DNA of 64,000 nucleotides from Thalassotalea euphylliae. Lineage in GTDB: Bacteria; Pseudomonadota; Gammaproteobacteria; Enterobacterales; Alteromonadaceae. Below are positions 1 through 64,000 of this stretch, piece by piece (the stretch's first letter is position 1; each line of letters opens with the position of its first letter). Made by a program: the position numbers and the translations under genes. The stretch spans positions 124,001 to 188,000 of the forward strand of contig NZ_QUOV01000001.1 of the NCBI RefSeq assembly GCF_003390395.1, in the 5' to 3' direction. The notes beneath the pieces were generated by a model, which did no database searches, was not told where the DNA came from, and saw only the letters and a program-made list of their open reading frames with translations.

Positions 1-449
1 TGAAAGTTTGAAAGCATCCGCAATTCTTCAACCGTTTCTGCGGGTAGATTTTGCGCTTCATCAACTAACAGCAATGCGCGTTTACCTTGCTTATGTAAGG
101 CAACCAAAAATTGCTCAATTGCTTTGAGCATGTCAGCTTTGCTATCCCCTTGATAGGCAATACGGAACTCGGCAATAACAAGCTCTAACAGCTCTTCAGG
201 GTTAAGCTTGGTGGTCACTAACTGGGCTGCAACGATGTTGGCTTCCGGTAAATTGCTCATTAAGTTTCGCGCAATGGTGGTTTTACCCGTGCCAATCGGC
301 CCAGTGATCACAATAAAGCCTTCTTTTTGATCTAAGCCATATTGTAAATAAGAGAGTGCTCGTTGGTGGTGTTTAGAGGCGAAGAAAAAACGAGGATCTG
401 GACTGAGCTGAAACGGACGCTCAGTAAAGCCGTAGTAACTTTCGTACAT
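1..449 (-). CDS. XrtA/PEP-CTERM-associated ATPase (partial, cut by the window edge)
   Basis: This is the N-terminal 149 residues of an AAA-type ATPase that runs off the left edge. It starts MYESYYGF and reads TERPFQLSPDPRFFF, the usual opening of ExeA/GspA-like and XrtA-associated ATPases. A Walker A motif GPIGTGKT lies near residue 50 and a Walker B-like LLLVDEAQ near residue 130. The start is 2 bp after the stop of the barrel-protein gene, so it is probably the downstream member of the same minus-strand operon as the kinase, chain-length and export genes. By family knowledge this ATPase accompanies exosortase A loci; its exact role is unknown. The C-terminal half cannot be judged. Confidence 0.85.
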   Translation of the reverse strand, partial: MYESYYGFTERPFQLSPDPRFFFASKHHQRALSYLQYGLDQKEGFIVITGPIGTGKTTIARNLMSNLPEANIVAAQLVTTKLNPEELLELVIAEFRIAYQGDSKADMLKAIEQFLVALHKQGKRALLLVDEAQNLPAETVEELRMLSNF

Positions 450-451
450 AA

Positions 452-2017
452 TTAAAAATCTTTTGTTATCGAGAGCGTTGCGCGGTTTTCGTCGTAGTCT
501 CGAGTATTGGTATTAGATGTTCGCGCAAGATGTCTGAGATCAAAGTTTACAGAAATAGATTTACCAAGAGTTCGTGAATAGCCAATCGTATAAGTGCGGT
601 AATAGTCGCGTCGCTCGGTATCAATGTCGACATTTCGAGTAAAAAAGTCATTTCGAGAAAATTGATAAGCTGCTGTTAGCTGACTTCTTGCGTTTAACTG
701 CCTACTTGTGCTTAAGCCAAAGGATACGTCGTCTTGGGTATTGCCAGTATTAAGATCTTCCCGTTCATTGCTGGAAATCGTGAGGGAAAAAGTTGTTCGC
801 GATAATGAGAGAGTTGAATTCCATGCAAGACGTTTGTTCAAAGAAAATTGATTATCCTCAACGGGTCTAATATCGAAAATAGGTAGTTCAAAAAATAGTT
901 CTGGCTGCGTTTCGTTGTCTAAGTTTGATAAGCAGCTATCGATATCAATTGGTTGATTGAGTGGGCAGAACAAAACAGATTCAGTGAAAACCTCAAAGTT
1001 ATCCCTTTGAAACGCTTGAATTTGTTCGTTGTAGCTAATGGTGTTGGTAAGTCTTTTGTTTCTGTGATTAATGTTTAACCCATACGAATCACCAAAAAAT
1101 CGTTGGTTATAACTAGCAGATATTTGGGTGCGAGTAGTTGGCTGCCAGTTAAACTCAAATGCGACGTAATCATCGCTTAATTCTTCATCTTCCGCTGCAT
1201 TATATGACAAGTCTATTATCATTAGGTTGACGGGCTGCCAACGAAAACCAGCACCATATGACTCACCCTGATTCAAGCTGTTGTTTGACACACTGCCAGA
1301 AAAATTCTCGTCAAAATAGCGTATAAACGGATTGAGCTTCCATGATGTAATGACACCAAATCTTGCTTGAACTTGATAGCTTCTGGCAGACTCTCCCCTA
1401 TTTTTTCGATCTGAGTAGCTGCTCGAGATATCCCAAAATACATTTTTTTGGCCAATACCATTTTGGAAGCTAAAACTGTTGGTGTAGCCATAGCTTTCAC
1501 CTACGTTGTCACCTGATCGGCTATCATTATATTGGCCACCTATAGATAACAAAAAGTCGCTGTTTTGAACTTGATAATTAAGGCCCGCTCCGTAATTAGT
1601 TGTTCGTACGGTGTCACCGGATATTAGGTCTGACGCAAAATTGCCACCTGTGCTACGTGGTACGTTAGCAATATTAGCCTGTAAATTAACTGTTGGTCCT
1701 TTACGCCAAGGGGTAATGTTTATTTGAGAGCTTAATGATTCATAGCCTTCATTTGCGTCACTGTCATGACTATAAAACTGATGAGTATAATTGCCATTTA
1801 TGTTGGCATTGATGATAGCCGATGAAATAGAGTGGTTAAGGCCTAAAATAGCTCTGGTAACAAGGCTGTTTTGCTTATCAAAAGAGCTAAGCTCGACATT
1901 GTCTGAAAACACCTCTTCAATACTGATGGTAGGCGCAAAGCTTGAATCAGCTGCTTGAACAGAAAAGTGTAGCAACTGACATAGCATTGCGATTGAGACT
2001 TTACCTTTTACGTCCAT
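452..2017 (-). CDS. XrtA/PEP-CTERM system-associated outer membrane beta-barrel protein (TIGR03016-like)
   Basis: About 521 residues. The start was set at MDVKGKVSIA, which gives a short hydrophobic signal peptide ending near VQAADSS; a longer reading frame extends upstream but would sit deep inside the kinase gene. ATG at 2023 is an alternative. The mature protein is rich in alternating polar/aromatic strands (for example TTRTQISASYNQRFFG) and ends in a terminal aromatic strand ATLSITKDF, as expected of an outer-membrane barrel. It overlaps the 3' end of the kinase gene by 17 bp, so the two are translationally linked. Its place between the kinase and the ATPase matches the XrtA-associated barrel family. 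It may help export the polysaccharide across the outer membrane, which is inference. Confidence 0.8.
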   Translation of the reverse strand: MDVKGKVSIAMLCQLLHFSVQAADSSFAPTISIEEVFSDNVELSSFDKQNSLVTRAILGLNHSISSAIINANINGNYTHQFYSHDSDANEGYESLSSQINITPWRKGPTVNLQANIANVPRSTGGNFASDLISGDTVRTTNYGAGLNYQVQNSDFLLSIGGQYNDSRSGDNVGESYGYTNSFSFQNGIGQKNVFWDISSSYSDRKNRGESARSYQVQARFGVITSWKLNPFIRYFDENFSGSVSNNSLNQGESYGAGFRWQPVNLMIIDLSYNAAEDEELSDDYVAFEFNWQPTTRTQISASYNQRFFGDSYGLNINHRNKRLTNTISYNEQIQAFQRDNFEVFTESVLFCPLNQPIDIDSCLSNLDNETQPELFFELPIFDIRPVEDNQFSLNKRLAWNSTLSLSRTTFSLTISSNEREDLNTGNTQDDVSFGLSTSRQLNARSQLTAAYQFSRNDFFTRNVDIDTERRDYYRTYTIGYSRTLGKSISVNFDLRHLARTSNTNTRDYDENRATLSITKDF

Positions 2018-2858
2018 AGCCATATCCGTAATAGCCATACACATCCTTGCTGGTTTTAATGGTTTTATTGAGTACAAAGCCAACGGCAAGATCTTCATCA
2101 AGCTGCATAGTCGCTCGCTTAATATCTTCGATTTTGGTTTTTGATTCCTCTGCGACAACTACGGCTTGGCCAACAAGGCTAGCAAGTACGGGTGTCTCAG
2201 TGACACCGAGCAATGGCGGACTATCGAATATCACGACTCGATCAGGATAGCGCTGAGATAATTCGTTGGCTAGTTTAGCCATACGCTCACTGGCTAGCAG
2301 TTCGTTAGTTAAATGGTGTGCAGTGCCTGCCGGCATAATTTTTAAGTTAGGTAAATTAGTTGGATAGATTATGCGAGCGACATCATCGGTATCGCCACAA
2401 AGGTAATCTAGTAGGCCAGTGTCATTCTCGAACTCTAATTCGCGGTGTAAACTCGGCCTTAATACATCAGCATCAATGAGTAGAACGGTTTTATCTTGTT
2501 CGAGTGCAACACTTAACGCTAGGTTAATGGAAACAAAGGTTTTCCCTTCGTTAGGGTTCGCGCTGCTAACCATGATTAAGTTGCTTTGACGTAATGTTTT
2601 GGCGGCAGGGCCAAATGCATTATTGAGCAGTTTACGCTTGATATGCCTAAATTCTTCTTGCTGGTGATGCGAATCTCCACCGCTGTGTAGGAAACCACGT
2701 TCTGTGAGTTTGTCATTGTCGACAAAAATACTGTGCTTTTCTTGCGGTACATTTTCTACAGGGGGAGGAGTAGCGCTTTCTTCGCTCTTAGATTGACTAG
2801 ACTGCTCTACAATCTGTGCTGATTTTCGCTTTGCAAGCGCTTTTTCAATAGTACTCAT
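2001..2858 (-). CDS. XrtA-associated tyrosine autokinase (BY-kinase)
   Basis: 285-residue cytoplasmic bacterial tyrosine kinase of the Wzc/CpsD class. Walker A is SANPNEGKT at residues 99-107 and the Walker A'/B region is VLLIDADVLRP at about 125-134. The C terminus carries a tyrosine cluster (YGYYGYGYGRKR), the expected autophosphorylation tail. There is no membrane segment, so the partner supplying the membrane part should be the adjacent Wzz-like protein, whose stop overlaps this start by one base (TAATG). Phosphorylation cycles of such kinases control polymer length and export. The overall form matches the family found with exosortase A. Confidence 0.9.
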   Translation of the reverse strand: MSTIEKALAKRKSAQIVEQSSQSKSEESATPPPVENVPQEKHSIFVDNDKLTERGFLHSGGDSHHQQEEFRHIKRKLLNNAFGPAAKTLRQSNLIMVSSANPNEGKTFVSINLALSVALEQDKTVLLIDADVLRPSLHRELEFENDTGLLDYLCGDTDDVARIIYPTNLPNLKIMPAGTAHHLTNELLASERMAKLANELSQRYPDRVVIFDSPPLLGVTETPVLASLVGQAVVVAEESKTKIEDIKRATMQLDEDLAVGFVLNKTIKTSKDVYGYYGYGYGRKR

Positions 2859-4459
2859 TAACCTAGTACCCCTTTTAATGGTGCTTGAACGATATCAGGA
2901 AACGCAAAATAGCTAATAAAGCCAACAAGCAAAACAAGCAGCACTAAATTAGACATCATAAATAGCACAGTTTTTCTACGGTGCCATTGATGCAGCCCTA
3001 AAGTCTCATTCGCAGAAACAGTACCAAATACTGGGACACCTGTAACTCTCGATAATTGTTGAGTAGAAGTAATGACTGGGCTAATTTGACTCATTAATAA
3101 CGACATTCCAAGTCCAGCACCAACCCCGAGGATTGTCACTCCGATAAAATAAACTAATCTTGGCGGACCAGAAGGCTGTAAAGCCGCTCTCGGCGGGTCA
3201 ATAACTCGGAATTGAATTTTATCCGTTGTCTCGTCTGCCTGTTGTGCCAGTTGAGCGGTTTCTTTACGTGCTAATAACTCTTCGTATTTATTTTTTGTGA
3301 TGTTATAGCCGCGGTTTAGTGCGGTAAGCTCTGCTTCTATCTCCGGCAGAGAGTGTATTTTGTTTCCTATTTCAGTTACGCGCCTTTTAAAATTTTCTAC
3401 GCGCACTGTCAGTGAAGCGACCTCATTTTCATATTGGTTAGCTTGTATTTTTAGCTCTTGATAAACTGGGTTTTTGTCAACGCTTGTAACAGCTTTGTTA
3501 GTCTCTTCTTCAGAAGTTTTAATAGATGAGTAATAAGCTTCTATTTCTTCAGTTCGAAGGCGGTTGAGTTCATCTAATCGACGCTGAATTTCTTGAACTT
3601 CTGGATGCTTTTCAGTAAAGCGAAGTAATTTCTCATCCATACTGCGTTCAAGCTGTTCGATACGAGAATCATAAGTGGTAGCGACGCTATTATTGCTTTT
3701 AACCCGACTCGTGAATAAACCGAATACTGGCTCCTCACCGGCAAGTTGTGCTTTAGCGGAAGCTAATCGAGTTTTGGCTTCTTCCAGTTGAAGTTGCGCT
3801 CGTTCCAATTGCTCTTGCTCACTATTTAGCGTGGCATAAAAACCGCCACTATTGCTCATTAGTACATCACCGTACTTCTGTTTAAAGCTTGTTAAACGTG
3901 TTTCAGCCGCAACTAAGCGATTTTCATAATCTCTAATTTGCGCATTCAGAAACTTTTGTGCTTCATCTGAATCACTGCGCGTCTCACCCAAAGTATTTTC
4001 AATAAAGACGGTAAGTGCTGCCTGAACTATATTTTTCGCAACTTCTGCATTTTTGTCTTCGATAGACAATGTATAGATATTTTCGCGGCCCGCGCTGGAT
4101 ATTCTTAGGTCTTTTTTTAAATCTTCAATGATTTTATCGTACTCTTCGGTTGTATTGGCCTGCACGTCCAAGTCTGTCATACGAGAAATACGTTCTAGAT
4201 TTGGTCGGCTTAGTAAAGTCCTGACCATTAGGCGGATTTGGGTATCGGGGTTTGTTTCTACAGTTAATCCGCGTAGCAGGGGCCTCAGCAATGATTGTGT
4301 GTCGACATAAACACGTGCGGAAGATTCATAAACATTGGGCATCTGAGCAACAAAATACCAGCCGATTGGGCAAATTGCCCAAGTTGCGATAATAATATAA
4401 CGGCGTTTAATCCATATACCTTTCAGATAGTCGACTATCTGTTCAAGTAATTCTTGCAT
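2858..4459 (-). CDS. XrtA system polysaccharide chain-length determinant (Wzz/EpsF family)
   Basis: 533-residue inner-membrane polysaccharide co-polymerase. An N-terminal membrane segment (about residues 20-36) is followed by the Wzz signature YESSARVYVDTQSLL. A long periplasmic coiled coil (about 160-420, many E/Q/L heptads) leads to the proline-rich PPRAALQPSGPPR before the second membrane segment at about 435-455. A further hydrophobic stretch (about 500-522) lies near the C terminus. It lacks a kinase domain, which the next gene supplies in trans. The start has AGAGGT-like purines just upstream, and the gene lies 36 bp after the export lipoprotein gene. Confidence 0.9.
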   Translation of the reverse strand: MQELLEQIVDYLKGIWIKRRYIIIATWAICPIGWYFVAQMPNVYESSARVYVDTQSLLRPLLRGLTVETNPDTQIRLMVRTLLSRPNLERISRMTDLDVQANTTEEYDKIIEDLKKDLRISSAGRENIYTLSIEDKNAEVAKNIVQAALTVFIENTLGETRSDSDEAQKFLNAQIRDYENRLVAAETRLTSFKQKYGDVLMSNSGGFYATLNSEQEQLERAQLQLEEAKTRLASAKAQLAGEEPVFGLFTSRVKSNNSVATTYDSRIEQLERSMDEKLLRFTEKHPEVQEIQRRLDELNRLRTEEIEAYYSSIKTSEEETNKAVTSVDKNPVYQELKIQANQYENEVASLTVRVENFKRRVTEIGNKIHSLPEIEAELTALNRGYNITKNKYEELLARKETAQLAQQADETTDKIQFRVIDPPRAALQPSGPPRLVYFIGVTILGVGAGLGMSLLMSQISPVITSTQQLSRVTGVPVFGTVSANETLGLHQWHRRKTVLFMMSNLVLLVLLVGFISYFAFPDIVQAPLKGVLG

Positions 4460-4495
4460 TCCCGACCTCTTACTAACAGGCTCTTGTCTTATTAA

Positions 4496-5134
4496 TTAAA
4501 ACCATGTTTCCGGCACGATTATGATGTCTCCGGGCAGCATATCAACATTGGCAGAAATATCACCGCTTTTGATAAGGTCATCAATTGCTAGTGGATACTG
4601 CTTCTGCACACCATTTTCTATCCTTACTAGCACAGCATCATTACCATCGGCAAATTCTGTTAAACCACCGACAGTGATCATGACGTCGAGCAGTGTCATA
4701 TTCTTTTTGTAATTTATCGCAAGTGGCTGTGCTGCTTCGCCTATAACACGAATTTGCTCGCTAAATGGACCGACAAAGCCACCAACGGTGACGGTAACGA
4801 TTGGATCTCTTAAATAAGTGCCTAGAACTTCTTCAATATCTCTAGCCAATTCAGTAGGCGTTCTGCCTGATACCGGAATATCCTCAACGAGTGATGTAGT
4901 AATCATACCGTCTGGTCGAACAATGAAGCTACCTGAGACTTCAGGGTTGCCATAAACAAAAATATTGACTGAGTCACCAGCACCAATAAGATAGCGATAA
5001 GAGTCAATATCGGTTGTTTTTGAAGGGTGCAGTGTTGCTTGAGGTAGTTGGTCTACAGAGCTACAAGCCACAAGCAAGTTTACGAAAAACAGTGCCGCAA
5101 TGGTTTTTATAGTGTGGATAATACGTTTTTCCAT
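4496..5134 (-). CDS. XrtA/PEP-CTERM system polysaccharide export lipoprotein (Wza family)
   Basis: 212 residues from the chosen start MEKRIIHT. A longer version begins at 5158, but the internal ATG has a good TAAGG ribosome site and places the signal peptide at the very N terminus. The lipobox LVAC gives a lipidated cysteine near residue 24. The Poly_export domain follows (YLIGAGDSVNIFVYGNPEVS, then VRPDGMITTSLVEDIPVSG) and then a SLBB-like segment. It is much shorter than E. coli Wza, as usual for the XrtA-associated form. It probably forms the periplasmic/outer-membrane export channel with the chain-length protein encoded next. It is the first gene of the minus-strand operon. Confidence 0.9.
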   Translation of the reverse strand: MEKRIIHTIKTIAALFFVNLLVACSSVDQLPQATLHPSKTTDIDSYRYLIGAGDSVNIFVYGNPEVSGSFIVRPDGMITTSLVEDIPVSGRTPTELARDIEEVLGTYLRDPIVTVTVGGFVGPFSEQIRVIGEAAQPLAINYKKNMTLLDVMITVGGLTEFADGNDAVLVRIENGVQKQYPLAIDDLIKSGDISANVDMLPGDIIIVPETWF

Positions 5135-5337
5135 GGTTAGTACCTTAATACCCGACATTCTAGTGATATTGCAAAATGATTGTATTGCATTTTTTTATTG
5201 TGTGCACACTTTTTAACAAATGGGTTGCGCTATTTAAAGTGTGTAAATGCATAGTTAACTCTGCTAGAGTTATCAACGCGCCAAAATAAGTGTTTTTCTG
5301 TTTTTTTAAGCGTACTCAAAGGAATAGTATAACTAAT
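5135..5337. promoter_or_regulatory. Divergent promoter region of the two exopolysaccharide operons
   Basis: 203 bp separate the export operon (minus) from the biosynthesis operon (plus), so both promoters should lie here. On the minus strand a -10-like TACAAT (plus-strand positions 5179-5184) is well placed for the export gene. A palindrome GTGTGCACAC lies at 5200-5209, and its CACACTTT arm (5205-5212) recurs inverted as AAAGTGTG at 5236-5243. These are candidate operator half-sites. A clear -35/-10 pair for the plus strand is not obvious. Confidence 0.35.
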
Positions 5338-6741
5338 ATGCCAGTCATTGCATTTCGAGACTTATCCATAAGTAGCAAGTCGTTTGTTTTGCTGGAGCTA
5401 CTTGTTTTTATGTCTAGTTTATTGGTTGCGATTTCAGCGAACCAGTGGATAGGCATAGTCGATTTTACTCTACCGCCAAACAACGTATTGTTCATATATG
5501 CGTTAGTTTTCGCGTTAACTTTTCAGTTAACATGCTTGGCGCTTGGTTTATATAACTCTAAACTAAGAGAGAACTTTAGAGGCTTATTTCGCCGTATACT
5601 ACTTGCTATCGCAATAGCCTTCTCTATCGTTACCCTGTTCAATCCACTTTACGGTGACTTTGCATTACCCATTGAATTACTCGCACTGTCCTCATTGATC
5701 GGTTTATTGTTCGTACTTGTTTTGAGATTTAGCGCACATCGCCTTGATTTTTTTGGCTTCCATAAAAGAAAGGTGTTAGTCATTGGTGCTGGTCAAAGAG
5801 CATCTATTATTGAAAAGCGTATGCGTCGCGACGTTGATAGGCAGTCGTTTAAAGTACACGCCTACGTGCAAATGGAAGGTGATAGTGCAGATGGCATTGA
5901 GCGAGAAACTAAAATTCGCCTCGATGGCTCGCTTGTTAGCTATGCGCTTGACAATGAAATTGATGAGATTGTTGTCGCCAGTGATGAAAGACGTAACAAC
6001 CTGCCAGTTGATGAACTCTTCGCATGCAAAATTCGTGGTATCGAAGTTACTGAAATTTTAGATTTTATCGAGCGAGAAACAGGGCAAATCGCGGTTAATT
6101 TGATCTACCCAAGCTGGGTGATTTATTCTAACGGTTTTACCTCAACGAATTACTTACGCAACACTTTAGATTGGCTCTTTAACGCAGCAATCGCCTTTGT
6201 ACTGTTATTGATTACATGGCCAGTGATGTTGATCACGGCCATCATTATTAAACTAGATGATGGATTTTCTGCACCGATATTTTATCGTCAAGAACGTGTA
6301 GGTGTAGATGGCCATCCGTTCTATATCATCAAGTTTAGAAGCATGCGCGTCGACGCGGAAAAAGATGGCGCGCAATGGGCGTCAAAAAATGACGATAGAA
6401 CAACGCGCATCGGTAATTTTATTCGCAAATATCGCATTGATGAGCTACCGCAAATTTATAATGTTATGCGTGGTGATATGGGCTTTGTTGGGCCGCGACC
6501 AGAGCGTCCAGAGTTTGTACAAAACTTAGTTAAATCAATTCCGTATTACAATGAGCGACACAATGTCAAACCAGGCTTGGCTGGTTGGGCGCAATTAAAA
6601 TATCCTTACGGTGCAACTGAAGCTGATGCATTGGAAAAACTTAAATACGACCTGTATTACATTAAGCATCGCAGTTTCTTTTTAGATTTGTTGATTCTGA
6701 TCCGCACGGTCGAAATTGTTGTCTTTGGCAAGGGTAGGTAA
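5338..6741 (+). CDS. XrtA system initiating sugar-phosphate transferase (TIGR03013 family, EpsB/WcaJ-like)
   Basis: 467 residues from ATG 5338 (MPVIAFRDL), preferred to an upstream GTG because AAAGGA precedes it and the extra residues look random. Four hydrophobic segments occupy the first 125 residues. A Rossmann-like segment KVLVIGAGQRASI follows, then a fifth membrane helix. The C-terminal bacterial sugar transferase domain shows FYRQERVGVDGHPFYIIKFR and MGFVGPRPERPEF. The enzyme should transfer a hexose-1-phosphate to undecaprenyl phosphate in the inner membrane, starting the repeat unit. It is the first gene of the plus-strand biosynthesis operon, as usual for XrtA loci. Confidence 0.93.
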   Translation: MPVIAFRDLSISSKSFVLLELLVFMSSLLVAISANQWIGIVDFTLPPNNVLFIYALVFALTFQLTCLALGLYNSKLRENFRGLFRRILLAIAIAFSIVTLFNPLYGDFALPIELLALSSLIGLLFVLVLRFSAHRLDFFGFHKRKVLVIGAGQRASIIEKRMRRDVDRQSFKVHAYVQMEGDSADGIERETKIRLDGSLVSYALDNEIDEIVVASDERRNNLPVDELFACKIRGIEVTEILDFIERETGQIAVNLIYPSWVIYSNGFTSTNYLRNTLDWLFNAAIAFVLLLITWPVMLITAIIIKLDDGFSAPIFYRQERVGVDGHPFYIIKFRSMRVDAEKDGAQWASKNDDRTTRIGNFIRKYRIDELPQIYNVMRGDMGFVGPRPERPEFVQNLVKSIPYYNERHNVKPGLAGWAQLKYPYGATEADALEKLKYDLYYIKHRSFFLDLLILIRTVEIVVFGKGR

Positions 6742-6747
6742 GGTCAT

Positions 6748-7584
6748 ATGACTAAACGTACTCACCAAGCTATGACAGTTGATGTGGAAGACTACTTTCA
6801 CGTGTCTGCGTTTGAGCAAAATATCTCTCGGCAAGACTGGCAAAAGTTACCGCTTAGAGTCGAGCAAAACACCTATCGTTTGCTAGAACTGTTTGATCAA
6901 CACAACGCAAGAGCGACTTTTTTTACCTTAGGTTGGGTTGCTGAGCAGTGTCCACAATTGATTAAAGACATTGTAGCGCAAGGTCATGAACTGGCTAGTC
7001 ATGGTTATGATCATCAGCGCGCTATTGTGATGACACGTGAACAATTCAAGCAAGACGTTGCCAAGAGCAAAGACTTATTAGAACAAGCGAGCGGTGAACA
7101 AATCTTGGGGTATCGCGCTCCCAGCTTTTCAATTGGTGAGCAAAATGTCTGGGCATATGATGTTTTAGCTGAGCTTGGTTTTGAATACAGCTCGAGCACT
7201 TACCCTATTGAGCATGACCTTTATGGCGTTCCTCATTGGCCGAGATTTAAATTCAGACGTGATGAGGGCATAATCGAGATTCCGGTACCTACAATACGTA
7301 AAAATGGCAGTAATATCGGTATTGGTGGCGGCGGCTATTTTAGGCTTTACCCATACTCCTTTTCTAAACGCAGAATTGACAAGTATTTATCACAAGAATC
7401 AGCGCCTTATAGCTTTTATTTCCATCCATGGGAGATCGATCCTGAGCAACCTCGTATAGAGGGAGCTTCATTGCGCTCGAAAGTTCGTCATTACATCAAC
7501 TTGTCAAGAATGGAAGGCAAGATAGTTAAACTGCTCAATGATTATCAATGGTCAACAATGCGGGCCGTTTATTTAGAGGGATAA
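6748..7584 (+). CDS. XrtA system polysaccharide deacetylase (TIGR03006 family)
   Basis: 278-residue NodB-fold deacetylase. The catalytic and metal residues are visible: Asp in TVDVEDYFHV (D12, D15) and the HxxxH pair in ELASHGYDH (H85, H89). GYRAPSFS is the conserved arginine motif, and the HPWEIDPEQPR near the C terminus is typical of this subfamily. No signal peptide is seen, so it may act on lipid-linked intermediates in the cytoplasm. The start has TAAGGT 5 bp upstream and lies 6 bp after the transferase gene. Loss of N-acetyl groups from amino sugars is the family function; the substrate is unknown. Confidence 0.92.
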   Translation: MTKRTHQAMTVDVEDYFHVSAFEQNISRQDWQKLPLRVEQNTYRLLELFDQHNARATFFTLGWVAEQCPQLIKDIVAQGHELASHGYDHQRAIVMTREQFKQDVAKSKDLLEQASGEQILGYRAPSFSIGEQNVWAYDVLAELGFEYSSSTYPIEHDLYGVPHWPRFKFRRDEGIIEIPVPTIRKNGSNIGIGGGGYFRLYPYSFSKRRIDKYLSQESAPYSFYFHPWEIDPEQPRIEGASLRSKVRHYINLSRMEGKIVKLLNDYQWSTMRAVYLEG

Positions 7585-7588
7585 TCGC

Positions 7589-8671
7589 ATGGGGATCATG
7601 GATGTGAACAATAACGCGGTACAAACAGAATCATTAGCGGCAGAACATTTCATTGTGACTGAGCTAACGTCCGAGCATGAATTGTGGGATAACTATGTAC
7701 ATAGTCATACTCAAGGGTCATTTTTTCATTTAAGCAATTGGCAGAAAGTCATTTCATCAGTGTTTGGTCATCGCTGCTATTACTTAATAGCTTGGCATGG
7801 TGAGAAAATTGCTGGTGTGCTTCCCTTAGTCCAAGTGAAAAGTCAGCTTTTTGGTCATGCGTTGGTGTCTACACCTTTTTGTGTCTATGGTGGCGTGCTA
7901 GCAGACAGCCATGAAGTGCAGCAAGTACTGGAGCAGAAAGCGTGCAAGTTAGCTGAACAATTGACAGTAGATTATTTAGAACTACGTTATCGCCACGCTC
8001 AACAAAACAACTTTCTACTTAAACAAGTGCATAGCACTTTTGCCTGTGAAATAGCAGCTTCAGATGAAGCTATTTTGGCGGCGGTAAAAAAGAAGCAAAG
8101 AGCGGTTATACGTCACTCACTTAACAACGGACTAGCAATTGAACATGGCGAAGATGTCGATAACTTCTATCACTTATTATCGACGAGTTACCGCAACTTG
8201 GGCACACCCATATTTACGAAAAAATATTTTGCTGCCTTGCTAGAGCACTTCGGCGAAGATATTGATGTTTCGTTAGTTCGAGATAGTAGCGGTCAAGCGT
8301 CCAGCGCGGTGATGAACTTTTACTATCAGCAGCAAGTGTTGCCATATTACGGTGGTGGGAATGATGCTGCTAGAGCCCTTAAAAGTGCAGATTTTATGTA
8401 CTATCAAGTGTTATGTTATGCGCGAGCAAAAGGCTGCAATTATTTTGATTTTGGCCGCAGTAAAAACGACAGTGGACCTTATAAGTACAAGAAAAACTGG
8501 GGAATGACTCCTGAGCCTTTGCATTATTACTATTACTTAGTAAAAGCCAAAGAGCTGCCGAACTTGAGCCCCAATAATCCTAAATACCAGTTATTCATTC
8601 GTCTGTGGCAAAAACTGCCACTAGCTGTTAGCCAGTGGCTTGGCCCATTATTGTCTAAATATTTGGGATAG
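7589..8671 (+). CDS. FemAB family XrtA/PEP-CTERM system-associated protein
   Basis: 360-residue double-GNAT (FemAB-like) protein. The segment SHTQGSFFHLSNWQKVISSVFG near residue 35 opens the first GNAT half, and the second contains NYFDFGRSKNDSGPYKYKKNWG (about 285-306), the signature of the XrtA-associated members. FemAB enzymes transfer aminoacyl groups, so this one may attach an amino acid or acyl group to an amino sugar, perhaps one freed by the deacetylase encoded 4 bp upstream; that link is inference. It is cytoplasmic, with no signal or membrane segment. Confidence 0.88.
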   Translation: MGIMDVNNNAVQTESLAAEHFIVTELTSEHELWDNYVHSHTQGSFFHLSNWQKVISSVFGHRCYYLIAWHGEKIAGVLPLVQVKSQLFGHALVSTPFCVYGGVLADSHEVQQVLEQKACKLAEQLTVDYLELRYRHAQQNNFLLKQVHSTFACEIAASDEAILAAVKKKQRAVIRHSLNNGLAIEHGEDVDNFYHLLSTSYRNLGTPIFTKKYFAALLEHFGEDIDVSLVRDSSGQASSAVMNFYYQQQVLPYYGGGNDAARALKSADFMYYQVLCYARAKGCNYFDFGRSKNDSGPYKYKKNWGMTPEPLHYYYYLVKAKELPNLSPNNPKYQLFIRLWQKLPLAVSQWLGPLLSKYLG

Positions 8672-8676
8672 CGTTT

Positions 8677-9921
8677 ATGAACAAGCCACCGCTACTATTT
8701 TTGTGTCACCGCATTCCATTCCCACCAAATAAAGGGGATAAAATTCGCTCGTTTAATATTTTACAAATGTTGAACAAGCATTATGACGTTTACCTCGGCT
8801 GCTTTATTGATGACCCTTACGATGAGCAGTACGTTGATGAACTTAAAAAGCACTGTCATCAGCTGTTTTACCGCAATCAGAACAAACTCGTCGCTAAAAT
8901 TAAAGGCATGACGGCTTTTCTTACTGGCAAACCAATAACCTTGCCATACTACTATGACCGAGAAATGGCGAAGTGGTGTCAAGAGGTCGCTGATAGACAT
9001 GCCATTGAAAAAGTATTTGTCTATTCATCGTCAATGGCACAATACTGCGAAACAGCGCAATTTAATCAATGCCAACGGGTGATAGACTTTGTCGATGTCG
9101 ACTCTGATAAATGGCGTCAGTATGCAGAAAATAGGTCAGGGCTAGCAAAATTCATATTCCAGCGCGAGTTTAAAACACTGGCGCGATACGAAGACAAAGT
9201 TTGCCTGCAATTTGATGCCTCGCTCTTTGTTTCGCCTGATGAAGCAAAGTTATTTAGAGCACGCCAGCAAGTTACTGCACAGGCAAAGGTACAAGGCATA
9301 TTAAATGGTGTCGATATTGGATTTTTTAATCCAAATGCTTCACTTGCGCCGGAAAATAAAGTGCCTGATGGCCCTTTTATCAGTTTTACGGGCGCTATGG
9401 ATTACTGGGCAAATGTTGATGCCGTGCTTTGGTTTGCAGAAAACGTGTGGCCGATTGTTAAAAAAAATATCCCGTCACTTAGTTTTGTGATTGCTGGGGG
9501 TAACCCAACCAATCAGATTAAATCATTAGCAACACAGCCAGATGTTATTGTCACTGGTCGGGTTGAGGATATACGCCCCTACATAACTCAGGCTGCGTGT
9601 ATTGTCGCACCGCTGCGCATTGCCCGTGGTATTCAAAACAAAGTGCTTGAAGCCATGTCACTGGATAAACCAGTAGTGTGTACTTCAATGGCAATGGAAG
9701 GGATCAATGCTCCGCATCATCGATATTGTCAGGTGCATGATGAACCGGAAGCCTTTGCTGAGGCGGTAATCGAGTTGGTTAACTCGACACAAGTTTCAGC
9801 AACTACCGAACTTGTCACTGAAAATCGAGCATGGATAAAAGAACATTTTACTTGGCAGGCAACCCTAGCACCGCTTGCTAAGCTTTATCAAATAGAATCT
9901 TCAGAGGTTACAAGCCAATGA
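8677..9921 (+). CDS. TIGR03087 family PEP-CTERM/XrtA system glycosyltransferase
   Basis: 414-residue GT-B glycosyltransferase. The N-terminal PPLLFLCHRIPFPPNKGDKIRS is the hallmark of this family. The donor-binding half contains SFTGAMDYWANVDAV and APLRIARGIQNKVLEAMSL, including the GxxxKxxEAM element common in GT4-like enzymes. It probably adds one sugar to the undecaprenyl-linked repeat unit on the cytoplasmic face. It lies 5 bp after the FemAB gene and overlaps the exosortase gene by 4 bp (ATGA), which indicates one transcript and coupled translation. Confidence 0.93.
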   Translation: MNKPPLLFLCHRIPFPPNKGDKIRSFNILQMLNKHYDVYLGCFIDDPYDEQYVDELKKHCHQLFYRNQNKLVAKIKGMTAFLTGKPITLPYYYDREMAKWCQEVADRHAIEKVFVYSSSMAQYCETAQFNQCQRVIDFVDVDSDKWRQYAENRSGLAKFIFQREFKTLARYEDKVCLQFDASLFVSPDEAKLFRARQQVTAQAKVQGILNGVDIGFFNPNASLAPENKVPDGPFISFTGAMDYWANVDAVLWFAENVWPIVKKNIPSLSFVIAGGNPTNQIKSLATQPDVIVTGRVEDIRPYITQAACIVAPLRIARGIQNKVLEAMSLDKPVVCTSMAMEGINAPHHRYCQVHDEPEAFAEAVIELVNSTQVSATTELVTENRAWIKEHFTWQATLAPLAKLYQIESSEVTSQ

Positions 9922-11351
9922 TGGCGATCAACAGTCGACAGTTTATCTTGATGTTTGCTGTCCTGATAGCAGCTTGGATGCTGGTATTTTGGGATGGTAT
10001 TACGGGCATGGAAGCAATTTGGCGTCGTTCTGACACATTTGCGCATGGTTATTTTATTTTACCGATAGTGATCTGGTTGTTGCATCGCGATCGTGCTTAT
10101 TTACAATCCGCTAAAGTCCAGTCAACTTGGTTACCTTTGCCACTTTTAGCTGCCAGTAGTTTTGTTTGGCTCTTTGCATATGCAGCTGACATCAATGTGT
10201 TGAGTCAGCTGGCTGCCGTGACCGCGCTCATATTTCTAGTTTGGATGTTAATAGGTAATCAGTTGGCATGGCGATACAAGTTTCCATTGGCCTACTTACT
10301 CTTTGCTGTGCCTATGGGGGAAAACTTAATTCCTAGCCTACAAGATATTACGGCGTGGATAACAGTTTTCTTGCTTAAAGTACACGGCATACCCGTATTT
10401 CGAGATGGCTGGTATATCCAGATTCCAACTGGCATGTTCGAAGTGGCTGTGGCTTGTTCTGGTATTCGTTACCTCATTGCTTCTATGGCGGTTGGCACCT
10501 TATACGCTCACTTAACTTATCGTTCGTTCAAAAAGCAGCTATTGTTTATTGTTTTCGCTTTCTTACTGCCAATTTTAGCCAATGGCGTGCGTGCATACTT
10601 GATTGTCATTATCGCCCACTACTCAGACATGAAGTATGCAACTGGGGCTGATCATTTAGTTTATGGTTGGATATTCTTTGGTTTTGTCATCATGCTAATG
10701 TTTTGGGTTGGGGGAAAGTTTGCCGACCCTGAACCCAAGACGGAGCTTTATAGCGATAGCGAATCGACGAAATCTAAGGGGCATTACAACAAGTTCTGGG
10801 TGAGTACCTCAGCCTGTTTATTGCTGATGGCGACCTTGTTTGTTGAGCATAATATTAATGCCGTTGAGTTACCTGAAAGTGCAGATACAGTCATTCAAAT
10901 GCCTGACTCGAATTGGGGTGTTAGTTTTACCCAGCCGCTGCAATCTAACGTTCAGCGTGAGAGCAATGGTATAGAGTTGTTTTTTGCTCGCTATGGCAAT
11001 AAGCAAAGTGAAGGCGAGTTAGTGAGTTTTGCCAATAAGCTTTATGATGCTGAACGCTGGACTGTGGTTGATCGAGTTACCAAAATTGACAATGGGCAAA
11101 CCTACCGTTACTTACTGTTAAGAGATATTCAAGGTCAAGAAAGGACGGTTTTATACTGGTATCAAATTGGTGAAAGAACATTTGTCAGCCCTTCAATTGT
11201 GAAGTTATATCAGGCATTTGCGCTACTTACCGGTCAAGTTAAATTCGCTAGTTTTGTTGCAGCGTCTAGTTTAAATACAGGCCAAGATGATTTAGCAGAG
11301 CGGTTATTATTAAATGCAATGTTAGGTATTAGCCAAGTGCCTAAAAATTAA
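9918..11351 (+). CDS. xrtA: Exosortase A fused to an EpsI domain
   Basis: 477-residue polytopic membrane transpeptidase. About eight hydrophobic segments lie in residues 1-275. The exosortase triad is visible: Cys180 in VACSGIRYL, Arg225 in ANGVRAYLI and His246 in GADHLVYGW. From about residue 290 a single membrane segment precedes a periplasmic EpsI-type domain (ending in QVKFASFVAASSLNT). Exosortase A cleaves and anchors PEP-CTERM proteins, probably to the polysaccharide or a lipid. The fusion with EpsI is usual for XrtA. No candidate substrate is encoded in this window. Translation is coupled to the glycosyltransferase gene upstream. Confidence 0.95.
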   Translation: MMAINSRQFILMFAVLIAAWMLVFWDGITGMEAIWRRSDTFAHGYFILPIVIWLLHRDRAYLQSAKVQSTWLPLPLLAASSFVWLFAYAADINVLSQLAAVTALIFLVWMLIGNQLAWRYKFPLAYLLFAVPMGENLIPSLQDITAWITVFLLKVHGIPVFRDGWYIQIPTGMFEVAVACSGIRYLIASMAVGTLYAHLTYRSFKKQLLFIVFAFLLPILANGVRAYLIVIIAHYSDMKYATGADHLVYGWIFFGFVIMLMFWVGGKFADPEPKTELYSDSESTKSKGHYNKFWVSTSACLLLMATLFVEHNINAVELPESADTVIQMPDSNWGVSFTQPLQSNVQRESNGIELFFARYGNKQSEGELVSFANKLYDAERWTVVDRVTKIDNGQTYRYLLLRDIQGQERTVLYWYQIGERTFVSPSIVKLYQAFALLTGQVKFASFVAASSLNTGQDDLAERLLLNAMLGISQVPKN

Positions 11352-11444
11352 TAAACCTAGCTAAATCGCTAATTTAACAACTAGTACCTAATTTACTTTT
11401 AGAGGAAAAGTTGGTGCTTAAGCCCAATTATTAAAGTGGTGACA

Positions 11445-13049
11445 ATGGAAAAACAATATTTGAAGTTAGCCGTCTATACAGGGGATATATATAGTCATAG
11501 TACTGTAAAGCCTATTTATCATATTGCTAAACACTTTCCTGATTCGAAAATTAAAGTCTTTGTTAATGTACCCCATGTTCCCTTTAGGAAAGTTATTAAG
11601 GCACAAATAAAAAATTTGAAGTTAAATGGTTTTTTTCGAGTACTCGAAATAAGTGGTATTTTGTGGGAACGAGGCACTAATAAATTAGTTGAGTTATTTA
11701 CATCAAATAGAAAGCAAAGCAATGGAAGATTGATTGATTACTTTCAAGAAGTATTCGAAAGCCCTAATATTGAGATTGAGTTCATTCGTAATATAAACGA
11801 GCTTGGACCTTCTCTTATTTCAGAATTCTCTCCTGATATAGGCTTATCAATTGCAGCACCAATCTTGACTGAAAGCGTTTTATCCATTGCTACATTAGGA
11901 AATTTAAATGTACATAAAGGTATGCTGCCAAAATATAGAGGCATGCCACCAGCGTTTTGGGAAATTTATCATGGAGAAAAGGTAGTTGGTTGCACGATAC
12001 ATGAAATGACCGCAGAGCTTGATGGAGGCAATATTTTATTGGAAGAAGAAATTCCTACCCATAAATGGTCTACACCCAAAGGGCTTCAAGTCCAGTTAGA
12101 TGAGATGGCAACAAAAATGTACCCTGAAGCTATTTCAATGTACTTGGCTGGCCATAAAGGAAAAGAGCAATTTGGGGAGAAGAATACTTTCACAAAACCT
12201 AGCTTGAAAGCTTATCGTCAATTAATAAACAAACAGTCTGCCAATCTAAATATTCACAAATTAAAGTACATTATTAAACAATTGGTTCTGATTAGTATTC
12301 TCATACCTTATGGAAAGTTGATTGCACTCTATAGAGGGCTAACAGGAAAGCAAATTACTACGGTACTTCTATATCACCGAGTAAATGATTTCCAGCGTGA
12401 CAACCTTACTGTTGGTGTTGAGCAATTCAATTGCCAAATGGAGTATATAAGTAAATCATTGAATGTTATTGGTATTGAAGATTTGCAGGCTAATAAAGTA
12501 GATCGTTTCAGCTTAAAACCAAATGTCGCAATAACATTTGATGATGGATATCTCGATAATTTTCTTAATGCTTTCCCTATTTGCCAAAAAAATAAAGTAT
12601 GTGCTTCATTTTATGTCTCAACTGAAATGGTTGATAAAGGAAAACCATTTCCACATGATCAAAAGCATAATCTTATATTTGCAAATATGACTTGGGATAA
12701 TTTAAAAGAAATGAAGCTTGCTGGTATGCATATTGGTTCTCACACGATGAATCATGTAAGAAGCAGTACAACCCAACCATGTGAATTAAAGAGAGAGTTT
12801 AGTTATTCAAAAATGGTATTGGAGCAACAATTGAATGAACCTGTTGATTCACTAGCCTACCCTTTCGGTGGAAAAAGTGATTTTAACAAAGAGTGTTTAG
12901 AGTTAGCTAAAGAGGCTGGCTATAAAACTGTTTTATCAGCATATGGTGGGGTAAACAGACAGCTAGATTTGTTTAACATCAAGAGAAAAGGGATCGATTG
13001 GACATTCTCACATTGGGCGTTCGTTTCACAAATCTATGACTGGAAATAA
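11445..13049 (+). CDS. Formyltransferase-polysaccharide deacetylase fusion protein
   Basis: 534 residues from ATG 11445 (GTG 11436 is possible). Residues 1 to about 235 form a formyl_trans_N-like domain with the catalytic Asn-His-Asp set: N155 and H157 in LNVHKGMLPKYRG, D193 in AELDGGNIL. Residues about 300-534 form a NodB-type deacetylase, with YHRVN, the FDDG motif (D366, D367) and HxxxH in IGSHTMNHV (H433, H437). One protein could therefore deacetylate an amino sugar and formylate the amine, though the donor and order are inference. The gene is clearly more AT-rich than its neighbours, suggesting separate acquisition. It sits 93 bp after exosortase A. Confidence 0.85.
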   Translation: MEKQYLKLAVYTGDIYSHSTVKPIYHIAKHFPDSKIKVFVNVPHVPFRKVIKAQIKNLKLNGFFRVLEISGILWERGTNKLVELFTSNRKQSNGRLIDYFQEVFESPNIEIEFIRNINELGPSLISEFSPDIGLSIAAPILTESVLSIATLGNLNVHKGMLPKYRGMPPAFWEIYHGEKVVGCTIHEMTAELDGGNILLEEEIPTHKWSTPKGLQVQLDEMATKMYPEAISMYLAGHKGKEQFGEKNTFTKPSLKAYRQLINKQSANLNIHKLKYIIKQLVLISILIPYGKLIALYRGLTGKQITTVLLYHRVNDFQRDNLTVGVEQFNCQMEYISKSLNVIGIEDLQANKVDRFSLKPNVAITFDDGYLDNFLNAFPICQKNKVCASFYVSTEMVDKGKPFPHDQKHNLIFANMTWDNLKEMKLAGMHIGSHTMNHVRSSTTQPCELKREFSYSKMVLEQQLNEPVDSLAYPFGGKSDFNKECLELAKEAGYKTVLSAYGGVNRQLDLFNIKRKGIDWTFSHWAFVSQIYDWK

Positions 13050-13068
13050 TTGAAGGAGGATGTACGGG

Positions 13069-14235
13069 TTGATTGAGCAAAAAAATAAAATTCATGTGTG
13101 CCATATCGTTCATCATTTTGTTGCAGCAGGTTTGGAAAATGGAATTGTGAATTTGATAAATCACTTACCAACTCAAGAGTATCGACATTCAATAATTTGT
13201 ATTGCTGATTATGATCGCAACTTCATAAAGCGCTTAAAAGTAAGAAATATTGATATATATGAGCTCCATAAAACAGCAGGGAATGGAGTTGGTTGGCTAT
13301 ATAGATGTTACAAGCTTTTTAAAAAAATAAAGCCCGATTTATGCCATAGTCGTAATTTGAACCCCCTAGAAGCGCAAATAGCCGCTTTTTTAGCAGGTAT
13401 ACGCGTTAGGATTCATGGAGAGCACGGCTGGGATGTAAATGATCTAAAAGGAAATAACGTAAAGAACCAATATATAAAAAAGTTGTTTAAACCCCTAATT
13501 CACCAATACGTGGCTTTATCGAATGAAGGTATGGATTATTTAAAATATAGAATTGGTGTAAATTCGAATCAACTTTATCATATATGTAATGGTGTTGATG
13601 TTGATCGTTTTCATCCGAAAGTGAACGTTTCAAATCCAATAGATATTAACTTTTCCAAAGGAGCTATTGTTTTTGGCACAGTAGGCAGACAGGTGCAAGT
13701 TAAAAACCATCAGCAACTCCTTAACGCGTTTATAAAGCTTAAGCAAAGTGATATACCCAATGTCCAACGAGCAAAGCTGTTAATTGTCGGTGATGGGGTA
13801 TTGAAAGAGCCCTTAACAGCAATGGCTCAACAATCTGGATATCGAGATGATATTTGCTTTGCTGGCCACCGTGACGATATTCCTCAAACAATGGCCTCAA
13901 TGGATGTATTTGTGCTGCCTTCACTCGCTGAAGGAATTTCCAATACGATATTAGAGGCGATGGCATCAGGCCTACCGGTAATTGCCACCAATGTTGGCGG
14001 CAACCCAGATTTAATCATGGCAGACCATCACAATTCTCATCTTGTTGAAGTCAACGATGTAACCGCATTATCTAATTCGATGGCTCAATATCTGATAAAT
14101 CAAGAACGCTTGGAAAAAGACAGCATCAAGGTCAGAGAGCATTGCGTTAAACACTTTAGTATTGAGTCTATGGTCGCTAAGTATCATGACCTTTACACTT
14201 CGTTATACCAACAAAAAGTCTCAGGGAGGGGTTAG
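13069..14235 (+). CDS. GT4 family glycosyltransferase (TIGR03088-like, XrtA-associated)
   Basis: About 388 residues. An ATG at 13060 touches the strong ribosome site AAGGAGG (13053-13059) and so cannot use it; TTG 13069 lies 9 bp after it and is preferred. The N-terminal IHVCHIVHHFVAAGLENGIVN is the acceptor-side motif of this XrtA-associated group. The donor half has GTVGRQVQVKNH, LLIVGDG and PSLAEGISNTILEAMASGLP, with the E-x7-E motif of retaining GT4 enzymes. It should extend the lipid-linked oligosaccharide. It lies 19 bp after the fusion gene, and its first half shares that gene's AT-rich character. Confidence 0.88.
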   Translation: MIEQKNKIHVCHIVHHFVAAGLENGIVNLINHLPTQEYRHSIICIADYDRNFIKRLKVRNIDIYELHKTAGNGVGWLYRCYKLFKKIKPDLCHSRNLNPLEAQIAAFLAGIRVRIHGEHGWDVNDLKGNNVKNQYIKKLFKPLIHQYVALSNEGMDYLKYRIGVNSNQLYHICNGVDVDRFHPKVNVSNPIDINFSKGAIVFGTVGRQVQVKNHQQLLNAFIKLKQSDIPNVQRAKLLIVGDGVLKEPLTAMAQQSGYRDDICFAGHRDDIPQTMASMDVFVLPSLAEGISNTILEAMASGLPVIATNVGGNPDLIMADHHNSHLVEVNDVTALSNSMAQYLINQERLEKDSIKVREHCVKHFSIESMVAKYHDLYTSLYQQKVSGRG

Positions 14236-14237
14236 AG

Positions 14238-16136
14238 ATGTGTGGCATAGCTGGAATTTTTCATGTTAGCGAGCAGCAAGCGATAGCGCCGGAGCTGATT
14301 GCGTCAATGAATGATAAGCAAATCCATCGCGGCCCTGATGCTGGCGACTACTATTTTGAACCGGGTTTGGCATTGGCTCATCGGCGTTTATCCATTATAG
14401 ATTTGGAAGGTAGTCCGCAACCCATGGCAAGCGCTTGTGGTCGGGCTGTGATCGTTTTTAATGGTGAGATCTATAATTTTAAGGCCTTGCATACTGAGCT
14501 TAAAGCCAAGGGCTATCAATTTAACACCGATGGCGATACAGAAACCATTTTAAATGCCTATTTGGAATGGGGCGAAGATTGTGTGCATCATCTGCGAGGC
14601 ATGTTTGCCTTTGCCGTTTGGGACACTCGCAAACAGGCGTTGTTTGTCGCCCGTGATAGATTAGGTATCAAGCCGCTTTATTTCTCATTGCTAGATAATG
14701 GCCATTTTGTTTTTGGCTCTGAGCTGAAAGTATTAACGCAACATTCGCGCTTTGACCGCAGTTTGCGTGATACCACCATTGAAGATTATTTTACCTTTGG
14801 CTATGTACCTGAGCCATATACCATTTATCAACATGCTTATAAGCTTAGACCCGGTCATTGCTTCACCATAGCGCGCGGTCAGCGGCAATTGCCAGAGCAA
14901 CAAGAGTACTGGGATATTCCGATTAATCCGCACAGTGAATTAAGCGAACAGGAAATTGAAGCGCAATTGGTTGAGCGTTTAAAAGAAGCGGTTGATATTC
15001 GCATGGTGGCGGATGTGCCATTGGGCTCGTTTTTATCGGGCGGTGTTGACTCCAGTGCAGTTGTTGCGCTGATGTCACAACTGCAAGATGATCCTGTCAA
15101 TGCATGTTCGATTGGTTTTGATATTGCGGAATTTAATGAAACTGAGTTTGCCAAACAGGTCGCCCATCGCTATCAGGCCAATCACCATATCGAGATGGTG
15201 GATCAAAATGACTTCGAGCTGATTGATAAACTGGCGTTTTTATACGATGAGCCTTATGCCGATAGTTCGGCCATGCCAACCTATCGCGTTTGTGAACTAG
15301 CGCGCAAACATGTCACGGTAGCCCTTTCTGGCGATGGTGCAGACGAGTTGTTTGCGGGCTACGGTCGCTATCGATTGCATGGGCACGAAGAAAAAGTGCG
15401 GGCCATGTTGCCACTGTCAATGCGCAAGCCTATTTTTGGGCCACTTGGGGCCTTGTACCCGAAACTGGATTGGGCGCCAAGAGTATTAAGAGGGAAAACG
15501 ACATTTCAATCCATGGCACTTGATACGGTGCAGGGCTATCACAACTCAATGTCGATTCTGCGCCAAGACGAGCGGATGAAGCTCTTTTCAGAGGAGTATA
15601 AACAGAAGTTAAATGGCTATACTTCAGTCGCCGTTTTTGATCAATACCGCGATAAATTAGCTGGGCTAGACCCAATTAAACAAGCACAGTACTTGGATAT
15701 GAAAACCTACTTGGTTGGGGATATTCTGACTAAGGTTGATCGCGCCAGTATGGCGCATTCATTGGAAGTTCGCGTGCCATTTTTAGATCACAAGTTTGTG
15801 GAGTGGGGCTTTAATGCCCCTACCCAGCTGAACTTAGTGGGTGGTGTTGGTAAAAGCACCCTGAAAAAACAAATGGAGCCGCATCTACCCCATGATGTGC
15901 TGTATCGGAAAAAAATGGGCTTTTCTGTGCCGCTTGCCACTTGGTTCCGTGGGCCGCTTAAAGACCGGCTTTACGATAGTTTGTTAAGTGAAGCCATGGG
16001 GCAGTTTGGTTACTTTTCGTCAAAGCAGCTCAAAACCTTAATTGATCAGCATGTCAAAGGTATCCGAGATAATAGTGCTTCGCTGTGGACCCTAATGATG
16101 TTTGAGTCGTTTTTACGACAAAGCAAGGCCGCCTAG
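14238..16136 (+). CDS. XrtA/PEP-CTERM system amidotransferase (asparagine synthase-like, TIGR03108)
   Basis: 632 residues with both halves of a glutamine-dependent asparagine synthetase. Cys2 (MCGIAGIF) is the glutaminase nucleophile. The ATP pyrophosphatase loop SGGVDSS lies at 267-273, followed by SGDGADELFAGYGRY. It should release ammonia from glutamine and form an amide on an activated carboxylate; in XrtA loci this is thought to be a uronic acid, which is inference. It is 2 bp after the glycosyltransferase gene and 2 bp before the next. A second, glutaminase-dead homologue lies at 30448. Confidence 0.94.
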   Translation: MCGIAGIFHVSEQQAIAPELIASMNDKQIHRGPDAGDYYFEPGLALAHRRLSIIDLEGSPQPMASACGRAVIVFNGEIYNFKALHTELKAKGYQFNTDGDTETILNAYLEWGEDCVHHLRGMFAFAVWDTRKQALFVARDRLGIKPLYFSLLDNGHFVFGSELKVLTQHSRFDRSLRDTTIEDYFTFGYVPEPYTIYQHAYKLRPGHCFTIARGQRQLPEQQEYWDIPINPHSELSEQEIEAQLVERLKEAVDIRMVADVPLGSFLSGGVDSSAVVALMSQLQDDPVNACSIGFDIAEFNETEFAKQVAHRYQANHHIEMVDQNDFELIDKLAFLYDEPYADSSAMPTYRVCELARKHVTVALSGDGADELFAGYGRYRLHGHEEKVRAMLPLSMRKPIFGPLGALYPKLDWAPRVLRGKTTFQSMALDTVQGYHNSMSILRQDERMKLFSEEYKQKLNGYTSVAVFDQYRDKLAGLDPIKQAQYLDMKTYLVGDILTKVDRASMAHSLEVRVPFLDHKFVEWGFNAPTQLNLVGGVGKSTLKKQMEPHLPHDVLYRKKMGFSVPLATWFRGPLKDRLYDSLLSEAMGQFGYFSSKQLKTLIDQHVKGIRDNSASLWTLMMFESFLRQSKAA

Positions 16137-16138
16137 CG

Positions 16139-17359
16139 ATGAAAGTGTTACATGTACTCGACCATTCGATCCCACTGCATAGTGGTTACACTTTTCGAAG
16201 CCGAGCGATATTACAAACTCAGCATCAGTTAGGTATTGAAACTTGTCATGTGACTAGCCCTAAACACGGCAATACTGAGGCTTTGATTGAGCAAGTGGAT
16301 GACCTGATATTTTATCGCAGCGCGCCAGCCAATGGTTTGTTGAGTAAAGTGCCTGTGCTTAATCAATGGTCAATTATTGCCCCCTTGGAAAAACGTATTC
16401 TTGAAGTAATTGACCGTGAAAAGCCAGATATTATCCATGCCCATTCGCCAGCCCTTAACGGTTTGGCGGCACTAAAAGCGGGCAAAAAGTTGGGGATACC
16501 TGTGGTCTATGAAATTCGCGCGTTTTGGGAAGATGCCGCGGTTGATCACGGCACCTGCAAGCAAGGTGATCTGCGTTATCAAATGACGCGTTCGCTGGAA
16601 TCCCATGTAGTTAAACAAGCGGATGCGGTAACCACCATTTGCCAAGGTCTGAAAAATGATTTAATTGCCAGAGGTGTCGCTGAGCAGAAACTGACGGTTA
16701 TCCCTAATGCCGTCAATGTTGAGAAATTCGAGCGCATTACCGAGAAAGACGCTCACTTAGTTGAGCAATTGCAGCTGAGCAATAAAAAAGTGCTTGGCTT
16801 TATTGGCTCGTTTTACGCTTATGAAGGCTTGGACTTATTGGTCTCTTCACTGCCCGCCATTCTTGAAAAAATGCCAGATGCGTGTTTATTACTGGTCGGT
16901 GGAGGCCCACAAGAGCAGACCCTTAAATCGCAGGTGGCAGCGCTTGATTTGTCTGAGCAAGTGGTGTTTACGGGCCGGGTACCACATCAGCAAGTTAGCC
17001 AGTATTACTCACTTATTGATTTGTTGGTTTATCCTCGTAAATCGATGCGATTAACGGATCTTGTTACCCCGTTGAAACCGTTAGAGGCGATGGCGCAGGG
17101 GCGTTTGTTTTTGGCGTCAGATGTCGGCGGTCATCATGAACTGATTGTTGATAACCAAACCGGTTATTTATTTGCCGCCGATAATAGCGCGGCATTAGTG
17201 ACTAAAGTGATGGACATTTTTCAACAGCAGCAAACTTGGCCTGAGATTCTAGATAATGGCCGGCGCTATGTTGAACATGAGCGCAATTGGCGAAACAGTG
17301 TGAGCAATTACTTACCTGTCTATTCGGCGTTAACGGAAAAGGCGGTGTCGCATGGCTAA
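16139..17359 (+). CDS. TIGR04063 family PEP-CTERM/XrtA system glycosyltransferase
   Basis: 406-residue GT4 glycosyltransferase. The N-terminal MKVLHVLDHSIPLHSGYTFR is diagnostic for the XrtA-associated TIGR04063 group. Further family motifs are VVYEIRAFWEDAAVDHGT near residue 122, VLGFIGSFYAYEGLDLL and LTDLVTPLKPLEAMAQG, where the glutamate-containing donor site lies. It acts on the cytoplasmic side on lipid-linked sugar. It starts 2 bp after the amidotransferase stop, and its stop overlaps the next gene by 8 bp. Confidence 0.94.
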   Translation: MKVLHVLDHSIPLHSGYTFRSRAILQTQHQLGIETCHVTSPKHGNTEALIEQVDDLIFYRSAPANGLLSKVPVLNQWSIIAPLEKRILEVIDREKPDIIHAHSPALNGLAALKAGKKLGIPVVYEIRAFWEDAAVDHGTCKQGDLRYQMTRSLESHVVKQADAVTTICQGLKNDLIARGVAEQKLTVIPNAVNVEKFERITEKDAHLVEQLQLSNKKVLGFIGSFYAYEGLDLLVSSLPAILEKMPDACLLLVGGGPQEQTLKSQVAALDLSEQVVFTGRVPHQQVSQYYSLIDLLVYPRKSMRLTDLVTPLKPLEAMAQGRLFLASDVGGHHELIVDNQTGYLFAADNSAALVTKVMDIFQQQQTWPEILDNGRRYVEHERNWRNSVSNYLPVYSALTEKAVSHG

Positions 17360-18440
17360 CGTCAATCACGTCGCGATTGTTGGACCATTGCCTCCACCAG
17401 CTGGTGGCATGGCGAATCAAACGAAACAGCTTGCTAGCTTTTTAGAGGCGGAGGGGCTAAAGGTGACGGTGGTTCAAGTAAATCCGCCTTATCAACCCAA
17501 GTGGGCCGGTAAAATACCGATGTTTCGTGCTTTTGTTAGGTTAATCCAGTATCAACGAGCGCTAAAGAAACAATTAGCCGACGTTGATGTTGTCCATATT
17601 ATGGCGAATTCGGGCTGGTCCTGGCACCTGTTTGCAGCACCCGCAATAAAAGTGGCTAAACGTCTAAACAAGGCTGTGGTACTTAATTATCGTGGTGGTT
17701 ATGCCGCAGACTTCTTTGCTAAATCGTGGTCATCTGTCCGTAAAACTATGGATTTGGTCGATGATATTGTCGTGCCTTCGAGCTTTTTGCAGGATGTTTT
17801 TCAACAATATGGAAAACAGTCTCGCGTTATTCCCAATGTACTCAATCAAGCACGTTTTAACCCTGAAAGCCGTCAGGCGTCTATGAAACCACGTGTCATC
17901 GTGACGCGAAATCTTGAAGAAATCTACGATGTAGAAACATCTATTCGGGTTTTTGCTGGTATTCTACAAGCTTTTCCAGGTGCAGAATTGAAAGTGGCTG
18001 GTACAGGTCCTGAGCTCAGTGCTTTAGAGCAACTATCTAAGTCATTAGGTATCTCAGAACATGTTGAATTTTTGGGAAGACTTTCTCCAGATGAGATAGC
18101 AGCCTTGTATAAATCTGCTGACCTGATGTTAAACACTAGTGTTGTCGACAATTCACCAAACTCGCTTATTGAGTCGCTCGCCTGTGGCACGCCAGTGGTT
18201 AGCACAAATGTCGGAGGTATTCCTAAGTTGGTGACTGATCAACATGATGCGCTGCTCGCAAACCCAAGAGATGCAGAGTCACTAATAAAGCTATCTTTGT
18301 CGTTATTAGAAGATAATAGCGAGCGAGAACGTTTGACCAAGAACGGGTTGCTCACCGTAGAAAAGTTTAGCTGGTCGAACGTTTGGCAAGCATTGGCGAG
18401 TTGTTACCAAGCGGCATACGTTGGAGCAAAAAATGATTAG
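17352..18440 (+). CDS. GT4 family glycosyltransferase
   Basis: 362-residue GT-B enzyme. VAIVGPLPPPAGGMANQTKQL is the glycine-rich N-terminal loop, and VLNYRGGYAADFF follows in the acceptor half. The C-terminal half has KVAGTGPELSALEQL and the donor motif SPNSLIESLACGTPVVSTN. There are no membrane segments. It overlaps the neighbouring genes by 8 bp on each side, so it is translated as part of the tight biosynthesis operon. The sugar it transfers cannot be told from sequence alone. Confidence 0.9.
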   Translation: MANVNHVAIVGPLPPPAGGMANQTKQLASFLEAEGLKVTVVQVNPPYQPKWAGKIPMFRAFVRLIQYQRALKKQLADVDVVHIMANSGWSWHLFAAPAIKVAKRLNKAVVLNYRGGYAADFFAKSWSSVRKTMDLVDDIVVPSSFLQDVFQQYGKQSRVIPNVLNQARFNPESRQASMKPRVIVTRNLEEIYDVETSIRVFAGILQAFPGAELKVAGTGPELSALEQLSKSLGISEHVEFLGRLSPDEIAALYKSADLMLNTSVVDNSPNSLIESLACGTPVVSTNVGGIPKLVTDQHDALLANPRDAESLIKLSLSLLEDNSERERLTKNGLLTVEKFSWSNVWQALASCYQAAYVGAKND

Positions 18441-19788
18441 TATGCTGTACACAAAATTTATTGCCAACGTGCTGTTTCCGCTTCATGAATTGCTTAAAAA
18501 ACATGACACGGTGCGCATCAAAAAGCAGTTAGAGCAAAGCCAGTGGCAAAGCCCACAAACCATTAGTGAAAGCGCCAATAAACGACTGACGAAGTTTTTG
18601 GAGAGGGCCGCCAAAGAAGTCCCTTATTATCAGGATGTGTTCAATAAGCGAGGCATTGAAGCGAGTGCGATTCGCTCAAAAGCAGAGTTATCGGCGTTGC
18701 CTTTCCTTGATAAAGCGGTTATTCGAGAGCACTTTGAGCAGCTTAAATCAAAAAGTGCTGGCCCAACTCAACCGTTTACGACAGGTGGCTCAAGTGGTAC
18801 ACCGCTGACCTTTCTGTTAAGTAAAGAAAGGGTTAGCCATGATGTTGCCGAAAAATGGCGAGCGACTCGTTGGTGGGATGTTGATATTGGCGATAAAGAG
18901 ATCGTTGCTTGGGGCTCACCAATTGAACTAGGTGCCCAAGATAAAGTACGAATCACCCGCGACAAGCTATTTCGTTCAATCTTGATCCCAGCATTTGATA
19001 TGGATGAGCAAAAGCTGCTTGGTTTTATCGACCAGATCAAGCGAATTAAACCCAAAATGCTGTTTGGTTATCCGTCGGTTTATGCGCTGATTGCCAAAAC
19101 GGCACAAAAGCATGGTATCTCGCTCGATAACTTAGGCATTAAGGTGGTGTTTGTCACCAGCGAGCGCCTTTATCCATACCAACAAGAGCAAATTGAACAA
19201 GTGTTTAACGCCCCGGTTGCCAATGGCTATGGCGGCCGAGATGCCGGCTTTATTGCCCATGCTTGTCCGCACGACAAGATGCATATTAGTGCCGAAGATA
19301 TTATCGTGGAAATCATCGATAGCGAGGGCAGAGTACTGCCAGATGGTGAAACTGGCGAGATCGTGGTCACACATATGGCCACCTCAGACTTTCCGTTTAT
19401 CCGCTATCGTACGGGTGATATTGGCGCGATAGATACTGAGCCTTGTTCATGCGGCCGTGGCTTACCCGTACTTAAAAACATTGAAGGGCGCGCGACGGAT
19501 TTTGTGATTGCCCAAGACGGCACTATCATGCACGGTCTGGCCCTGATCTATATCTTACGAGAAATGCAGGGTATTGAAGCGTTTAAAATTATTCAGGAAT
19601 CCCTATTGCACACTCGTATTCAATTAGTCCCGACAAAAAATATAACAACAGAAATGAATGAGCGGATTGTTGTGGGTTTTAAACAACGCCTTGGCGCTGA
19701 GGTAACTGTTGAACTGCAAATCGTTAATAGTATTTCGGCAGAGCAATCGGGCAAGTTTCGCTACGTGATAAGTAAGGTGGCTAATTAA
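18433..19788 (+). CDS. CapK/phenylacetate-CoA ligase-like AMP-forming ligase
   Basis: 451 residues from ATG 18433, which has GGAG 6 bp upstream; the frame opens earlier with a TTG at 18421. The ATP-binding loop TTGGSSGTPLTF lies near residue 115, and YRTGDIGAI with a following Cys-containing CSCGRGLPVL matches the phenylacetate-CoA ligase fold. Such CapK-like proteins are common in capsule and exopolysaccharide loci and are thought to activate acyl or amino-acid substituents. The substrate is unknown. It overlaps the upstream glycosyltransferase by 8 bp. Confidence 0.88.
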   Translation: MISMLYTKFIANVLFPLHELLKKHDTVRIKKQLEQSQWQSPQTISESANKRLTKFLERAAKEVPYYQDVFNKRGIEASAIRSKAELSALPFLDKAVIREHFEQLKSKSAGPTQPFTTGGSSGTPLTFLLSKERVSHDVAEKWRATRWWDVDIGDKEIVAWGSPIELGAQDKVRITRDKLFRSILIPAFDMDEQKLLGFIDQIKRIKPKMLFGYPSVYALIAKTAQKHGISLDNLGIKVVFVTSERLYPYQQEQIEQVFNAPVANGYGGRDAGFIAHACPHDKMHISAEDIIVEIIDSEGRVLPDGETGEIVVTHMATSDFPFIRYRTGDIGAIDTEPCSCGRGLPVLKNIEGRATDFVIAQDGTIMHGLALIYILREMQGIEAFKIIQESLLHTRIQLVPTKNITTEMNERIVVGFKQRLGAEVTVELQIVNSISAEQSGKFRYVISKVAN

Positions 19789-19790
19789 TT

Positions 19791-19889
19791 ATGATCGATA
19801 GTTTGTTTTTGTTGGTTGATGTTGTTGCTATGATAATTTTAATGCGCTGGTCAACACAGAAAGATGATAATAATGAGGAGCAGGAGTAA
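19791..19889 (+). CDS. Small single-span membrane protein (32 residues)
   Basis: An open frame of 32 codons fills the gap between the AMP-ligase stop (19788) and the ligase start exactly. It starts at ATG 19791, and its TAA shares one base with the next ATG (TAATG). The product has a hydrophobic stretch at about residues 4-18 (SLFLLVDVVAMIILM) and an acidic tail KDDNNEEQE. The tail codons also contain the GAGGAG ribosome site of the next gene. The tight fit and membrane-protein pattern support a real gene; a leader for translational coupling is the alternative. No family is recognised. Confidence 0.6.
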   Translation: MIDSLFLLVDVVAMIILMRWSTQKDDNNEEQE

Positions 19890-21202
19890 TGCGTGATTTA
19901 TTACTCGTCGTTTTTCTCTTCGTTGCGATTTTTTACTCATTTAAAAGGCCTGTTGCAGGTGTTGCTGCTTGGATGTGGATTGCGCTAATGGCGCCAACCG
20001 AATGGGCTTTTGGCTTTTCCCAAACATTTAGAATGAATTTGACCATAGTCTTATTTGTTGCACTGTCTTACTTTATTTGGAAAGAAAAACCTAAAGTTAA
20101 GTTTACCGCGGTTCATTTTTGGGTGTTCTTTTTTTGCTTTTGGATGCTAGTGTCAAGTGTTCTTCATCAGCGAGTAGATTCAAGTTATGTTTGGTTCAAG
20201 TATATTGAGTTTATAAAAGTTATTGTTTTGTTTTCGTTTATTTCACTAACTGTGAAAACCAAAAAAGACATTGATACTATTGTTTGGGCAATTGTGTTGG
20301 GGCTATCTGCATATTCAGCAATGGAAGGAGTTAAATTTTTGTTGTCAGCGGGTAGCCACAGAATTGTTGGTCGCTCGGGTATTTTGGCTGATCGAAATGA
20401 TTTAGCAGTTGCGATTAATATGTCAATTCCACTAGTGCTTTATTTATGGAGTGTCACTACCGATAAAAAGCTTAGATTAGGGTTACTTGGCATCGCTGGT
20501 TTATGTGCTGTCGCTATTGTGGGTACATACTCGCGAGGTGGTTTTATCGGATTATCTATTTTAGCGTTTGCAATGTGGTTAAGATCAGAAAAAAAGGCCA
20601 TTTTTTTGATAATTGGTTTGATGGCAATACCCGTGTTGTACGCAACTGCACCCGCTGAATGGAAAGATAGACAGGCAACCATAGAAACTGCTTCGGCAGA
20701 AGACGGCTCATTCATTGGTCGCTTATGGGCATGGAAAATCGCTACCTTGATTGCCATTGACAATCCAATAACAGGCGGAGGTTTCAAAGCAACAACTGAT
20801 CCCTTACTGTGGCGAACTTACGCTGATGAAACGCCCAATTTTGGACCTATCGAAACACCACCAATCCCACCAGAGTTGAGGCCAAAAGCTGCTCACAATA
20901 TCTATTTCCAAGTACTTGCTAGTGCTGGTTTCGCGGGGTTAACTATTTTTCTATTGATGCTTTTAACCGGATATTTAAAGGCGCTCTCGATAGCAAGAAA
21001 AGCTGCAAAAGAAAATATCGAATGGCGGAAAAACTTAGCAAATGCTATTTCGCTGTCTCTAGTCGGCTATGGAATCACCGGTTTAAATGTCAGTTTGGCG
21101 TACTTTGAGCTGGTTTATGCAATGTTAGCTCTATTATGCGTATTAAGTATTTACCAAATGAAGGGTAGTGGTCCAGATGCCAACATTAAACGATCAATAT
21201 GA
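19889..21202 (+). CDS. XrtA-associated putative O-glycosylation ligase (TIGR03097, Wzy/WaaL-like)
   Basis: 437-residue polytopic inner-membrane protein with about ten hydrophobic segments. It begins MRDLLLVVFLFVAIFYSFKR and has GMxxWIALMAPTEW-like features of the XrtA-associated O-antigen ligase family. The Wzy_C loop contains GTYSRGGFIGL (about 210-220), and a large periplasmic loop ending in PKAAHNIYFQVLASAGF carries the conserved His. It may polymerise the repeat unit or ligate glycan to an acceptor protein or lipid. No separate Wzy is recognised in the window, so polymerase is a real option. GAGGAG lies 8 bp upstream of the start. Confidence 0.9.
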   Translation: MRDLLLVVFLFVAIFYSFKRPVAGVAAWMWIALMAPTEWAFGFSQTFRMNLTIVLFVALSYFIWKEKPKVKFTAVHFWVFFFCFWMLVSSVLHQRVDSSYVWFKYIEFIKVIVLFSFISLTVKTKKDIDTIVWAIVLGLSAYSAMEGVKFLLSAGSHRIVGRSGILADRNDLAVAINMSIPLVLYLWSVTTDKKLRLGLLGIAGLCAVAIVGTYSRGGFIGLSILAFAMWLRSEKKAIFLIIGLMAIPVLYATAPAEWKDRQATIETASAEDGSFIGRLWAWKIATLIAIDNPITGGGFKATTDPLLWRTYADETPNFGPIETPPIPPELRPKAAHNIYFQVLASAGFAGLTIFLLMLLTGYLKALSIARKAAKENIEWRKNLANAISLSLVGYGITGLNVSLAYFELVYAMLALLCVLSIYQMKGSGPDANIKRSI

Positions 21203-22145
21203 AGTAAGCATAATCATGCCTGTATATAATACGGGTAAAGTAATGCTCAAAACTGTTGAATCGATAGAGCAACAAATTTCATATAAAAATCATCCAGTAC
21301 CTTCCTTTGAAGTGATATTGATTGATGATGGAAGCGATGATGTTGAAACTTTAGACATATTGAAGTCAGTAAGGAATAAGCTTAACTTCAAAGTCGTGAG
21401 GAACACTTCTTACAAAGGTGCCTCTGGTGCTCGAAATTTTGGCATTAGTTTAGCGCAAAGTGAGTGGATTGTATTTCTTGATTCAGATGACTTATTGATG
21501 CCAACTGCTTTGGCTTGTAGCTACAAATATATTTGCGAAGATAAGGGAATTAGCTGGTTAGCTAGTGCTATTAATATATTTGAAGACGGTAAAAGCATTA
21601 TTCCAAGGCCTTTGAAAGATTCCAGCCCTGTGCTTTATAAGCTTATTGGCAAGTATTTTGACTGTGGTAAGCGCGCTGTATTAGTAAATCCAACAATAGA
21701 GTTACTAGAAACTTGTTTTGTCTCTACATTGAATGTGTGGATAAGAAGAAGTTTACTGAAAGGATTGAATACTTTTGATCGGCGATTACGCAGGGCTGAA
21801 GATTATAAATTGTGGCTTGAGTTGTCTTTAACTACAGATCTTCATTTTATACCCCACTATTTAGGTGCTTATCGGCAAAGAAGTAATAGTTTAACGAGTG
21901 GCCAACAGCCAATGTTCAGCTGCGAAGACATTATGCTAGTTCAGTTATTGCAAGATAAAAAATTTAAAATATACCGCAGTGCTATTCTAAAGCGATTAAT
22001 GTTTGTACTAGTTGATCAGTGTTATTTTTATCGAAAATATGGCGCTTACAGGCAAGCTGTTTTGGCAAGTTCAAGATTAATAAGGAAATTCCCTTGTCAA
22101 CTAGTCGGGTGGAAAATGCTGTTTATGTCGGCAATAGGAAAGTGA
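21177..22145 (+). CDS. GT2 family glycosyltransferase
   Basis: 322 residues from ATG 21177; a GTG 9 bp upstream is too near the AAGGG site. The GT-A fold is clear: VSIIMPVYNTGKVMLKTVES at the N terminus, FEVILIDDGSDD near residue 42, GASGARNFGISLA, and the metal-binding DSDD (WIVFLDSDDLL). A C-terminal RRAEDYKLWLEL motif gives the catalytic-base region. It overlaps the end of the ligase gene by 26 bp. The sugar transferred is unknown. Confidence 0.88.
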   Translation: MPTLNDQYEVSIIMPVYNTGKVMLKTVESIEQQISYKNHPVPSFEVILIDDGSDDVETLDILKSVRNKLNFKVVRNTSYKGASGARNFGISLAQSEWIVFLDSDDLLMPTALACSYKYICEDKGISWLASAINIFEDGKSIIPRPLKDSSPVLYKLIGKYFDCGKRAVLVNPTIELLETCFVSTLNVWIRRSLLKGLNTFDRRLRRAEDYKLWLELSLTTDLHFIPHYLGAYRQRSNSLTSGQQPMFSCEDIMLVQLLQDKKFKIYRSAILKRLMFVLVDQCYFYRKYGAYRQAVLASSRLIRKFPCQLVGWKMLFMSAIGK

Positions 22146-22147
22146 GC

Positions 22148-23227
22148 ATGCAACACAATAAGATTGTTTTTTTTGATCCTTGTTGTCCTGAACCTTATTC
22201 TCAAGAAAGTATAAAAACTGGGGCTATCGGAGGGACTGAATCTACGGCTTTGCACATATCTAATGCATTAGGAGTTCCATTGATACAACATAATCGAACT
22301 CAGGTATGTGGCAACTGCTACCCCGATATGCATTTCGAACAAGTTGATACTCTTGTTGTATTGAGAGATGCCGAAAAGCTTTACCAACTTTCGCTGCTGT
22401 ACCCCAAGGCTAAATTATTTCTATGGTGCCATGACTTACTTTATTTGGGATCAGATCGTGCTGAAAAATTAGTGAATGCACTGTGTGATTTTACTCAACA
22501 GGTAACAATTGTCGCTGTGTCTGAGTTTCACCGACAACAAATAGAAAGCACATTAGCGCAAGCTGGATTAACACAACACTCTATTATTAGAATCTACAAC
22601 CCTTTGTCACCCAATATCAGAAAAGATCGTGCTAAAAAAACTATTAACGGTAAATGGGTGTTTTTTTCCTCACCACACAAAGGTTTAGAAAATGCGCTTG
22701 ATGCGTTCGAGTATATCAGAAAAAAACGTCCGCACGTTAGGTTATACATAGCCAACCCCGGATATCAAAATGTGAATACAGAGCTTCCAGAAGGAGTGAT
22801 CAATCTTGGTAAACTTAGCCCTGCTGAGGTCTATTCACATGTCCAAACTGCGGAGTTGGTGTTTTACCCCAATTTTGTTTATCCAGAAACCTTTGGGATT
22901 GTCTTTATTGAGGCAAACTATCTGGGAACACCAGTATTAACTCATCCTATAGGGGCTGCCTGCGAGGTACTTTCTCAACAGAATCTGAACATGCGAGTTC
23001 CTTTTTTATTGCGGCTAGTTCAGTCTTTGCAATATCGATCTGAACTACTTGCGAAGCTCGCTAAGTTTTTTATACCTAATGCATGGCAATACACGGAATA
23101 CAATAAAGTAATTGGTAATTATTTTGATCAGCCAAGACGAGATTTAGTTTCTATGCAATCCAAATTTGAACTAAAGAATATTGTCTCCCAATGGAAGAGG
23201 GTACTGTCAGGTGATTTCAAGCAATGA
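22148..23227 (+). CDS. GT4-like family glycosyltransferase
   Basis: 359 residues from ATG 22148. The frame is open further upstream, but those residues overlap the GT2 gene, and AGGAAA lies just before the chosen start. FFDPCCPEPYSQES and GAIGGTESTALHIS form the N-terminal nucleotide-sugar loop. The C-terminal half has FFSSPHKGLENALDAF, LGKLSPAEVYSHVQTAELVFYP and PETFGIVFIEANYLGTPV, the GT4 E-x7-E region. It lies 2 bp after the GT2 gene. A gap of 207 bp follows, so the first long transcript may end here. Confidence 0.85.
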   Translation: MQHNKIVFFDPCCPEPYSQESIKTGAIGGTESTALHISNALGVPLIQHNRTQVCGNCYPDMHFEQVDTLVVLRDAEKLYQLSLLYPKAKLFLWCHDLLYLGSDRAEKLVNALCDFTQQVTIVAVSEFHRQQIESTLAQAGLTQHSIIRIYNPLSPNIRKDRAKKTINGKWVFFSSPHKGLENALDAFEYIRKKRPHVRLYIANPGYQNVNTELPEGVINLGKLSPAEVYSHVQTAELVFYPNFVYPETFGIVFIEANYLGTPVLTHPIGAACEVLSQQNLNMRVPFLLRLVQSLQYRSELLAKLAKFFIPNAWQYTEYNKVIGNYFDQPRRDLVSMQSKFELKNIVSQWKRVLSGDFKQ

Positions 23228-23434
23228 AAGCAGTTAAGTGTCTAAGCCGTATTGTCGATTAGCCATAATTTATTCAGTTTTCGGGATGCTAAAAGAGCTT
23301 TTCATATTTCATGTTTTAAACTCGGAATAACTGTTATAAAACCAATATTTAAATGGATCTTGTAATCTGGGGGAGCCTTGATTGCGATGATAATCTGCAT
23401 TTAGCACAACCGTTAAGCCTTAGCGGATCATTTA
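23228..23434 (+). promoter_or_regulatory. Intergenic gap with a possible sigma-54-type promoter
   Basis: This 207-bp gap is one of the longer breaks in the plus-strand polysaccharide cluster. At 23372-23385 the sequence has GG, ten bases, then GC (GG-AGCCTTGATT-GC), the spacing of a -24/-12 promoter. The -12 TTGC is perfect, but the -24 element differs from TGGCAC at two of its later bases. It lies about 50 bp upstream of the next start. No strong rho-independent terminator is seen for the gene before it. Confidence 0.25.
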
Positions 23435-24760
23435 ATGAGTAAGATTATGGAAATATTAAAAACCCTTGTCGATACAGTCAAACTATACCTTGTCTTATTA
23501 AAGTATGAGTTATCGTTTATAACAAGTAATTCTAGAAGCGATATTAGAGATAAAGAAGCTCTTATTTTGGCGCCTGAATTCCCCCCAGTGGTCACTGGTG
23601 GTGTTTATCGACCACTATCTTGGGCAAAATACAGTAAAATAAATCAATGGGCTGTAAAAATTGTTACAAAGTTTGAAGCCACAAATCATATTACTACTGA
23701 CGCGGCTAAACACTTACACAGTCAAATAGCGCAAGAAAGCAGTGTATATAGACACTGTGAATACCCCATAAATCCTAGTTGGCGAGCATGCCCGACAATA
23801 AACGGAAGCATATTGTTCGCTATTGGTGCTGTAGAAAAAGCAAAAGAGATATATCGGAATAGCCGACCAAAAGTTGTGGTTGCAACTGGTCCAACGTTTG
23901 ACTATTTTGTCGCAGGTTACTATTTGTCAAAATATTTCGATGTACCATTGATTTTAGACTACCGAGATGAATGGACTGAAAACCCTTTTGATTTTGTAAA
24001 ATCAGGGGGGGTTGATAAGTTTTGGGAGCGGCGGATAGCGAAAGCTGCGGATAAAATAATATTTACGACCGAGCTCATGAAGCAGCACTTTTCGCGCCAG
24101 TTCAATAGATATCAAGGACTTGAAACTATTTATAATGGCTGGGAACCAGATGAGCATAAGATAAGTTCTAATGAAGAAAAATGTGGTGATGGTCCAATAG
24201 ATTTGCTCTTTGCTGGCTATCTTGGGACACATACTCCGCCATTTGATTTTTTAGACAATCTATTAGAAATTCAGAGTAATTTGGCGCTTGAAGTTAGGGT
24301 CACTTTTTTGGGGGGGGTTGCAAATAGCATCAAAGAAAGGTTACTTACTTCAAAATATATCGAAATTTGTAGTTTCAAAGATATAGTACCTCGCAATCAA
24401 GCTGTAGAAGCGATGAAAAATGCCGATGGGCTATTGCTGTTTGTACCTGAAGCTATGCAGAGGTATATTCCAGGTAAATTGTTTGATTATGCAGCAAGCG
24501 ACACTCCCATTATCGCTTATGGTAAGGAGGGAGAGACCTCGCAAGCAGTAATCGCCGGAAGGCTTGGGTACTTTGTTACGAATAATGATTCTGCCTCACT
24601 GCAAGAAGCACTATCGCGAATTAGAAACTATGAAAATAACGAGCGATTAGTTACGTGTGATTGGCTGCAAAGTAAATCCAGAAAGGCATTAGCAGCTGAG
24701 TTATTCACTTTATTGGATAGGACTACCCAAAGGATTGGTGTTAGCCCAACTGTTCAGTAA
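23435..24760 (+). CDS. GT4-like family glycosyltransferase
   Basis: 441 residues; ATG 23447 is an alternative start. After an amphipathic N-terminal helix (about 5-30) comes ALILAPEFPPVVTGGVYRPL, the glycine-rich loop of GT4-like enzymes that act at the membrane. LILDYRDEWTENPF near residue 175 is typical of the group. The donor half contains LLFAGYLGTHTPP, FVPEAMQRYIPGKLFDYAA (E-x-K region) and TPIIAYG. It resembles the protein at 29176 in layout (PPxxxxGGxxR, then DLRDP/DYRDE), so the two are probably related. No partner is adjacent on the same strand. Confidence 0.83.
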   Translation: MSKIMEILKTLVDTVKLYLVLLKYELSFITSNSRSDIRDKEALILAPEFPPVVTGGVYRPLSWAKYSKINQWAVKIVTKFEATNHITTDAAKHLHSQIAQESSVYRHCEYPINPSWRACPTINGSILFAIGAVEKAKEIYRNSRPKVVVATGPTFDYFVAGYYLSKYFDVPLILDYRDEWTENPFDFVKSGGVDKFWERRIAKAADKIIFTTELMKQHFSRQFNRYQGLETIYNGWEPDEHKISSNEEKCGDGPIDLLFAGYLGTHTPPFDFLDNLLEIQSNLALEVRVTFLGGVANSIKERLLTSKYIEICSFKDIVPRNQAVEAMKNADGLLLFVPEAMQRYIPGKLFDYAASDTPIIAYGKEGETSQAVIAGRLGYFVTNNDSASLQEALSRIRNYENNERLVTCDWLQSKSRKALAAELFTLLDRTTQRIGVSPTVQ

Positions 24761-24885
24761 GTTGGTTGGGCTTACAGCATAAAAGAGATATATAGTTGAG
24801 TTAGTTAAAAGCTTATTCCAACTGAATTAATTGACCAATGTAGACCGCTATCAGAATTAATACTAGCTGTCGGTATGGGGAAAAT

Positions 24886-25767
24886 TTAATCGCTATAGGT
24901 TTGCAGATAATATACTTCTTTAAGCTTTGCAAATAAAGAGCGAGAAAGGGGGGGGACTTCATAGCCCATTCTCGCTAAGCTATTATAGGCAAAACCTTGA
25001 AAAATTTTTCTGTCTGACTTACTGAGTTTAGTTTTCCATTCATCAATTTTGTTGATATCGGGTTTTGACACAGAGTTTTTGTGCCACTGCATACTTTCTG
25101 CAGGCATCTTTTTCCGACTTGAGTTGTAGTAGTCAAGCATACTTTGATCGAATTTTACGTCGATAAATTGGCAAACTTGTTCCGTAACCTTGTCGGTGTC
25201 TCGGACAAGGTCTTCGTACCTTATTTCTAGGTAGTTATTTGGGATCATCGCTCCCATTTTATTGGCCAGCTTTAGGTCGTTATCCCACTTCATCGCAAGC
25301 TTCATAACATTCTTCTCACCCCATTCAATATTGCGCTGAGAGTGCGCGATGGCTCGACCATCTCGAATTATGTGAATAAATTTTGCGCCGGGAAATAAGC
25401 GCCACAAGCTATCAATTCGTATGTGATAGCCGGGGGTTTTTATTCCCCATCGTTGCTTGCCTGCTTTTTGTGTTGCAATGCTCAGAGCGGTTGAAAATAA
25501 TTCATGGAAGGTTTTACTTTTGATAAGTTCGGGCAAGTAACTCTGCTCTAGAAATTGTCCCTTTTTTGTAAGTGTTTCGTTGAGAAGGGCGCTGTAGGCT
25601 TCTTCAACATCTTGAGGTGATTGGTACTCAGTCGAGTATTTTCGTTCTACAGCTAAAAAATCAGACTCAAAGGGGACAAATAATTCGGGGTGTGCGTCCA
25701 TAATAAGCCTTAGCATTGTTGTACCTGAGCGTTGACTTCCTACAATGAAAAATGGGGCTAATTGCAT
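24886..25767 (-). CDS. Sulfotransferase family protein
   Basis: 293 residues. The 5'-phosphosulfate loop is FFIVGSQRSGTTMLR (residues 6-20), and the 3'-phosphate-binding motif is FIHIIRDGRAIAHSQRN near residue 133, both hallmarks of PAPS-dependent sulfotransferases. It is cytoplasmic. It probably sulfates a sugar of the polysaccharide or a lipid-linked precursor, a common decoration in marine bacteria; the target is inference. It is on the opposite strand from most of the locus and has its own 247-bp upstream region. Confidence 0.9.
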   Translation of the reverse strand: MQLAPFFIVGSQRSGTTMLRLIMDAHPELFVPFESDFLAVERKYSTEYQSPQDVEEAYSALLNETLTKKGQFLEQSYLPELIKSKTFHELFSTALSIATQKAGKQRWGIKTPGYHIRIDSLWRLFPGAKFIHIIRDGRAIAHSQRNIEWGEKNVMKLAMKWDNDLKLANKMGAMIPNNYLEIRYEDLVRDTDKVTEQVCQFIDVKFDQSMLDYYNSSRKKMPAESMQWHKNSVSKPDINKIDEWKTKLSKSDRKIFQGFAYNSLARMGYEVPPLSRSLFAKLKEVYYLQTYSD

Positions 25768-26014
25768 TTGTGTATTCCATTAGGTGAAACGAAGTTTTCG
25801 ATTCGTTGTTAATCCATAGAGGTTACTTATTCTAAAAATTTTCACAATACATCTGAATACTACTTCAAGTCCTGCAGACAGTAATTGAAAAGACTAGTTG
25901 TCTGTAGCTAGTTATTCGTTCATTTTGGGCGGTTTCTGGTCTGCAGTTAGACTTGTTTAATGCGATTCAATGCCCAAATGAAACAGTCTAGTATATGTCG
26001 ATTACCCAGAGCCT
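25768..26014. other. Intergenic region upstream of the sulfotransferase gene
   Basis: This 247-bp gap separates the flippase stop from the sulfotransferase start, both on the minus strand. It has an inverted pair CTGCAGAC (25872-25879) and GTCTGCAG (25939-25946), and nearby copies of GTCTG and CAGAC. These could form a weak stem or an operator. No open frame or clear promoter was identified. Confidence 0.3.
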
Positions 26015-27424
26015 TTATTTGGCTTGCTTACCTAAAACTATATTGATGACTGGCTTATCAATGAGATATATGACGGAAAGCCACGATAGTCCTGCAAGCA
26101 ATAGGTACAAGAATAGCTGCCACTCAAATAAGCTCTCTTGCTGGTACTTGTATAATGTTACGAAAATGGTAACACCAATACTTGCAACTATTGGCTTTAG
26201 TAATGTTTTAATGTAATTAGTAATTGACAGTGAAATCAATTTTCTTAGTGACCAAATTACCCAAAGCAGCCGAGAGCTAGCTATACAGTAAAAGCTTATT
26301 AACACTTGTTCTAATGGTAAAACGAAAATCGTCGAACCAAGTATTAACCTAAATAAACTCAAACTCACTTTAAATTTCATATAGAGCTTATCATTGTTCG
26401 TCACTGTAAGCACCTGCTCATAAAACAAGGTAATGGTGTAAATACAATACAATCCTGCGAGCAGTGATAAATACTTACCTGCATCTAGCCATTGCTCACC
26501 GTAGAGAATGTACAAAATAGACTCGTTTAGTGAAGTGACAATAATGGTAAATGGTATAGAAAAGTACAGAATTATTTTAGTACAAGTGAGGTAAGCTTCT
26601 TGCAAGGATTTCTTGTTAACCGATTGGGCAAAATAAGGCGATATTAAGGGTTTTACGGCATCTATAATACCTATTTCAAACAAGGTGATAGTCGATCTGC
26701 CTCGGCTATACAAGCCCAAAGTATCTAGAGTGATTGCTTTCGCGATGAAAATTTCGAGAATATTATTCGCGATATAGTTAAAAATATTGCTTCCGCCGAC
26801 ATTTTTACCAAAATCAAAAACCCGTCTAGTGCCTTTAAATTGAACACCAAAGGAGATGTCACTTCCTTTATATAATGTAATTATAGATACAGTAGTGATT
26901 GTGCCGAGTACTGACGCAAAAGCTAAACTATAGGCACCAAAGTCATAGTAAGCGAAGATAATTGATGCCAATGCATTGACCATAGTGTTGCCAACGTTCG
27001 CAAATGAAATAGGTTTGTAATTCATGTTTTTTCGCATTACGGCCATTGCTATTGAGCCAAATGGTGATAAAAACATGTTGAACGACAAAATAAAAACCAG
27101 CCAGCCAGCTTCATCTTGCTCATAAAATGAGCCGATTAAAGGTGTAATCGCCATCATTAAAAATGCGATCGGCCATGCAATTAAAATAGAGGCAGTAAAG
27201 GCAGTAGAAAGCGTTGAGTAAGAGGAGTCTCTTTCTTTAATAATATATTCAGAGATACCAAAATCTCTAAACATCTGCGCAATGCCTGTAAGTGCTGCTG
27301 CAACGGTAAATAAACCGATATGTTCAGGTGTTAATATTCTTGCCAGTATTAGAGTTGATGCAATTTGAATAATGAGTGTGACGTACTTCGAGGCAAATGA
27401 GTACATCAAGGCTTTACGGAACAT
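26015..27424 (-). CDS. Oligosaccharide flippase family protein (Wzx-like, MOP superfamily)
   Basis: 469 residues with about 12-14 hydrophobic segments. The N terminus MFRKALMYSFASKYVTLIIQ and ILARILTPEHIGLFTVAAAL are characteristic of the polysaccharide-synthase/Wzx group. It should flip the undecaprenyl-linked repeat unit to the periplasmic side. It is the only Wzx candidate in the window, so it is probably essential to the pathway despite its reversed orientation. It starts 9 bp after the TPR gene stop and should be cotranscribed with it. Confidence 0.92.
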   Translation of the reverse strand: MFRKALMYSFASKYVTLIIQIASTLILARILTPEHIGLFTVAAALTGIAQMFRDFGISEYIIKERDSSYSTLSTAFTASILIAWPIAFLMMAITPLIGSFYEQDEAGWLVFILSFNMFLSPFGSIAMAVMRKNMNYKPISFANVGNTMVNALASIIFAYYDFGAYSLAFASVLGTITTVSIITLYKGSDISFGVQFKGTRRVFDFGKNVGGSNIFNYIANNILEIFIAKAITLDTLGLYSRGRSTITLFEIGIIDAVKPLISPYFAQSVNKKSLQEAYLTCTKIILYFSIPFTIIVTSLNESILYILYGEQWLDAGKYLSLLAGLYCIYTITLFYEQVLTVTNNDKLYMKFKVSLSLFRLILGSTIFVLPLEQVLISFYCIASSRLLWVIWSLRKLISLSITNYIKTLLKPIVASIGVTIFVTLYKYQQESLFEWQLFLYLLLAGLSWLSVIYLIDKPVINIVLGKQAK

Positions 27425-27433
27425 CTAGTTTGG

Positions 27434-28105
27434 TTACTTTGCTGTTTTAGCTTTTGCTAATTTATTTTTAAGCCCAGGCAGTGGATATTTGTTCTGATAC
27501 GCTACTTTAGCGTGGTATTCTGCTTTTTCCAAATCGCCGATAGAGATATAAAATAGTCCCATATTGTAATGTAATTCGGTGTGGTTGGGTTGTTTGGCGA
27601 GCGCTCTCTCATACATTTGCTCTGCTGATTTGGCGTCTTTTTCAATACTGTGCAAATACATGGCGTAAAGCATATGGGTGGTTGCGTCATTTGGTTGAAA
27701 ATAGATCGCTCTTTCAAAGTAACACTTAGTGGAGTAGTGAGACGGCGTGAATATTTCCCATTCTTTTAAGGCTCTCCTATCTCTAGCCTCTAGTTTAGTT
27801 ATTGCGTGTAGTGCCGGGTGATAGTTAGGGATGGCACGCAAGGTGTAGTCAATATCGCCATGAGGAGTTCTGTTAGTCGTGCCTCGCTTGAGAGTGCGAA
27901 CATCGGCAGTAAAATGTGCGGTAATTACTAGTGGTAATTTTGAGGCATGAGATGGATTAGTGTAGTCAAAAGGACCATAAGCATTTCTTAATGGTTTACC
28001 TGGATTTATACCACAAGTCTTGTTATCCCTGATTGATTGCGCTTGAGTTATTGCGACCAAACCTAACAGCAAGATTAGGAAAGTGATAAAAGGTCTCAAA
28101 GACAT
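27434..28105 (-). CDS. Exported tetratricopeptide repeat protein
   Basis: 223 residues with a signal peptide (LILLLGLVAITQAQS). Residues about 25-110 form a conserved N-terminal module (CGINPGKPLRNAYGPFDYTN, then GDIDYTLRAIPNYHPAL). Two to three TPR units follow, seen as YFQPNDATTHMLYAMYLH and ALAKQPNHTELHYNMGLFY. It is likely periplasmic and may scaffold the polymerisation or export machinery. It is the first gene of the minus-strand pair with the flippase. Similar proteins occur in other exopolysaccharide loci, but a defined role is not known to me. Confidence 0.8.
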   Translation of the reverse strand: MSLRPFITFLILLLGLVAITQAQSIRDNKTCGINPGKPLRNAYGPFDYTNPSHASKLPLVITAHFTADVRTLKRGTTNRTPHGDIDYTLRAIPNYHPALHAITKLEARDRRALKEWEIFTPSHYSTKCYFERAIYFQPNDATTHMLYAMYLHSIEKDAKSAEQMYERALAKQPNHTELHYNMGLFYISIGDLEKAEYHAKVAYQNKYPLPGLKNKLAKAKTAK

Positions 28106-28234
28106 CTTCCATTTACTCCATTAGTGATAGTCAGTAGACATTGTTTATGTTAAAAGAATTTCTTTGCGATTGAAATAACTCGTTTTACAATCTTATCTGT
28201 TTAACCATTGAACAATGCATTGAAAGGACGCAGA

Positions 28235-29173
28235 GTGCTAAAAATCTCAGTTATTATCCCTTATTACCAAAGGCAAGAAGGGACATTACATCGCACGCTA
28301 GCATCTATTGCTAGTCAATCTGCACTTCCCTGTATTACAGAAGTTATAGTGATAGATGATGGTTCTCCTATTCCAGCAGAGTCTGAACTGTCTGCTTTGC
28401 CTGAAGCTCTCTCAAATAAACTTCGTGTTATAAAACAAGAAAATGCTGGCGTGTCTAAAGCGAGAAACAAAGGATTAGACAGCGTAGCAGACGGCATTGA
28501 TATAGTGGCTTTTTTAGATTCAGACGATAATTGGCAACAAGGCCATATACAACATATGGTGCAAGCGTTTGAAAATGGTGCAGATTTCTATTTTGCTAAC
28601 TTTTGCCAATTAAACCAAGATATTGATGCATTTTCTCGTGGTGGAAGAATGCAGTTACATGAACATGCCGCGCTTACTGACATTCTTCATACCTATCAAG
28701 GCGATATGTCTACGCAAATACTAACGGGTAACTTAATCGGCACATCGACCGTTGGTTATCGCTTCACTAAATATCAGTCAAATCGCTTCAGGGAAGATCT
28801 TAAGTTTGCCGGTGAAGACTATTTGTTTTGGTTAGAAATTGCATTGTCAAATCCAAGCATTATGTTTACCAGCACGGTTCAAGTTGTTTATGGCGAAGGC
28901 GTAAATATTTTTTCTTCTGCACAGTGGGGCACAACTCACTTGCAACAGCGCTTAAGGGATGAAATTTTTTTCAGATCAAGCACTCTTAAAGACTATCCTG
29001 TTGCTGAACAAACTGAGCAGGAGTTAACAAAGCGATTAAAGGAAAACTGTAAACAATTTTTCTCTAACGCTAAAAGCTGTCTCAAGCATGGTGAAATATC
29101 AGCCATGTTCATTGTCTTATCTACAGTGGTTAAAAAGCCTTCTATTATTTGGCTCGCGTTGCAAAAAGGCTAA
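28235..29173 (+). CDS. GT2 family glycosyltransferase
   Basis: 312 residues if it starts at GTG 28235, which has AAAGGA 7 bp upstream; an earlier TTG at 28208 has no such site. KISVIIPYYQRQEGTLHRTL is the GT-A N terminus, VIVIDDGSPIPAE the nucleotide-binding segment, and AGVSKARNKGLD with VAFLDSDDNWQ carries the DxD-type metal site. The FAGEDYLFWLEIAL segment contains the catalytic-base region. It is the first plus-strand gene after the reversed block and lies 2 bp before the next gene. Confidence 0.87.
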   Translation: MLKISVIIPYYQRQEGTLHRTLASIASQSALPCITEVIVIDDGSPIPAESELSALPEALSNKLRVIKQENAGVSKARNKGLDSVADGIDIVAFLDSDDNWQQGHIQHMVQAFENGADFYFANFCQLNQDIDAFSRGGRMQLHEHAALTDILHTYQGDMSTQILTGNLIGTSTVGYRFTKYQSNRFREDLKFAGEDYLFWLEIALSNPSIMFTSTVQVVYGEGVNIFSSAQWGTTHLQQRLRDEIFFRSSTLKDYPVAEQTEQELTKRLKENCKQFFSNAKSCLKHGEISAMFIVLSTVVKKPSIIWLALQKG

Positions 29174-29175
29174 AA

Positions 29176-30432
29176 ATGGAATCTCAAAACAATCGATGTT
29201 TGTATGTCGCGTTTCATTATCCTCCAATATTAGGCAGTAGTGGTGTACACCGTACATTAGCATTTACTCGGCATTTGGCTGAAAATGACTGGGATGTCGA
29301 CGTGTTAACGGGTTCTCTTAAAGCTTACGACCGTTGGGAAGCATCTCAGCTGTCTTTTATCCCTGAAAAAGTAAATGTTATTCGGGCGTTTGGACGCAAT
29401 ACGGCTAAGCACTTAAGTATTAAGGGTAAGTACCTAGGGTTAATGGCCTTACCTGACAACTGGCAAAGTTGGATTTTTGGTGGTGTAATTTCGGGGCTTT
29501 TTTCTACCTTACGTAATAGACCTGATATTCTTGTCTCTACATACCCAATTGCTTCAGCCCATATTATTGCTTATGTCCTCCATAAGTTATCGGGTATTCC
29601 ATGGGTTGCTGATCTGCGCGACCCAATGGCACAAGAAGGTTATCCTTCAAATCCTCGTAAGAAGCGAATTTTCCAGTGGTTAGAACGTAAGATGGTGAAA
29701 CATTGTCATCACATTATTTTGACGACTCCTGGCGCTAAAGCTCTCTATGTAGAGCGCTTTCCTGAAACGTCTGATGATAAATGGAAAATAGTGCCAAATG
29801 GTTACGATATCGCTATGTTTGAATCACTTCAAACTACAAGTAACCGTCAGCAAAGTGAAAAAATAATATTGTTACACAGTGGTGTTGTTTACCCGAGTGA
29901 GCGTGATCCCAAACCATTATTTCATGCGATATCTGCGCTCAAAAAAAGTGGTCAGTTAACTGTCAGTAACTTTGAGTTGCGATTAAGGGCAACAGGACAT
30001 GATGCAATTTATCAACCGCTGCTTGCTGAGATGAATATAGAAGATATTGTCAAATTAGAGGCACCAGTGCCTTTTCATGATGCGCTTAAAGAGATGATAA
30101 TGGTTGATGGCTTATTGCTTATGCAAGCCGCTAATTGCGATTATCAAATACCTGCCAAGGCATATGAATATATTAGGGTTGGTAAGCCCATTTTTGCATT
30201 AACGACTGAGCAAGGCGATACCGGCCAGCTAATGGCAAAACAGCCAAATAGTGTGATAGCGCCTTTAGATGATGCGTCAACTATTGAACATCAATTAATG
30301 AATTATTTAAAACAGTTGCGCAATGGTGAATTGGCACCATTGCCAGAAGAGGAAATACTTCGCTATTCTAGACAATATCATGCAAGTTCATTTGAAGCAT
30401 GTTTGCAGCATAGCATAAGAAATAGTATTTAG
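29176..30432 (+). CDS. GT4-like family glycosyltransferase
   Basis: 418 residues from ATG 29176 (AAGG 8 bp upstream); the frame is open further back into the GT2 gene. CLYVAFHYPPILGSSGVHRT is the N-terminal loop. Then come VSTYPIASAHIIAYVLHKLS and IPWVADLRDPMAQEGYP, typical of the WbuB-like group that acts on lipid-linked sugars. The C-terminal half has KAYEYIRVGKPIFAL. It resembles the glycosyltransferase at 23435. The next gene follows after 15 bp. Confidence 0.86.
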   Translation: MESQNNRCLYVAFHYPPILGSSGVHRTLAFTRHLAENDWDVDVLTGSLKAYDRWEASQLSFIPEKVNVIRAFGRNTAKHLSIKGKYLGLMALPDNWQSWIFGGVISGLFSTLRNRPDILVSTYPIASAHIIAYVLHKLSGIPWVADLRDPMAQEGYPSNPRKKRIFQWLERKMVKHCHHIILTTPGAKALYVERFPETSDDKWKIVPNGYDIAMFESLQTTSNRQQSEKIILLHSGVVYPSERDPKPLFHAISALKKSGQLTVSNFELRLRATGHDAIYQPLLAEMNIEDIVKLEAPVPFHDALKEMIMVDGLLLMQAANCDYQIPAKAYEYIRVGKPIFALTTEQGDTGQLMAKQPNSVIAPLDDASTIEHQLMNYLKQLRNGELAPLPEEEILRYSRQYHASSFEACLQHSIRNSI

Positions 30433-30447
30433 GAGTGAGGCAGTAAA

Positions 30448-32172
30448 GTGGAAGAAATCAAAGCAAGGAGCTCATTCAGTCATTCTTTATCAAATTCGAT
30501 GAATGTGAAGCTAACCTCTGATAAGCCAATGTCGCAAGTTGCGAACGATCAATTCTTTGTCGCTTTATTAGGAAATATTGATAATACCAGTGCTCAAGAT
30601 GTTTTAGATAAACTAGACAATGGGGAAATATTATCTGGCTTTTATCAACAACTAAGAGGTAGTTTTGTCTTAGTTATCGCCAATCAGCACGATTCAACAC
30701 TGACTTTAGTGAATGACTTTATTGGTCAACTGCCTTGTTACTATGCTGAGCATGGCGGAGAAATCACAATTTCTCACTCGTTAAAGTTACTAAAAAAGGC
30801 TGTTCACGAGACATTGGAAATTAGCGAACAGGCAATTTTCAATTACATGTATTTTCATTGTATTCCCTCTCCTACAACGATTTACAAAAAGGTATATAAA
30901 CTTGAGCCGAGTAAAGCGGTAACCTTTGATAAGGCGTTATCGTTATCAACTAATGTTCTTTATGCCCCTGAGTTTTCGAATAATATTCAAGATAAGCAAA
31001 GCTTGTATAGCGAATGCTTGGATATTATTGAAACAACGGTGAAACAGCAGACTTCTGACAATTGCGGTGCATTCTTAAGCGGCGGTTTAGACAGTTCGAC
31101 AGTCTCAGGTATGCTGGCGAAACATCAAACACCCGCGAAAACCTTCTCTATCGGCTTTGAAGCAGAAGGCTACGATGAAACACCTTATGCGAAAATCACG
31201 GCGAATCATTTCAAAACGCAACATGAGGTACTTTATTTGCAGCCTGAACAAGCCGCAGAAGCCTTTGTCACAGTGGCACAATATTTTGATGAACCCTTTG
31301 GTAACTCGTCTTCTATGGCAGCCTATTTTTGTGCCAAATTTGCTAAACAGCATAGCGTGAATACCTTACTAGCGGGTGATGGTGGTGACGAGTTATTTGC
31401 TGGCAACGAACGTTACGCGAAACAAAAACAATTTGAACTGTATTATAAATTACCGTCGCCAATTCGCAGTTTAATGAATACCACATTAAACAATAAGGTA
31501 ATGGCGGGGATACCAGGCATTAGCAAGGCATCAAGCTATGTGCGTCAAGCTGAGATTAAGCTGCCAGCACGATTACAGAGCTATAACTTTGTCAATATTG
31601 TCGGTTTAGAGGAAATGTTTACATCTACGTTTCTATCAAAAGTTGATGTTAACCAACCAATCGAACAATTAGTTCAGCGATATCAAGAGTCTAGCGGTGG
31701 GCACCCTGTAGATAATATGTTGTATCTGGATTGGAAATTTACACTCGCTGATAATGATTTAATCAAAGTAAATAAAATGTGTGAACTCGCTGACGTTGAA
31801 GTTAAGTTCCCACTGTTGGACAAGGCGCTGGTCGACTTCAGCTGCAAGGTATCGGCAGACGTAAAATTGCCCGGCTACGAACTGAGAGATTTTTATAAGC
31901 AGGCATGTCGAGGCTTTTTAGCCGATGAGACACTTGATAAAAGTAAACATGGCTTTGGTTTGCCGTTTGGAGTCTGGTTAAAAGAAAATGAAACGTTAAA
32001 AAATATTGCGTTGGATGCATTACAGCAGTTTAAAGCTAGAAATATTATTTCGGAAAATTTGATTGATAAAGCGCTTAATGCACACAATAGCGTGCATACG
32101 GGCTATTATGGCGAGCTTATTTGGATTATGGTGGTGTTAGAACTTTGGCTTCAAGGTAACGAGAGTAGTTAA
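30448..32172 (+). CDS. Asparagine synthase-like protein with a degenerate glutaminase domain
   Basis: 574 residues, GTG start with GAGG 7 bp upstream. The first 190 residues keep the shape of the glutaminase domain (FFVALLGNID, RGSFVLVIANQ) but have no N-terminal Met-Cys and no replacement cysteine at the start, so glutamine hydrolysis is unlikely. The synthetase half is intact: pyrophosphatase loop FLSGGLDSSTVSG (S211-S216 region), AGDGGDELFAGNERY and HGFGLPFGVWLKE. It probably activates a carboxylate by AMP and accepts an amine other than glutamine-derived ammonia. It is longer than, and distinct from, the amidotransferase at 14238. Confidence 0.87.
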   Translation: MEEIKARSSFSHSLSNSMNVKLTSDKPMSQVANDQFFVALLGNIDNTSAQDVLDKLDNGEILSGFYQQLRGSFVLVIANQHDSTLTLVNDFIGQLPCYYAEHGGEITISHSLKLLKKAVHETLEISEQAIFNYMYFHCIPSPTTIYKKVYKLEPSKAVTFDKALSLSTNVLYAPEFSNNIQDKQSLYSECLDIIETTVKQQTSDNCGAFLSGGLDSSTVSGMLAKHQTPAKTFSIGFEAEGYDETPYAKITANHFKTQHEVLYLQPEQAAEAFVTVAQYFDEPFGNSSSMAAYFCAKFAKQHSVNTLLAGDGGDELFAGNERYAKQKQFELYYKLPSPIRSLMNTTLNNKVMAGIPGISKASSYVRQAEIKLPARLQSYNFVNIVGLEEMFTSTFLSKVDVNQPIEQLVQRYQESSGGHPVDNMLYLDWKFTLADNDLIKVNKMCELADVEVKFPLLDKALVDFSCKVSADVKLPGYELRDFYKQACRGFLADETLDKSKHGFGLPFGVWLKENETLKNIALDALQQFKARNIISENLIDKALNAHNSVHTGYYGELIWIMVVLELWLQGNESS

Positions 32173-32176
32173 AGCC

Positions 32177-33133
32177 GTGGCGCTTACTCATCAATTGCTT
32201 GCTTGGCTAGGTAAAGCTTTTGCCAAGAATAAGCTTAATATTCTTATCTATCATCAAGTTGTAGCGCAACATGATGTGATGAGACCTTCTGAGCCTTTTG
32301 CTGAAGAATTCGATTGGCAGATGCAATTGGTGGCAAAGTATTACACGCCTATATCGTTATCTGACGCGATTAAAGCGTTGAAGTCAGATACGCTGCCTGA
32401 TAACGCTATTTGTGTCACTTTTGATGATGGTTATCTCAATAATTTAACGGTTGCTGAACCGATTTTGCGTAAGTATGGTATTCCAGCAACTGTTTATGTC
32501 GCGACAGGTTATTCCGGTGGCAGCAATATGTTTAATGATCGCATTTTAGACCTGATTGGTGATACCCAGCATGCTCAATTCAATTTATCTGCTGTCGGTA
32601 TAGAAAAACAATCGGTTAACGATACCCAGTCTCGTATTCGTCTTGCTCATAAGATTATTGGCAAAATAAAGTACTTACACTTTGATGAGCGTAATGAGGT
32701 CGTGGATCGACTATATCGTGATAATCAAGCGCAGGAATATGATGCGAGAATGATGACTCCTGCACAGATCCAAGAGCTGGCTTTTAAAGGAGTTGAAATA
32801 GGAGCACATACACAAGACCACCCCATATTGGCGTCATTAGATGTGGAAGAGCAACAGCGGCAAATTGTTGCGTCAAAAGAAGCGCTTGAAATAATCTTAA
32901 GTCAGCCAGTCAAGCACTTCGCCTACCCGAATGGTAAACTCAATGATGACTATTCTGAACAAACGGCGGATATTGTCAAAACACTCGGTTTTGATAGTGC
33001 GGTTTCGACCCATTGGGGAATCTCGACGGTAGCGAGTGATTTTCATCAGATGAGACGGTTTACGCCATGGGACGCGACACCCGTTAAGTTTCATCTTCGT
33101 ATGATGCTAAATCAATTACGAGGCGAACAATGA
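32177..33133 (+). CDS. Polysaccharide deacetylase family protein
   Basis: 318 residues from a GTG start 4 bp after the synthase-like gene. NILIYHQVV near the N terminus, VTFDDGYLNN (D83, D84) and IGAHTQDHPIL (H211, H215) give the NodB metal site. HFAYPNGKLNDDYSEQ is the motif 4 segment. No signal peptide is evident, so it may act on a cytoplasmic or membrane-bound precursor. Its architecture resembles the C-terminal half of the fusion protein at 11445. It overlaps the aminotransferase gene by 4 bp. Confidence 0.88.
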   Translation: MALTHQLLAWLGKAFAKNKLNILIYHQVVAQHDVMRPSEPFAEEFDWQMQLVAKYYTPISLSDAIKALKSDTLPDNAICVTFDDGYLNNLTVAEPILRKYGIPATVYVATGYSGGSNMFNDRILDLIGDTQHAQFNLSAVGIEKQSVNDTQSRIRLAHKIIGKIKYLHFDERNEVVDRLYRDNQAQEYDARMMTPAQIQELAFKGVEIGAHTQDHPILASLDVEEQQRQIVASKEALEIILSQPVKHFAYPNGKLNDDYSEQTADIVKTLGFDSAVSTHWGISTVASDFHQMRRFTPWDATPVKFHLRMMLNQLRGEQ

Positions 33134-34263
33134 ACACAGTCACTTTTCGTTCGCCACTGGCATGCGCGACAAATTATCCAGAGCCACATATTAGTGCAAC
33201 ACCTGATTATGTTCATTGGGCGCCATGGGGCAAGTCGGTAGCGCAACACTCTCAGTTTTCGCGAAACAGCTACTTTACTAAAAATGGTCGTTCAGCATTA
33301 GGCTATATTGTTCGCGAATTTGGACTAACTTCAAACAGTCGGGTTCTACTGCCAGAGTTTCATTGTCCGGCCATGATAGAGCCGTTTTTAGCTGGCAAAG
33401 TCAACGTATCATTTTATCGACTAAACGATGATTTGTCTGTTGACCTTGATGCACTAGCACAAGCTATCGAAGGATTTGATGTAATACTGCTGGTCCGATT
33501 TTTTGGCTTTCCTACCAATATTGAAAAGGCAATCGATATCGCCAAACAACATCAGATTCGCGTGATTGAGGATTGCGCCCATGCTTTTTTCAGTGAGCAG
33601 CTACAAAGTGGCAAGTTTACTTCAGATGCGAGTTTTTGTAGCTTAAATAAGTTTTTTAGTTGTTCTGATGGTGGCATGCTGAGAACGCAAAGCGAGTCAA
33701 CCAAATCTCAACTACTCGCTTTATCTGGCCCTGGTGCCAAAAGTGAAATTAAGTACTTTTTAGGGAAGAGTGATTTCGTTGCCGCGTTGTCAAAAGCAGT
33801 TAAGCGATTTAAGCCAAGAGAAATTACTGGCAGTGACTCTAGTGTTGGCGTGGAATCTTTATCAAGTGAATTTCGTTATTTCAATAACACAGACATGAAT
33901 CAGCGATGCTTTTCGCTAACGAAAGCACAGCTATGTATTGAAAACTATGGGCACATCGTGTTTTGTCGTCGCAACAATTATGCAACTTTATTTGAAGCTT
34001 TGCATGCCTCAAACATTGGACGCCCTTTGTTTGCGCTTGATGAGCAAACAGTACCTTATGTATTTCCATTTCTACTCAATGACAAAGGTGACTTTGAGTA
34101 CATTAGGCAGCGTGGTATTCAAGTTTTACGTTGGGAAGAGTACTGCATTACTGAAAACGTTGTAATCGAAGAGTATCGGGAGCGGTTAATCCAAATACCT
34201 TGCCATCAAGATTTATCACAAGAACAGTTAATGTTTATTATCAATACGCTAAACAAGAGTTAA
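33130..34263 (+). CDS. DegT/DnrJ/EryC1-type PLP-dependent protein
   Basis: 377 residues. The fold-type I signature is visible: KNGRSALGYIVREFG at the N terminus, VIEDCAHAFF (PLP-ring Asp) and the Schiff-base lysine K174 in SLNKFFSCSDGG. Such proteins are sugar aminotransferases or related enzymes. The spacing around the lysine and the short C-terminal half differ from typical sugar aminotransferases, so the substrate is open. It overlaps the deacetylase gene by 4 bp (ATGA) and is followed after 3 bp by an acyltransferase-like gene. Confidence 0.83.
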   Translation: MNTVTFRSPLACATNYPEPHISATPDYVHWAPWGKSVAQHSQFSRNSYFTKNGRSALGYIVREFGLTSNSRVLLPEFHCPAMIEPFLAGKVNVSFYRLNDDLSVDLDALAQAIEGFDVILLVRFFGFPTNIEKAIDIAKQHQIRVIEDCAHAFFSEQLQSGKFTSDASFCSLNKFFSCSDGGMLRTQSESTKSQLLALSGPGAKSEIKYFLGKSDFVAALSKAVKRFKPREITGSDSSVGVESLSSEFRYFNNTDMNQRCFSLTKAQLCIENYGHIVFCRRNNYATLFEALHASNIGRPLFALDEQTVPYVFPFLLNDKGDFEYIRQRGIQVLRWEEYCITENVVIEEYRERLIQIPCHQDLSQEQLMFIINTLNKS

Positions 34264-34266
34264 TTC

Positions 34267-35298
34267 ATGGATGCAATTAAGTGGCAATTATTGCCTGTTT
34301 CAGAATTTCATACGATTTATGCTCAGTGGGATGACTTGAATCAAAGTACTCTTAATCAAGCGGTTTTATCTGCGCTTTTCGTGCAAAGTTTAATAAATAC
34401 GTTTGCAAAGCAGCCGCTATATATTCTGTGTAAGTATGAGAGTGGTTGTTTGACGTTTGCTGGTATTTTTGAGCAACTCTCAAACTTTCGTTGGGCTATC
34501 TTTCAAACCTCTCAAGGGCCTTTGGGCGCAATATTATCTAAAAGTAATACGCTAAACCGCCGCCTTTTTGCTGAAATTAATCAACAGCTGCCGGGAACAC
34601 AACTGTTGTTTGATCTAACTCAGCTAGACAGTGCATGGTTTGAACAAAGTGAAGACGTAGAATGCTTGCCATATATAACGACAGGATCGTTGAAAGTACC
34701 TGAGGATTTTGACGCTTATTTTGCCAGTTTAAGTAAAAATACACGCCAGAATATCAATAAAGCGAAAAATCGCCTTAACAGAGAAGGCGTGACTATTGAG
34801 TTGTCAATAGTGACCAAGCCTGAGCAGATAAAAACCTATATTACGCATTATGGAGAGCTGGAAAGCAAAGGTTGGAAAAGTTCTCTTGGTACAGCCGTCA
34901 ATGTCGACAACGAACAAGGTACGTTTTATGTTGATATGATGACATCTTTTGCCGAGCAAGGTTTAGCTCAGATTTGGTGTTACAAATTTAACGACGACAT
35001 TGTTGCAGTTGATCTGTGTATTGTACATGGCGATACCGTCACTATTTTGAAAACAACGTTTGACGAAAGCTTTGCACGTTATTCACCCGCATTGCTTATG
35101 AAAGTGGATGCCTATAAAGCAATGTCCGAACAAGGTAAAATCAAACGTATAGAATATTACGGTAAAGTAAGGGACTGGCATCGAAGGTTGACTTGTGATG
35201 AAAGAGCATTGTTTCATGTAACGTGGGCAAAAAACCAAGCACTTTATCGTTCATTGAATTGGCTGAAAAATAAAATCAGTAAATCAACTTCAGATTAA
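34267..35298 (+). CDS. GNAT/FemAB-like acyltransferase family protein
   Basis: 343 residues. The segment YFASLSKNTRQNINKAKNRL (about 155-175) is the hallmark of the BioF2/CelD-like double-GNAT family, and YYGKVRDWHRRLTCDERALF closes the second half. It has no signal or membrane segment. With an acyl carrier protein encoded 13 bp downstream, transfer of an acyl or aminoacyl group from a carrier thioester to an amine is a natural guess. It belongs to a different branch from the XrtA FemAB protein at 7589. Confidence 0.8.
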   Translation: MDAIKWQLLPVSEFHTIYAQWDDLNQSTLNQAVLSALFVQSLINTFAKQPLYILCKYESGCLTFAGIFEQLSNFRWAIFQTSQGPLGAILSKSNTLNRRLFAEINQQLPGTQLLFDLTQLDSAWFEQSEDVECLPYITTGSLKVPEDFDAYFASLSKNTRQNINKAKNRLNREGVTIELSIVTKPEQIKTYITHYGELESKGWKSSLGTAVNVDNEQGTFYVDMMTSFAEQGLAQIWCYKFNDDIVAVDLCIVHGDTVTILKTTFDESFARYSPALLMKVDAYKAMSEQGKIKRIEYYGKVRDWHRRLTCDERALFHVTWAKNQALYRSLNWLKNKISKSTSD

Positions 35299-35311
35299 GG
35301 AATTAATGTAA

Positions 35312-35557
35312 ATGTCTTTAGAAGCAGAATTAAAAGAACTCATCCAAGAAAGCCTCCAACTGGGCGAAGTTGCTGAGTGGGGTGCAAATACAGAAATATT
35401 AGGTGCTATCCCTGAATTTGATTCGATGGCGATAGTGACAGTGCTAACTCTTGTAGAAGAAAACTACGGCATCGTTATCGAAGATGATGAAGTTAGCGCT
35501 GAAGTGTTTGAAACATTGGGTAGTTTAACGGCGTTCTTATCAGAAAAGATCGGTTAA
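35312..35557 (+). CDS. Acyl carrier protein
   Basis: 81 residues, acidic. The phosphopantetheine site is S38 in IPEFDSMAIVTVL, where DSM replaces the common DSL. The four-helix pattern of carrier proteins is evident, with an acidic helix III (EDDEVSAEVFETL). As a dedicated carrier inside an exopolysaccharide locus it should hold an acyl or amino-acid group for the neighbouring transferase, ligase or hydrolases. AAGGAATTAATG-type spacing precedes the start. It is 2 bp before hydrolase 2. Confidence 0.93.
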   Translation: MSLEAELKELIQESLQLGEVAEWGANTEILGAIPEFDSMAIVTVLTLVEENYGIVIEDDEVSAEVFETLGSLTAFLSEKIG

Positions 35558-35559
35558 TT

Positions 35560-36360
35560 ATGTCGATTCAAGGGCATTTTATTGCGTCCACTAAAGGGCG
35601 CATTTTTGTTAGTCAGTTTGGCAATTCAAAGCGCGATGTCGCTGTGTTGTGCTTACCGTCGATCGCGGAGGAACTGAACCTTTCTCGTGCGGTACTGGCA
35701 AAACAATGCCAAGCGTTTGCTCAGCATGGGCTCGATAGTTTTATTCTCGATTACTTTGGCACTGGCGACAGTGAAGGTGAATTCGAAGAAAGCTCCTTTA
35801 ATAGTTGGTTTGGAGATGTTGTATCGGTAGGCGAATGGCTACAGAGCTTAGGCTACCAAAAGCTTATTGTGCTCGGTGTTAGGGTCGGTGCCTTATTGCT
35901 TGGTGTGAATCAACAGAAGTTACACGCCCAGCTACCAATTCTAGGTCAAATTTTTTGGAAACCTATTACCAGTGGTAAGGTTTTCGCCAACCAATTAATA
36001 CGGATAAAACAAGCCAACCAAATGATGGGTAATAGCTCTGATAAGGTCAACTGGCGTAATGAAATACTTGCAGGTAATGATACAGAAATTGCTGGGTACG
36101 TAATCACAAAAAACTTTATTGAAGAAATTGAAGCTGCCGTTATCTCGGCGGCTATAGAGTGGCAAAGCCCAGTCAATTGGTTAGAGCTGGCAACACAAAA
36201 GATAACGCCTGCAACGAGAAAGTTTGCAGAGGCAAGCGACGTTATTACCGTGCATACCTTGCATACCCCCGCTTTTTGGCAAGTACCAGAGGTTTTCGAC
36301 TTACCAGAACTTTCTGCACTGGGTGTCACCATAACCCATAAGTTGCTGGGTGAATACTAG
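35560..36360 (+). CDS. Exosortase A system-associated hydrolase 2 (TIGR03101-like)
   Basis: 266-residue alpha/beta-hydrolase fold protein. SFILDYFGTGDSEGEFEESS (about 60-79) is the family signature. The position of the nucleophile elbow reads LGVRVGALLLG, so an arginine (R108) stands where serine is expected; ordinary esterase activity is therefore doubtful. XrtA loci commonly encode this protein next to hydrolase 1 and an acyl carrier protein, as here. A binding or partner role in acyl transfer is possible. Translation is linked to the carrier gene 2 bp upstream. Confidence 0.85.
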   Translation: MSIQGHFIASTKGRIFVSQFGNSKRDVAVLCLPSIAEELNLSRAVLAKQCQAFAQHGLDSFILDYFGTGDSEGEFEESSFNSWFGDVVSVGEWLQSLGYQKLIVLGVRVGALLLGVNQQKLHAQLPILGQIFWKPITSGKVFANQLIRIKQANQMMGNSSDKVNWRNEILAGNDTEIAGYVITKNFIEEIEAAVISAAIEWQSPVNWLELATQKITPATRKFAEASDVITVHTLHTPAFWQVPEVFDLPELSALGVTITHKLLGEY

Positions 36361-36374
36361 TGGATAGGCGAACA

Positions 36375-37199
36375 ATGGAATACGCTCTTACTTTCTCATC
36401 CAATAACGAGCAACTGCTAGCCATTGTTCACCCTAGTGCTAAAAATAGCGAAACAGGGGTACTAATTGTTGTTGGCGGGCCTCAATATCGTGTTGGCAGT
36501 CATCGCCAGTTTGTGCAGTTAGCGCGATGTTTAGCCGATGCTGGCTATAGCACCATGCGTTTTGATTACACGGGGATGGGGGATTCATCTGGCAATAAAG
36601 CTGAATTTGACAATATCGATGATGATATCGCTGCGGCAATCGATGCTTTTATGCAGCAGCAACCTGAGCTAAAGCGCGTGGTGATTTGGGGACTTTGTGA
36701 TGCGGCTTCGGCGGCGCTTATATACGCCCATCAAGACCCCAGAGTAAAAGGGCTGGTTATTTTAAATCCATGGCTAAGAAGTGAACAAGCGATGGGTAAG
36801 ACTATGCTCAGGTTTTATTATTTACAGCGACTATTCTCAAGAGATTTTTGGCGAAAGCTAATCGCCGGTAGAGTCGATGTGACCGCCAGTGTTAAAGAGG
36901 TAAAAAGCTTCGCCGCAGATAGTATTAATACCGGAAATAAGAGCCATCAAGCGAGCTATCAAGAGCTTATGAAAAAAGGTTTACAGCAGTTTAATGGCAA
37001 GTTATTACTGATCTTGAGTGGTAATGATTTGACGGCAAAAGAATTTGAACAACAAGCATTTACTGATAAGACGTGGCAAAAAATTAAGTCAGCCCAATGC
37101 TTTACCGAGCGCTTGACTGACTCCGATCATACCTTTTCGACAAAAAAGTGGAAACGAAAAGTAGAGCGGTATACTCTAGAATTTCTAAGATCTATCTAA
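36375..37199 (+). CDS. Exosortase A system-associated hydrolase 1 (TIGR03100-like)
   Basis: 274 residues from ATG 36375 (AGG 6 bp upstream); the frame also opens with a GTG at 36360. The alpha/beta-hydrolase core shows GVLIVVGGPQYRVGSHRQF, MRFDYTGMGDSSG and the nucleophile elbow IWGLCDAASAAL, where Cys108 takes the place of serine. ILSGNDLTAKEF and TDSDHTFSTKKW provide Asp and His candidates. A Cys-His-Asp triad could act as a thioesterase or acyltransferase on the carrier protein. It is the last gene of the compact module. Confidence 0.87.
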   Translation: MEYALTFSSNNEQLLAIVHPSAKNSETGVLIVVGGPQYRVGSHRQFVQLARCLADAGYSTMRFDYTGMGDSSGNKAEFDNIDDDIAAAIDAFMQQQPELKRVVIWGLCDAASAALIYAHQDPRVKGLVILNPWLRSEQAMGKTMLRFYYLQRLFSRDFWRKLIAGRVDVTASVKEVKSFAADSINTGNKSHQASYQELMKKGLQQFNGKLLLILSGNDLTAKEFEQQAFTDKTWQKIKSAQCFTERLTDSDHTFSTKKWKRKVERYTLEFLRSI

Positions 37200-37242
37200 T
37201 TTCTGAAATGTACTTTGTGCGATTGAGCTTGGTTGACTGAAA

Positions 37243-40200
37243 ATGAAAAAACTAATAGCGATCCTGTATGTGATTATAGCTTATGGCTCGCTTTACCCTT
37301 TTTTATTTTCTTTAGAGGAACTGTCTGCGAGTTCTTTAATATGGCTGAATATCAACATACCAAGTATTGGAGACGTACTTGGTAATTTATTACTTTTTTT
37401 ACCTCTAGGGGTAGCGTATAGACTCAGTGCACTGAAACAGGGATTGCATTTATCGCAAGTAGACACATGGTTGAGGCCATTTGGAATTGTGCTGTTTTTT
37501 GCTTTCATTCTGCAAGTACTCCAAATCGGAATTGCAGAGAGGGATCCCAACTTAATTGATGTATTATTTAACAGTATTGGATTCGCTCTTGGCTTTATTG
37601 CGATAAATTTTTTCGATAGAGTTAAAGTCTCGTTAGAAAACCCAATAGCTATGTTGCCCATAGCTATTGTTATCGTTTATTTACTTTCACAGCTTGCCCC
37701 ATTTGTACCAAGTATAGACTTTCAAGCCTTTAAGCACAGTATCAAACCCCTCTTGGTTCCACCCAGTGCATCTAATATTTTGTTAGTTTTATTCAATACA
37801 GTCACATGGCTTGTGATGTTTAGGTTATTAAGCTTTTGGCGGCCCGTTCCACTAACTTTTTTTGTATTCGGCTATTTCGGGTTGCTAGTTGCAAAAGTTG
37901 TTATCTATCAGAATAGCGTAACATGGGCGGTTATTATTGCCCCCTCAATAGGGTATTTGATCTTTCGTTTGAGAGATTGGCACGACGATGGAAATCAAAA
38001 ACAGCTTTATGTGTTGTTTCTTGCATCTATCTTTTTCTCAAGTCTTATTAGCGCAGGAAAACCAATACACAATGCGTTCAGTATGTTGCCGTTTCATAGC
38101 TATCTTAGTGGCCAAGTATATGCGGGTGTCTCGACAATTCTTCTAAAAGTCTCGCTATTTTCTGCAGCAATGTGGCTATCGCTTGAGCTCAAATACAGCT
38201 TGCATCGTCAAGCTTATGTACTGGCAGGTTTAGTTTTAATAACTGAGTGTTCGCAAATATTTATTTCAGGTCGGACGTTTGATATTGGCGATGTGGTATT
38301 GGTCGGTGTTACTTTTTTATTGGTTAGACATATTGGTGATTTACTTGCCAGTATGCTAGGTAACGTAACCGAACATTATAGATCGCAAACACAAGATAGG
38401 GTCCCAAAAACAGCAATTTCTTGTAGCAAAGAAAAAAACACTTCTGTGTTTTTAACAAGCTTATTGGTAGGTGGCTTTATGCTGCTTTACATGGCTATTA
38501 GCCTTGTCCTGTTGTTGCCAAGCATTCCATATAACGTTAGAGAGTTATTTGAAAATAACGGTTCAATACTAGATGTTCTATTCTTCTACGTGTTTCTCTT
38601 ATGTATATTTGGTGGTGGGTATTGGTCTGCTAGTACAATTAAGGAAGACTGTGAGCTAAGAGTTTCAGAGTTCATTGGGACTCAGGTGAAAATTCTCCTC
38701 ATTGCCTTTATTGCAATCACGCTAGCGATTTCTGAAGAAAGCCTACAAGACATAATCGGGGCCTCAGTTTACGCAAGAGATATATTGGCAATGCGTGCAG
38801 AATCTAGCTGGCTGGCTTCCCTATTAAAAATACTTAGTCTGTCGATGACTGCTAACTTTGTCAGATATGTCGAGTACTTTGTGCGCTTTTCTGCGTTTAT
38901 TGGTTTTATTTATTTTCCATTGCTTTTGACTCTCTTTTGGGTGAGAAAAAAGCAGGCTATAACAAATAAATTTAAAGTGACAATTGTTTCCTCAGGGGCA
39001 ATTGTATTTTGCTATATCACGGTTTTTATTAATGCTTCGACTGATAACCTTACCGAACTTATCGAAAGTCCTATAGCAATAAGTACTGCATTTATTTCGC
39101 TGTCTATATTAGCTGGGTTGGCTTACTTGATCGTGTCAGTAAAGGGTACGGCTCGGCTAATTTGGTTTCCTTTGATTATTCTGAGCTCAATAGCTAGCTC
39201 ATGGTACACACTTAACTATGGGCTTGAGCCAGTTATTGTGAAATATGGCCAAACCTTCTCGGCTGCTGATTTTCTTCTTGGTCCAGATAGGGAGAATCAG
39301 CTTAGCCAATCAGAGCTGGTGATACGTTGGTCAGTGTTGGTTCTAGGGCTTATCTTTGTGACATGCTTTGCATGTACGGTAAGTAGAGCAGCATTAAACT
39401 TGAAAGGACATTTTAATACAGCTTTTCTACCCAAAGAATCCTCCGTCTTATACAGTGCTGCTGGTGTTTTTTGTCTGTATTTATTGTATCGAATATTTGG
39501 TGAGCCTTTTCATATTCAAACAATTAGTTCAATGCTAAATCCTCCTGCTCAAGAAGTTGTAAAAGTCCAGCTGCAGAAACTGACTAATCTAAAACATGCT
39601 CCGGGGGTTATTACACTAGATGGTAAACCGGTTAAAGATTTCCAGACAGCGTTAAAAACAGCTAGAGCTTTTAGCGAGATTAATATTGGCAGAGGTCTAT
39701 ACAAAGCATCGGGTGTGGTGACAGCTAATAATGTCAAGATTACTGCCGAGCCTGGCGCAGTTATTTTTGGTTCTGCCAGTCAAGGTAAGGGAGCAATTGT
39801 TGCAAAGGGCAACAATTTGATAATTGATGGACTTGAATGTCATTCAATATCAGTTCCTTCAAATAATGGAGTCTGCGTTCGTCTTGAAGGGCGAGGTCTT
39901 ACTTTAAATAATGTTTATTTTCATCATGCACAAGGTGGTTTGTTAGGCTCGCCAAAGGGAGGGGATATCGTTATCCAGAATAGTCGTTTTGAATACATGG
40001 GACATGGTAGCTTTTTTCATGGCGTATATACGATGGCTAAAACACGGCTATTGATTAAGAACTCGTCTTTTTTAAATAACCAAACTGGCGGCCATGAAAT
40101 AAAGTCTCGCTCTTACTACACCGAGATATTAGAGTCTGTTATTGGAAGCAGTTTAACAAGAGATAGCAGGCTCATCGACATCCCGAATGGAGGACAAGTT

Positions 40201-40497
40201 AGGATCGAGAATAGTGTTTTAGTCGAAGGCGCCTATAGTGAAAACCATGACCTACTAAGTTGGGGAGTTGAGGGGGTATCTCATGACGAAGGCAGTATTG
40301 TCATTAGGAACAACATATTTATTGCTGACAAGAGTTATGCTCGCTTAATAGCAATGAAGGAGGAACCTCAAAAATTAGATATCTCAGACAACATTATTGT
40401 TGGAGGTATAGAAGGAGCCCCTAAGGCTTTCAATATATTCTTTGAAGATCGAGCTGATTTGGGAATCAAACCTGCACCGTTTATTCCGAATTTATAA
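37243..40497 (+). CDS. Large membrane protein with two VanZ-like segments and a C-terminal beta-helix
   Basis: 1084 residues. The first 125 look VanZ-like: VLGNLLLFLPLGVAYRL from residue 46 and LQVLQIGIAERDPNLIDVLF from about 90. A second VanZ-like unit at about 270-375 has PFHSYL and ITECSQIFISGRTFDIGDVV. About eight more hydrophobic segments fill 400-770. From about 780 the protein is soluble and repetitive, with short strands and turns such as NNVKITAEPGAVIFG, LIIDGLECHS, LTLNNVYFHHA and DIVIQNSRFEYMG, which match a right-handed parallel beta-helix like those of polysaccharide lyases and epimerases. The helix is probably periplasmic and may bind or modify the polymer. No known family covers this whole layout. 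Confidence 0.78.
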   Translation: MKKLIAILYVIIAYGSLYPFLFSLEELSASSLIWLNINIPSIGDVLGNLLLFLPLGVAYRLSALKQGLHLSQVDTWLRPFGIVLFFAFILQVLQIGIAERDPNLIDVLFNSIGFALGFIAINFFDRVKVSLENPIAMLPIAIVIVYLLSQLAPFVPSIDFQAFKHSIKPLLVPPSASNILLVLFNTVTWLVMFRLLSFWRPVPLTFFVFGYFGLLVAKVVIYQNSVTWAVIIAPSIGYLIFRLRDWHDDGNQKQLYVLFLASIFFSSLISAGKPIHNAFSMLPFHSYLSGQVYAGVSTILLKVSLFSAAMWLSLELKYSLHRQAYVLAGLVLITECSQIFISGRTFDIGDVVLVGVTFLLVRHIGDLLASMLGNVTEHYRSQTQDRVPKTAISCSKEKNTSVFLTSLLVGGFMLLYMAISLVLLLPSIPYNVRELFENNGSILDVLFFYVFLLCIFGGGYWSASTIKEDCELRVSEFIGTQVKILLIAFIAITLAISEESLQDIIGASVYARDILAMRAESSWLASLLKILSLSMTANFVRYVEYFVRFSAFIGFIYFPLLLTLFWVRKKQAITNKFKVTIVSSGAIVFCYITVFINASTDNLTELIESPIAISTAFISLSILAGLAYLIVSVKGTARLIWFPLIILSSIASSWYTLNYGLEPVIVKYGQTFSAADFLLGPDRENQLSQSELVIRWSVLVLGLIFVTCFACTVSRAALNLKGHFNTAFLPKESSVLYSAAGVFCLYLLYRIFGEPFHIQTISSMLNPPAQEVVKVQLQKLTNLKHAPGVITLDGKPVKDFQTALKTARAFSEINIGRGLYKASGVVTANNVKITAEPGAVIFGSASQGKGAIVAKGNNLIIDGLECHSISVPSNNGVCVRLEGRGLTLNNVYFHHAQGGLLGSPKGGDIVIQNSRFEYMGHGSFFHGVYTMAKTRLLIKNSSFLNNQTGGHEIKSRSYYTEILESVIGSSLTRDSRLIDIPNGGQVRIENSVLVEGAYSENHDLLSWGVEGVSHDEGSIVIRNNIFIADKSYARLIAMKEEPQKLDISDNIIVGGIEGAPKAFNIFFEDRADLGIKPAPFIPNL

Positions 40498-40586
40498 AAT
40501 ACAAAATATCGCGTTTTGTTTGTTATGTTTCTATGTAAGAATAAGTTAAATAATAAACAAATTGTAAACAACCCAAGGAAGAGAGC

Positions 40587-41861
40587 ATGCCTAATGGTGA
40601 TATTAGAATTGCAATTATTGGCTTAGGTTATGTTGGCCTGCCATTGGCGGTAGAGTTTGGCAAACAGTACCAAACTATTGGCTTTGATATTCATCAACAG
40701 CGAGTTGACGAGCTAAATGATGGTTTAGACCGCACTAATGAAGTTGACGCTGAAGAATTGAAGCAGGCTAGCAAGCTGGTATGTACTGCAGACAAAACGC
40801 TGCTCAAAGATTGTGATTTTTATATTGTTACTGTACCAACCCCTATTGATAAACATCGCCAACCGGACTTAACTCCCCTGCGCAAAGCATCAGAAATGCT
40901 TGGCAGCGTGATTGGTAAAGGGGCAACGGTGGTCTACGAATCAACCGTTTATCCGGGGGCAACGGAAGAAGACTGCATTCCGATTATTGAAAAAATCTCT
41001 GGTTTAACGCTGAACCAGGATTTCTTTGCTGGTTATTCCCCTGAGCGCATTAATCCTGGTGATAAAACTCACCGCTTACCGACAATTTTAAAAGTCACTT
41101 CGGGCTCAACTCCTGAAATTACTGACAAAGTAGATGCGCTCTATGCATCAATTATCACGGCAGGCACCTATAAAGCCTCGTCTATTAAAGTGGCTGAAGC
41201 TGCTAAAGTCATTGAGAACACGCAGCGTGACGTTAATATCGCGTTAATTAACGAGCTATCGGTGATATTCAATAAACTTGATATTGATACGTTAGAGGTG
41301 TTGGAGGCCGCAGGCACCAAGTGGAACTTTTTACCGTTTCGTCCGGGCTTAGTCGGTGGGCACTGCATTGGCGTTGACCCTTATTACCTAACACACAAAG
41401 CGCAATCAGTGGGCTATCACCCTGAAATGATTCTTGCAGGGCGTCGCCTAAATGATGGCATGGCGCACTATGTGGTTTCACAGCTTATCAAAGGTATGTT
41501 GAAAAAGCGTATTCAAGTAGAACAGGCTCATGTGTTGGTGATGGGCTTAACCTTCAAAGAGAATTGTCCTGATCTTCGCAATACCAAAGTGATTGATATT
41601 GTTGAGGAACTTAAAGAGTACAACGTAAATGTTGATGTTGTTGACCCGCTATGTGCTTGTGAAGAAGCGCAAGAAGAATACGGTATTAAGCTTACTGCCG
41701 AGCCTAAAAAAGGTGATTATGACGCGGTGATTTTGGCGGTAGCGCACGATGAGTTTAAAGCGATGGGGGCTGAGCAAATTCATGCGTTAGGTAAAGCGAC
41801 ACATGTCTTATATGACTTAAAGTGTGTGCTTCCCAAAGACAAAGTTGATATGCGTCTATAG
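40587..41861 (+). CDS. tviB: UDP-N-acetylhexosamine dehydrogenase (TviB/WbpO-type)
   Basis: 424-residue UDP-sugar dehydrogenase. The NAD site is [18 protein letters not shown] at residues 7-24. The catalytic cysteine is C260 in [15 protein letters not shown], and the conserved lysine region is [17 protein letters not shown]. The C-terminal domain has [17 protein letters not shown]. The closest named enzymes oxidise UDP-GlcNAc or UDP-GalNAc to the uronic acid, and the adjacent epimerase supports this (Vi antigen type TviB/TviC). AAGGAAGAGAGC precedes the start. Confidence 0.9.
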
Positions 41862-41871
41862 AGCAGAGTGG

Positions 41872-42894
41872 ATGAATAAGTACGAACAAATATGCCAAGA
41901 GTTGAAAGCGCAGCCTAAAACTTGGTTAATTACAGGTGTTGCTGGCTTTATTGGTTCTAACCTTTTAGAAACCTTACTAAAACTAGATCAACGAGTTGTT
42001 GGTCTTGATAACTTTGCCACCGGCTATCAAAAAAATCTGGAAGAAGTGAAACAACTCGTTTCATCAGAGCAATGGCAGGCGTTTACGTTTGTAGAGGGTG
42101 ATATTCGCGATGTTAGCACCTGTTCACAAGTATGCGATGGCGTAGACTATGTTTTACACCAAGCAGCTTTAGGCTCTGTGCCGCGCTCGCTGGCAGACCC
42201 TATTACCTCTAATGCCGCCAATGTTACAGGCTTTTTAAATATGCTTGAGGCTGCAAAGCAAGCCAATGTTGCGAGCTTTACTTATGCCGCCAGCAGTTCT
42301 ACTTATGGTGATCACCCGGCATTGCCCAAAGTGGAGGATAACATTGGCAGTCCACTTTCCCCTTATGCGGTAACAAAATACGTTAATGAGCTCTACGCGA
42401 ATGTCTATGCAAGAGCTTATGACTTTAATTGTATTGGTTTGCGGTACTTCAATGTGTTCGGTCGCCGACAAGATCCTGATGGCGCGTATGCGGCGGTAAT
42501 TCCCAAATGGACTGCTGCTATGATTAAAGGCGACACTGTGTTTATCAATGGTGATGGCGAAACCAGCCGTGACTTTTGTTATATCGACAATACCGTACAA
42601 ATGAATATTCTAGCTGCCACCGCGCCCGCTGAAGCGAAAAACGCGGTATATAATGTCGCACTTGGCGATAGAACGACGCTCAACGAGCTTTATGCGTCTA
42701 TCAAGCATGCCTTATCAGATAATAGTGTTCAGATTGAAACAGAGCCTGAATATCGAGATTTTAGAGCGGGCGATGTTAGACACTCGCAAGCTGATGTTTC
42801 TAAAGCAAAGTCAGCACTTGGTTACGATCCAAGCCATCGCATTCAACAAGGTATTCTTGAAGCTATGCCTTGGTATTTGGCACATTCAGGTTGA
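41872..42894 (+). CDS. tviC: UDP-N-acetylglucosamine 4-epimerase family protein (TviC/WbpP-type)
   Basis: 340 residues from ATG 41872, 10 bp after the dehydrogenase; an upstream in-frame start overlaps that gene and is rejected. It is an extended SDR enzyme with the NAD loop GVAGFIGSN at residues 22-30 and catalytic Tyr165/Lys169 in [34 protein letters not shown] and the long N-terminal extension before the Rossmann loop are typical of WbpP/TviC. It probably interconverts the UDP-GlcNAc/GalNAc or uronate forms made by the neighbour. Confidence 0.9.
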
Positions 42895-42917
42895 CGAACG
42901 ATAACGCGGAAGTTGCA

Positions 42918-43304
42918 ATGAGATTTCTAAAATTCATTGGCGTAGGCGGGGTGGCAACAATTTGTCAATATTGCCTACTAATTATGTTTGTAGAATTCGC
43001 TTCTTTGGCATTATTAGCGTCCACGATGTTATCTTACTGTTTAAGCACATTGTTGAACTACTGGTTAAATTACCACTTTACGTTTACCAGTGATCAAGCA
43101 CACGCCAAATTATTGCCTCGTTTTGTATTGGTTGCATTAGTCGGTTTATTAATTAATACCTCAGTTTTTGCGTTGTTTAGTCTAGTACTTAACTTTTATT
43201 ATCTAGTTGCACAGGTTGCAGCCACTTTGTTTGCTCTTATTTGGAACTATGGAGCTAATAAGCTTTGGACATTCAAGAGAGTTGAGAAAGTTAAATTAAG
43301 CTAA
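42918..43304 (+). CDS. gtrA: GtrA family membrane protein
   Basis: 128 residues from ATG 42918 (MRFLKFIG), with GGAA upstream; the frame is open earlier but overlaps the epimerase gene. Four hydrophobic segments and the motifs FIGVGGVATICQY, YCLSTLLNYWLNYHFTF and IWNYGANKLWTF mark the GtrA family. GtrA is thought to flip undecaprenyl-phosphate-linked sugar across the inner membrane. It is followed by a GtrB-like transferase and a GT-C protein, which makes a complete Gtr cassette. Confidence 0.9.
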   Translation: MRFLKFIGVGGVATICQYCLLIMFVEFASLALLASTMLSYCLSTLLNYWLNYHFTFTSDQAHAKLLPRFVLVALVGLLINTSVFALFSLVLNFYYLVAQVAATLFALIWNYGANKLWTFKRVEKVKLS

Positions 43305-43365
43305 TCAGATAAGTCGTATTTAGAGATAGTGTATTAACAAAAATTAAAAAAGGATTTATTAGTCG

Positions 43366-44319
43366 ATGACTCCAATAAATGAAATACCTAGTCTTTCAAT
43401 CGTTGTTCCGTGTTACAACGAAGAAGAAGTGCTACCCGAAACAATTCAGCGTATTTCAGCTATAATTGAACTGCTCATTGAAAAAAACAAAGTAAATTCA
43501 TCTAGTTGTGTTTTTTTTGTGGACGATGGTAGTCGAGACCGTACATGGGAAATTATCGAATCTCATGCACACTCTAACTCCTTTGTGAAAGGTTATAAAT
43601 TGTCGAGGAACCGAGGGCACCAAAATGCGCTACTGGCTGGTTTACACAATGCTCAAGGAGATATACTGATTAGCATTGACGCTGATTTACAAGACGATAC
43701 CAGTGCGATTGAAGCTATGGTTGATGAATATGTGAAAGGCCATGAAGTGGTTTATGGGGTGCGTTCTAAGCGAGAGACAGATACTTTTTTTAAACGCTAT
43801 ACGGCGGAAGCTTATTACAAACTACTGGCGAAATTGGGTGTTGAATTAGTGTTTAATCATGCAGATTACCGCCTGTTAAGTCGCAAAGCACTGGAAGAAT
43901 TAAAGCGTTACTCAGAAGTTAACTTATTTTTACGTGGAATTGTGCCGCAACTTGGGTTTAGTTCAACCAGTGTTGAATATGAACGACACGAACGCTTTGC
44001 TGGAGAGTCAAAATATCCGTTAAAAAAAATGCTAGCATTTGCAGCCGAGGGAGTGACCTCTTTCTCCCACGCGCCACTGCGGTTTATAACAGGCTTGGGA
44101 TTTCTTGTTTCGTTGTTCGCGTTTTTTATGATTTTTTGGGTGCTTGCAGTTAAGCTATTTAGCGACAACGCGGTTCCAGGTTGGGCATCTATTGTAATTC
44201 CAGTGTTTTTTATTGGCGGTGTACAGCTACTCAGCTTAGGAGTGGTCGGTGAGTATATTGCCAAAATATACATGGAGACTAAATCTAGACCGTTATACAC
44301 GATAGAGAAGGAAGTTTAA
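43366..44319 (+). CDS. GtrB-like polyprenyl-phosphate glycosyltransferase (GT2)
   Basis: 317 residues. The GT-A domain has LSIVVPCYNEEEVLPETIQR, FVDDGSRDRTWEII and ISIDADLQDDTSAIEAMVDE with the DxD. YERHERFAGESKYPLKKM is the signature of the GtrB/DPM-like class, followed by two membrane segments at about 245-300. It should make undecaprenyl-phosphate-sugar from a nucleotide sugar on the cytoplasmic side. It follows gtrA after 61 bp and precedes the GT-C gene by 1 bp. Confidence 0.9.
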   Translation: MTPINEIPSLSIVVPCYNEEEVLPETIQRISAIIELLIEKNKVNSSSCVFFVDDGSRDRTWEIIESHAHSNSFVKGYKLSRNRGHQNALLAGLHNAQGDILISIDADLQDDTSAIEAMVDEYVKGHEVVYGVRSKRETDTFFKRYTAEAYYKLLAKLGVELVFNHADYRLLSRKALEELKRYSEVNLFLRGIVPQLGFSSTSVEYERHERFAGESKYPLKKMLAFAAEGVTSFSHAPLRFITGLGFLVSLFAFFMIFWVLAVKLFSDNAVPGWASIVIPVFFIGGVQLLSLGVVGEYIAKIYMETKSRPLYTIEKEV

Positions 44320-44320
44320 T

Positions 44321-45718
44321 ATGTTAGACACAGCATTTTGCCAACTGCATAGGTTGGTTTGGACGGCTATCGTGCCTCTGGCTGTGTTTAGTGTTTTTTT
44401 ACTTATATTAGAGGCATTTTTAACGCAACCAGCTATTGCTTATGTAGTTTCTATAGGGCTAACGACATTAACATTAGCTGTATTTTTATATTTTGGGAAA
44501 AGAATTCGCTGGAGTTTCAATTACACAGTGTCACCGCTATTAATAGTTGCGTTGGGATTGGTAATAAAAATAGCCGTTTTTGTTCTCTTCCCTGTCAACT
44601 TTGTTTCAGACTCGGCAACGTATGTTTCGCTTGCCAACCAGCTGATATCAGAAAATAGCTATCAACATGGCAATACATACGCATATTGGCCACCGGGCTA
44701 CCCACTGTTTTTATATATTTCTCACCTTGGCATTATTCCCGTATCTACTAGCACTATATTTATACAAAATTGCCTCATTGCCTTAATTGCTAGCTACTTG
44801 ATCTTTCAATTGACGCATAAATATCATTCGCGACGCGCTGCAATAATCGCCATATCAATTTTTACGTTTTGGCCAACAGGACTTTTTGGCGCACCAGATG
44901 CTTACAAAGAACTACTCTTAATGACGCTATTATTGCTATCTGTTTATTTATACACTCAGAAAAGTGGTGTCAAATATCACTTTATTAATGGGCTTGTTCT
45001 GGGGTTTTGCGCTTTGATTCAACCTGGCACGATTCTCTTTGTCTCTGTTTTTGTCGTTTTAAACTGGTTTAAAAAATTACAATTTACGAACCAGTTAGGC
45101 TTGTTTGTCTGCTTGCTTGCTGGAATGCTATCAGTAATTGCACCTTGGAGTTATAGAAATACACAAGTATTTGATCAGTTTGTGATGATATCGACCAATG
45201 GTGGCTCAAATATGTATCGTGCGAATAATGAAATTGCGACGGGGGGCTACATTGCTAAAGGAGCAATTGATATTTCACATTTGTCAGAATTAGAGCAAGA
45301 CAAGCGAGGGAAAGAGTTAGCAAGAGAATGGATCAAAAATAATCCAGTAGACTTTTTTCACTTGTCATTTATCAAAATGACCAAGTTTTTAGGAGACGAT
45401 AGTACTGGTATTTATTCGATTCTTAAGCGAAGTGCTCAACAACCAATAGGCGAGATACCTTATTACGGCTTGAAATTAGGGGCTAACACATTCTGGTTAT
45501 TATTGTGGTTGATAATCTTTTTCTGTCGAGAAAAACTGTATAGCCTGATAACGTCTGACCATTTGACTGCTACTTTAAGCTTGTCTTTTTTATATTTTTT
45601 TACAGTACATTCAGTATTCGAAAGTAATGCAAAATATCACCTGCCTGCGATACCTATGTTCTTTATTTTAGTGGCTATATTGATTGCTGAAAGAGTCGAG
45701 ACATTCGATAACAAGTAG
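44321..45718 (+). CDS. GT39/ArnT-like GT-C glycosyltransferase
   Basis: 465 residues with about eleven membrane segments. The first periplasmic loop has NFVSDSATYVSLANQLISE, where the Asp corresponds to the catalytic residue of GT-C enzymes, then AYWPPGYPLFLY. ILNGLVLGFC-type helices and LIQPGTILFV follow. The C-terminal helices end in AKYHLPAIPMFFILV. With GtrA and GtrB-like partners upstream, it would take sugar from undecaprenyl-phosphate and add it as a branch to the polymer in the periplasm. The sugar is unknown. Confidence 0.85.
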   Translation: MLDTAFCQLHRLVWTAIVPLAVFSVFLLILEAFLTQPAIAYVVSIGLTTLTLAVFLYFGKRIRWSFNYTVSPLLIVALGLVIKIAVFVLFPVNFVSDSATYVSLANQLISENSYQHGNTYAYWPPGYPLFLYISHLGIIPVSTSTIFIQNCLIALIASYLIFQLTHKYHSRRAAIIAISIFTFWPTGLFGAPDAYKELLLMTLLLLSVYLYTQKSGVKYHFINGLVLGFCALIQPGTILFVSVFVVLNWFKKLQFTNQLGLFVCLLAGMLSVIAPWSYRNTQVFDQFVMISTNGGSNMYRANNEIATGGYIAKGAIDISHLSELEQDKRGKELAREWIKNNPVDFFHLSFIKMTKFLGDDSTGIYSILKRSAQQPIGEIPYYGLKLGANTFWLLLWLIIFFCREKLYSLITSDHLTATLSLSFLYFFTVHSVFESNAKYHLPAIPMFFILVAILIAERVETFDNK

Positions 45719-45726
45719 CTTCCATT

Positions 45727-45764
45727 TTGACTTGCATATCCATACAGTGTGTATATACTTACAG
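45727..45764 (+). promoter_or_regulatory. lexA promoter with SOS-like box
   Basis: A TTGACT hexamer at 45727-45732 is followed 17 bp on by TGTATA (45750-45755). Overlapping this -10 is GTGTATATACTTACAG (45749-45764), which matches CTGT-N8-ACAG at 7 of 8 fixed positions and resembles the first lexA box of E. coli. It lies 39 bp before the lexA start, as expected for autorepression. Confidence 0.75.
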
Positions 45765-45802
45765 TAATGCTGTATGGATATCAGGAGAGGACCTGTATCG
45801 CT

Positions 45803-46417
45803 ATGAAGCCATTAACCGCACGACAATCTCAAATATTTGAGCTTATCAAAGATAAAATTGCTGATACTGGCATGCCACCAACACGAGCTGAAATTGCCGA
45901 CTTCTTCGGGTTTAAATCAGCTAATGCCGCTGAAGAGCACTTAAAAGCACTGGCAAAGAAAGGCTACATTGAAATGCTGCCAGGCACTTCGCGTGGTATC
46001 CGGTTAGCCGATGCATTTGTTGAAGAATCTGGTTTACCGTTAATTGGTCAAGTTGCAGCTGGTGAGCCAATATTGGCACAAGAGCATGTGGAAGACCGTT
46101 ATCAAATTGATGGCAATTTATTCCAACCTGCTGCAGATTACTTACTGCGTGTTAACGGCGAGAGTATGAAAGACATCGGTATTATGGACGGTGATTTATT
46201 GGCAGTGCATCAAACAACTGATGTTCACAATGGCCAAGTCATTGTCGCGCGGGTAGAAGATGATGTTACTGTGAAGCGCTTTAAACGCGAGGGTAATGTG
46301 GTTTATCTGCATGCAGAGAACGAAGAATTCGCACCAATAGAAGTTGATCTAACCAGTCAGCACTTTAACGTTGAAGGTATTGCTGTTGGCGTTATTCGAA
46401 ATGCAGACTGGATGTAA
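45803..46417 (+). CDS. lexA: LexA repressor
   Basis: 204 residues from ATG 45803 ([17 protein letters not shown]). The winged-helix DNA-binding domain fills residues 1-70 ([13 protein letters not shown], then [15 protein letters not shown]). The self-cleavage bond is A86-G87 in VAAGEP. The serine-lysine pair is S121 (NGESMKDIG) and K158 (VTVKRF). It represses SOS genes until RecA filaments stimulate cleavage. An upstream in-frame GTG would place the start inside the SOS box and is rejected. A terminator follows about 100 bp downstream. Confidence 0.97.
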
Positions 46418-46522
46418 GATAAAGCATCTCTTTTCTAGGTTTATTTTTTATCATTAGCTAGACGAATAGATTGATATTGATAGTCTTCTGTTTAGTTATC
46501 TGACCTATATTTTTCTAATTAA

Positions 46523-46547
46523 GCCAGCGAATTTCGTTGGCTTTTTT
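46523..46547 (+). terminator. Rho-independent terminator after lexA
   Basis: A stem GCCAGCG / CGTTGGC (46523-46529 and 46535-46541, one G-U pair) encloses loop AATTT and is followed by six T residues (46542-46547). It lies 106 bp after the lexA stop and separates lexA from the cytochrome oxidase operon. Confidence 0.85.
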
Positions 46548-46910
46548 ATGTCCAAAAAACCTATCACTACTAAACTTTCTAGTTGACTGTATCCCCTCCC
46601 AAGCGCTTGATAGCACATAAATTAATCGATACGGTGTTCTTTTATTAGAGTTCATACTCTACTGATAAATAAGGAAAAAATAATAAGAATTGATCATAAA
46701 TCACTAGATCTTGATTAAAAATTGAGTAATTCTAGGTTGTAAAGTGCGCAAGCAATAATAACGAATAAAACATAAGAATAAGTGATGTGCGCACAACAAC
46801 TACATTACAACATACATCACAACACGATCTGCAAAGTAAGCCCACGTCGAAAGTTTTACTATCGACGGCTTTGATGTCTTTGTTATTCAACAGGGTAGAG
46901 GAGATGTCGA
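46548..46910 (+). promoter_or_regulatory. Leader and promoter region of the cytochrome c oxidase operon
   Basis: The 493-bp gap after lexA holds no gene. After the terminator comes AT-rich DNA with a 10-bp palindrome TGTGCGCACA (46786-46795) and a related GTGCGCA at 46744-46750, possible operator sites. Near the start a hairpin can form: AAGC, CCA bulge and CGTCGA (46838-46850) pair with TCGACG and GCTT (46862-46871) around an 11-nt loop. A GAGGAG ribosome site then precedes the GTG start. I could not assign a definite -35/-10. Confidence 0.4.
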
Positions 46911-48494
46911 GTGAAAAGACGTAACCTAGGTTGGCTGTTTTTGGGGAGCATTTTTAGTAGTACGTTGTTTTCCAGCACAGCTTGGGCGGAGATGGAGCTG
47001 AACTTAACCAAAGGGGTTACCGCAATTAGCAATGAGGTTTATGACCTTCATATGCTGGTACTGTGGATATGCACCGTTATTGGTATTTTAGTGTTCGGCG
47101 CAATGTTTTGGTCGATGGTATTCCATCGCAAATCAAAAGGCGTTAAGCCTGCAACTTTCCATGAAAGTACCAAGGTAGAAATACTCTGGACTGCCATTCC
47201 TATTGTTATTCTCATCGCGATGGCAGTGCCTGCCACTAGCACATTGATTGAGATGGAAGATAATGATAATTCAGATATTACCATTTTAGTTACAGGCTCT
47301 CAGTGGAAGTGGCATTACAAATATTTTGACCAAGGTATTGAGTTCTATTCGGTGCTTTCGACACCAAGAGAACAATTTGACAATCGCGATGGCAGTGGTC
47401 AAACAAAAGGTGAAAACTACTTATTGGAAGTAGACAAACCATTAGTTATTCCCACTAATAAAAAAGTCCGCTTCTTAATTACTTCTGACGATGTTATCCA
47501 TTCTTGGTGGGTGCCTGCTTTCGCAGTTAAACAAGATGCTAACCCTGGTTTTATCAATGAAGCGTGGACGAGAGTAGACGAGCCTGGTGTCTATCGAGGC
47601 CAATGTGCCGAGCTTTGCGGCAAAGATCATGGTTACATGCCAATCGTTGTTGAAGTTAAATCTGAGGCAGATTATGCCACTTGGGTGAGTGAGCAAAAAC
47701 AATTGATTGCTGATGCCAAGGCCGCGGAAGCTGCCTCACTCAATGCCAATGTTTCGATGGATGAGTTAATGCAGCTCGGTGAAACCACATATACCGCCTA
47801 CTGCGCCGCTTGTCACCAGCCAACAGGCTTGGGCTTACCGCCAGCATTCCCCGCACTTAAAGGCAGTGTTGTTGCAACTGACCCAAATCAAATCGACCAG
47901 CATATTGCGATTATCCTCAACGGTAAAAACGCTATGCCAGCCTTTGGCAAACAACTGTCTTTAAAAGAAGTTGCCGCTGTCGTGACCTACGAGCGTAATG
48001 CTTGGGGTAACAATACAGGAGAGAGTGTGCAAGCGAGTGACGTCAATGCATTAGCTGGCGGCGAAAGCGCTGCGGCAACTGTCGAGCAAGCATCAGAAAC
48101 TATGTCGCAAGTGGTAAATGCTGCTACCAGTGAATTAGAAAACCCACAACCCACAACTGAAGATTTAAGCAAAACCTACACACGTGATGAATTAATGGTG
48201 CAGGGTGAGGCGGTGTACATGAAAGCCTGTGTTGCTTGTCATCAGCCAACAGGTGCTGGCTTACCACCAGCTTTCCCGTCATTGATTGGCAGCCCAATGA
48301 TCTTGGGAGATGTTACTGCGCATATCGATATTGTGTACAACGGTAGTAAGAAAAATCCCGCTATGCAGGCATTTAGCGGTCAGCTCACGAAAACAGAAAT
48401 CGCCGCTGTGGTGACCTACGAGCGCAATGCTTGGGGCAACAACACGGGCGATGTCGTGCAACCTGCAGACGTTGATGCTGTAAGTGCTAAATAG
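46911..48494 (+). CDS. coxB: Cytochrome c oxidase subunit II with two cytochrome c domains
   Basis: 527 residues from GTG 46911 (GGAG upstream; a nearby ATG is out of frame). A signal peptide (SSTLFSSTAWA) and two membrane helices (about 45-65 and 90-110) precede the CuA domain: H197 in DVIHSWWVP, then C232, C236, H240 and M243 in CAELCGKDHGYM. Two haem c domains follow, with CAACH at 298-302 and CVACH at 440-444. Both end in nearly the same sequence, AVVTYERNAWGNNTG, so one arose by duplication. The subunit passes electrons from cytochrome c to subunit I. Confidence 0.96.
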   Translation: MKRRNLGWLFLGSIFSSTLFSSTAWAEMELNLTKGVTAISNEVYDLHMLVLWICTVIGILVFGAMFWSMVFHRKSKGVKPATFHESTKVEILWTAIPIVILIAMAVPATSTLIEMEDNDNSDITILVTGSQWKWHYKYFDQGIEFYSVLSTPREQFDNRDGSGQTKGENYLLEVDKPLVIPTNKKVRFLITSDDVIHSWWVPAFAVKQDANPGFINEAWTRVDEPGVYRGQCAELCGKDHGYMPIVVEVKSEADYATWVSEQKQLIADAKAAEAASLNANVSMDELMQLGETTYTAYCAACHQPTGLGLPPAFPALKGSVVATDPNQIDQHIAIILNGKNAMPAFGKQLSLKEVAAVVTYERNAWGNNTGESVQASDVNALAGGESAAATVEQASETMSQVVNAATSELENPQPTTEDLSKTYTRDELMVQGEAVYMKACVACHQPTGAGLPPAFPSLIGSPMILGDVTAHIDIVYNGSKKNPAMQAFSGQLTKTEIAAVVTYERNAWGNNTGDVVQPADVDAVSAK

Positions 48495-48518
48495 TCGTAT
48501 AGCTAGGGAGGAAAGATT

Positions 48519-50111
48519 ATGACAACTGATGTAATTCATGATGATCACCACCACGGCGACCATCACGATCACAAGATGACAGGTATTAAGCGCTGGCTAT
48601 ATACCACTAACCACAAAGACATAGGTACACTCTATTTGTGGTTCTCATTTATTATGTTTTTAACTGGCGGCGCTATGGCTATGGTGATTCGCGCCGAGTT
48701 ATTCCAGCCAGGCTTACAAATTGTAGAGCCAGACTTTTTTAACCAAATGACCACAGTGCACGGTTTGATCATGGTGTTTGGTGCCATCATGCCGGCCTTT
48801 ACGGGCTTGGCAAACTGGATGATTCCGATGATGATAGGTGCCCCTGATATGGCACTGCCACGTTTGAACAACTGGAGCTTTTGGATATTACCATTTGCTT
48901 TCAGTATTTTACTGGCTTCTTTCTTTATCGGCGGTGGAGCACCTAACTTCGGTTGGACCTTCTACGCACCGCTATCCACCACATACAGCAATGGCAGCAC
49001 GGCATTCTTCGTGTTTGCCGTCCACATTATGGGGATATCCTCCATCATGGGGGCGATTAATATTGTCGTTACCATCATGAATATGCGTGCGCCAGGCATG
49101 ACTTACATGAAGATGCCGCTGTTTGTTTGGACTTTTTTTATTACTGCTTACTTGCTTGTTGCGGTAATGCCAGTGCTCGCGGGTGTTGTCACTATGGTGT
49201 TAACTGACACCTATTTTGGCACAAGCTTTTTTGATGCTGCCGGTGGTGGCGATCCGGTAATGTTCCAGCATATTTTCTGGTTCTTTGGTCACCCTGAAGT
49301 TTACATTATGATCTTGCCGGCATTTGGTATTGTCTCGACCACCATTCCAGCTTTTTCTCGCAAGCCGCTCTTTGGCTATAGCTCCATGGTATACGCTACC
49401 GCTTCTATTGCGTTCTTATCGTTTATTGTTTGGGCGCACCACATGTTCACAACAGGCATGCCGCTCTTTGGTGAGCTGTTCTTTATGTACTGTACGATGC
49501 TAATTGCGGTGCCAACAGGGGTTAAAGTCTTTAACTGGGTAGCCACCATGTGGCGCGGCGCAATGACTTTCGAAACCCCCATGTTGTTCTCTATCGCGTT
49601 TGTCATTTTATTTACTATTGGCGGATTCTCTGGACTGATGCTGGCAATGACACCGGTTGATTTCCAATACCACGACACCTATTTCGTGGTCGCCCACTTC
49701 CATTATGTGCTGGTGACTGGCTCGCTATTTTCTATTTTTGCAGCAGCTTATTATTGGTTGCCGAAATGGACGGGGAATATGTACAACGATGCACTGAGTA
49801 AATGGCATTTCTGGTGTTCACTGATTTCCGTAAACCTACTGTTTTTCCCTATGCACTTCTTGGGGCTAGCGGGTATGCCGCGCCGCATTCCAGATTACGC
49901 GCTGCAATTTGCTGACTTTAATAAATGGGTCAGTATTGGCGGCTTTGCGTTTGGTTTGTCGCAGTTAATTTTCTTGGCTGTGGTTATCAAGTGTATTCGC
50001 GGTGGTGAAAAAGCCGAAGCGAAGCCTTGGGACGGTGCTGAAGGGCTTGAGTGGACAGTACCTTCGCCTGCGCCATACCACACTTTTGAAAAGCCGCCGA
50101 AAATAGATTAG
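48519..50111 (+). CDS. coxA: Cytochrome c oxidase subunit I
   Basis: 530 residues, 12 membrane helices. Haem and copper ligands are visible: H81 (TTVHGLIM), H258 with the cross-linked Tyr (GHPEVYIMILP), H307 and H308 (WAHHMFTTG), and H393 and H395 (VVAHFHYVL). The YxxHxxY helix VI tyrosine marks a type A oxidase, and the aa3 type fits the haem A genes downstream. A His/Asp-rich N terminus (HDDHHHGDHHDH) is notable. AGGGAGG lies upstream of the start, 24 bp after coxB. Confidence 0.98.
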   Translation: MTTDVIHDDHHHGDHHDHKMTGIKRWLYTTNHKDIGTLYLWFSFIMFLTGGAMAMVIRAELFQPGLQIVEPDFFNQMTTVHGLIMVFGAIMPAFTGLANWMIPMMIGAPDMALPRLNNWSFWILPFAFSILLASFFIGGGAPNFGWTFYAPLSTTYSNGSTAFFVFAVHIMGISSIMGAINIVVTIMNMRAPGMTYMKMPLFVWTFFITAYLLVAVMPVLAGVVTMVLTDTYFGTSFFDAAGGGDPVMFQHIFWFFGHPEVYIMILPAFGIVSTTIPAFSRKPLFGYSSMVYATASIAFLSFIVWAHHMFTTGMPLFGELFFMYCTMLIAVPTGVKVFNWVATMWRGAMTFETPMLFSIAFVILFTIGGFSGLMLAMTPVDFQYHDTYFVVAHFHYVLVTGSLFSIFAAAYYWLPKWTGNMYNDALSKWHFWCSLISVNLLFFPMHFLGLAGMPRRIPDYALQFADFNKWVSIGGFAFGLSQLIFLAVVIKCIRGGEKAEAKPWDGAEGLEWTVPSPAPYHTFEKPPKID

Positions 50112-50123
50112 CAGGAGTCGGTC

Positions 50124-50666
50124 ATGACAAACGCATCACAGCAAAATATTCAAAAAACTGCGAAAAAACTCGTCTTAGTTGTATTCGCCATGTTTGGTTT
50201 TGGATTTGCCATGGTGCCTTTGTATGACGTGTTTTGTGAAATCACCGGACTGAACGGCAAAACTGCTGATACTGCGGCACAGGTTAACGACAAAGGTGTT
50301 GACGAGAGCCGACTGGTAACCGTTCAGTTTATCAGCCATCTTGCCAAAGGAATACCTTGGCAATTTGAGCCAATGGTGCGCGAGATTCAAGTGCATCCCG
50401 GTGAGATGAAATTAGTGAAATTCTACGCTAAAAACGAATCACACAGTCCTATTATTGGTCAGGCAGTGCCATCGGTATCGCCTGGTCAAGCGGCACTTTA
50501 TTTTCAGAAAATAGAGTGCTTTTGCTTCAATCATCAACCGTTACAAGCAAGTGAAGATGTCGAAATGGCGTTGCAGTTTTATGTTGATCCCGAATTACCA
50601 GACGATATTTCAACATTGACCTTGTCTTACACTTTATATGATGTGACAGCAAATGCTGATTCATAA
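50124..50666 (+). CDS. ctaG: Cytochrome c oxidase assembly protein CtaG/Cox11
   Basis: 180 residues. One N-terminal membrane helix (KLVLVVFAMFGFGFAMVPLY) anchors a periplasmic immunoglobulin-like domain. The copper-binding CFCFNHQPL motif lies near residue 132, and VDPELPDDISTLTLSYTLYD ends the domain. CtaG delivers copper to the CuB site of subunit I. It lies 12 bp after coxA in the operon, in the usual order, and is of normal length. Confidence 0.96.
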   Translation: MTNASQQNIQKTAKKLVLVVFAMFGFGFAMVPLYDVFCEITGLNGKTADTAAQVNDKGVDESRLVTVQFISHLAKGIPWQFEPMVREIQVHPGEMKLVKFYAKNESHSPIIGQAVPSVSPGQAALYFQKIECFCFNHQPLQASEDVEMALQFYVDPELPDDISTLTLSYTLYDVTANADS

Positions 50667-50674
50667 GCGTTAGC

Positions 50675-50715
50675 CGTACCTGCACCCGCTTAATTGCGAA
50701 GTGCAGGCGAGTACG
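50675..50715 (+). other. Hairpin between ctaG and coxC
   Basis: In the 74-bp gap between ctaG and coxC, CGTAC and CTGCAC (50675-50685) pair with GTGCAG and GTACG (50701-50715) with a 4-nt bulge GCGA; an inner CGC/GCG can extend the stem. There is no T-tract, so it is more likely an RNA processing or stability element than a full terminator. Confidence 0.45.
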
Positions 50716-50740
50716 ACAGGAAAGATTACGGGGAATAGCG

Positions 50741-51625
50741 ATGACAACAAAAGAATATCAAACTTATTACGTACCCGCGCAAAGCCATTGGCCAATCGTT
50801 GGTGCAATCGCCTTATTTTTGATTGCCATAGGTGCTGGGCAATATGTATCGACACTGGCAAGTGGTGAGTCTAGTTGGGGCGGCTGGGTCTTGCTTGCAG
50901 GTATTGCTACCTGTATTTACATGGTCTATGGCTGGTTTAGTAACGTGATTGACGAGTCAATGTCGGGTTTATACAGCAACCAACTCGACAACTCGTTTAA
51001 ACAAGGTATGAGCTGGTTTATTTTTTCCGAAGTGATGTTCTTTGCGGCATTTTTCGGTGCATTGTTTTATGCGCGCATGTTTGCTGTGCCTTGGTTAGAC
51101 GGAGCAGGCAATAATGCCATGACAGGTGAAGTGCTATGGCCTGAGTTTACCGCTTCTTGGCCATTACTTAAAACGCCAGATGGCACAGAAACGACGGCCA
51201 TGGGCTGGTATGGCTTGCCACTGATTAACACCATGATTCTACTAACGTCGTCGGTCACTGCACACTTTGCCCATGTCGCATTAGAACAAGACAAACGCAA
51301 ACAACTGAAAGTGTGGCTGGGTCTGACAATTCTATTAGGTTTGATTTTCTTATTCCTGCAAGTAGAGGAGTATGCGCACGCCTATTCAGATGAAATGAAG
51401 TTGTACTTAGACAGCGGTATTTATGGCAACACCTTCTTTATGTTAACTGGCTTTCACGGCCTTCACGTAACGCTTGGCACTATCATGTTGATTGTCGTGT
51501 TCTTGCGTATATTGAAAGGTCACTTTAGCCCGAAAAATCACTTTGCTTTCCAAGCAGCGAGTTGGTATTGGCACTTTGTTGATGTGGTGTGGGTATTGCT
51601 GTTTTTCTTTGTTTATATTTTGTAA
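50741..51625 (+). CDS. coxC: Cytochrome c oxidase subunit III
   Basis: 294 residues with seven predicted membrane helices. Motifs of the family include YYVPAQSHWPIVGAIALF at the N terminus, GMSWFIFSEVMFFAAFFGAL near residue 90 (with the conserved Glu), LTGFHGLHVTLGTIML and AASWYWHFVDVVWVLLFFFV at the C terminus. It stabilises the catalytic subunit and lies in standard order after ctaG. An ATG with GGGGAA upstream is used. It converges on the small gene on the minus strand. Confidence 0.97.
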   Translation: MTTKEYQTYYVPAQSHWPIVGAIALFLIAIGAGQYVSTLASGESSWGGWVLLAGIATCIYMVYGWFSNVIDESMSGLYSNQLDNSFKQGMSWFIFSEVMFFAAFFGALFYARMFAVPWLDGAGNNAMTGEVLWPEFTASWPLLKTPDGTETTAMGWYGLPLINTMILLTSSVTAHFAHVALEQDKRKQLKVWLGLTILLGLIFLFLQVEEYAHAYSDEMKLYLDSGIYGNTFFMLTGFHGLHVTLGTIMLIVVFLRILKGHFSPKNHFAFQAASWYWHFVDVVWVLLFFFVYIL

Positions 51626-51672
51626 GCATAGGTCGAGCGGTGAGCCTTGTCTCACCCTTGCTTTGCCCTGGT

Positions 51673-51882
51673 TCACATCGGGCGGGGGTTGGGCGTGATT
51701 ACCCCAGTTAAAATACCTAGTAATAACAGCAGTACGATGACAACAGATGTTAGTACGCGCCGACCAATAAATTTAGACATCGGTGGGCCATTGGGATCTT
51801 GTTTGTTCATGATCATTAGCGCTCGGAATAAGTTGTAAACCATCCAAGCGAGTAAACTAATAATGAGTATTTTGAACAGCAT
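51673..51882 (-). CDS. DUF2909 family twin-helix membrane protein
   Basis: 69 residues from the ATG 51882, which has GGAG 5 bp upstream; a longer frame starting at 51951 is rejected because its extra N terminus lacks a site. Two membrane helices are plain: LFKILIISLLAWMVYNLF and VVIVLLLLLGILTGVI, joined by a polar loop with GRRVLTS. This small gene is commonly found, in opposite orientation, between coxC and surf1 in gammaproteobacteria. Its function is not known. It probably helps oxidase assembly. Confidence 0.8.
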   Translation of the reverse strand: MLFKILIISLLAWMVYNLFRALMIMNKQDPNGPPMSKFIGRRVLTSVVIVLLLLLGILTGVITPNPRPM

Positions 51883-51966
51883 CATGGCTCCAAATATAGT
51901 AGCTCCGAATGAGAGTGGCTCCGAAATAAAGGCTTCGAAAAATACGGTCAAAGAGGGTGAGGTTCA

Positions 51967-52761
51967 TTGAGCATTAACAACGCAGTTAGCGCCAAAATTT
52001 CACCACTTTGGGTACTGGTTACCTTGCTGGTTTTTTCGGCATTAATCAAGTTGGGTCTGTGGCAAAGCGAACGAGCAGAGCAAAAAGAGCAGCGAATACT
52101 GCGTATGGAGCAATTGATGGGGGTAGAGCCTAAGCCACTGCATCAGGTACTCAACAGTATTAACACACTAAATGATGAGAGCTTGAGTGATCCAGCTTTA
52201 GAAGAAACTCGCAATGAAATGCTTAACGATCAGCCAGTAGTGCTAAATGGCGTCTTTAATGACGAAGTTTTATTGCTCTTGGATAACCAAACGCTAAATG
52301 GTCAATTGGGCTATCGCGTTTATCAGGTTTTTTATCACCAGCAGCAGTTACCAGTGTTAGTTAATTTAGGTTGGGTTAGCGGTAGTCGTAATCGCAGTGA
52401 ATTACCTATGGTTGAGCCGATAACAGGCCACCATCAAATAACGGGCAATATTCGCGTTATCGAGCCCAATATTGTGCTGGCTGAGCAAGAATATGATCAG
52501 TTAGCTATGCCGATGCGAGTGCAACAAATAGAAGTAGATAAACTGTCAGACGCGTTAGGTGTGCAATTGCAACCATTCGCCATTTATTTAGATAGCAACG
52601 AGGTTATTGGTTATCAAAAAACTTGGCAGCCGATTGTTATGCCGCCGTCGAAACATCGCGGATACGCATTTCAGTGGTTTAGCTTAGCCGCAGCTTGGTT
52701 GATTTTGATGATTTGGGCTGCGATTAAAAATAATAAGAAGGTGGTATCAGATGCAGACTGA
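51967..52761 (+). CDS. SURF1 family cytochrome oxidase assembly protein
   Basis: 264 residues, TTG start with GAGG just upstream. One helix at each end (about 12-30 and 235-252) brackets a periplasmic domain. The family features are LGLWQSERAEQKEQRI, VVLNGVFNDEVLLLLDNQ, YRVYQVF and VLVNLGWVSGSRNRSELP, and YAFQWFSLAAAWLILMIW near the C terminus. SURF1 helps haem A insertion into subunit I. It overlaps the next gene by 11 bp, and its own promoter may lie in the gap shared with the DUF2909 gene. Confidence 0.92.
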   Translation: MSINNAVSAKISPLWVLVTLLVFSALIKLGLWQSERAEQKEQRILRMEQLMGVEPKPLHQVLNSINTLNDESLSDPALEETRNEMLNDQPVVLNGVFNDEVLLLLDNQTLNGQLGYRVYQVFYHQQQLPVLVNLGWVSGSRNRSELPMVEPITGHHQITGNIRVIEPNIVLAEQEYDQLAMPMRVQQIEVDKLSDALGVQLQPFAIYLDSNEVIGYQKTWQPIVMPPSKHRGYAFQWFSLAAAWLILMIWAAIKNNKKVVSDAD

Positions 52762-53467
52762 TGTAAAAAACAAACCCGAAACAAATTCTCAAGCCAATAT
52801 TCATTCTAAAGCCGATACAAACGCTAAAGAGGGTGCTAGCGAAGTGGCTCAAACGGGTAAAAAGGGTAATGGGCGTAAGCACTTTGTGATGGTATGTATT
52901 GCATTTCTATTACCCGTCATTCTGGCGAAGATGGCACTGGAACAACAATGGTTTAATTATGGGGTGACAAATCAAGGACAACTGCTAGCTGAGCCGGTTT
53001 CGCTTTCGCAACTTTCCCTAACAGACATTCAAACTGATAAACATTGGCTACTTGTTTTTAACTCACCAGCGCCATGTGAAAAGGCCTGCCAGCAATCAAT
53101 GAATGCTTTATCGAATACGTATTTAGCACTGGGTAAAGAAATGCCGCGTGTGCAGCCAGTGTTGCTTAACTATACCAAGCATGCCAACCAGACCGAGACT
53201 GATACCACGTTCCATATCACAACTGCTACTGACACGGAAAGTGTGGGCAAATCTCAATCTGATATTAATTTATCACGCTGGCAAAAATTCAACGTGCCTG
53301 AGCTTTCTCATCCAGAATTACAACGCGGCAAAGTGTTTATTGTTGATCCCTTGGGAAATGTTGTGATGACACATCAACCGCCGCAAACCGCAGATGCCTT
53401 GCCAGCGTTTGGTAAAGCGATTGTGGCGGATATGAAAAAACTATTGAAGTATTCAAGGATAGGTTAA
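52751..53467 (+). CDS. SCO-like membrane protein with a CX3C motif, oxidase-associated
   Basis: 238 residues. A polar, Lys-rich N-terminal tail (1-43) precedes one membrane helix (44-62). The periplasmic part looks like a shortened thioredoxin-fold protein: HWLLVFNSPAPCEKACQQSM has C109 and C113 in a CX3C motif as in SCO proteins, and KVFIVDPLGNVVMTHQPP resembles the strand after the SCO histidine, though the DxxH element is absent. It overlaps surf1 by 11 bp and lies 2 bp before ctaA, so it is part of the assembly operon. A redox or copper chaperone role is inferred. Confidence 0.75.
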   Translation: MQTDVKNKPETNSQANIHSKADTNAKEGASEVAQTGKKGNGRKHFVMVCIAFLLPVILAKMALEQQWFNYGVTNQGQLLAEPVSLSQLSLTDIQTDKHWLLVFNSPAPCEKACQQSMNALSNTYLALGKEMPRVQPVLLNYTKHANQTETDTTFHITTATDTESVGKSQSDINLSRWQKFNVPELSHPELQRGKVFIVDPLGNVVMTHQPPQTADALPAFGKAIVADMKKLLKYSRIG

Positions 53468-53469
53468 CT

Positions 53470-54462
53470 ATGTTCGAAGTAAGGCGTTTAGTTTTTGTCA
53501 GCATTCTTTTGGCACTTGTGGTTGTTAGTTTAGGTGCATACACTCGCTTAACTCATGCTGGGTTGGGATGTCCTGATTGGCCCGGCTGCTATGGGTTAAT
53601 TGACGTGCCACAAACTCAGGAACAAATAGCAAAAGCAGAAGCGGCGTTTCCAGAACGACCAGTTGAAATACAAAAAGCATGGAATGAAATGATTCATCGT
53701 TACTTCGCGGGCGCGTTGGGGCTTTTAATATTGTGGATCGCTATTGTTTCAGTCAAAAGACGCAAGCAGGGAACCCCCGTATTTCTGCCGTTATTGATAT
53801 TAGCCATAGTGACTTTTCAGGCCTTGCTTGGGATGTGGACGGTTACCATGAAATTGATGCCTGTCGTGGTGATGGCGCATCTATTAGGTGGTTTTACAAC
53901 ACTATGCTTGCTGTTTTTACTGTATTTGCGACTCAGTAATTATCGAATTCCAGGTGGTGATTGGTCGATAAAAAAATATGCTCGATTTGGGCTCTTAGGG
54001 GTCGTACTGCTGACTGCGCAAATAGCGCTTGGCGGTTGGACATCATCAAACTATGCCGCACTGCACTGCACTGAGTTACCGATTTGCCAAACAGGCTGGC
54101 TTGAGCAACTTACTTTTGAAAATTCGTTTGACTTGATCCCCCCTGAAAAAGACACCTATGAATTCGGTCATTTAGACCATGATGAGCGCATTACAATCCA
54201 TGTTATGCATCGCATTGGCGCGATTGTGACCTTTTTATATCTTGGCTGGTTAGCGTTAGTGGTTAGGCGCAAAGCACAAAGTTCTTTCTTTCAAACCGTG
54301 CCACTTGTGCTCTTGTTTATCTTGTTTATTCAAGTGGCATTAGGGGTAAGTAATGTGGTGATGTCACTGCCGCTTGGCATCGCAGTGAGCCACAATGTTG
54401 TCGCTGCATGTTTGATGATGGCACTGATCACTTTAACTTACAGCTTACAACGAAAAACCTAG
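53470..54462 (+). CDS. ctaA: Haem A synthase (COX15/CtaA)
   Basis: 330 residues with eight membrane helices. GAYTRLTHAGLGCPDWPGCYG near the N terminus is the family hallmark, and the histidines in EMIHRYFAGALG, VMAHLLGGF, HVMHRIGAIV and AVSHNVVAAC are the haem ligands. A Cys pair in the loop (LHCTELPICQTGW) is conserved. It oxidises the methyl group of haem O to give haem A. It follows the SCO-like gene after 2 bp and precedes ctaB by 9 bp. Confidence 0.97.
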   Translation: MFEVRRLVFVSILLALVVVSLGAYTRLTHAGLGCPDWPGCYGLIDVPQTQEQIAKAEAAFPERPVEIQKAWNEMIHRYFAGALGLLILWIAIVSVKRRKQGTPVFLPLLILAIVTFQALLGMWTVTMKLMPVVVMAHLLGGFTTLCLLFLLYLRLSNYRIPGGDWSIKKYARFGLLGVVLLTAQIALGGWTSSNYAALHCTELPICQTGWLEQLTFENSFDLIPPEKDTYEFGHLDHDERITIHVMHRIGAIVTFLYLGWLALVVRRKAQSSFFQTVPLVLLFILFIQVALGVSNVVMSLPLGIAVSHNVVAACLMMALITLTYSLQRKT

Positions 54463-54471
54463 GAGGCGAAC

Positions 54472-55401
54472 ATGGCAAAAGCTGCTTTAATCAATTCTCC
54501 GGCCAGTGTTGTTGATGTAACACAGCGCACCTCTTGGCGTGACTATTACGAAATAACCAAGCCCAGAGTAGTTGCGTTGTTGGTGCTAACCGCATTGGTT
54601 GGTATGTGTTTGTCGGTACCGGGTGTTGTGCCTTGGCAATTGTTGATCCCCGCAATGTTAGGGATTGGTTTTTTATCGTCAGCGGCGGCTGCGATTAATC
54701 ACATTGTCGATCAACGTATTGATAAAGAAATGGCAAGAACGCATAACCGCCCGCTGGTCAATGGCCGATTGAGTCAACGCAATGCTATTGGCTTTGCTGC
54801 CATGCTGGCACTTGCGGGTTTTGTTATGCTTTATGGCTTGGTTAACCCACTGACCGCTTGGTTAACCCTATCGGGATTAGTCGGTTATGGCTTTATTTAT
54901 ACCTTGTATTTAAAACGTGCGACGCCTCAAAATATCACCATAGGTGGCTTAGCTGGCGCAATACCTCCGTTATTGGGTTGGACAGCAATGACCAATGAAA
55001 TTCACGGTCATGCGTTGCTGCTTGTGTTGATTATTTTTACATGGACGCCACCCCATTTTTGGGCACTCGCCATTCATCGCCGCGATGACTATGCCAAGGT
55101 CAACATTCCAATGTTGCCCGTTACCCATGGCATAGAATTTACCAAAACGCAGATCTTACTTTATACCGTCTTATTGTTTGTTGTGGGCTTATTACCTTAT
55201 TTAGTTGGTATGAGTAATTGGCTGTATTTAGTCGGCAGTGTAGTACTTAATTTGATCTTCTTTGCTTACGCTTGGCAGTTAAAATTTAACCCCAAAGAAA
55301 ATACCGCGATGGCAACATTCAAGTTTTCTATCATTCACCTGATGTTATTGTTTATTATATTGCTACTAGATCATTACTTGTTGCCAGTTTCGTTTAGCTA
55401 G
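54472..55401 (+). CDS. cyoE: Protohaem IX farnesyltransferase (haem O synthase)
   Basis: 309 residues, UbiA-superfamily prenyltransferase with nine membrane helices. The first Asp-rich motif region is [19 protein letters not shown] (residues about 80-98), and the second is [34 protein letters not shown] at the N terminus is typical. It adds a farnesyl group to haem B, supplying haem O to CtaA. The symbol ctaB is also used for it. AGGAGGCGAAC lies upstream of the start. Confidence 0.97.
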
Positions 55402-55422
55402 CTACTGGTTGAAGATATTATT

Positions 55423-56055
55423 ATGAATAAGCTGCTTTATATTATTGTTGCCCTTGTTTCTCTGGTTTGTGGCGTATTTATCTACCAAGCGATAAATCAA
55501 CCAGAGCTACCTAAAACTGCGCTGTATTATCAGCAGCCAAGAACGGTAGAGCCCTTTTCGCTAACTAGCCACACTGGTGATGCGTTTACCAAACAGGAAT
55601 TGTCAGGTCAGTGGTCTTGGGTGTTCTTTGGTTACACATCTTGCCCCGATGTTTGCCCAACGACACTGCAAAAGCTGAATTTTGTTTATGATGAGCTAAA
55701 AGCCGTAACGCCCAACACCCAAGTATTGCTTGTCTCGGTAGACCCTAATCGCGATACAGTTGATAAGCTTTCTCAATATATTGGCTATTTCAATAACGAG
55801 TTTCGTGCGCTGCGCGGCGATCATGGCGCGTTATTCCCATTTGCGCGCAATTTAGGGCTAATGTATGCCATTGCTGATGATACTTCACAGAAAAACTATT
55901 TAGTTGACCACAGCGCGTCAATTGTCTTGATCAACCCGCAAGGTGAGATAGCAGCGATATTTAAACCCCAAGAAGTCTTGGGGCAAATACCAACCGTTGA
56001 TGAAGATGATTTAGTCGCAGACTTTCAACGCATTGTCGCTTTAGCAGCTTCTTAA
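55423..56055 (+). CDS. SCO family protein (copper chaperone for CuA)
   Basis: 210 residues. An N-terminal membrane anchor (LLYIIVALVSLVCGVFIYQA) leads to a periplasmic thioredoxin fold. The copper ligands are C74 and C78 in SCPDVCPTT and H163 in VDHSASIVL. The segment VSVDPNRDTVDKL is the usual SCO motif. It probably metallates or reduces the CuA site of CoxB. It is the last gene of the oxidase operon, 21 bp after cyoE, and of normal length. Confidence 0.95.
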   Translation: MNKLLYIIVALVSLVCGVFIYQAINQPELPKTALYYQQPRTVEPFSLTSHTGDAFTKQELSGQWSWVFFGYTSCPDVCPTTLQKLNFVYDELKAVTPNTQVLLVSVDPNRDTVDKLSQYIGYFNNEFRALRGDHGALFPFARNLGLMYAIADDTSQKNYLVDHSASIVLINPQGEIAAIFKPQEVLGQIPTVDEDDLVADFQRIVALAAS

Positions 56056-56091
56056 ATAAGCCGCTTGGTAAAGAGGTAAAGAACTGGGCGA

Positions 56092-57201
56092 TTACAATGG
56101 GTACCATGAGCCGTCGGTATTAAGAATAAACCACGGCTTAGAATACCAATAATAGCGACCTGACTGGCTCAAGCTAGGGGCTGTGCAGTTACAGCGAACG
56201 CGACCAACGGGTAAGTGATCGCTGAAGGTGATTTGAAAGCTGCTGTCTGTTAACCAATTCACTTTTTGTTTACCAAGGCCAGACACATAACAGTTTAGCT
56301 GGCTTGGCTTAAAATCTTCCACGTCAACATGAAAAGTCACTGAGCTTAATGTTTGGTGGCGATAAATGGTTTGATTGTCTTGTTCACTTAATGAAATTGA
56401 GAACGGCAATGCATTGAGCTTATCTCTTAGGCCAGTGAGTTTATCGTAGGGCTGAGATGCAGGGAAACGCGGGATAGCGCTTAGGTCAGTATTCGGACCA
56501 ACAGCGCCAGATTGCTGACTAAAGCCAACAAACTTGTTCTCTTTTAACCACAATTGAATTTCAGGAGTGTATTCACCGTAAGGGTAAGCAAAATAGCGAT
56601 AGCTTTGCCCAACCTTGTCGTTAATCAATTGCTCGGCTCTACGCAGGTCTTGCTCGTATTGCGCAAGCCACATATCAGGGGCAGTACCATCAGGTACTCT
56701 TGTTAATGACTGATGTTGCCAGCCGTGATTGGCAATAATAGCGCCTTGTTCGGCCATCATTTTTAACTGTTGCCAATTTAAATAATCAGGTTGCTTTGCT
56801 TCAACTAGGCTCGGGTTGACGAAAATCGTGTATGGATAATTAAAAGCGTCCAGTATCGGTTTACCGTTGGTAAGAATATCAAGATAGGCGTCATCAAAAG
56901 TAATTGCGACTAGCTTTTCTGATTTATCAAGGCTGCCTGACGCTACTTCTTGATTTTTAACGCCATTTACAATCGTTGATAGTGGCACTACCGTGAAGCC
57001 TCTGTCTTTAAGGTAGCGCATGTGATTTTCAAACTGCTGAGGTGAAATACTCGTGCTTGGTGGCGTGTCTGTACTAACGTGGTGATATTGCAAGATCACC
57101 GCAGCTTGTGCGCTCGATACGGCAGTGCCTACTGCAATAGCGGCTGCAAATTGAAAAATAAGTGAGAGGAATAGGTTTTTCATTGGGTTCATCATAATCA
57201 T
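56092..57201 (-). CDS. Secreted polysaccharide deacetylase family protein
   Basis: 369 residues with a signal peptide ending near SSAQAA; the start could be any of four clustered ATGs (57201 to 57183). AVILQYHHVS, ITFDDAYLDI and IANHGWQHQSL give the NodB metal-site residues. In the first of these motifs the usual Gly of FDDG is Ala. FAYPYGEYTPEIQLWL follows. A C-terminal extension of about 110 residues (YRHQTLSSVTFHVDVEDF onward) with two or three cysteines is probably a carbohydrate-binding or accessory domain. The target is unknown. It is a single gene that converges on the sco gene. Confidence 0.87.
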   Translation of the reverse strand: MIMMNPMKNLFLSLIFQFAAAIAVGTAVSSAQAAVILQYHHVSTDTPPSTSISPQQFENHMRYLKDRGFTVVPLSTIVNGVKNQEVASGSLDKSEKLVAITFDDAYLDILTNGKPILDAFNYPYTIFVNPSLVEAKQPDYLNWQQLKMMAEQGAIIANHGWQHQSLTRVPDGTAPDMWLAQYEQDLRRAEQLINDKVGQSYRYFAYPYGEYTPEIQLWLKENKFVGFSQQSGAVGPNTDLSAIPRFPASQPYDKLTGLRDKLNALPFSISLSEQDNQTIYRHQTLSSVTFHVDVEDFKPSQLNCYVSGLGKQKVNWLTDSSFQITFSDHLPVGRVRCNCTAPSLSQSGRYYWYSKPWFILNTDGSWYPL

Positions 57202-57264
57202 GCGCCAAGTATCGGCAGATAGCTATTAAAGTAGCGTGTTTTTGGGCTAAACACCAAGTAAACT

Positions 57265-58674
57265 TTGGCCACTGCCCGCTTACACATATCTATTTTTGAA
57301 AATCTTATTTTGAAAAGCTTAGACCGAAAAATAATCGCACTTGCTGTGCCAATGATTTTGTCCAATATCACAGTGCCCTTGTTGGGGATGGTCGATACCG
57401 CAGTTATTGGGCACTTACCTCATGCCTATTATCTTGGTGGCAGCACAGTTGGTGCCATGATCATCACCTTTATTACTTGGCTTTGTGGCTTTTTAAGAAT
57501 GTCGACAACAGGTCTGGCTGCACAGGCACTAGGCCGACAAAATAGTGATGATGCAACTTTAGTATTGCTGCGTGGTTTACTGGTTGCAGCCGCAATTGGT
57601 CTAATGTGTATTGTACTGCAAAACCCTTACTTCCAGTTAAGCCTGTGGCTAGCCGGCGGCAGCGAACAAGTGCAGTTTTATGCCAAACAATATATGGATA
57701 TTCGGGTTTGGGGACTACCCGCTGCACTTGCCAACATTGTTATGCTGGGTTGGCTGTTGGGGCAACATCAAGCAAAAGCTGTGATGTGGTTGCTGATTCT
57801 GATCAATAGTATCAACTTATCGCTAGATCTACTGTTTGTCCTAGTGTTTAGCTGGCAAGTACAAGGCGTTGCTGCGGCCACCTTAGTTGCCGAGTATTCG
57901 GGGCTAATGGCGGGATTAGGCTTTATACTTCATCGCTATTATCAAGCGAGCATCAGTCAGCTATTTAGTCGACAAGTGCTTACTGGTGTCATGAACGTGA
58001 GTCAGTTAGCTGCTTATTTTAAGCTCAATCGCGATATTCTTATTCGCACTTTGTGCTTAGAAGTCTGTTTTGTTTTTATGACCTTCCAAGGCGCACGATT
58101 AGGCGATAATGTTGTTGCTGCAAATGCGATTTTAATGAACTTTTTGCTGCTGATTTCATTTGGTTTAGACGGCATTGCTAATGCCGCCGAAGCTATGATT
58201 GGTAAGGCTAAAGGTGCGGGTGCAAACAATGAGCTGGCATTGATTCTAAAACGTTGTACCTTGTGGACCCTAGTGTTTGTGCTTGCATACAGTACTGCTT
58301 TTGCCTTAGCGGGGGATTGGCTCATAAATCAGATAACCAGTATTACTGATGTTAGGATAGAAGCTGAAAAATACCTGGGTTGGATTGTGCTATTACCTCT
58401 GATTGGCTGTTGGTGCTATTTGTACGATGGGGTTTATGTCGGGATGACTCGGGCAGATGTTATGCGTAACAGCATGATTGTCGCGACCTTTGCGGTATTT
58501 TTTCCTTTGTGGTGGTTGTTCCAAGGTCTATTTTCTCAGCCTTCATTCTTACAAATATCATTAAACCATGCGCTTTGGTTGGCATTTTCTGGCTTTATGT
58601 TAGCGCGGGGTGCAACATTGGGTTGGCATCTTTATCGCAGGTTATTACCGCAAGCGATTGCAACGCCGCAATAG
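57265..58674 (+). CDS. MATE family transporter (DinF-like)
   Basis: 469 residues with twelve membrane helices. ILKSLDRKIIALAVPMILSN and LLGMVDTAVIGHLP near the N terminus are typical of the DinF branch, and DGIANAAEAMIGKAKGAG lies in the middle. It probably exports organic cations with Na+ or H+ exchange. The TTG start at 57265 is doubtful; another TTG at 57310 fits the family N terminus equally well and neither has a clear ribosome site. Unlike E. coli dinF it is not next to lexA. Confidence 0.87.
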   Translation: MATARLHISIFENLILKSLDRKIIALAVPMILSNITVPLLGMVDTAVIGHLPHAYYLGGSTVGAMIITFITWLCGFLRMSTTGLAAQALGRQNSDDATLVLLRGLLVAAAIGLMCIVLQNPYFQLSLWLAGGSEQVQFYAKQYMDIRVWGLPAALANIVMLGWLLGQHQAKAVMWLLILINSINLSLDLLFVLVFSWQVQGVAAATLVAEYSGLMAGLGFILHRYYQASISQLFSRQVLTGVMNVSQLAAYFKLNRDILIRTLCLEVCFVFMTFQGARLGDNVVAANAILMNFLLLISFGLDGIANAAEAMIGKAKGAGANNELALILKRCTLWTLVFVLAYSTAFALAGDWLINQITSITDVRIEAEKYLGWIVLLPLIGCWCYLYDGVYVGMTRADVMRNSMIVATFAVFFPLWWLFQGLFSQPSFLQISLNHALWLAFSGFMLARGATLGWHLYRRLLPQAIATPQ

Positions 58675-58701
58675 CAAGCAAAAACAGAAGAAAGCCAAAA
58701 C

Positions 58702-58727
58702 AAAAAAGTCGGCGCGAAGCCGACTTT
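58702..58727 (-). terminator. Terminator between the MATE gene and nfuA
   Basis: A perfect 9-bp stem AAAGTCGGC (58705-58713) and GCCGACTTT (58719-58727) encloses loop GCGAA. On the minus strand it is followed by a run of six T residues, so it best serves nfuA, 51 bp after its stop; with TTT on the plus side it may also stop the MATE transcript. Confidence 0.88.
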
Positions 58728-58777
58728 CTGGGAAATGGTTACGTTAGGCTGCTAAACCTGTGCGCGAGTGAATTGTC

Positions 58778-59356
58778 TTAGTAGTAAGAATGCTCACCGC
58801 GTTGGTGTTCAGTGGCGTCACGAACACCTTTAATTTCACCACCCATAATTTCAAGCAGCTGACTTTCAATACCGTCTTTTACGGTGACGTCAATTTGACT
58901 ACAACCATTACAACCACCACCAAATTGAAGCACAGCATAGCCATCTTCAGTGATTTCCATCAGGTTACATTCACCACCATGGCCAGCTAACTGAGGATTT
59001 ACTTCTGCTTTAATAAAGTAGTCAACACGGTCAAATAGTGGTGCGTCGTCAGCAACTTTTCTCAATTTAGCGTTTGGTGCTTTTAGGGTTAATTGTGAGC
59101 CCATTTGATCCGTCACAAAATCAATTTCAGCTTCTTCTAAAAACGGTTGACTCTCGGCGTCGACATAAGCTGAGAAACCATTGAACTTGAGCTCTAAATC
59201 GTCTGTTTCAACAGCGTCGGTTGGGCAGTAAGAAACACCACATTCAGCTTTTGCTGTGCCTGGGTTAACCACGAAAACACGAATGTTGGTACCTTCTGCT
59301 TGTTGCGATAATAGTTTAGCGAAGTGTGCTTGGGCTGATTCTGAAATGCTGATCAT
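58778..59356 (-). CDS. nfuA: Fe-S cluster carrier protein NfuA
   Basis: 192 residues. The N-terminal half is a degenerate A-type carrier domain ([18 protein letters not shown]). The C-terminal Nfu domain carries the cluster-binding C149 and C152 in [15 protein letters not shown]. It transfers 4Fe-4S clusters to target enzymes, particularly under oxidative or iron stress. A strong IscR type 1-like site lies 30 bp upstream, pointing to iron-sulfur control. A terminator follows. It is the normal length for the family. Confidence 0.96.
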
Positions 59357-59385
59357 GAGTTACTCACTTAAAATCTAAAAATGTC

Positions 59386-59410
59386 ATACCTGAGTAAATT
59401 AGTCAGGTAT
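59386..59410 (-). promoter_or_regulatory. Predicted IscR type 1 operator upstream of nfuA
   Basis: A 25-bp inverted repeat has half-sites ATACCTGA (59386-59393) and TCAGGTAT (59403-59410) around an AT-rich centre GTAAATTAG. It agrees with the published type 1 IscR consensus (ATASYYGACT, RWWW, YAGTCRRSTAT) at all but one base, G instead of C at position 9. It lies 29 bp upstream of the nfuA start, where bound IscR would block transcription. Confidence 0.75.
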
Positions 59411-59539
59411 GGGTATTTTACTCTGCAAGCTACCAATAGGCTAGGGGTCGACAAAATTAATCGTCACAATGCGACAAATCGACTAGTGCCCTTTGCCAGA
59501 TTTTGATAGCGTTAGGCACATAAATGTGGGGATAGATAA

Positions 59540-62113
59540 ATGTTTTTTCAACAAATTTTAAACAGGTGTTTGACTGTTAGTACGGGCTTTTTACTTAGCC
59601 TTTTTACGCTGACAGCGAACGCTGCTGAGCTGAGTTATTACTTGCCAAGCACGGATAATTACGCTGCACAAATCAGTAAACCATCGCAAGTATTGGGGTT
59701 TGGCGTTGGCGAGCGCCATTTAAGGCATGATCAATTGCTAGATTATATGTCACAACTTGCTGGGCAATCAGAGCGTATCAAGCTCACCGAATTTGGCCGT
59801 ACCTATCAGCAACGTAAACAGGTATTACTGACAATTTCTTCGCCAGAAAATCTAGCCAAGTTAGATAGTATTCTAACCAATCGTCAAAACAATAAGATTG
59901 GTGATGACGATCCGCTAGTGGTTTGGTTAGGTTACAGTGTTCATGGCGACGAAATCAGTGGTGCCCATGCTTCGATGTTGGTTGCTTACCACTTGGCTGC
60001 ATCACAAAGCGACGAAGTAAAACAATGGCTTGATGATATGGTGATTGTTATTGAGCCGAGTGTGAACCCCGACGGTATGGACAGATTTGCTAACTGGGTA
60101 GCAACATTCCGTGGTCACGCGTCAAATAGTGATCCTAACCATATTGAACACAATCAAAGTTGGCCGACGGGACGCACCAATCATTATTGGTTTGATTTAA
60201 ACCGTGACTGGTTGCTACTTAGCCAGGTGGAAAGTGTTAATCGTCTGAAGATGTATCACCAATATCAGCCTAATGTCTTAGGTGACTTTCATGAAATGGG
60301 CGCGAATAGTAGCTATTTCTTCCAGCCAGGTATTCCAACGCGAACGAATCCATTAACGCCTGCTAAGAATGTCGAGTTGACACAAAAGTTAGCGGAGTTT
60401 CATGCTAAGGCGCTCGATGAAGAGCAGCGTTTATATTACACCCAAGAAAGTTTTGATGATTTTTATTACGGCAAAGGCAGTACCTACCCTGATGTTAACG
60501 GGGCGGTGGGTATTTTGTTTGAGCAAGCGTCAAGTCGTGGTATGCAGCAAGATACGGTAAACGGCTTGTTGACCTTTGAGTATGGTATTAAAAACCAATT
60601 GTTAACTTCATTTTCTACCTTGCGCGGTGCTTGGCAGCAACGAAGTGAACTGGCTGAATATCGAGAAACTTTCTACGAGTCAGGCCTTAAAGCGGCGAAA
60701 AAAGAAAAATATGCGGGCTATTTGTTTACCGAAAGTGACGATAACACGCGTTTAAGTTTGTTCTTATCAAAGCTAGCACAGCATCAAATTGAAGTATTCC
60801 CACTAAGCGAAGATTTTCGTTTGAATAATCGCGTTTTTAGTGCCGAGCATAGTTATTTTGTCCCTTTGGCTCAGCGCCAATATCGACTAATTCAAGCCTT
60901 ATTCACTAAGCAAACGGAATTTGCTGATAACACTTTCTATGATGTTTCTGGTTGGACGCTACCGTTAGCCATGAATATTGATGTTAGTGAAGTAGCGCGC
61001 ACTTGGGGCCTTAAGCTGGCGAATAAGCCATGGCAGCAAAAGGGGCAACAGCCAAGTGAGCTTGAAGGGGCTGCTTATGCCTACGCGATAGAATGGCAAG
61101 ACTATCTGGCACCTAAACTATTAAATAAGCTACTTGCCAAAGGGCTGCAAGTAAAAGTCGCTACCAAGTCTTTTAGTAACCTTGATGCTGGAACAGAGCA
61201 AACATTTGCACCAGGTACTTTGCTAATTGCTGCTGGCATTCAACAGCAAGGTGACTGGTTTAATATCTTAAAGGCAGAGAGCGAAGCACTAGCATTACCC
61301 GTATTTCCACTAAATACAGGATTAACAATTAATGGTATCGACTTAGGTAGCCAATCGTTCAAACTGATTGAGGCTGCCAAAGTATTATTGATTGGTGGTT
61401 ACGGGGTATCTCAGTATGAGGCGGGTGAGATTCGCTATTATTTAGATCAAGAACTTGAAATTCCTGTTTCTATTGTTGATAAACAGCGTTTGAGCAAGCT
61501 TAATTTTGACGATTACAGCCATGTGGTTATGGTTGATGGCCACTATGGTGATTTATCAAAAAGCGTGACCAAGAGGCTGTCAAACTGGCTACATCGAGGG
61601 GGCGTTGTTTTTGCCCAGAAACGTGCTGCCAAGTGGTTAGCAGACCAAGAGCTACTGCAGGCAAGCTTTGCCACCAAAGAACAACTTGATCAGCTATTCG
61701 ATACTGACAATTTAAGTTATCAAGACAAGCAAAGTTTAACGGCTCGCAAACGCATTGCAGGTACAATTTTTAACGCAGAAATTGATACCAGCCACCCGTT
61801 AGCGTTTGGCTTTAAGAGCAATAATTTACCTGTGTTCAAGAACAGCAGTTTAATAATGAATAAGCCGAAAGTGCCATTCGCAACTGTGGCTAAATTTGGC
61901 CAGTCACCATTACTTAGCGGTTATGCTGACGAGAATTTGGTGAATCGATTAGCACATAATGCCTCGCTGGTTGCCCATAATGTCGGTCGTGGCAGAGTGG
62001 TTGCGACCACCGAGAACTATACATTCAGAGGCTATTGGCAAGGTACGGCAAAAATTTTGGCAAATACGTTGTTTTTCGCAACGGCATTTGATGTCGCGGC
62101 TAAGTCTAAATAG
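59540..62113 (+). CDS. Secreted M14 family zinc carboxypeptidase
   Basis: 857 residues with a signal peptide (LLSLFTLTANAAE). The zinc site is H135 and E138 in YSVHGDEISGAH, and H251 in LGDFHEMGANSSYF. The peptidase domain spans about 45-360, with a catalytic Glu likely in the ILFEQAS segment. The remaining 450 residues form a long C-terminal region (about 370-857) with a glutamine-amidotransferase-like segment KVLLIGGYGVSQYEAGEIRY. Such large M14 proteins occur in Alteromonadales and act on extracellular or periplasmic peptides. It stands alone and interrupts the usual nfuA-gntX pair. Confidence 0.9.
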   Translation: MFFQQILNRCLTVSTGFLLSLFTLTANAAELSYYLPSTDNYAAQISKPSQVLGFGVGERHLRHDQLLDYMSQLAGQSERIKLTEFGRTYQQRKQVLLTISSPENLAKLDSILTNRQNNKIGDDDPLVVWLGYSVHGDEISGAHASMLVAYHLAASQSDEVKQWLDDMVIVIEPSVNPDGMDRFANWVATFRGHASNSDPNHIEHNQSWPTGRTNHYWFDLNRDWLLLSQVESVNRLKMYHQYQPNVLGDFHEMGANSSYFFQPGIPTRTNPLTPAKNVELTQKLAEFHAKALDEEQRLYYTQESFDDFYYGKGSTYPDVNGAVGILFEQASSRGMQQDTVNGLLTFEYGIKNQLLTSFSTLRGAWQQRSELAEYRETFYESGLKAAKKEKYAGYLFTESDDNTRLSLFLSKLAQHQIEVFPLSEDFRLNNRVFSAEHSYFVPLAQRQYRLIQALFTKQTEFADNTFYDVSGWTLPLAMNIDVSEVARTWGLKLANKPWQQKGQQPSELEGAAYAYAIEWQDYLAPKLLNKLLAKGLQVKVATKSFSNLDAGTEQTFAPGTLLIAAGIQQQGDWFNILKAESEALALPVFPLNTGLTINGIDLGSQSFKLIEAAKVLLIGGYGVSQYEAGEIRYYLDQELEIPVSIVDKQRLSKLNFDDYSHVVMVDGHYGDLSKSVTKRLSNWLHRGGVVFAQKRAAKWLADQELLQASFATKEQLDQLFDTDNLSYQDKQSLTARKRIAGTIFNAEIDTSHPLAFGFKSNNLPVFKNSSLIMNKPKVPFATVAKFGQSPLLSGYADENLVNRLAHNASLVAHNVGRGRVVATTENYTFRGYWQGTAKILANTLFFATAFDVAAKSK

Positions 62114-62124
62114 TCGTACTGAGT

Positions 62125-62892
62125 CTATAAGCTAAGCGCTAAACAGTAGACACTCACCTTAGCGACATTAGCCGCTTTCAATAGGCGGCTAATTTCACTC
62201 ACCGTTGCTCCTGTGGTAACGACATCATCAACCAGCGCAACGTGCATGCCCTCTAGCTTTACACGCTTGCCCGTTACTTCGTTGCTTGTTTCATTACTTG
62301 TTTCGTCAGTGAGTAACGCAAAGTTGTTTTTCAACTGCTTACGCCGCAGTTGACCGGATGCTTGCGCTTGCGAACCTGTTTGAGTTTGCCGTACCAAGCA
62401 ACCTGCGTTGCATTGAACCTTGAATACCTTGGCAACAGTTCGTGCTAACGGTAAGGTTTGATTGAAACCTCGATGCTGCCAGCGGTTAATGTGAATGGGG
62501 ACAGGCATCACAATATCTGGCGGGCGAAAGTCGCTTAGCTTAAGCAGCTCATTTAAATGAAAGCTCAGTACTCGGCAGCAAAGCCGTTGATACTGCCAAC
62601 GGCCTAAGTATTTGAACTGTTTTAACCAGTCGCTCATGGGGTATTGATAGGGGGAAATCGCGATTAGGTGGTCAAATGCACATTTGCTGTAAAGCCCGTA
62701 GATTTCAGGTCGATTTAGCAAGTCTCCGCTAAGGCTGTCTAACTGAAAACGTGGGATTAATGAAACACAGTGGTCGCATAAAGCCACTTGTTGGTAAATT
62801 GGTTGCTCACACAATTCACAATAATTAAAGAGATGGACTAATTGTGTCGCTTTGGCGACAAGCTTCTCAATAGTGTCAGTTATCACAGGCAA
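62125..62892 (-). CDS. ComF/GntX family phosphoribosyltransferase-like protein
   Basis: 255 residues. A zinc-finger pair CELC and CDHC (C25, C28, C39, C42) opens the protein. The PRTase fold follows, with the PRPP loop DDVVTTGAT at 222-230 and VMPVPIHINRWQHRGFNQ as the characteristic ComF motif. In naturally competent bacteria ComF is needed for DNA uptake; in E. coli the homologue is GntX. It is divergent from bioH, as in E. coli, with 145 bp between them. Confidence 0.93.
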   Translation of the reverse strand: MPVITDTIEKLVAKATQLVHLFNYCELCEQPIYQQVALCDHCVSLIPRFQLDSLSGDLLNRPEIYGLYSKCAFDHLIAISPYQYPMSDWLKQFKYLGRWQYQRLCCRVLSFHLNELLKLSDFRPPDIVMPVPIHINRWQHRGFNQTLPLARTVAKVFKVQCNAGCLVRQTQTGSQAQASGQLRRKQLKNNFALLTDETSNETSNEVTGKRVKLEGMHVALVDDVVTTGATVSEISRLLKAANVAKVSVYCLALSL

Positions 62893-63037
62893 TCCTTGCC
62901 ACAGTTAGTTAATCCTAGAATTCAGAAACATTAAAGCCAACTAGATACTTGCCTAAACAGGAATGCTGTTATCAAAGCTAGGCTGGCGCTACTGCTTTCG
63001 TTAAACTAAGTCATTAACTTATTATTTATAAGCAAGC
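62893..63037. promoter_or_regulatory. Divergent comF-bioH promoter region
   Basis: This 145-bp gap must hold the promoters of both divergent genes. The AT-rich stretch before bioH (TTATTATTTATAAGC) could contain its -10 element, but no convincing -35/-10 pair or operator was identified. Confidence 0.35.
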
Positions 63038-63829
63038 ATGGCACAAAGTTTAAAATTTTCGAGTATTGGACATGGGACACCTATTGTTTTGTTGCATGGG
63101 TGGGGGCTAAATAGTGGTGTTTTTGAGCCACTCGCAGTTAAGCTCGGTGAGCGCTTCAAAGTGATATCAATTGATTTACCGGGCTATGGTGACAATGTTG
63201 ATTGCCTACCTGCACATTATCAATTGGCTGAGCTCGCCGAACTTGTTTATCAGTCCGTTGCCGAGCCTGCTGTTTATTTGGGCTGGTCACTAGGCGGTTT
63301 AGTGGCAACCCAAATTGCTCGAACAGCTCGACAAACCGATGTGCTGGGTTTAGTGCATGTTGCGACTTCTCCTTATTTTGTTGAAGCTCACGATTGGCCC
63401 GGCATCAAGCCTGAATTGTTAGCAACTTTTCATCAGCAGCTTGCCAAAGATATTGGTAAAACCTTGTCAGGCTTTTTGAAAATTCAGGCAATGGGCAGTA
63501 GTCATATCAAAGAAGACATTCGTCAAATCCAGCAGTTGGTGATGGCGAAGCCACTTCCTAATAGAAAAGCTTTAGAGCAAGGCCTGCATATTCTGGCAAG
63601 TGCGGACACAAGAGCAGACTTGGCTCAAATCACAATGCCTTTTCTGCGCATGTACGGAAAAATGGATAGTTTAGTACCGAAAAAAGTGATTAATTTGGTT
63701 GATAGTTTAGCCACAAATAGTGACTTGGTTGTTTTTGATAAGGCGTCACATGCACCATTTATTTCGAATTTTCAGGAGTTTGTTGAACATTTGAACGCTT
63801 GGTTAAGCGATAATACGGGTCACTATTAA
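63038..63829 (+). CDS. bioH: Pimeloyl-ACP methyl ester carboxylesterase BioH
   Basis: 263 residues, alpha/beta-hydrolase. The catalytic set is Ser84 in YLGWSLGGLVA, Asp210 in MYGKMDSLVP and His238 in KASHAPFIS. The GTPIVLLHGWGLNSGVF segment supplies the oxyanion hole. BioH removes the methyl ester from pimeloyl-ACP, ending the disguise phase of biotin precursor synthesis. It is divergent from comF. The length and motifs match the E. coli enzyme. Confidence 0.95.
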   Translation: MAQSLKFSSIGHGTPIVLLHGWGLNSGVFEPLAVKLGERFKVISIDLPGYGDNVDCLPAHYQLAELAELVYQSVAEPAVYLGWSLGGLVATQIARTARQTDVLGLVHVATSPYFVEAHDWPGIKPELLATFHQQLAKDIGKTLSGFLKIQAMGSSHIKEDIRQIQQLVMAKPLPNRKALEQGLHILASADTRADLAQITMPFLRMYGKMDSLVPKKVINLVDSLATNSDLVVFDKASHAPFISNFQEFVEHLNAWLSDNTGHY

Positions 63830-63987
63830 ATTATTCACACCCCTTACCCTGATTGACTTTTAGGCAGTTCTGCTCGATAATTGAACAAAGATGTCAGTCG
63901 TCTGACTAAGTAGTTATACACAGTGTTGTTTATATTGCGATAAGCACTGTGAGTTTTAGTTCATAAGACAGATTTTAGGAGTAGGTG

Positions 63988-64000
63988 ATGGATGTTCAAT
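63988..64000 (+). CDS. Start of a further gene (cut by the window edge)
   Basis: An ATG at 63988 is preceded by AGGAG and opens a frame reading M-D-V-Q before the window ends. The ribosome site and position 158 bp after bioH suggest a real start. Only four codons are visible, so no product can be named. Confidence 0.4.

What the first reader, a model, noticed from the sequence alone, without database searches (positions are those of the whole stretch)
37243..40497. 1084-residue VanZ-VanZ-membrane-beta-helix fusion protein
Two VanZ-like units (about residues 1-125 and 270-375), a further block of about eight helices, and a C-terminal beta-helix of about 300 residues are joined in one frame. 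The beta-helix resembles folds of lyases and epimerases acting on polysaccharides. Between the XrtA module and the uronate genes, it could be a membrane-anchored enzyme or binder that modifies the exported polymer, for example as a C5-epimerase or lyase. The combination is not a layout I know.
Basis: partly seen in the sequence, partly recalled or inferred. Interest (0 to 1): 0.72.

Follow-up and report, generated by a model that had tools for sequence, protein, structure and literature searches.

The report
Membrane and lyase-like fusion, exosortase locus
A marine bacterium joins a large inner-membrane protein, of a kind seen here almost only in bacteria with exosortase systems, to an outward-facing domain shaped like sugar-polymer-cutting enzymes; it probably processes the slime polymer as it is exported, and some relatives carry different tailoring domains on the same membrane part.

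Summary
ORF 37243-40497 encodes 1084 aa: two VanZ-type (Lipocone) units, an unnamed eight-helix membrane block ("mid"), one more TM helix, and a right-handed beta-helix (about 785-1075). It lies in an XrtA locus between hydrolases 2/1 and TviB/TviC. It is a real fusion of modules that also occur apart. VanZ-VanZ-mid alone is a widespread ~740-aa protein; no Pfam or NCBIfam family was found for mid. Of 74 genomes carrying mid, 61 have XrtA over cut-off and 72 some match to its model, against 68 and 107 of 323 class genomes. The beta-helix family is also linked to XrtA (16 of 19 genomes), is a neighbouring gene of VanZ-VanZ-mid in 16 of 75 loci, and its conserved polar residues gather on one sheet face. 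In two same-genus genomes the same slot holds a Chondroitinase_B-like helix and a PL14-like lyase; elsewhere VanZ-VanZ-mid carries a heparinase II/III-like or PHP domain. Best reading: an inner-membrane EPS-processing protein, VanZ unit 1 acting on lipid-linked glycan, the helix a periplasmic lyase or epimerase. Catalysis is inferred, not shown. New variant of a known kind; mid is the more novel part.

The parts
37243..40497 (+). 1084-aa VanZ-VanZ-mid-beta-helix fusion protein (P0001)
37282..37620 (+). VanZ unit 1 (residues 14-126); D44, N48, Q91, Q94, R100, D106 and N110 each in at least 108 of the 109 rows with a residue there
   Evidence: motif positions compared with PMC12419801 (passage)
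38065..38358 (+). VanZ unit 2 (residues 275-372); keeps ExxQ (E335, Q338) but has V/A/I where unit 1 has N110 (V354), probably inactive
   Evidence: inactivity is inference
38440..39402 (+). mid block (residues 400-720), eight helices; N431, G506, R548, TDN 600-602, E605, W654, K667, Y668, R683, R695, W696 in 111 of 111 rows, E499 and D503 in 109 and 110; no Pfam or NCBIfam family found
39403..39594 (+). extra TM helix (733-752) and linker that would place the C-terminal domain outside
39595..40467 (+). right-handed beta-helix (about residues 785-1075)
40027..40029 (+). Y929, proposed catalytic residue (33 of 33 rows)
   Evidence: function inferred
40102..40110 (+). K954, S955 and R956; K954 the proposed base (K954 and R956 in 33 of 33 rows)
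   Evidence: function inferred
40177..40179 (+). D979 on the next rung (33 of 33 rows)
   Evidence: function inferred
9918..11351 (+). exosortase A (XrtA), 477 aa, model covers residues 12-270
   Evidence: TIGR03109 343.5 bits, cut-off 208
35560..36360 (+). exosortase-system hydrolase 2 (168.3 bits, below its cut-off of 202.75)
   Evidence: TIGR03101
36360..37199 (+). exosortase-system hydrolase 1 (355.4 bits, cut-off 168.45)
   Evidence: TIGR03100
40587..41861 (+). TviB-like UDP-GlcNAc C-6 dehydrogenase, uronate supply
   Evidence: NF011729 637.1 bits, cut-off 592
41824..42894 (+). TviC-like UDP-GlcNAcA C-4 epimerase (500.4 bits, below its cut-off of 760; true start probably later, match begins at residue 17)
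   Evidence: NF011728

Best explanation
The protein is an inner-membrane processing component of an XrtA-linked exopolysaccharide pathway whose polymer, in this organism, probably contains a uronate. VanZ unit 1 and the mid block form a periplasm-facing membrane part that handles the undecaprenyl-linked glycan (release, or transfer to an acceptor). The C-terminal beta-helix, held at the outer face of the membrane by one extra TM helix, is a polysaccharide lyase or C5-epimerase that trims or edits the polymer as it emerges. Shown here: architecture, topology signal, modularity, genome and locus association, conserved residues, fold class of the helix. Inferred: lipid-linked substrate, uronate polymer, catalysis by Y929/K954/D979, and the order of events.
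Confidence: 0.55

Rival explanations
1. The beta-helix is a carbohydrate-binding sensor or scaffold: it binds the polymer and regulates or positions the VanZ/mid enzyme, without its own catalysis.
For: PMC12419801 (section 25 read) lists beta-helix among extracellular domains fused to VanZ or Skillet-3 and reads them as ligand-binding; other fused tails (LMW phosphatase, PHP) could be regulatory.
Against: H926, Y929, H951, K954, R956, S975, D979, N1001 and E1010 are in 33 of 33 rows; the helix exists alone, often with a signal peptide or TM anchor (my reading); the same slot or C-terminal position holds lyase-type domains in relatives.
Confidence: 0.25
2. VanZ-VanZ-mid is itself a polysaccharide polymerase or terminal ligase (Wzy/WaaL analogue), and the beta-helix edits its product.
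For: In same-genus G005 the slot upstream of a separate beta-helix gene holds a different 754-aa protein that looks multi-TM, and a homologue of that protein is fused to the helix in L082 (E 3e-20); to my eye it resembles Wzy/O-antigen ligases. PMC12419801 (section 19 read) proposes chain extension or terminal release for VanZ.
Against: The 754-aa protein has no Pfam or NCBIfam match, so the Wzy label is unproven. L082 has both that protein and a mid protein. G003 and G006 have no match to P0001 yet share the core locus.
Confidence: 0.2
3. VanZ-VanZ-mid acts on the protein side of the exosortase system (transfer of lipid or glycan to cleaved PEP-CTERM proteins) and the helix is incidental.
For: Mid follows exosortases in general: 72 of 74 genomes have some match to the XrtA model, 61 of them over cut-off.
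Against: Mid is found in only 4 of 323 class genomes while 68 have XrtA over cut-off, so it cannot be a general sorting step; many gene neighbours are EPS-locus genes.
Confidence: 0.1

Closest known systems
VanZ-1 family of the Lipocone superfamily (PF04892; PMC12419801)
   Same: VanZ unit 1 keeps an Asn at the H2 place (N48) and the D-x3-N of H4 (D106, N110); a duplicated VanZ-1 with an inactive second copy is described there for some betaproteobacterial proteins (passage), which may overlap with this family
   Different: joined to the mid block and a beta-helix; exosortases are not mentioned in that paper's main text (0 occurrences)
PsAly alginate lyase of Paenibacillus FPU-7 (PDB 6kfn; PMC6796002, passages read)
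   Different: no significant sequence match; not membrane-fused; residue equivalence is my estimate, and K252 has no counterpart that I could find
RbmB, Vibrio polysaccharide lyase (PDB 9ozl; PMC11637428, passages read)
   Different: studied as a purified protein without a membrane part; different polymer; no XrtA link known to me (recalled)
AlgG, periplasmic alginate C5-epimerase (PDB 4nk8)
   Same: periplasmic beta-helix; Foldseek E 0.036
   Different: the DPHD motif that I recall for AlgG-type epimerases is absent from P0001; AlgG is not membrane-fused (recalled)
XrtA/PEP-CTERM exopolysaccharide loci (TIGR03109; PMC1569441, passages read)
   Same: core gene set present
   Different: VanZ, lyase, heparinase and beta-helix have 0 occurrences each in that paper's main text

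Membership tests
VanZ-like (PF04892) / Lipocone VanZ-1 | Pfam score over the gathering cut-off | tested here: met
   34.8 bits against 30.1
VanZ-like (PF04892) / Lipocone VanZ-1 | conserved Asn in H2 | tested here: met
   N48 in 108 of the 109 rows with a residue; motif from PMC12419801 (passage)
VanZ-like (PF04892) / Lipocone VanZ-1 | DxDDxxxN in H4 | tested here: inconclusive
   only D106-x3-N110 of the motif is present in unit 1 (109 of 109 rows); unit 2 lacks the Asn
VanZ-like (PF04892) / Lipocone VanZ-1 | activity on a phosphate-linked lipid head group | not testable with these tools
   proposed, not shown, in PMC12419801
Polysaccharide lyases with a right-handed beta-helix (PL6 / PL31-like) | right-handed beta-helix fold | tested here: met
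Polysaccharide lyases with a right-handed beta-helix (PL6 / PL31-like) | sequence match to a Pfam lyase model such as PF14592 Chondroitinas_B | tested here: not met
   only VanZ and Beta_helix at E up to 10
Polysaccharide lyases with a right-handed beta-helix (PL6 / PL31-like) | catalytic residues equivalent to PsAly Y184 and K221 | tested here: inconclusive
   Y929 and K954 invariant and roughly at the right place by the aligned range; no residue-level superposition
Polysaccharide lyases with a right-handed beta-helix (PL6 / PL31-like) | beta-elimination activity | not testable with these tools
   needs enzyme assay
AlgG-type C5-epimerase | DPHD motif (recalled) | tested here: not met
   absent from P0001
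XrtA-associated EPS locus component | lies within a locus with XrtA and its marker genes | tested here: met
XrtA-associated EPS locus component | family co-occurs with exosortases beyond background | tested here: met
   72 of 74 against 107 of 323
Wzy polymerase / WaaL ligase | fold or family match of the mid block | tested here: inconclusive
   no Wzy- or WaaL-type family among the Pfam hits of 30 members; structure searches not informative

The most novel reading that the evidence does not exclude
VanZ-VanZ-mid is an unrecognised membrane enzyme family belonging to exosortase systems, acting at the periplasmic face on lipid-linked exopolysaccharide, perhaps the missing step that releases the polymer or anchors it, and serving as a plug-in platform: lineages fuse different polymer- or phosphate-processing domains to it (beta-helix, heparinase II/III-like, PHP, LMW phosphatase). 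The window's protein is the version that couples this step to a built-in lyase or epimerase.
Probability: 0.3. Interest if true: 0.82.

Novelty: new variant of a known kind. Interest (0 to 1): 0.62.

Why it matters
What happens to the exopolysaccharide of exosortase (XrtA) systems at the inner membrane is, to my knowledge, largely unknown. A conserved membrane block without a family model, seen in this survey almost only in genomes with an exosortase and carrying invariant charged residues on its predicted outer side, gives a defined target. Its fusion partners point to what it handles, and VanZ, for which a chemistry has been proposed but not shown, becomes testable in an EPS setting.

Tried and rejected
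Chance or artefact: rejected (12 full-length homologues; 96% identical copy).

Simple VanZ antibiotic-resistance protein: rejected as an explanation; VanZ-A is matched far below its cut-off in the relatives scanned (31.2 bits against 250 for P0045) and the context is EPS.

PDB sequence searches with P0001 and with the helix profile found no close relative.

Helix homology with the slot helix of G003/G006: only the N-terminal cap aligns, so I use it as an analogous occupant, not as a proven homologue. The G006 pair was not run through Pfam; its helix is 57% identical to that of G003.

L051 looked heparinase-like by eye, but Pfam found only VanZ in it, so it is not counted as such. Sheet labels PB1-PB3 are mine, over residues 848-1056; two PB1 strands were set one to three residues wider than DSSP, which does not change the PB1-plus-neighbour total.

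The beta-helix tree (68 rows, 66 different): the 19 fused rows (two pairs identical) lie in a 21-row clade (99/95) with P0136 (separate) and P0135 (from a 1127-bp contig, probably a fragment). Before it I dropped the duplicate loci L086, L089, L090 and L093, and the length limit dropped P0143 and P0159; L046b is a long branch of unsure place. The tool counts three label changes, so a single fusion is likely but not proven.

L076 has only the last 156 bases of a mid gene and gave no profile hit, so the architecture counts rest on 74 of the 75 loci, and short contigs make neighbour counts lower bounds.

Literature: exosortase with VanZ, 0 papers; VanZ with PEP-CTERM, 0 papers; VanZ/exopolysaccharide/beta-helix, 242 papers with two of three terms, 20 listed; only CC0, CC BY and CC BY-SA papers are held. 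Searches were seen as listings with the starts of abstracts, apart from the papers named elsewhere.

Full report
OBSERVATION. The ORF is real, 37243-40497 on the + strand, 1084 aa. Pfam puts VanZ at 16-124 and Beta_helix at 824-957, both over their cut-offs. The full-length model has a clear beta-helix at about 790-1067. Twelve other proteins share the whole layout at 40-63% identity; the three with an organism name are from two Thalassotalea species and Litorilituus.

ANATOMY. I read about 21 TM helices from the model: four in VanZ unit 1, five between the units, three in unit 2, eight in the mid block (400-720) and one before the beta-helix. Loops that would be inside hold 17 K+R in 91 residues, those outside 11 in 189, which puts the N-terminus inside and the beta-helix outside (helix ends set by me). 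Stand-alone relatives of the helix often begin with a signal peptide or one TM helix, which agrees (my reading). With this topology the nearly invariant residues of VanZ unit 1 and of the mid block lie in outer loops or towards the outer ends of helices, R548 about mid-helix. In 111 family rows other than the window's, N431, G506, R548, T600, D601, N602, E605, W654, K667, Y668, R683, R695 and W696 are in 111 of 111, E499 and D503 in 109 and 110; VanZ unit 1 D106 and N110 are in 109 of the 109 rows with a residue there. Those rows were found by similarity, so they are not an independent sample.

MODULES THAT COME APART. VanZ-VanZ-mid without helix is a large family: 211 proteins at E up to 0.001 with the mid part of P0015, 120 of them listed and none of those with a beta-helix domain; organism names include Nitrosomonas, Variovorax, Desulfobacter and Emcibacter. 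The order can be reversed, mid first (P0043; planctomycete loci L062, L064, L068). In L071 mid and the VanZ pair are separate neighbouring ORFs. With P0001 as query, the VanZ pair alone was found in four of 60 relatives (L006-L009) and the helix alone in three (L003-L005); XrtA is absent from two of those four VanZ-pair genomes, so the pair by itself is not tied to XrtA.

LINK TO EXOSORTASES. A scan of GTDB species genomes gave 75 loci with mid. The genomes behind all 75 (74 genomes) were searched for XrtA: over cut-off in 30 of 31 and 31 of 43; any match in 30 of 31 and 42 of 43. In 323 genomes of the window's class, 68 are over cut-off and 107 have any match, and mid is found in 4, all with XrtA over cut-off (at most 7 candidates per genome scored). 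The converse fails: most XrtA genomes of the sample show no mid, so it is an accessory. Within the flanks of up to 10 kb, neighbours often match the window's XrtA-locus genes (hydrolases 1/2, the second amidotransferase, deacetylase, GNAT, CoA ligase, O-ligase), though many loci show only the VanZ-mid gene.

THE SAME SLOT IN SAME-GENUS GENOMES. Between hydrolase 1 and TviB, G001 has the same fusion. G005 has a sulfotransferase-family gene, a 754-aa protein without a Pfam family, and a separate 329-aa beta-helix. G003 and G006 have, among other genes, a lyase-like gene and a TM-anchored beta-helix directly before TviB; Pfam on the G003 pair gives Polysacc_lyase_14 and Chondroitinas_B. G002 and G004 showed no such slot in the stretches fetched. 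In the same family, G023 has a 784-aa VanZ-mid protein without helix beside hydrolase 1. So in the genomes where the slot could be seen it is filled by a VanZ-mid protein, a beta-helix, or both, next to genes for a uronate sugar.

OTHER CARGO. Long C-terminal tails after mid differ by lineage: heparinase II/III-like in L060, PHP in L047, L050 and L059, low-molecular-weight phosphatase in L020, and short tails that look like ribbon-helix-helix proteins in L012-L016, L053 and L082 (by eye). Tails of periplasmic type (helix, PHP, heparinase-like) hold a further hydrophobic stretch after mid (best 19-residue mean hydropathy 1.66 to 2.56), while the phosphatase and the short tails do not (0.35 to 1.59; L016 is the borderline one), in line with outside and inside placement. 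In L082 the beta-helix is fused instead to a homologue of the 754-aa protein of G005.

MECHANISM. Lipocone work proposes that VanZ enzymes act on flipped, undecaprenyl-linked polysaccharide precursors, releasing or extending chains (PMC12419801, section 19); the same paper lists beta-helix among fused extracellular domains and reads them as ligand-binding (section 25). My reading keeps the first idea for VanZ unit 1 plus mid and departs from the second: strict conservation of a polar face, lyase-type domains at the same slot or C-terminal position, and uronate genes next door favour a lyase or epimerase working on the emerging polymer. Each step of this is inference.

LIMITS. I know of no measured activity for any member. 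The 74 genomes include MAGs and close kin, and the background is one class. Uronate genes are within 25 kb of the helix in 7 of 22 genomes (my reading). The helix is absent from most VanZ-VanZ-mid proteins seen.

VERDICT. Observation confirmed; interpretation partly supported. A new variant of a known kind: a VanZ/Lipocone protein of an exosortase EPS locus with a built-in lyase-like domain. The more novel part is the unnamed mid block and its exchangeable cargo.

Noticed in passing
window 11436-13049: One 537-aa ORF joins a formyltransferase N-domain (142-233) and a polysaccharide deacetylase (361-499), right after XrtA.
   Followed up: no
window 30448-32172: A second XrtA-type amidotransferase matches TIGR03108 only from profile position 117, so the N-terminal glutaminase part seems shortened; similar genes recur at many mid loci.
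   Followed up: no
window 34267-35298: GNAT-like protein whose only NCBIfam hit is BspF, far below cut-off (64.8 of 775 bits); relatives recur at other mid loci, so probably an ordinary EPS-locus gene.
   Followed up: partly
L082:6720-9923: Beta-helix of the same family fused to a different large protein, a homologue of the 754-aa protein of L086:14982-17246.
   Followed up: partly
L096:10312-17187 and L101:72-6951: The slot before TviB in two same-genus genomes holds a TonB-receptor-like gene (by eye), a glucose-dehydrogenase/cytochrome c protein, a PL14-like lyase and a TM-anchored beta-helix.
   Followed up: partly
L012, L013, L014, L015, L016, L053, L082: VanZ-mid or mid proteins with short C-terminal tails that look like DNA-binding ribbon-helix-helix domains, unexpected for an EPS membrane protein (by eye).
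   Followed up: no
L020:9908-12682: VanZ-VanZ-mid fused to a low-molecular-weight tyrosine phosphatase (1.9e-32), a kind that I recall as acting on EPS kinases.
   Followed up: no
L062, L064, L068, L071: Planctomycete loci with mid first or apart from VanZ; L068 and L071 lie near exosortase- and deacetylase-like genes, so the family crosses phyla.
   Followed up: no
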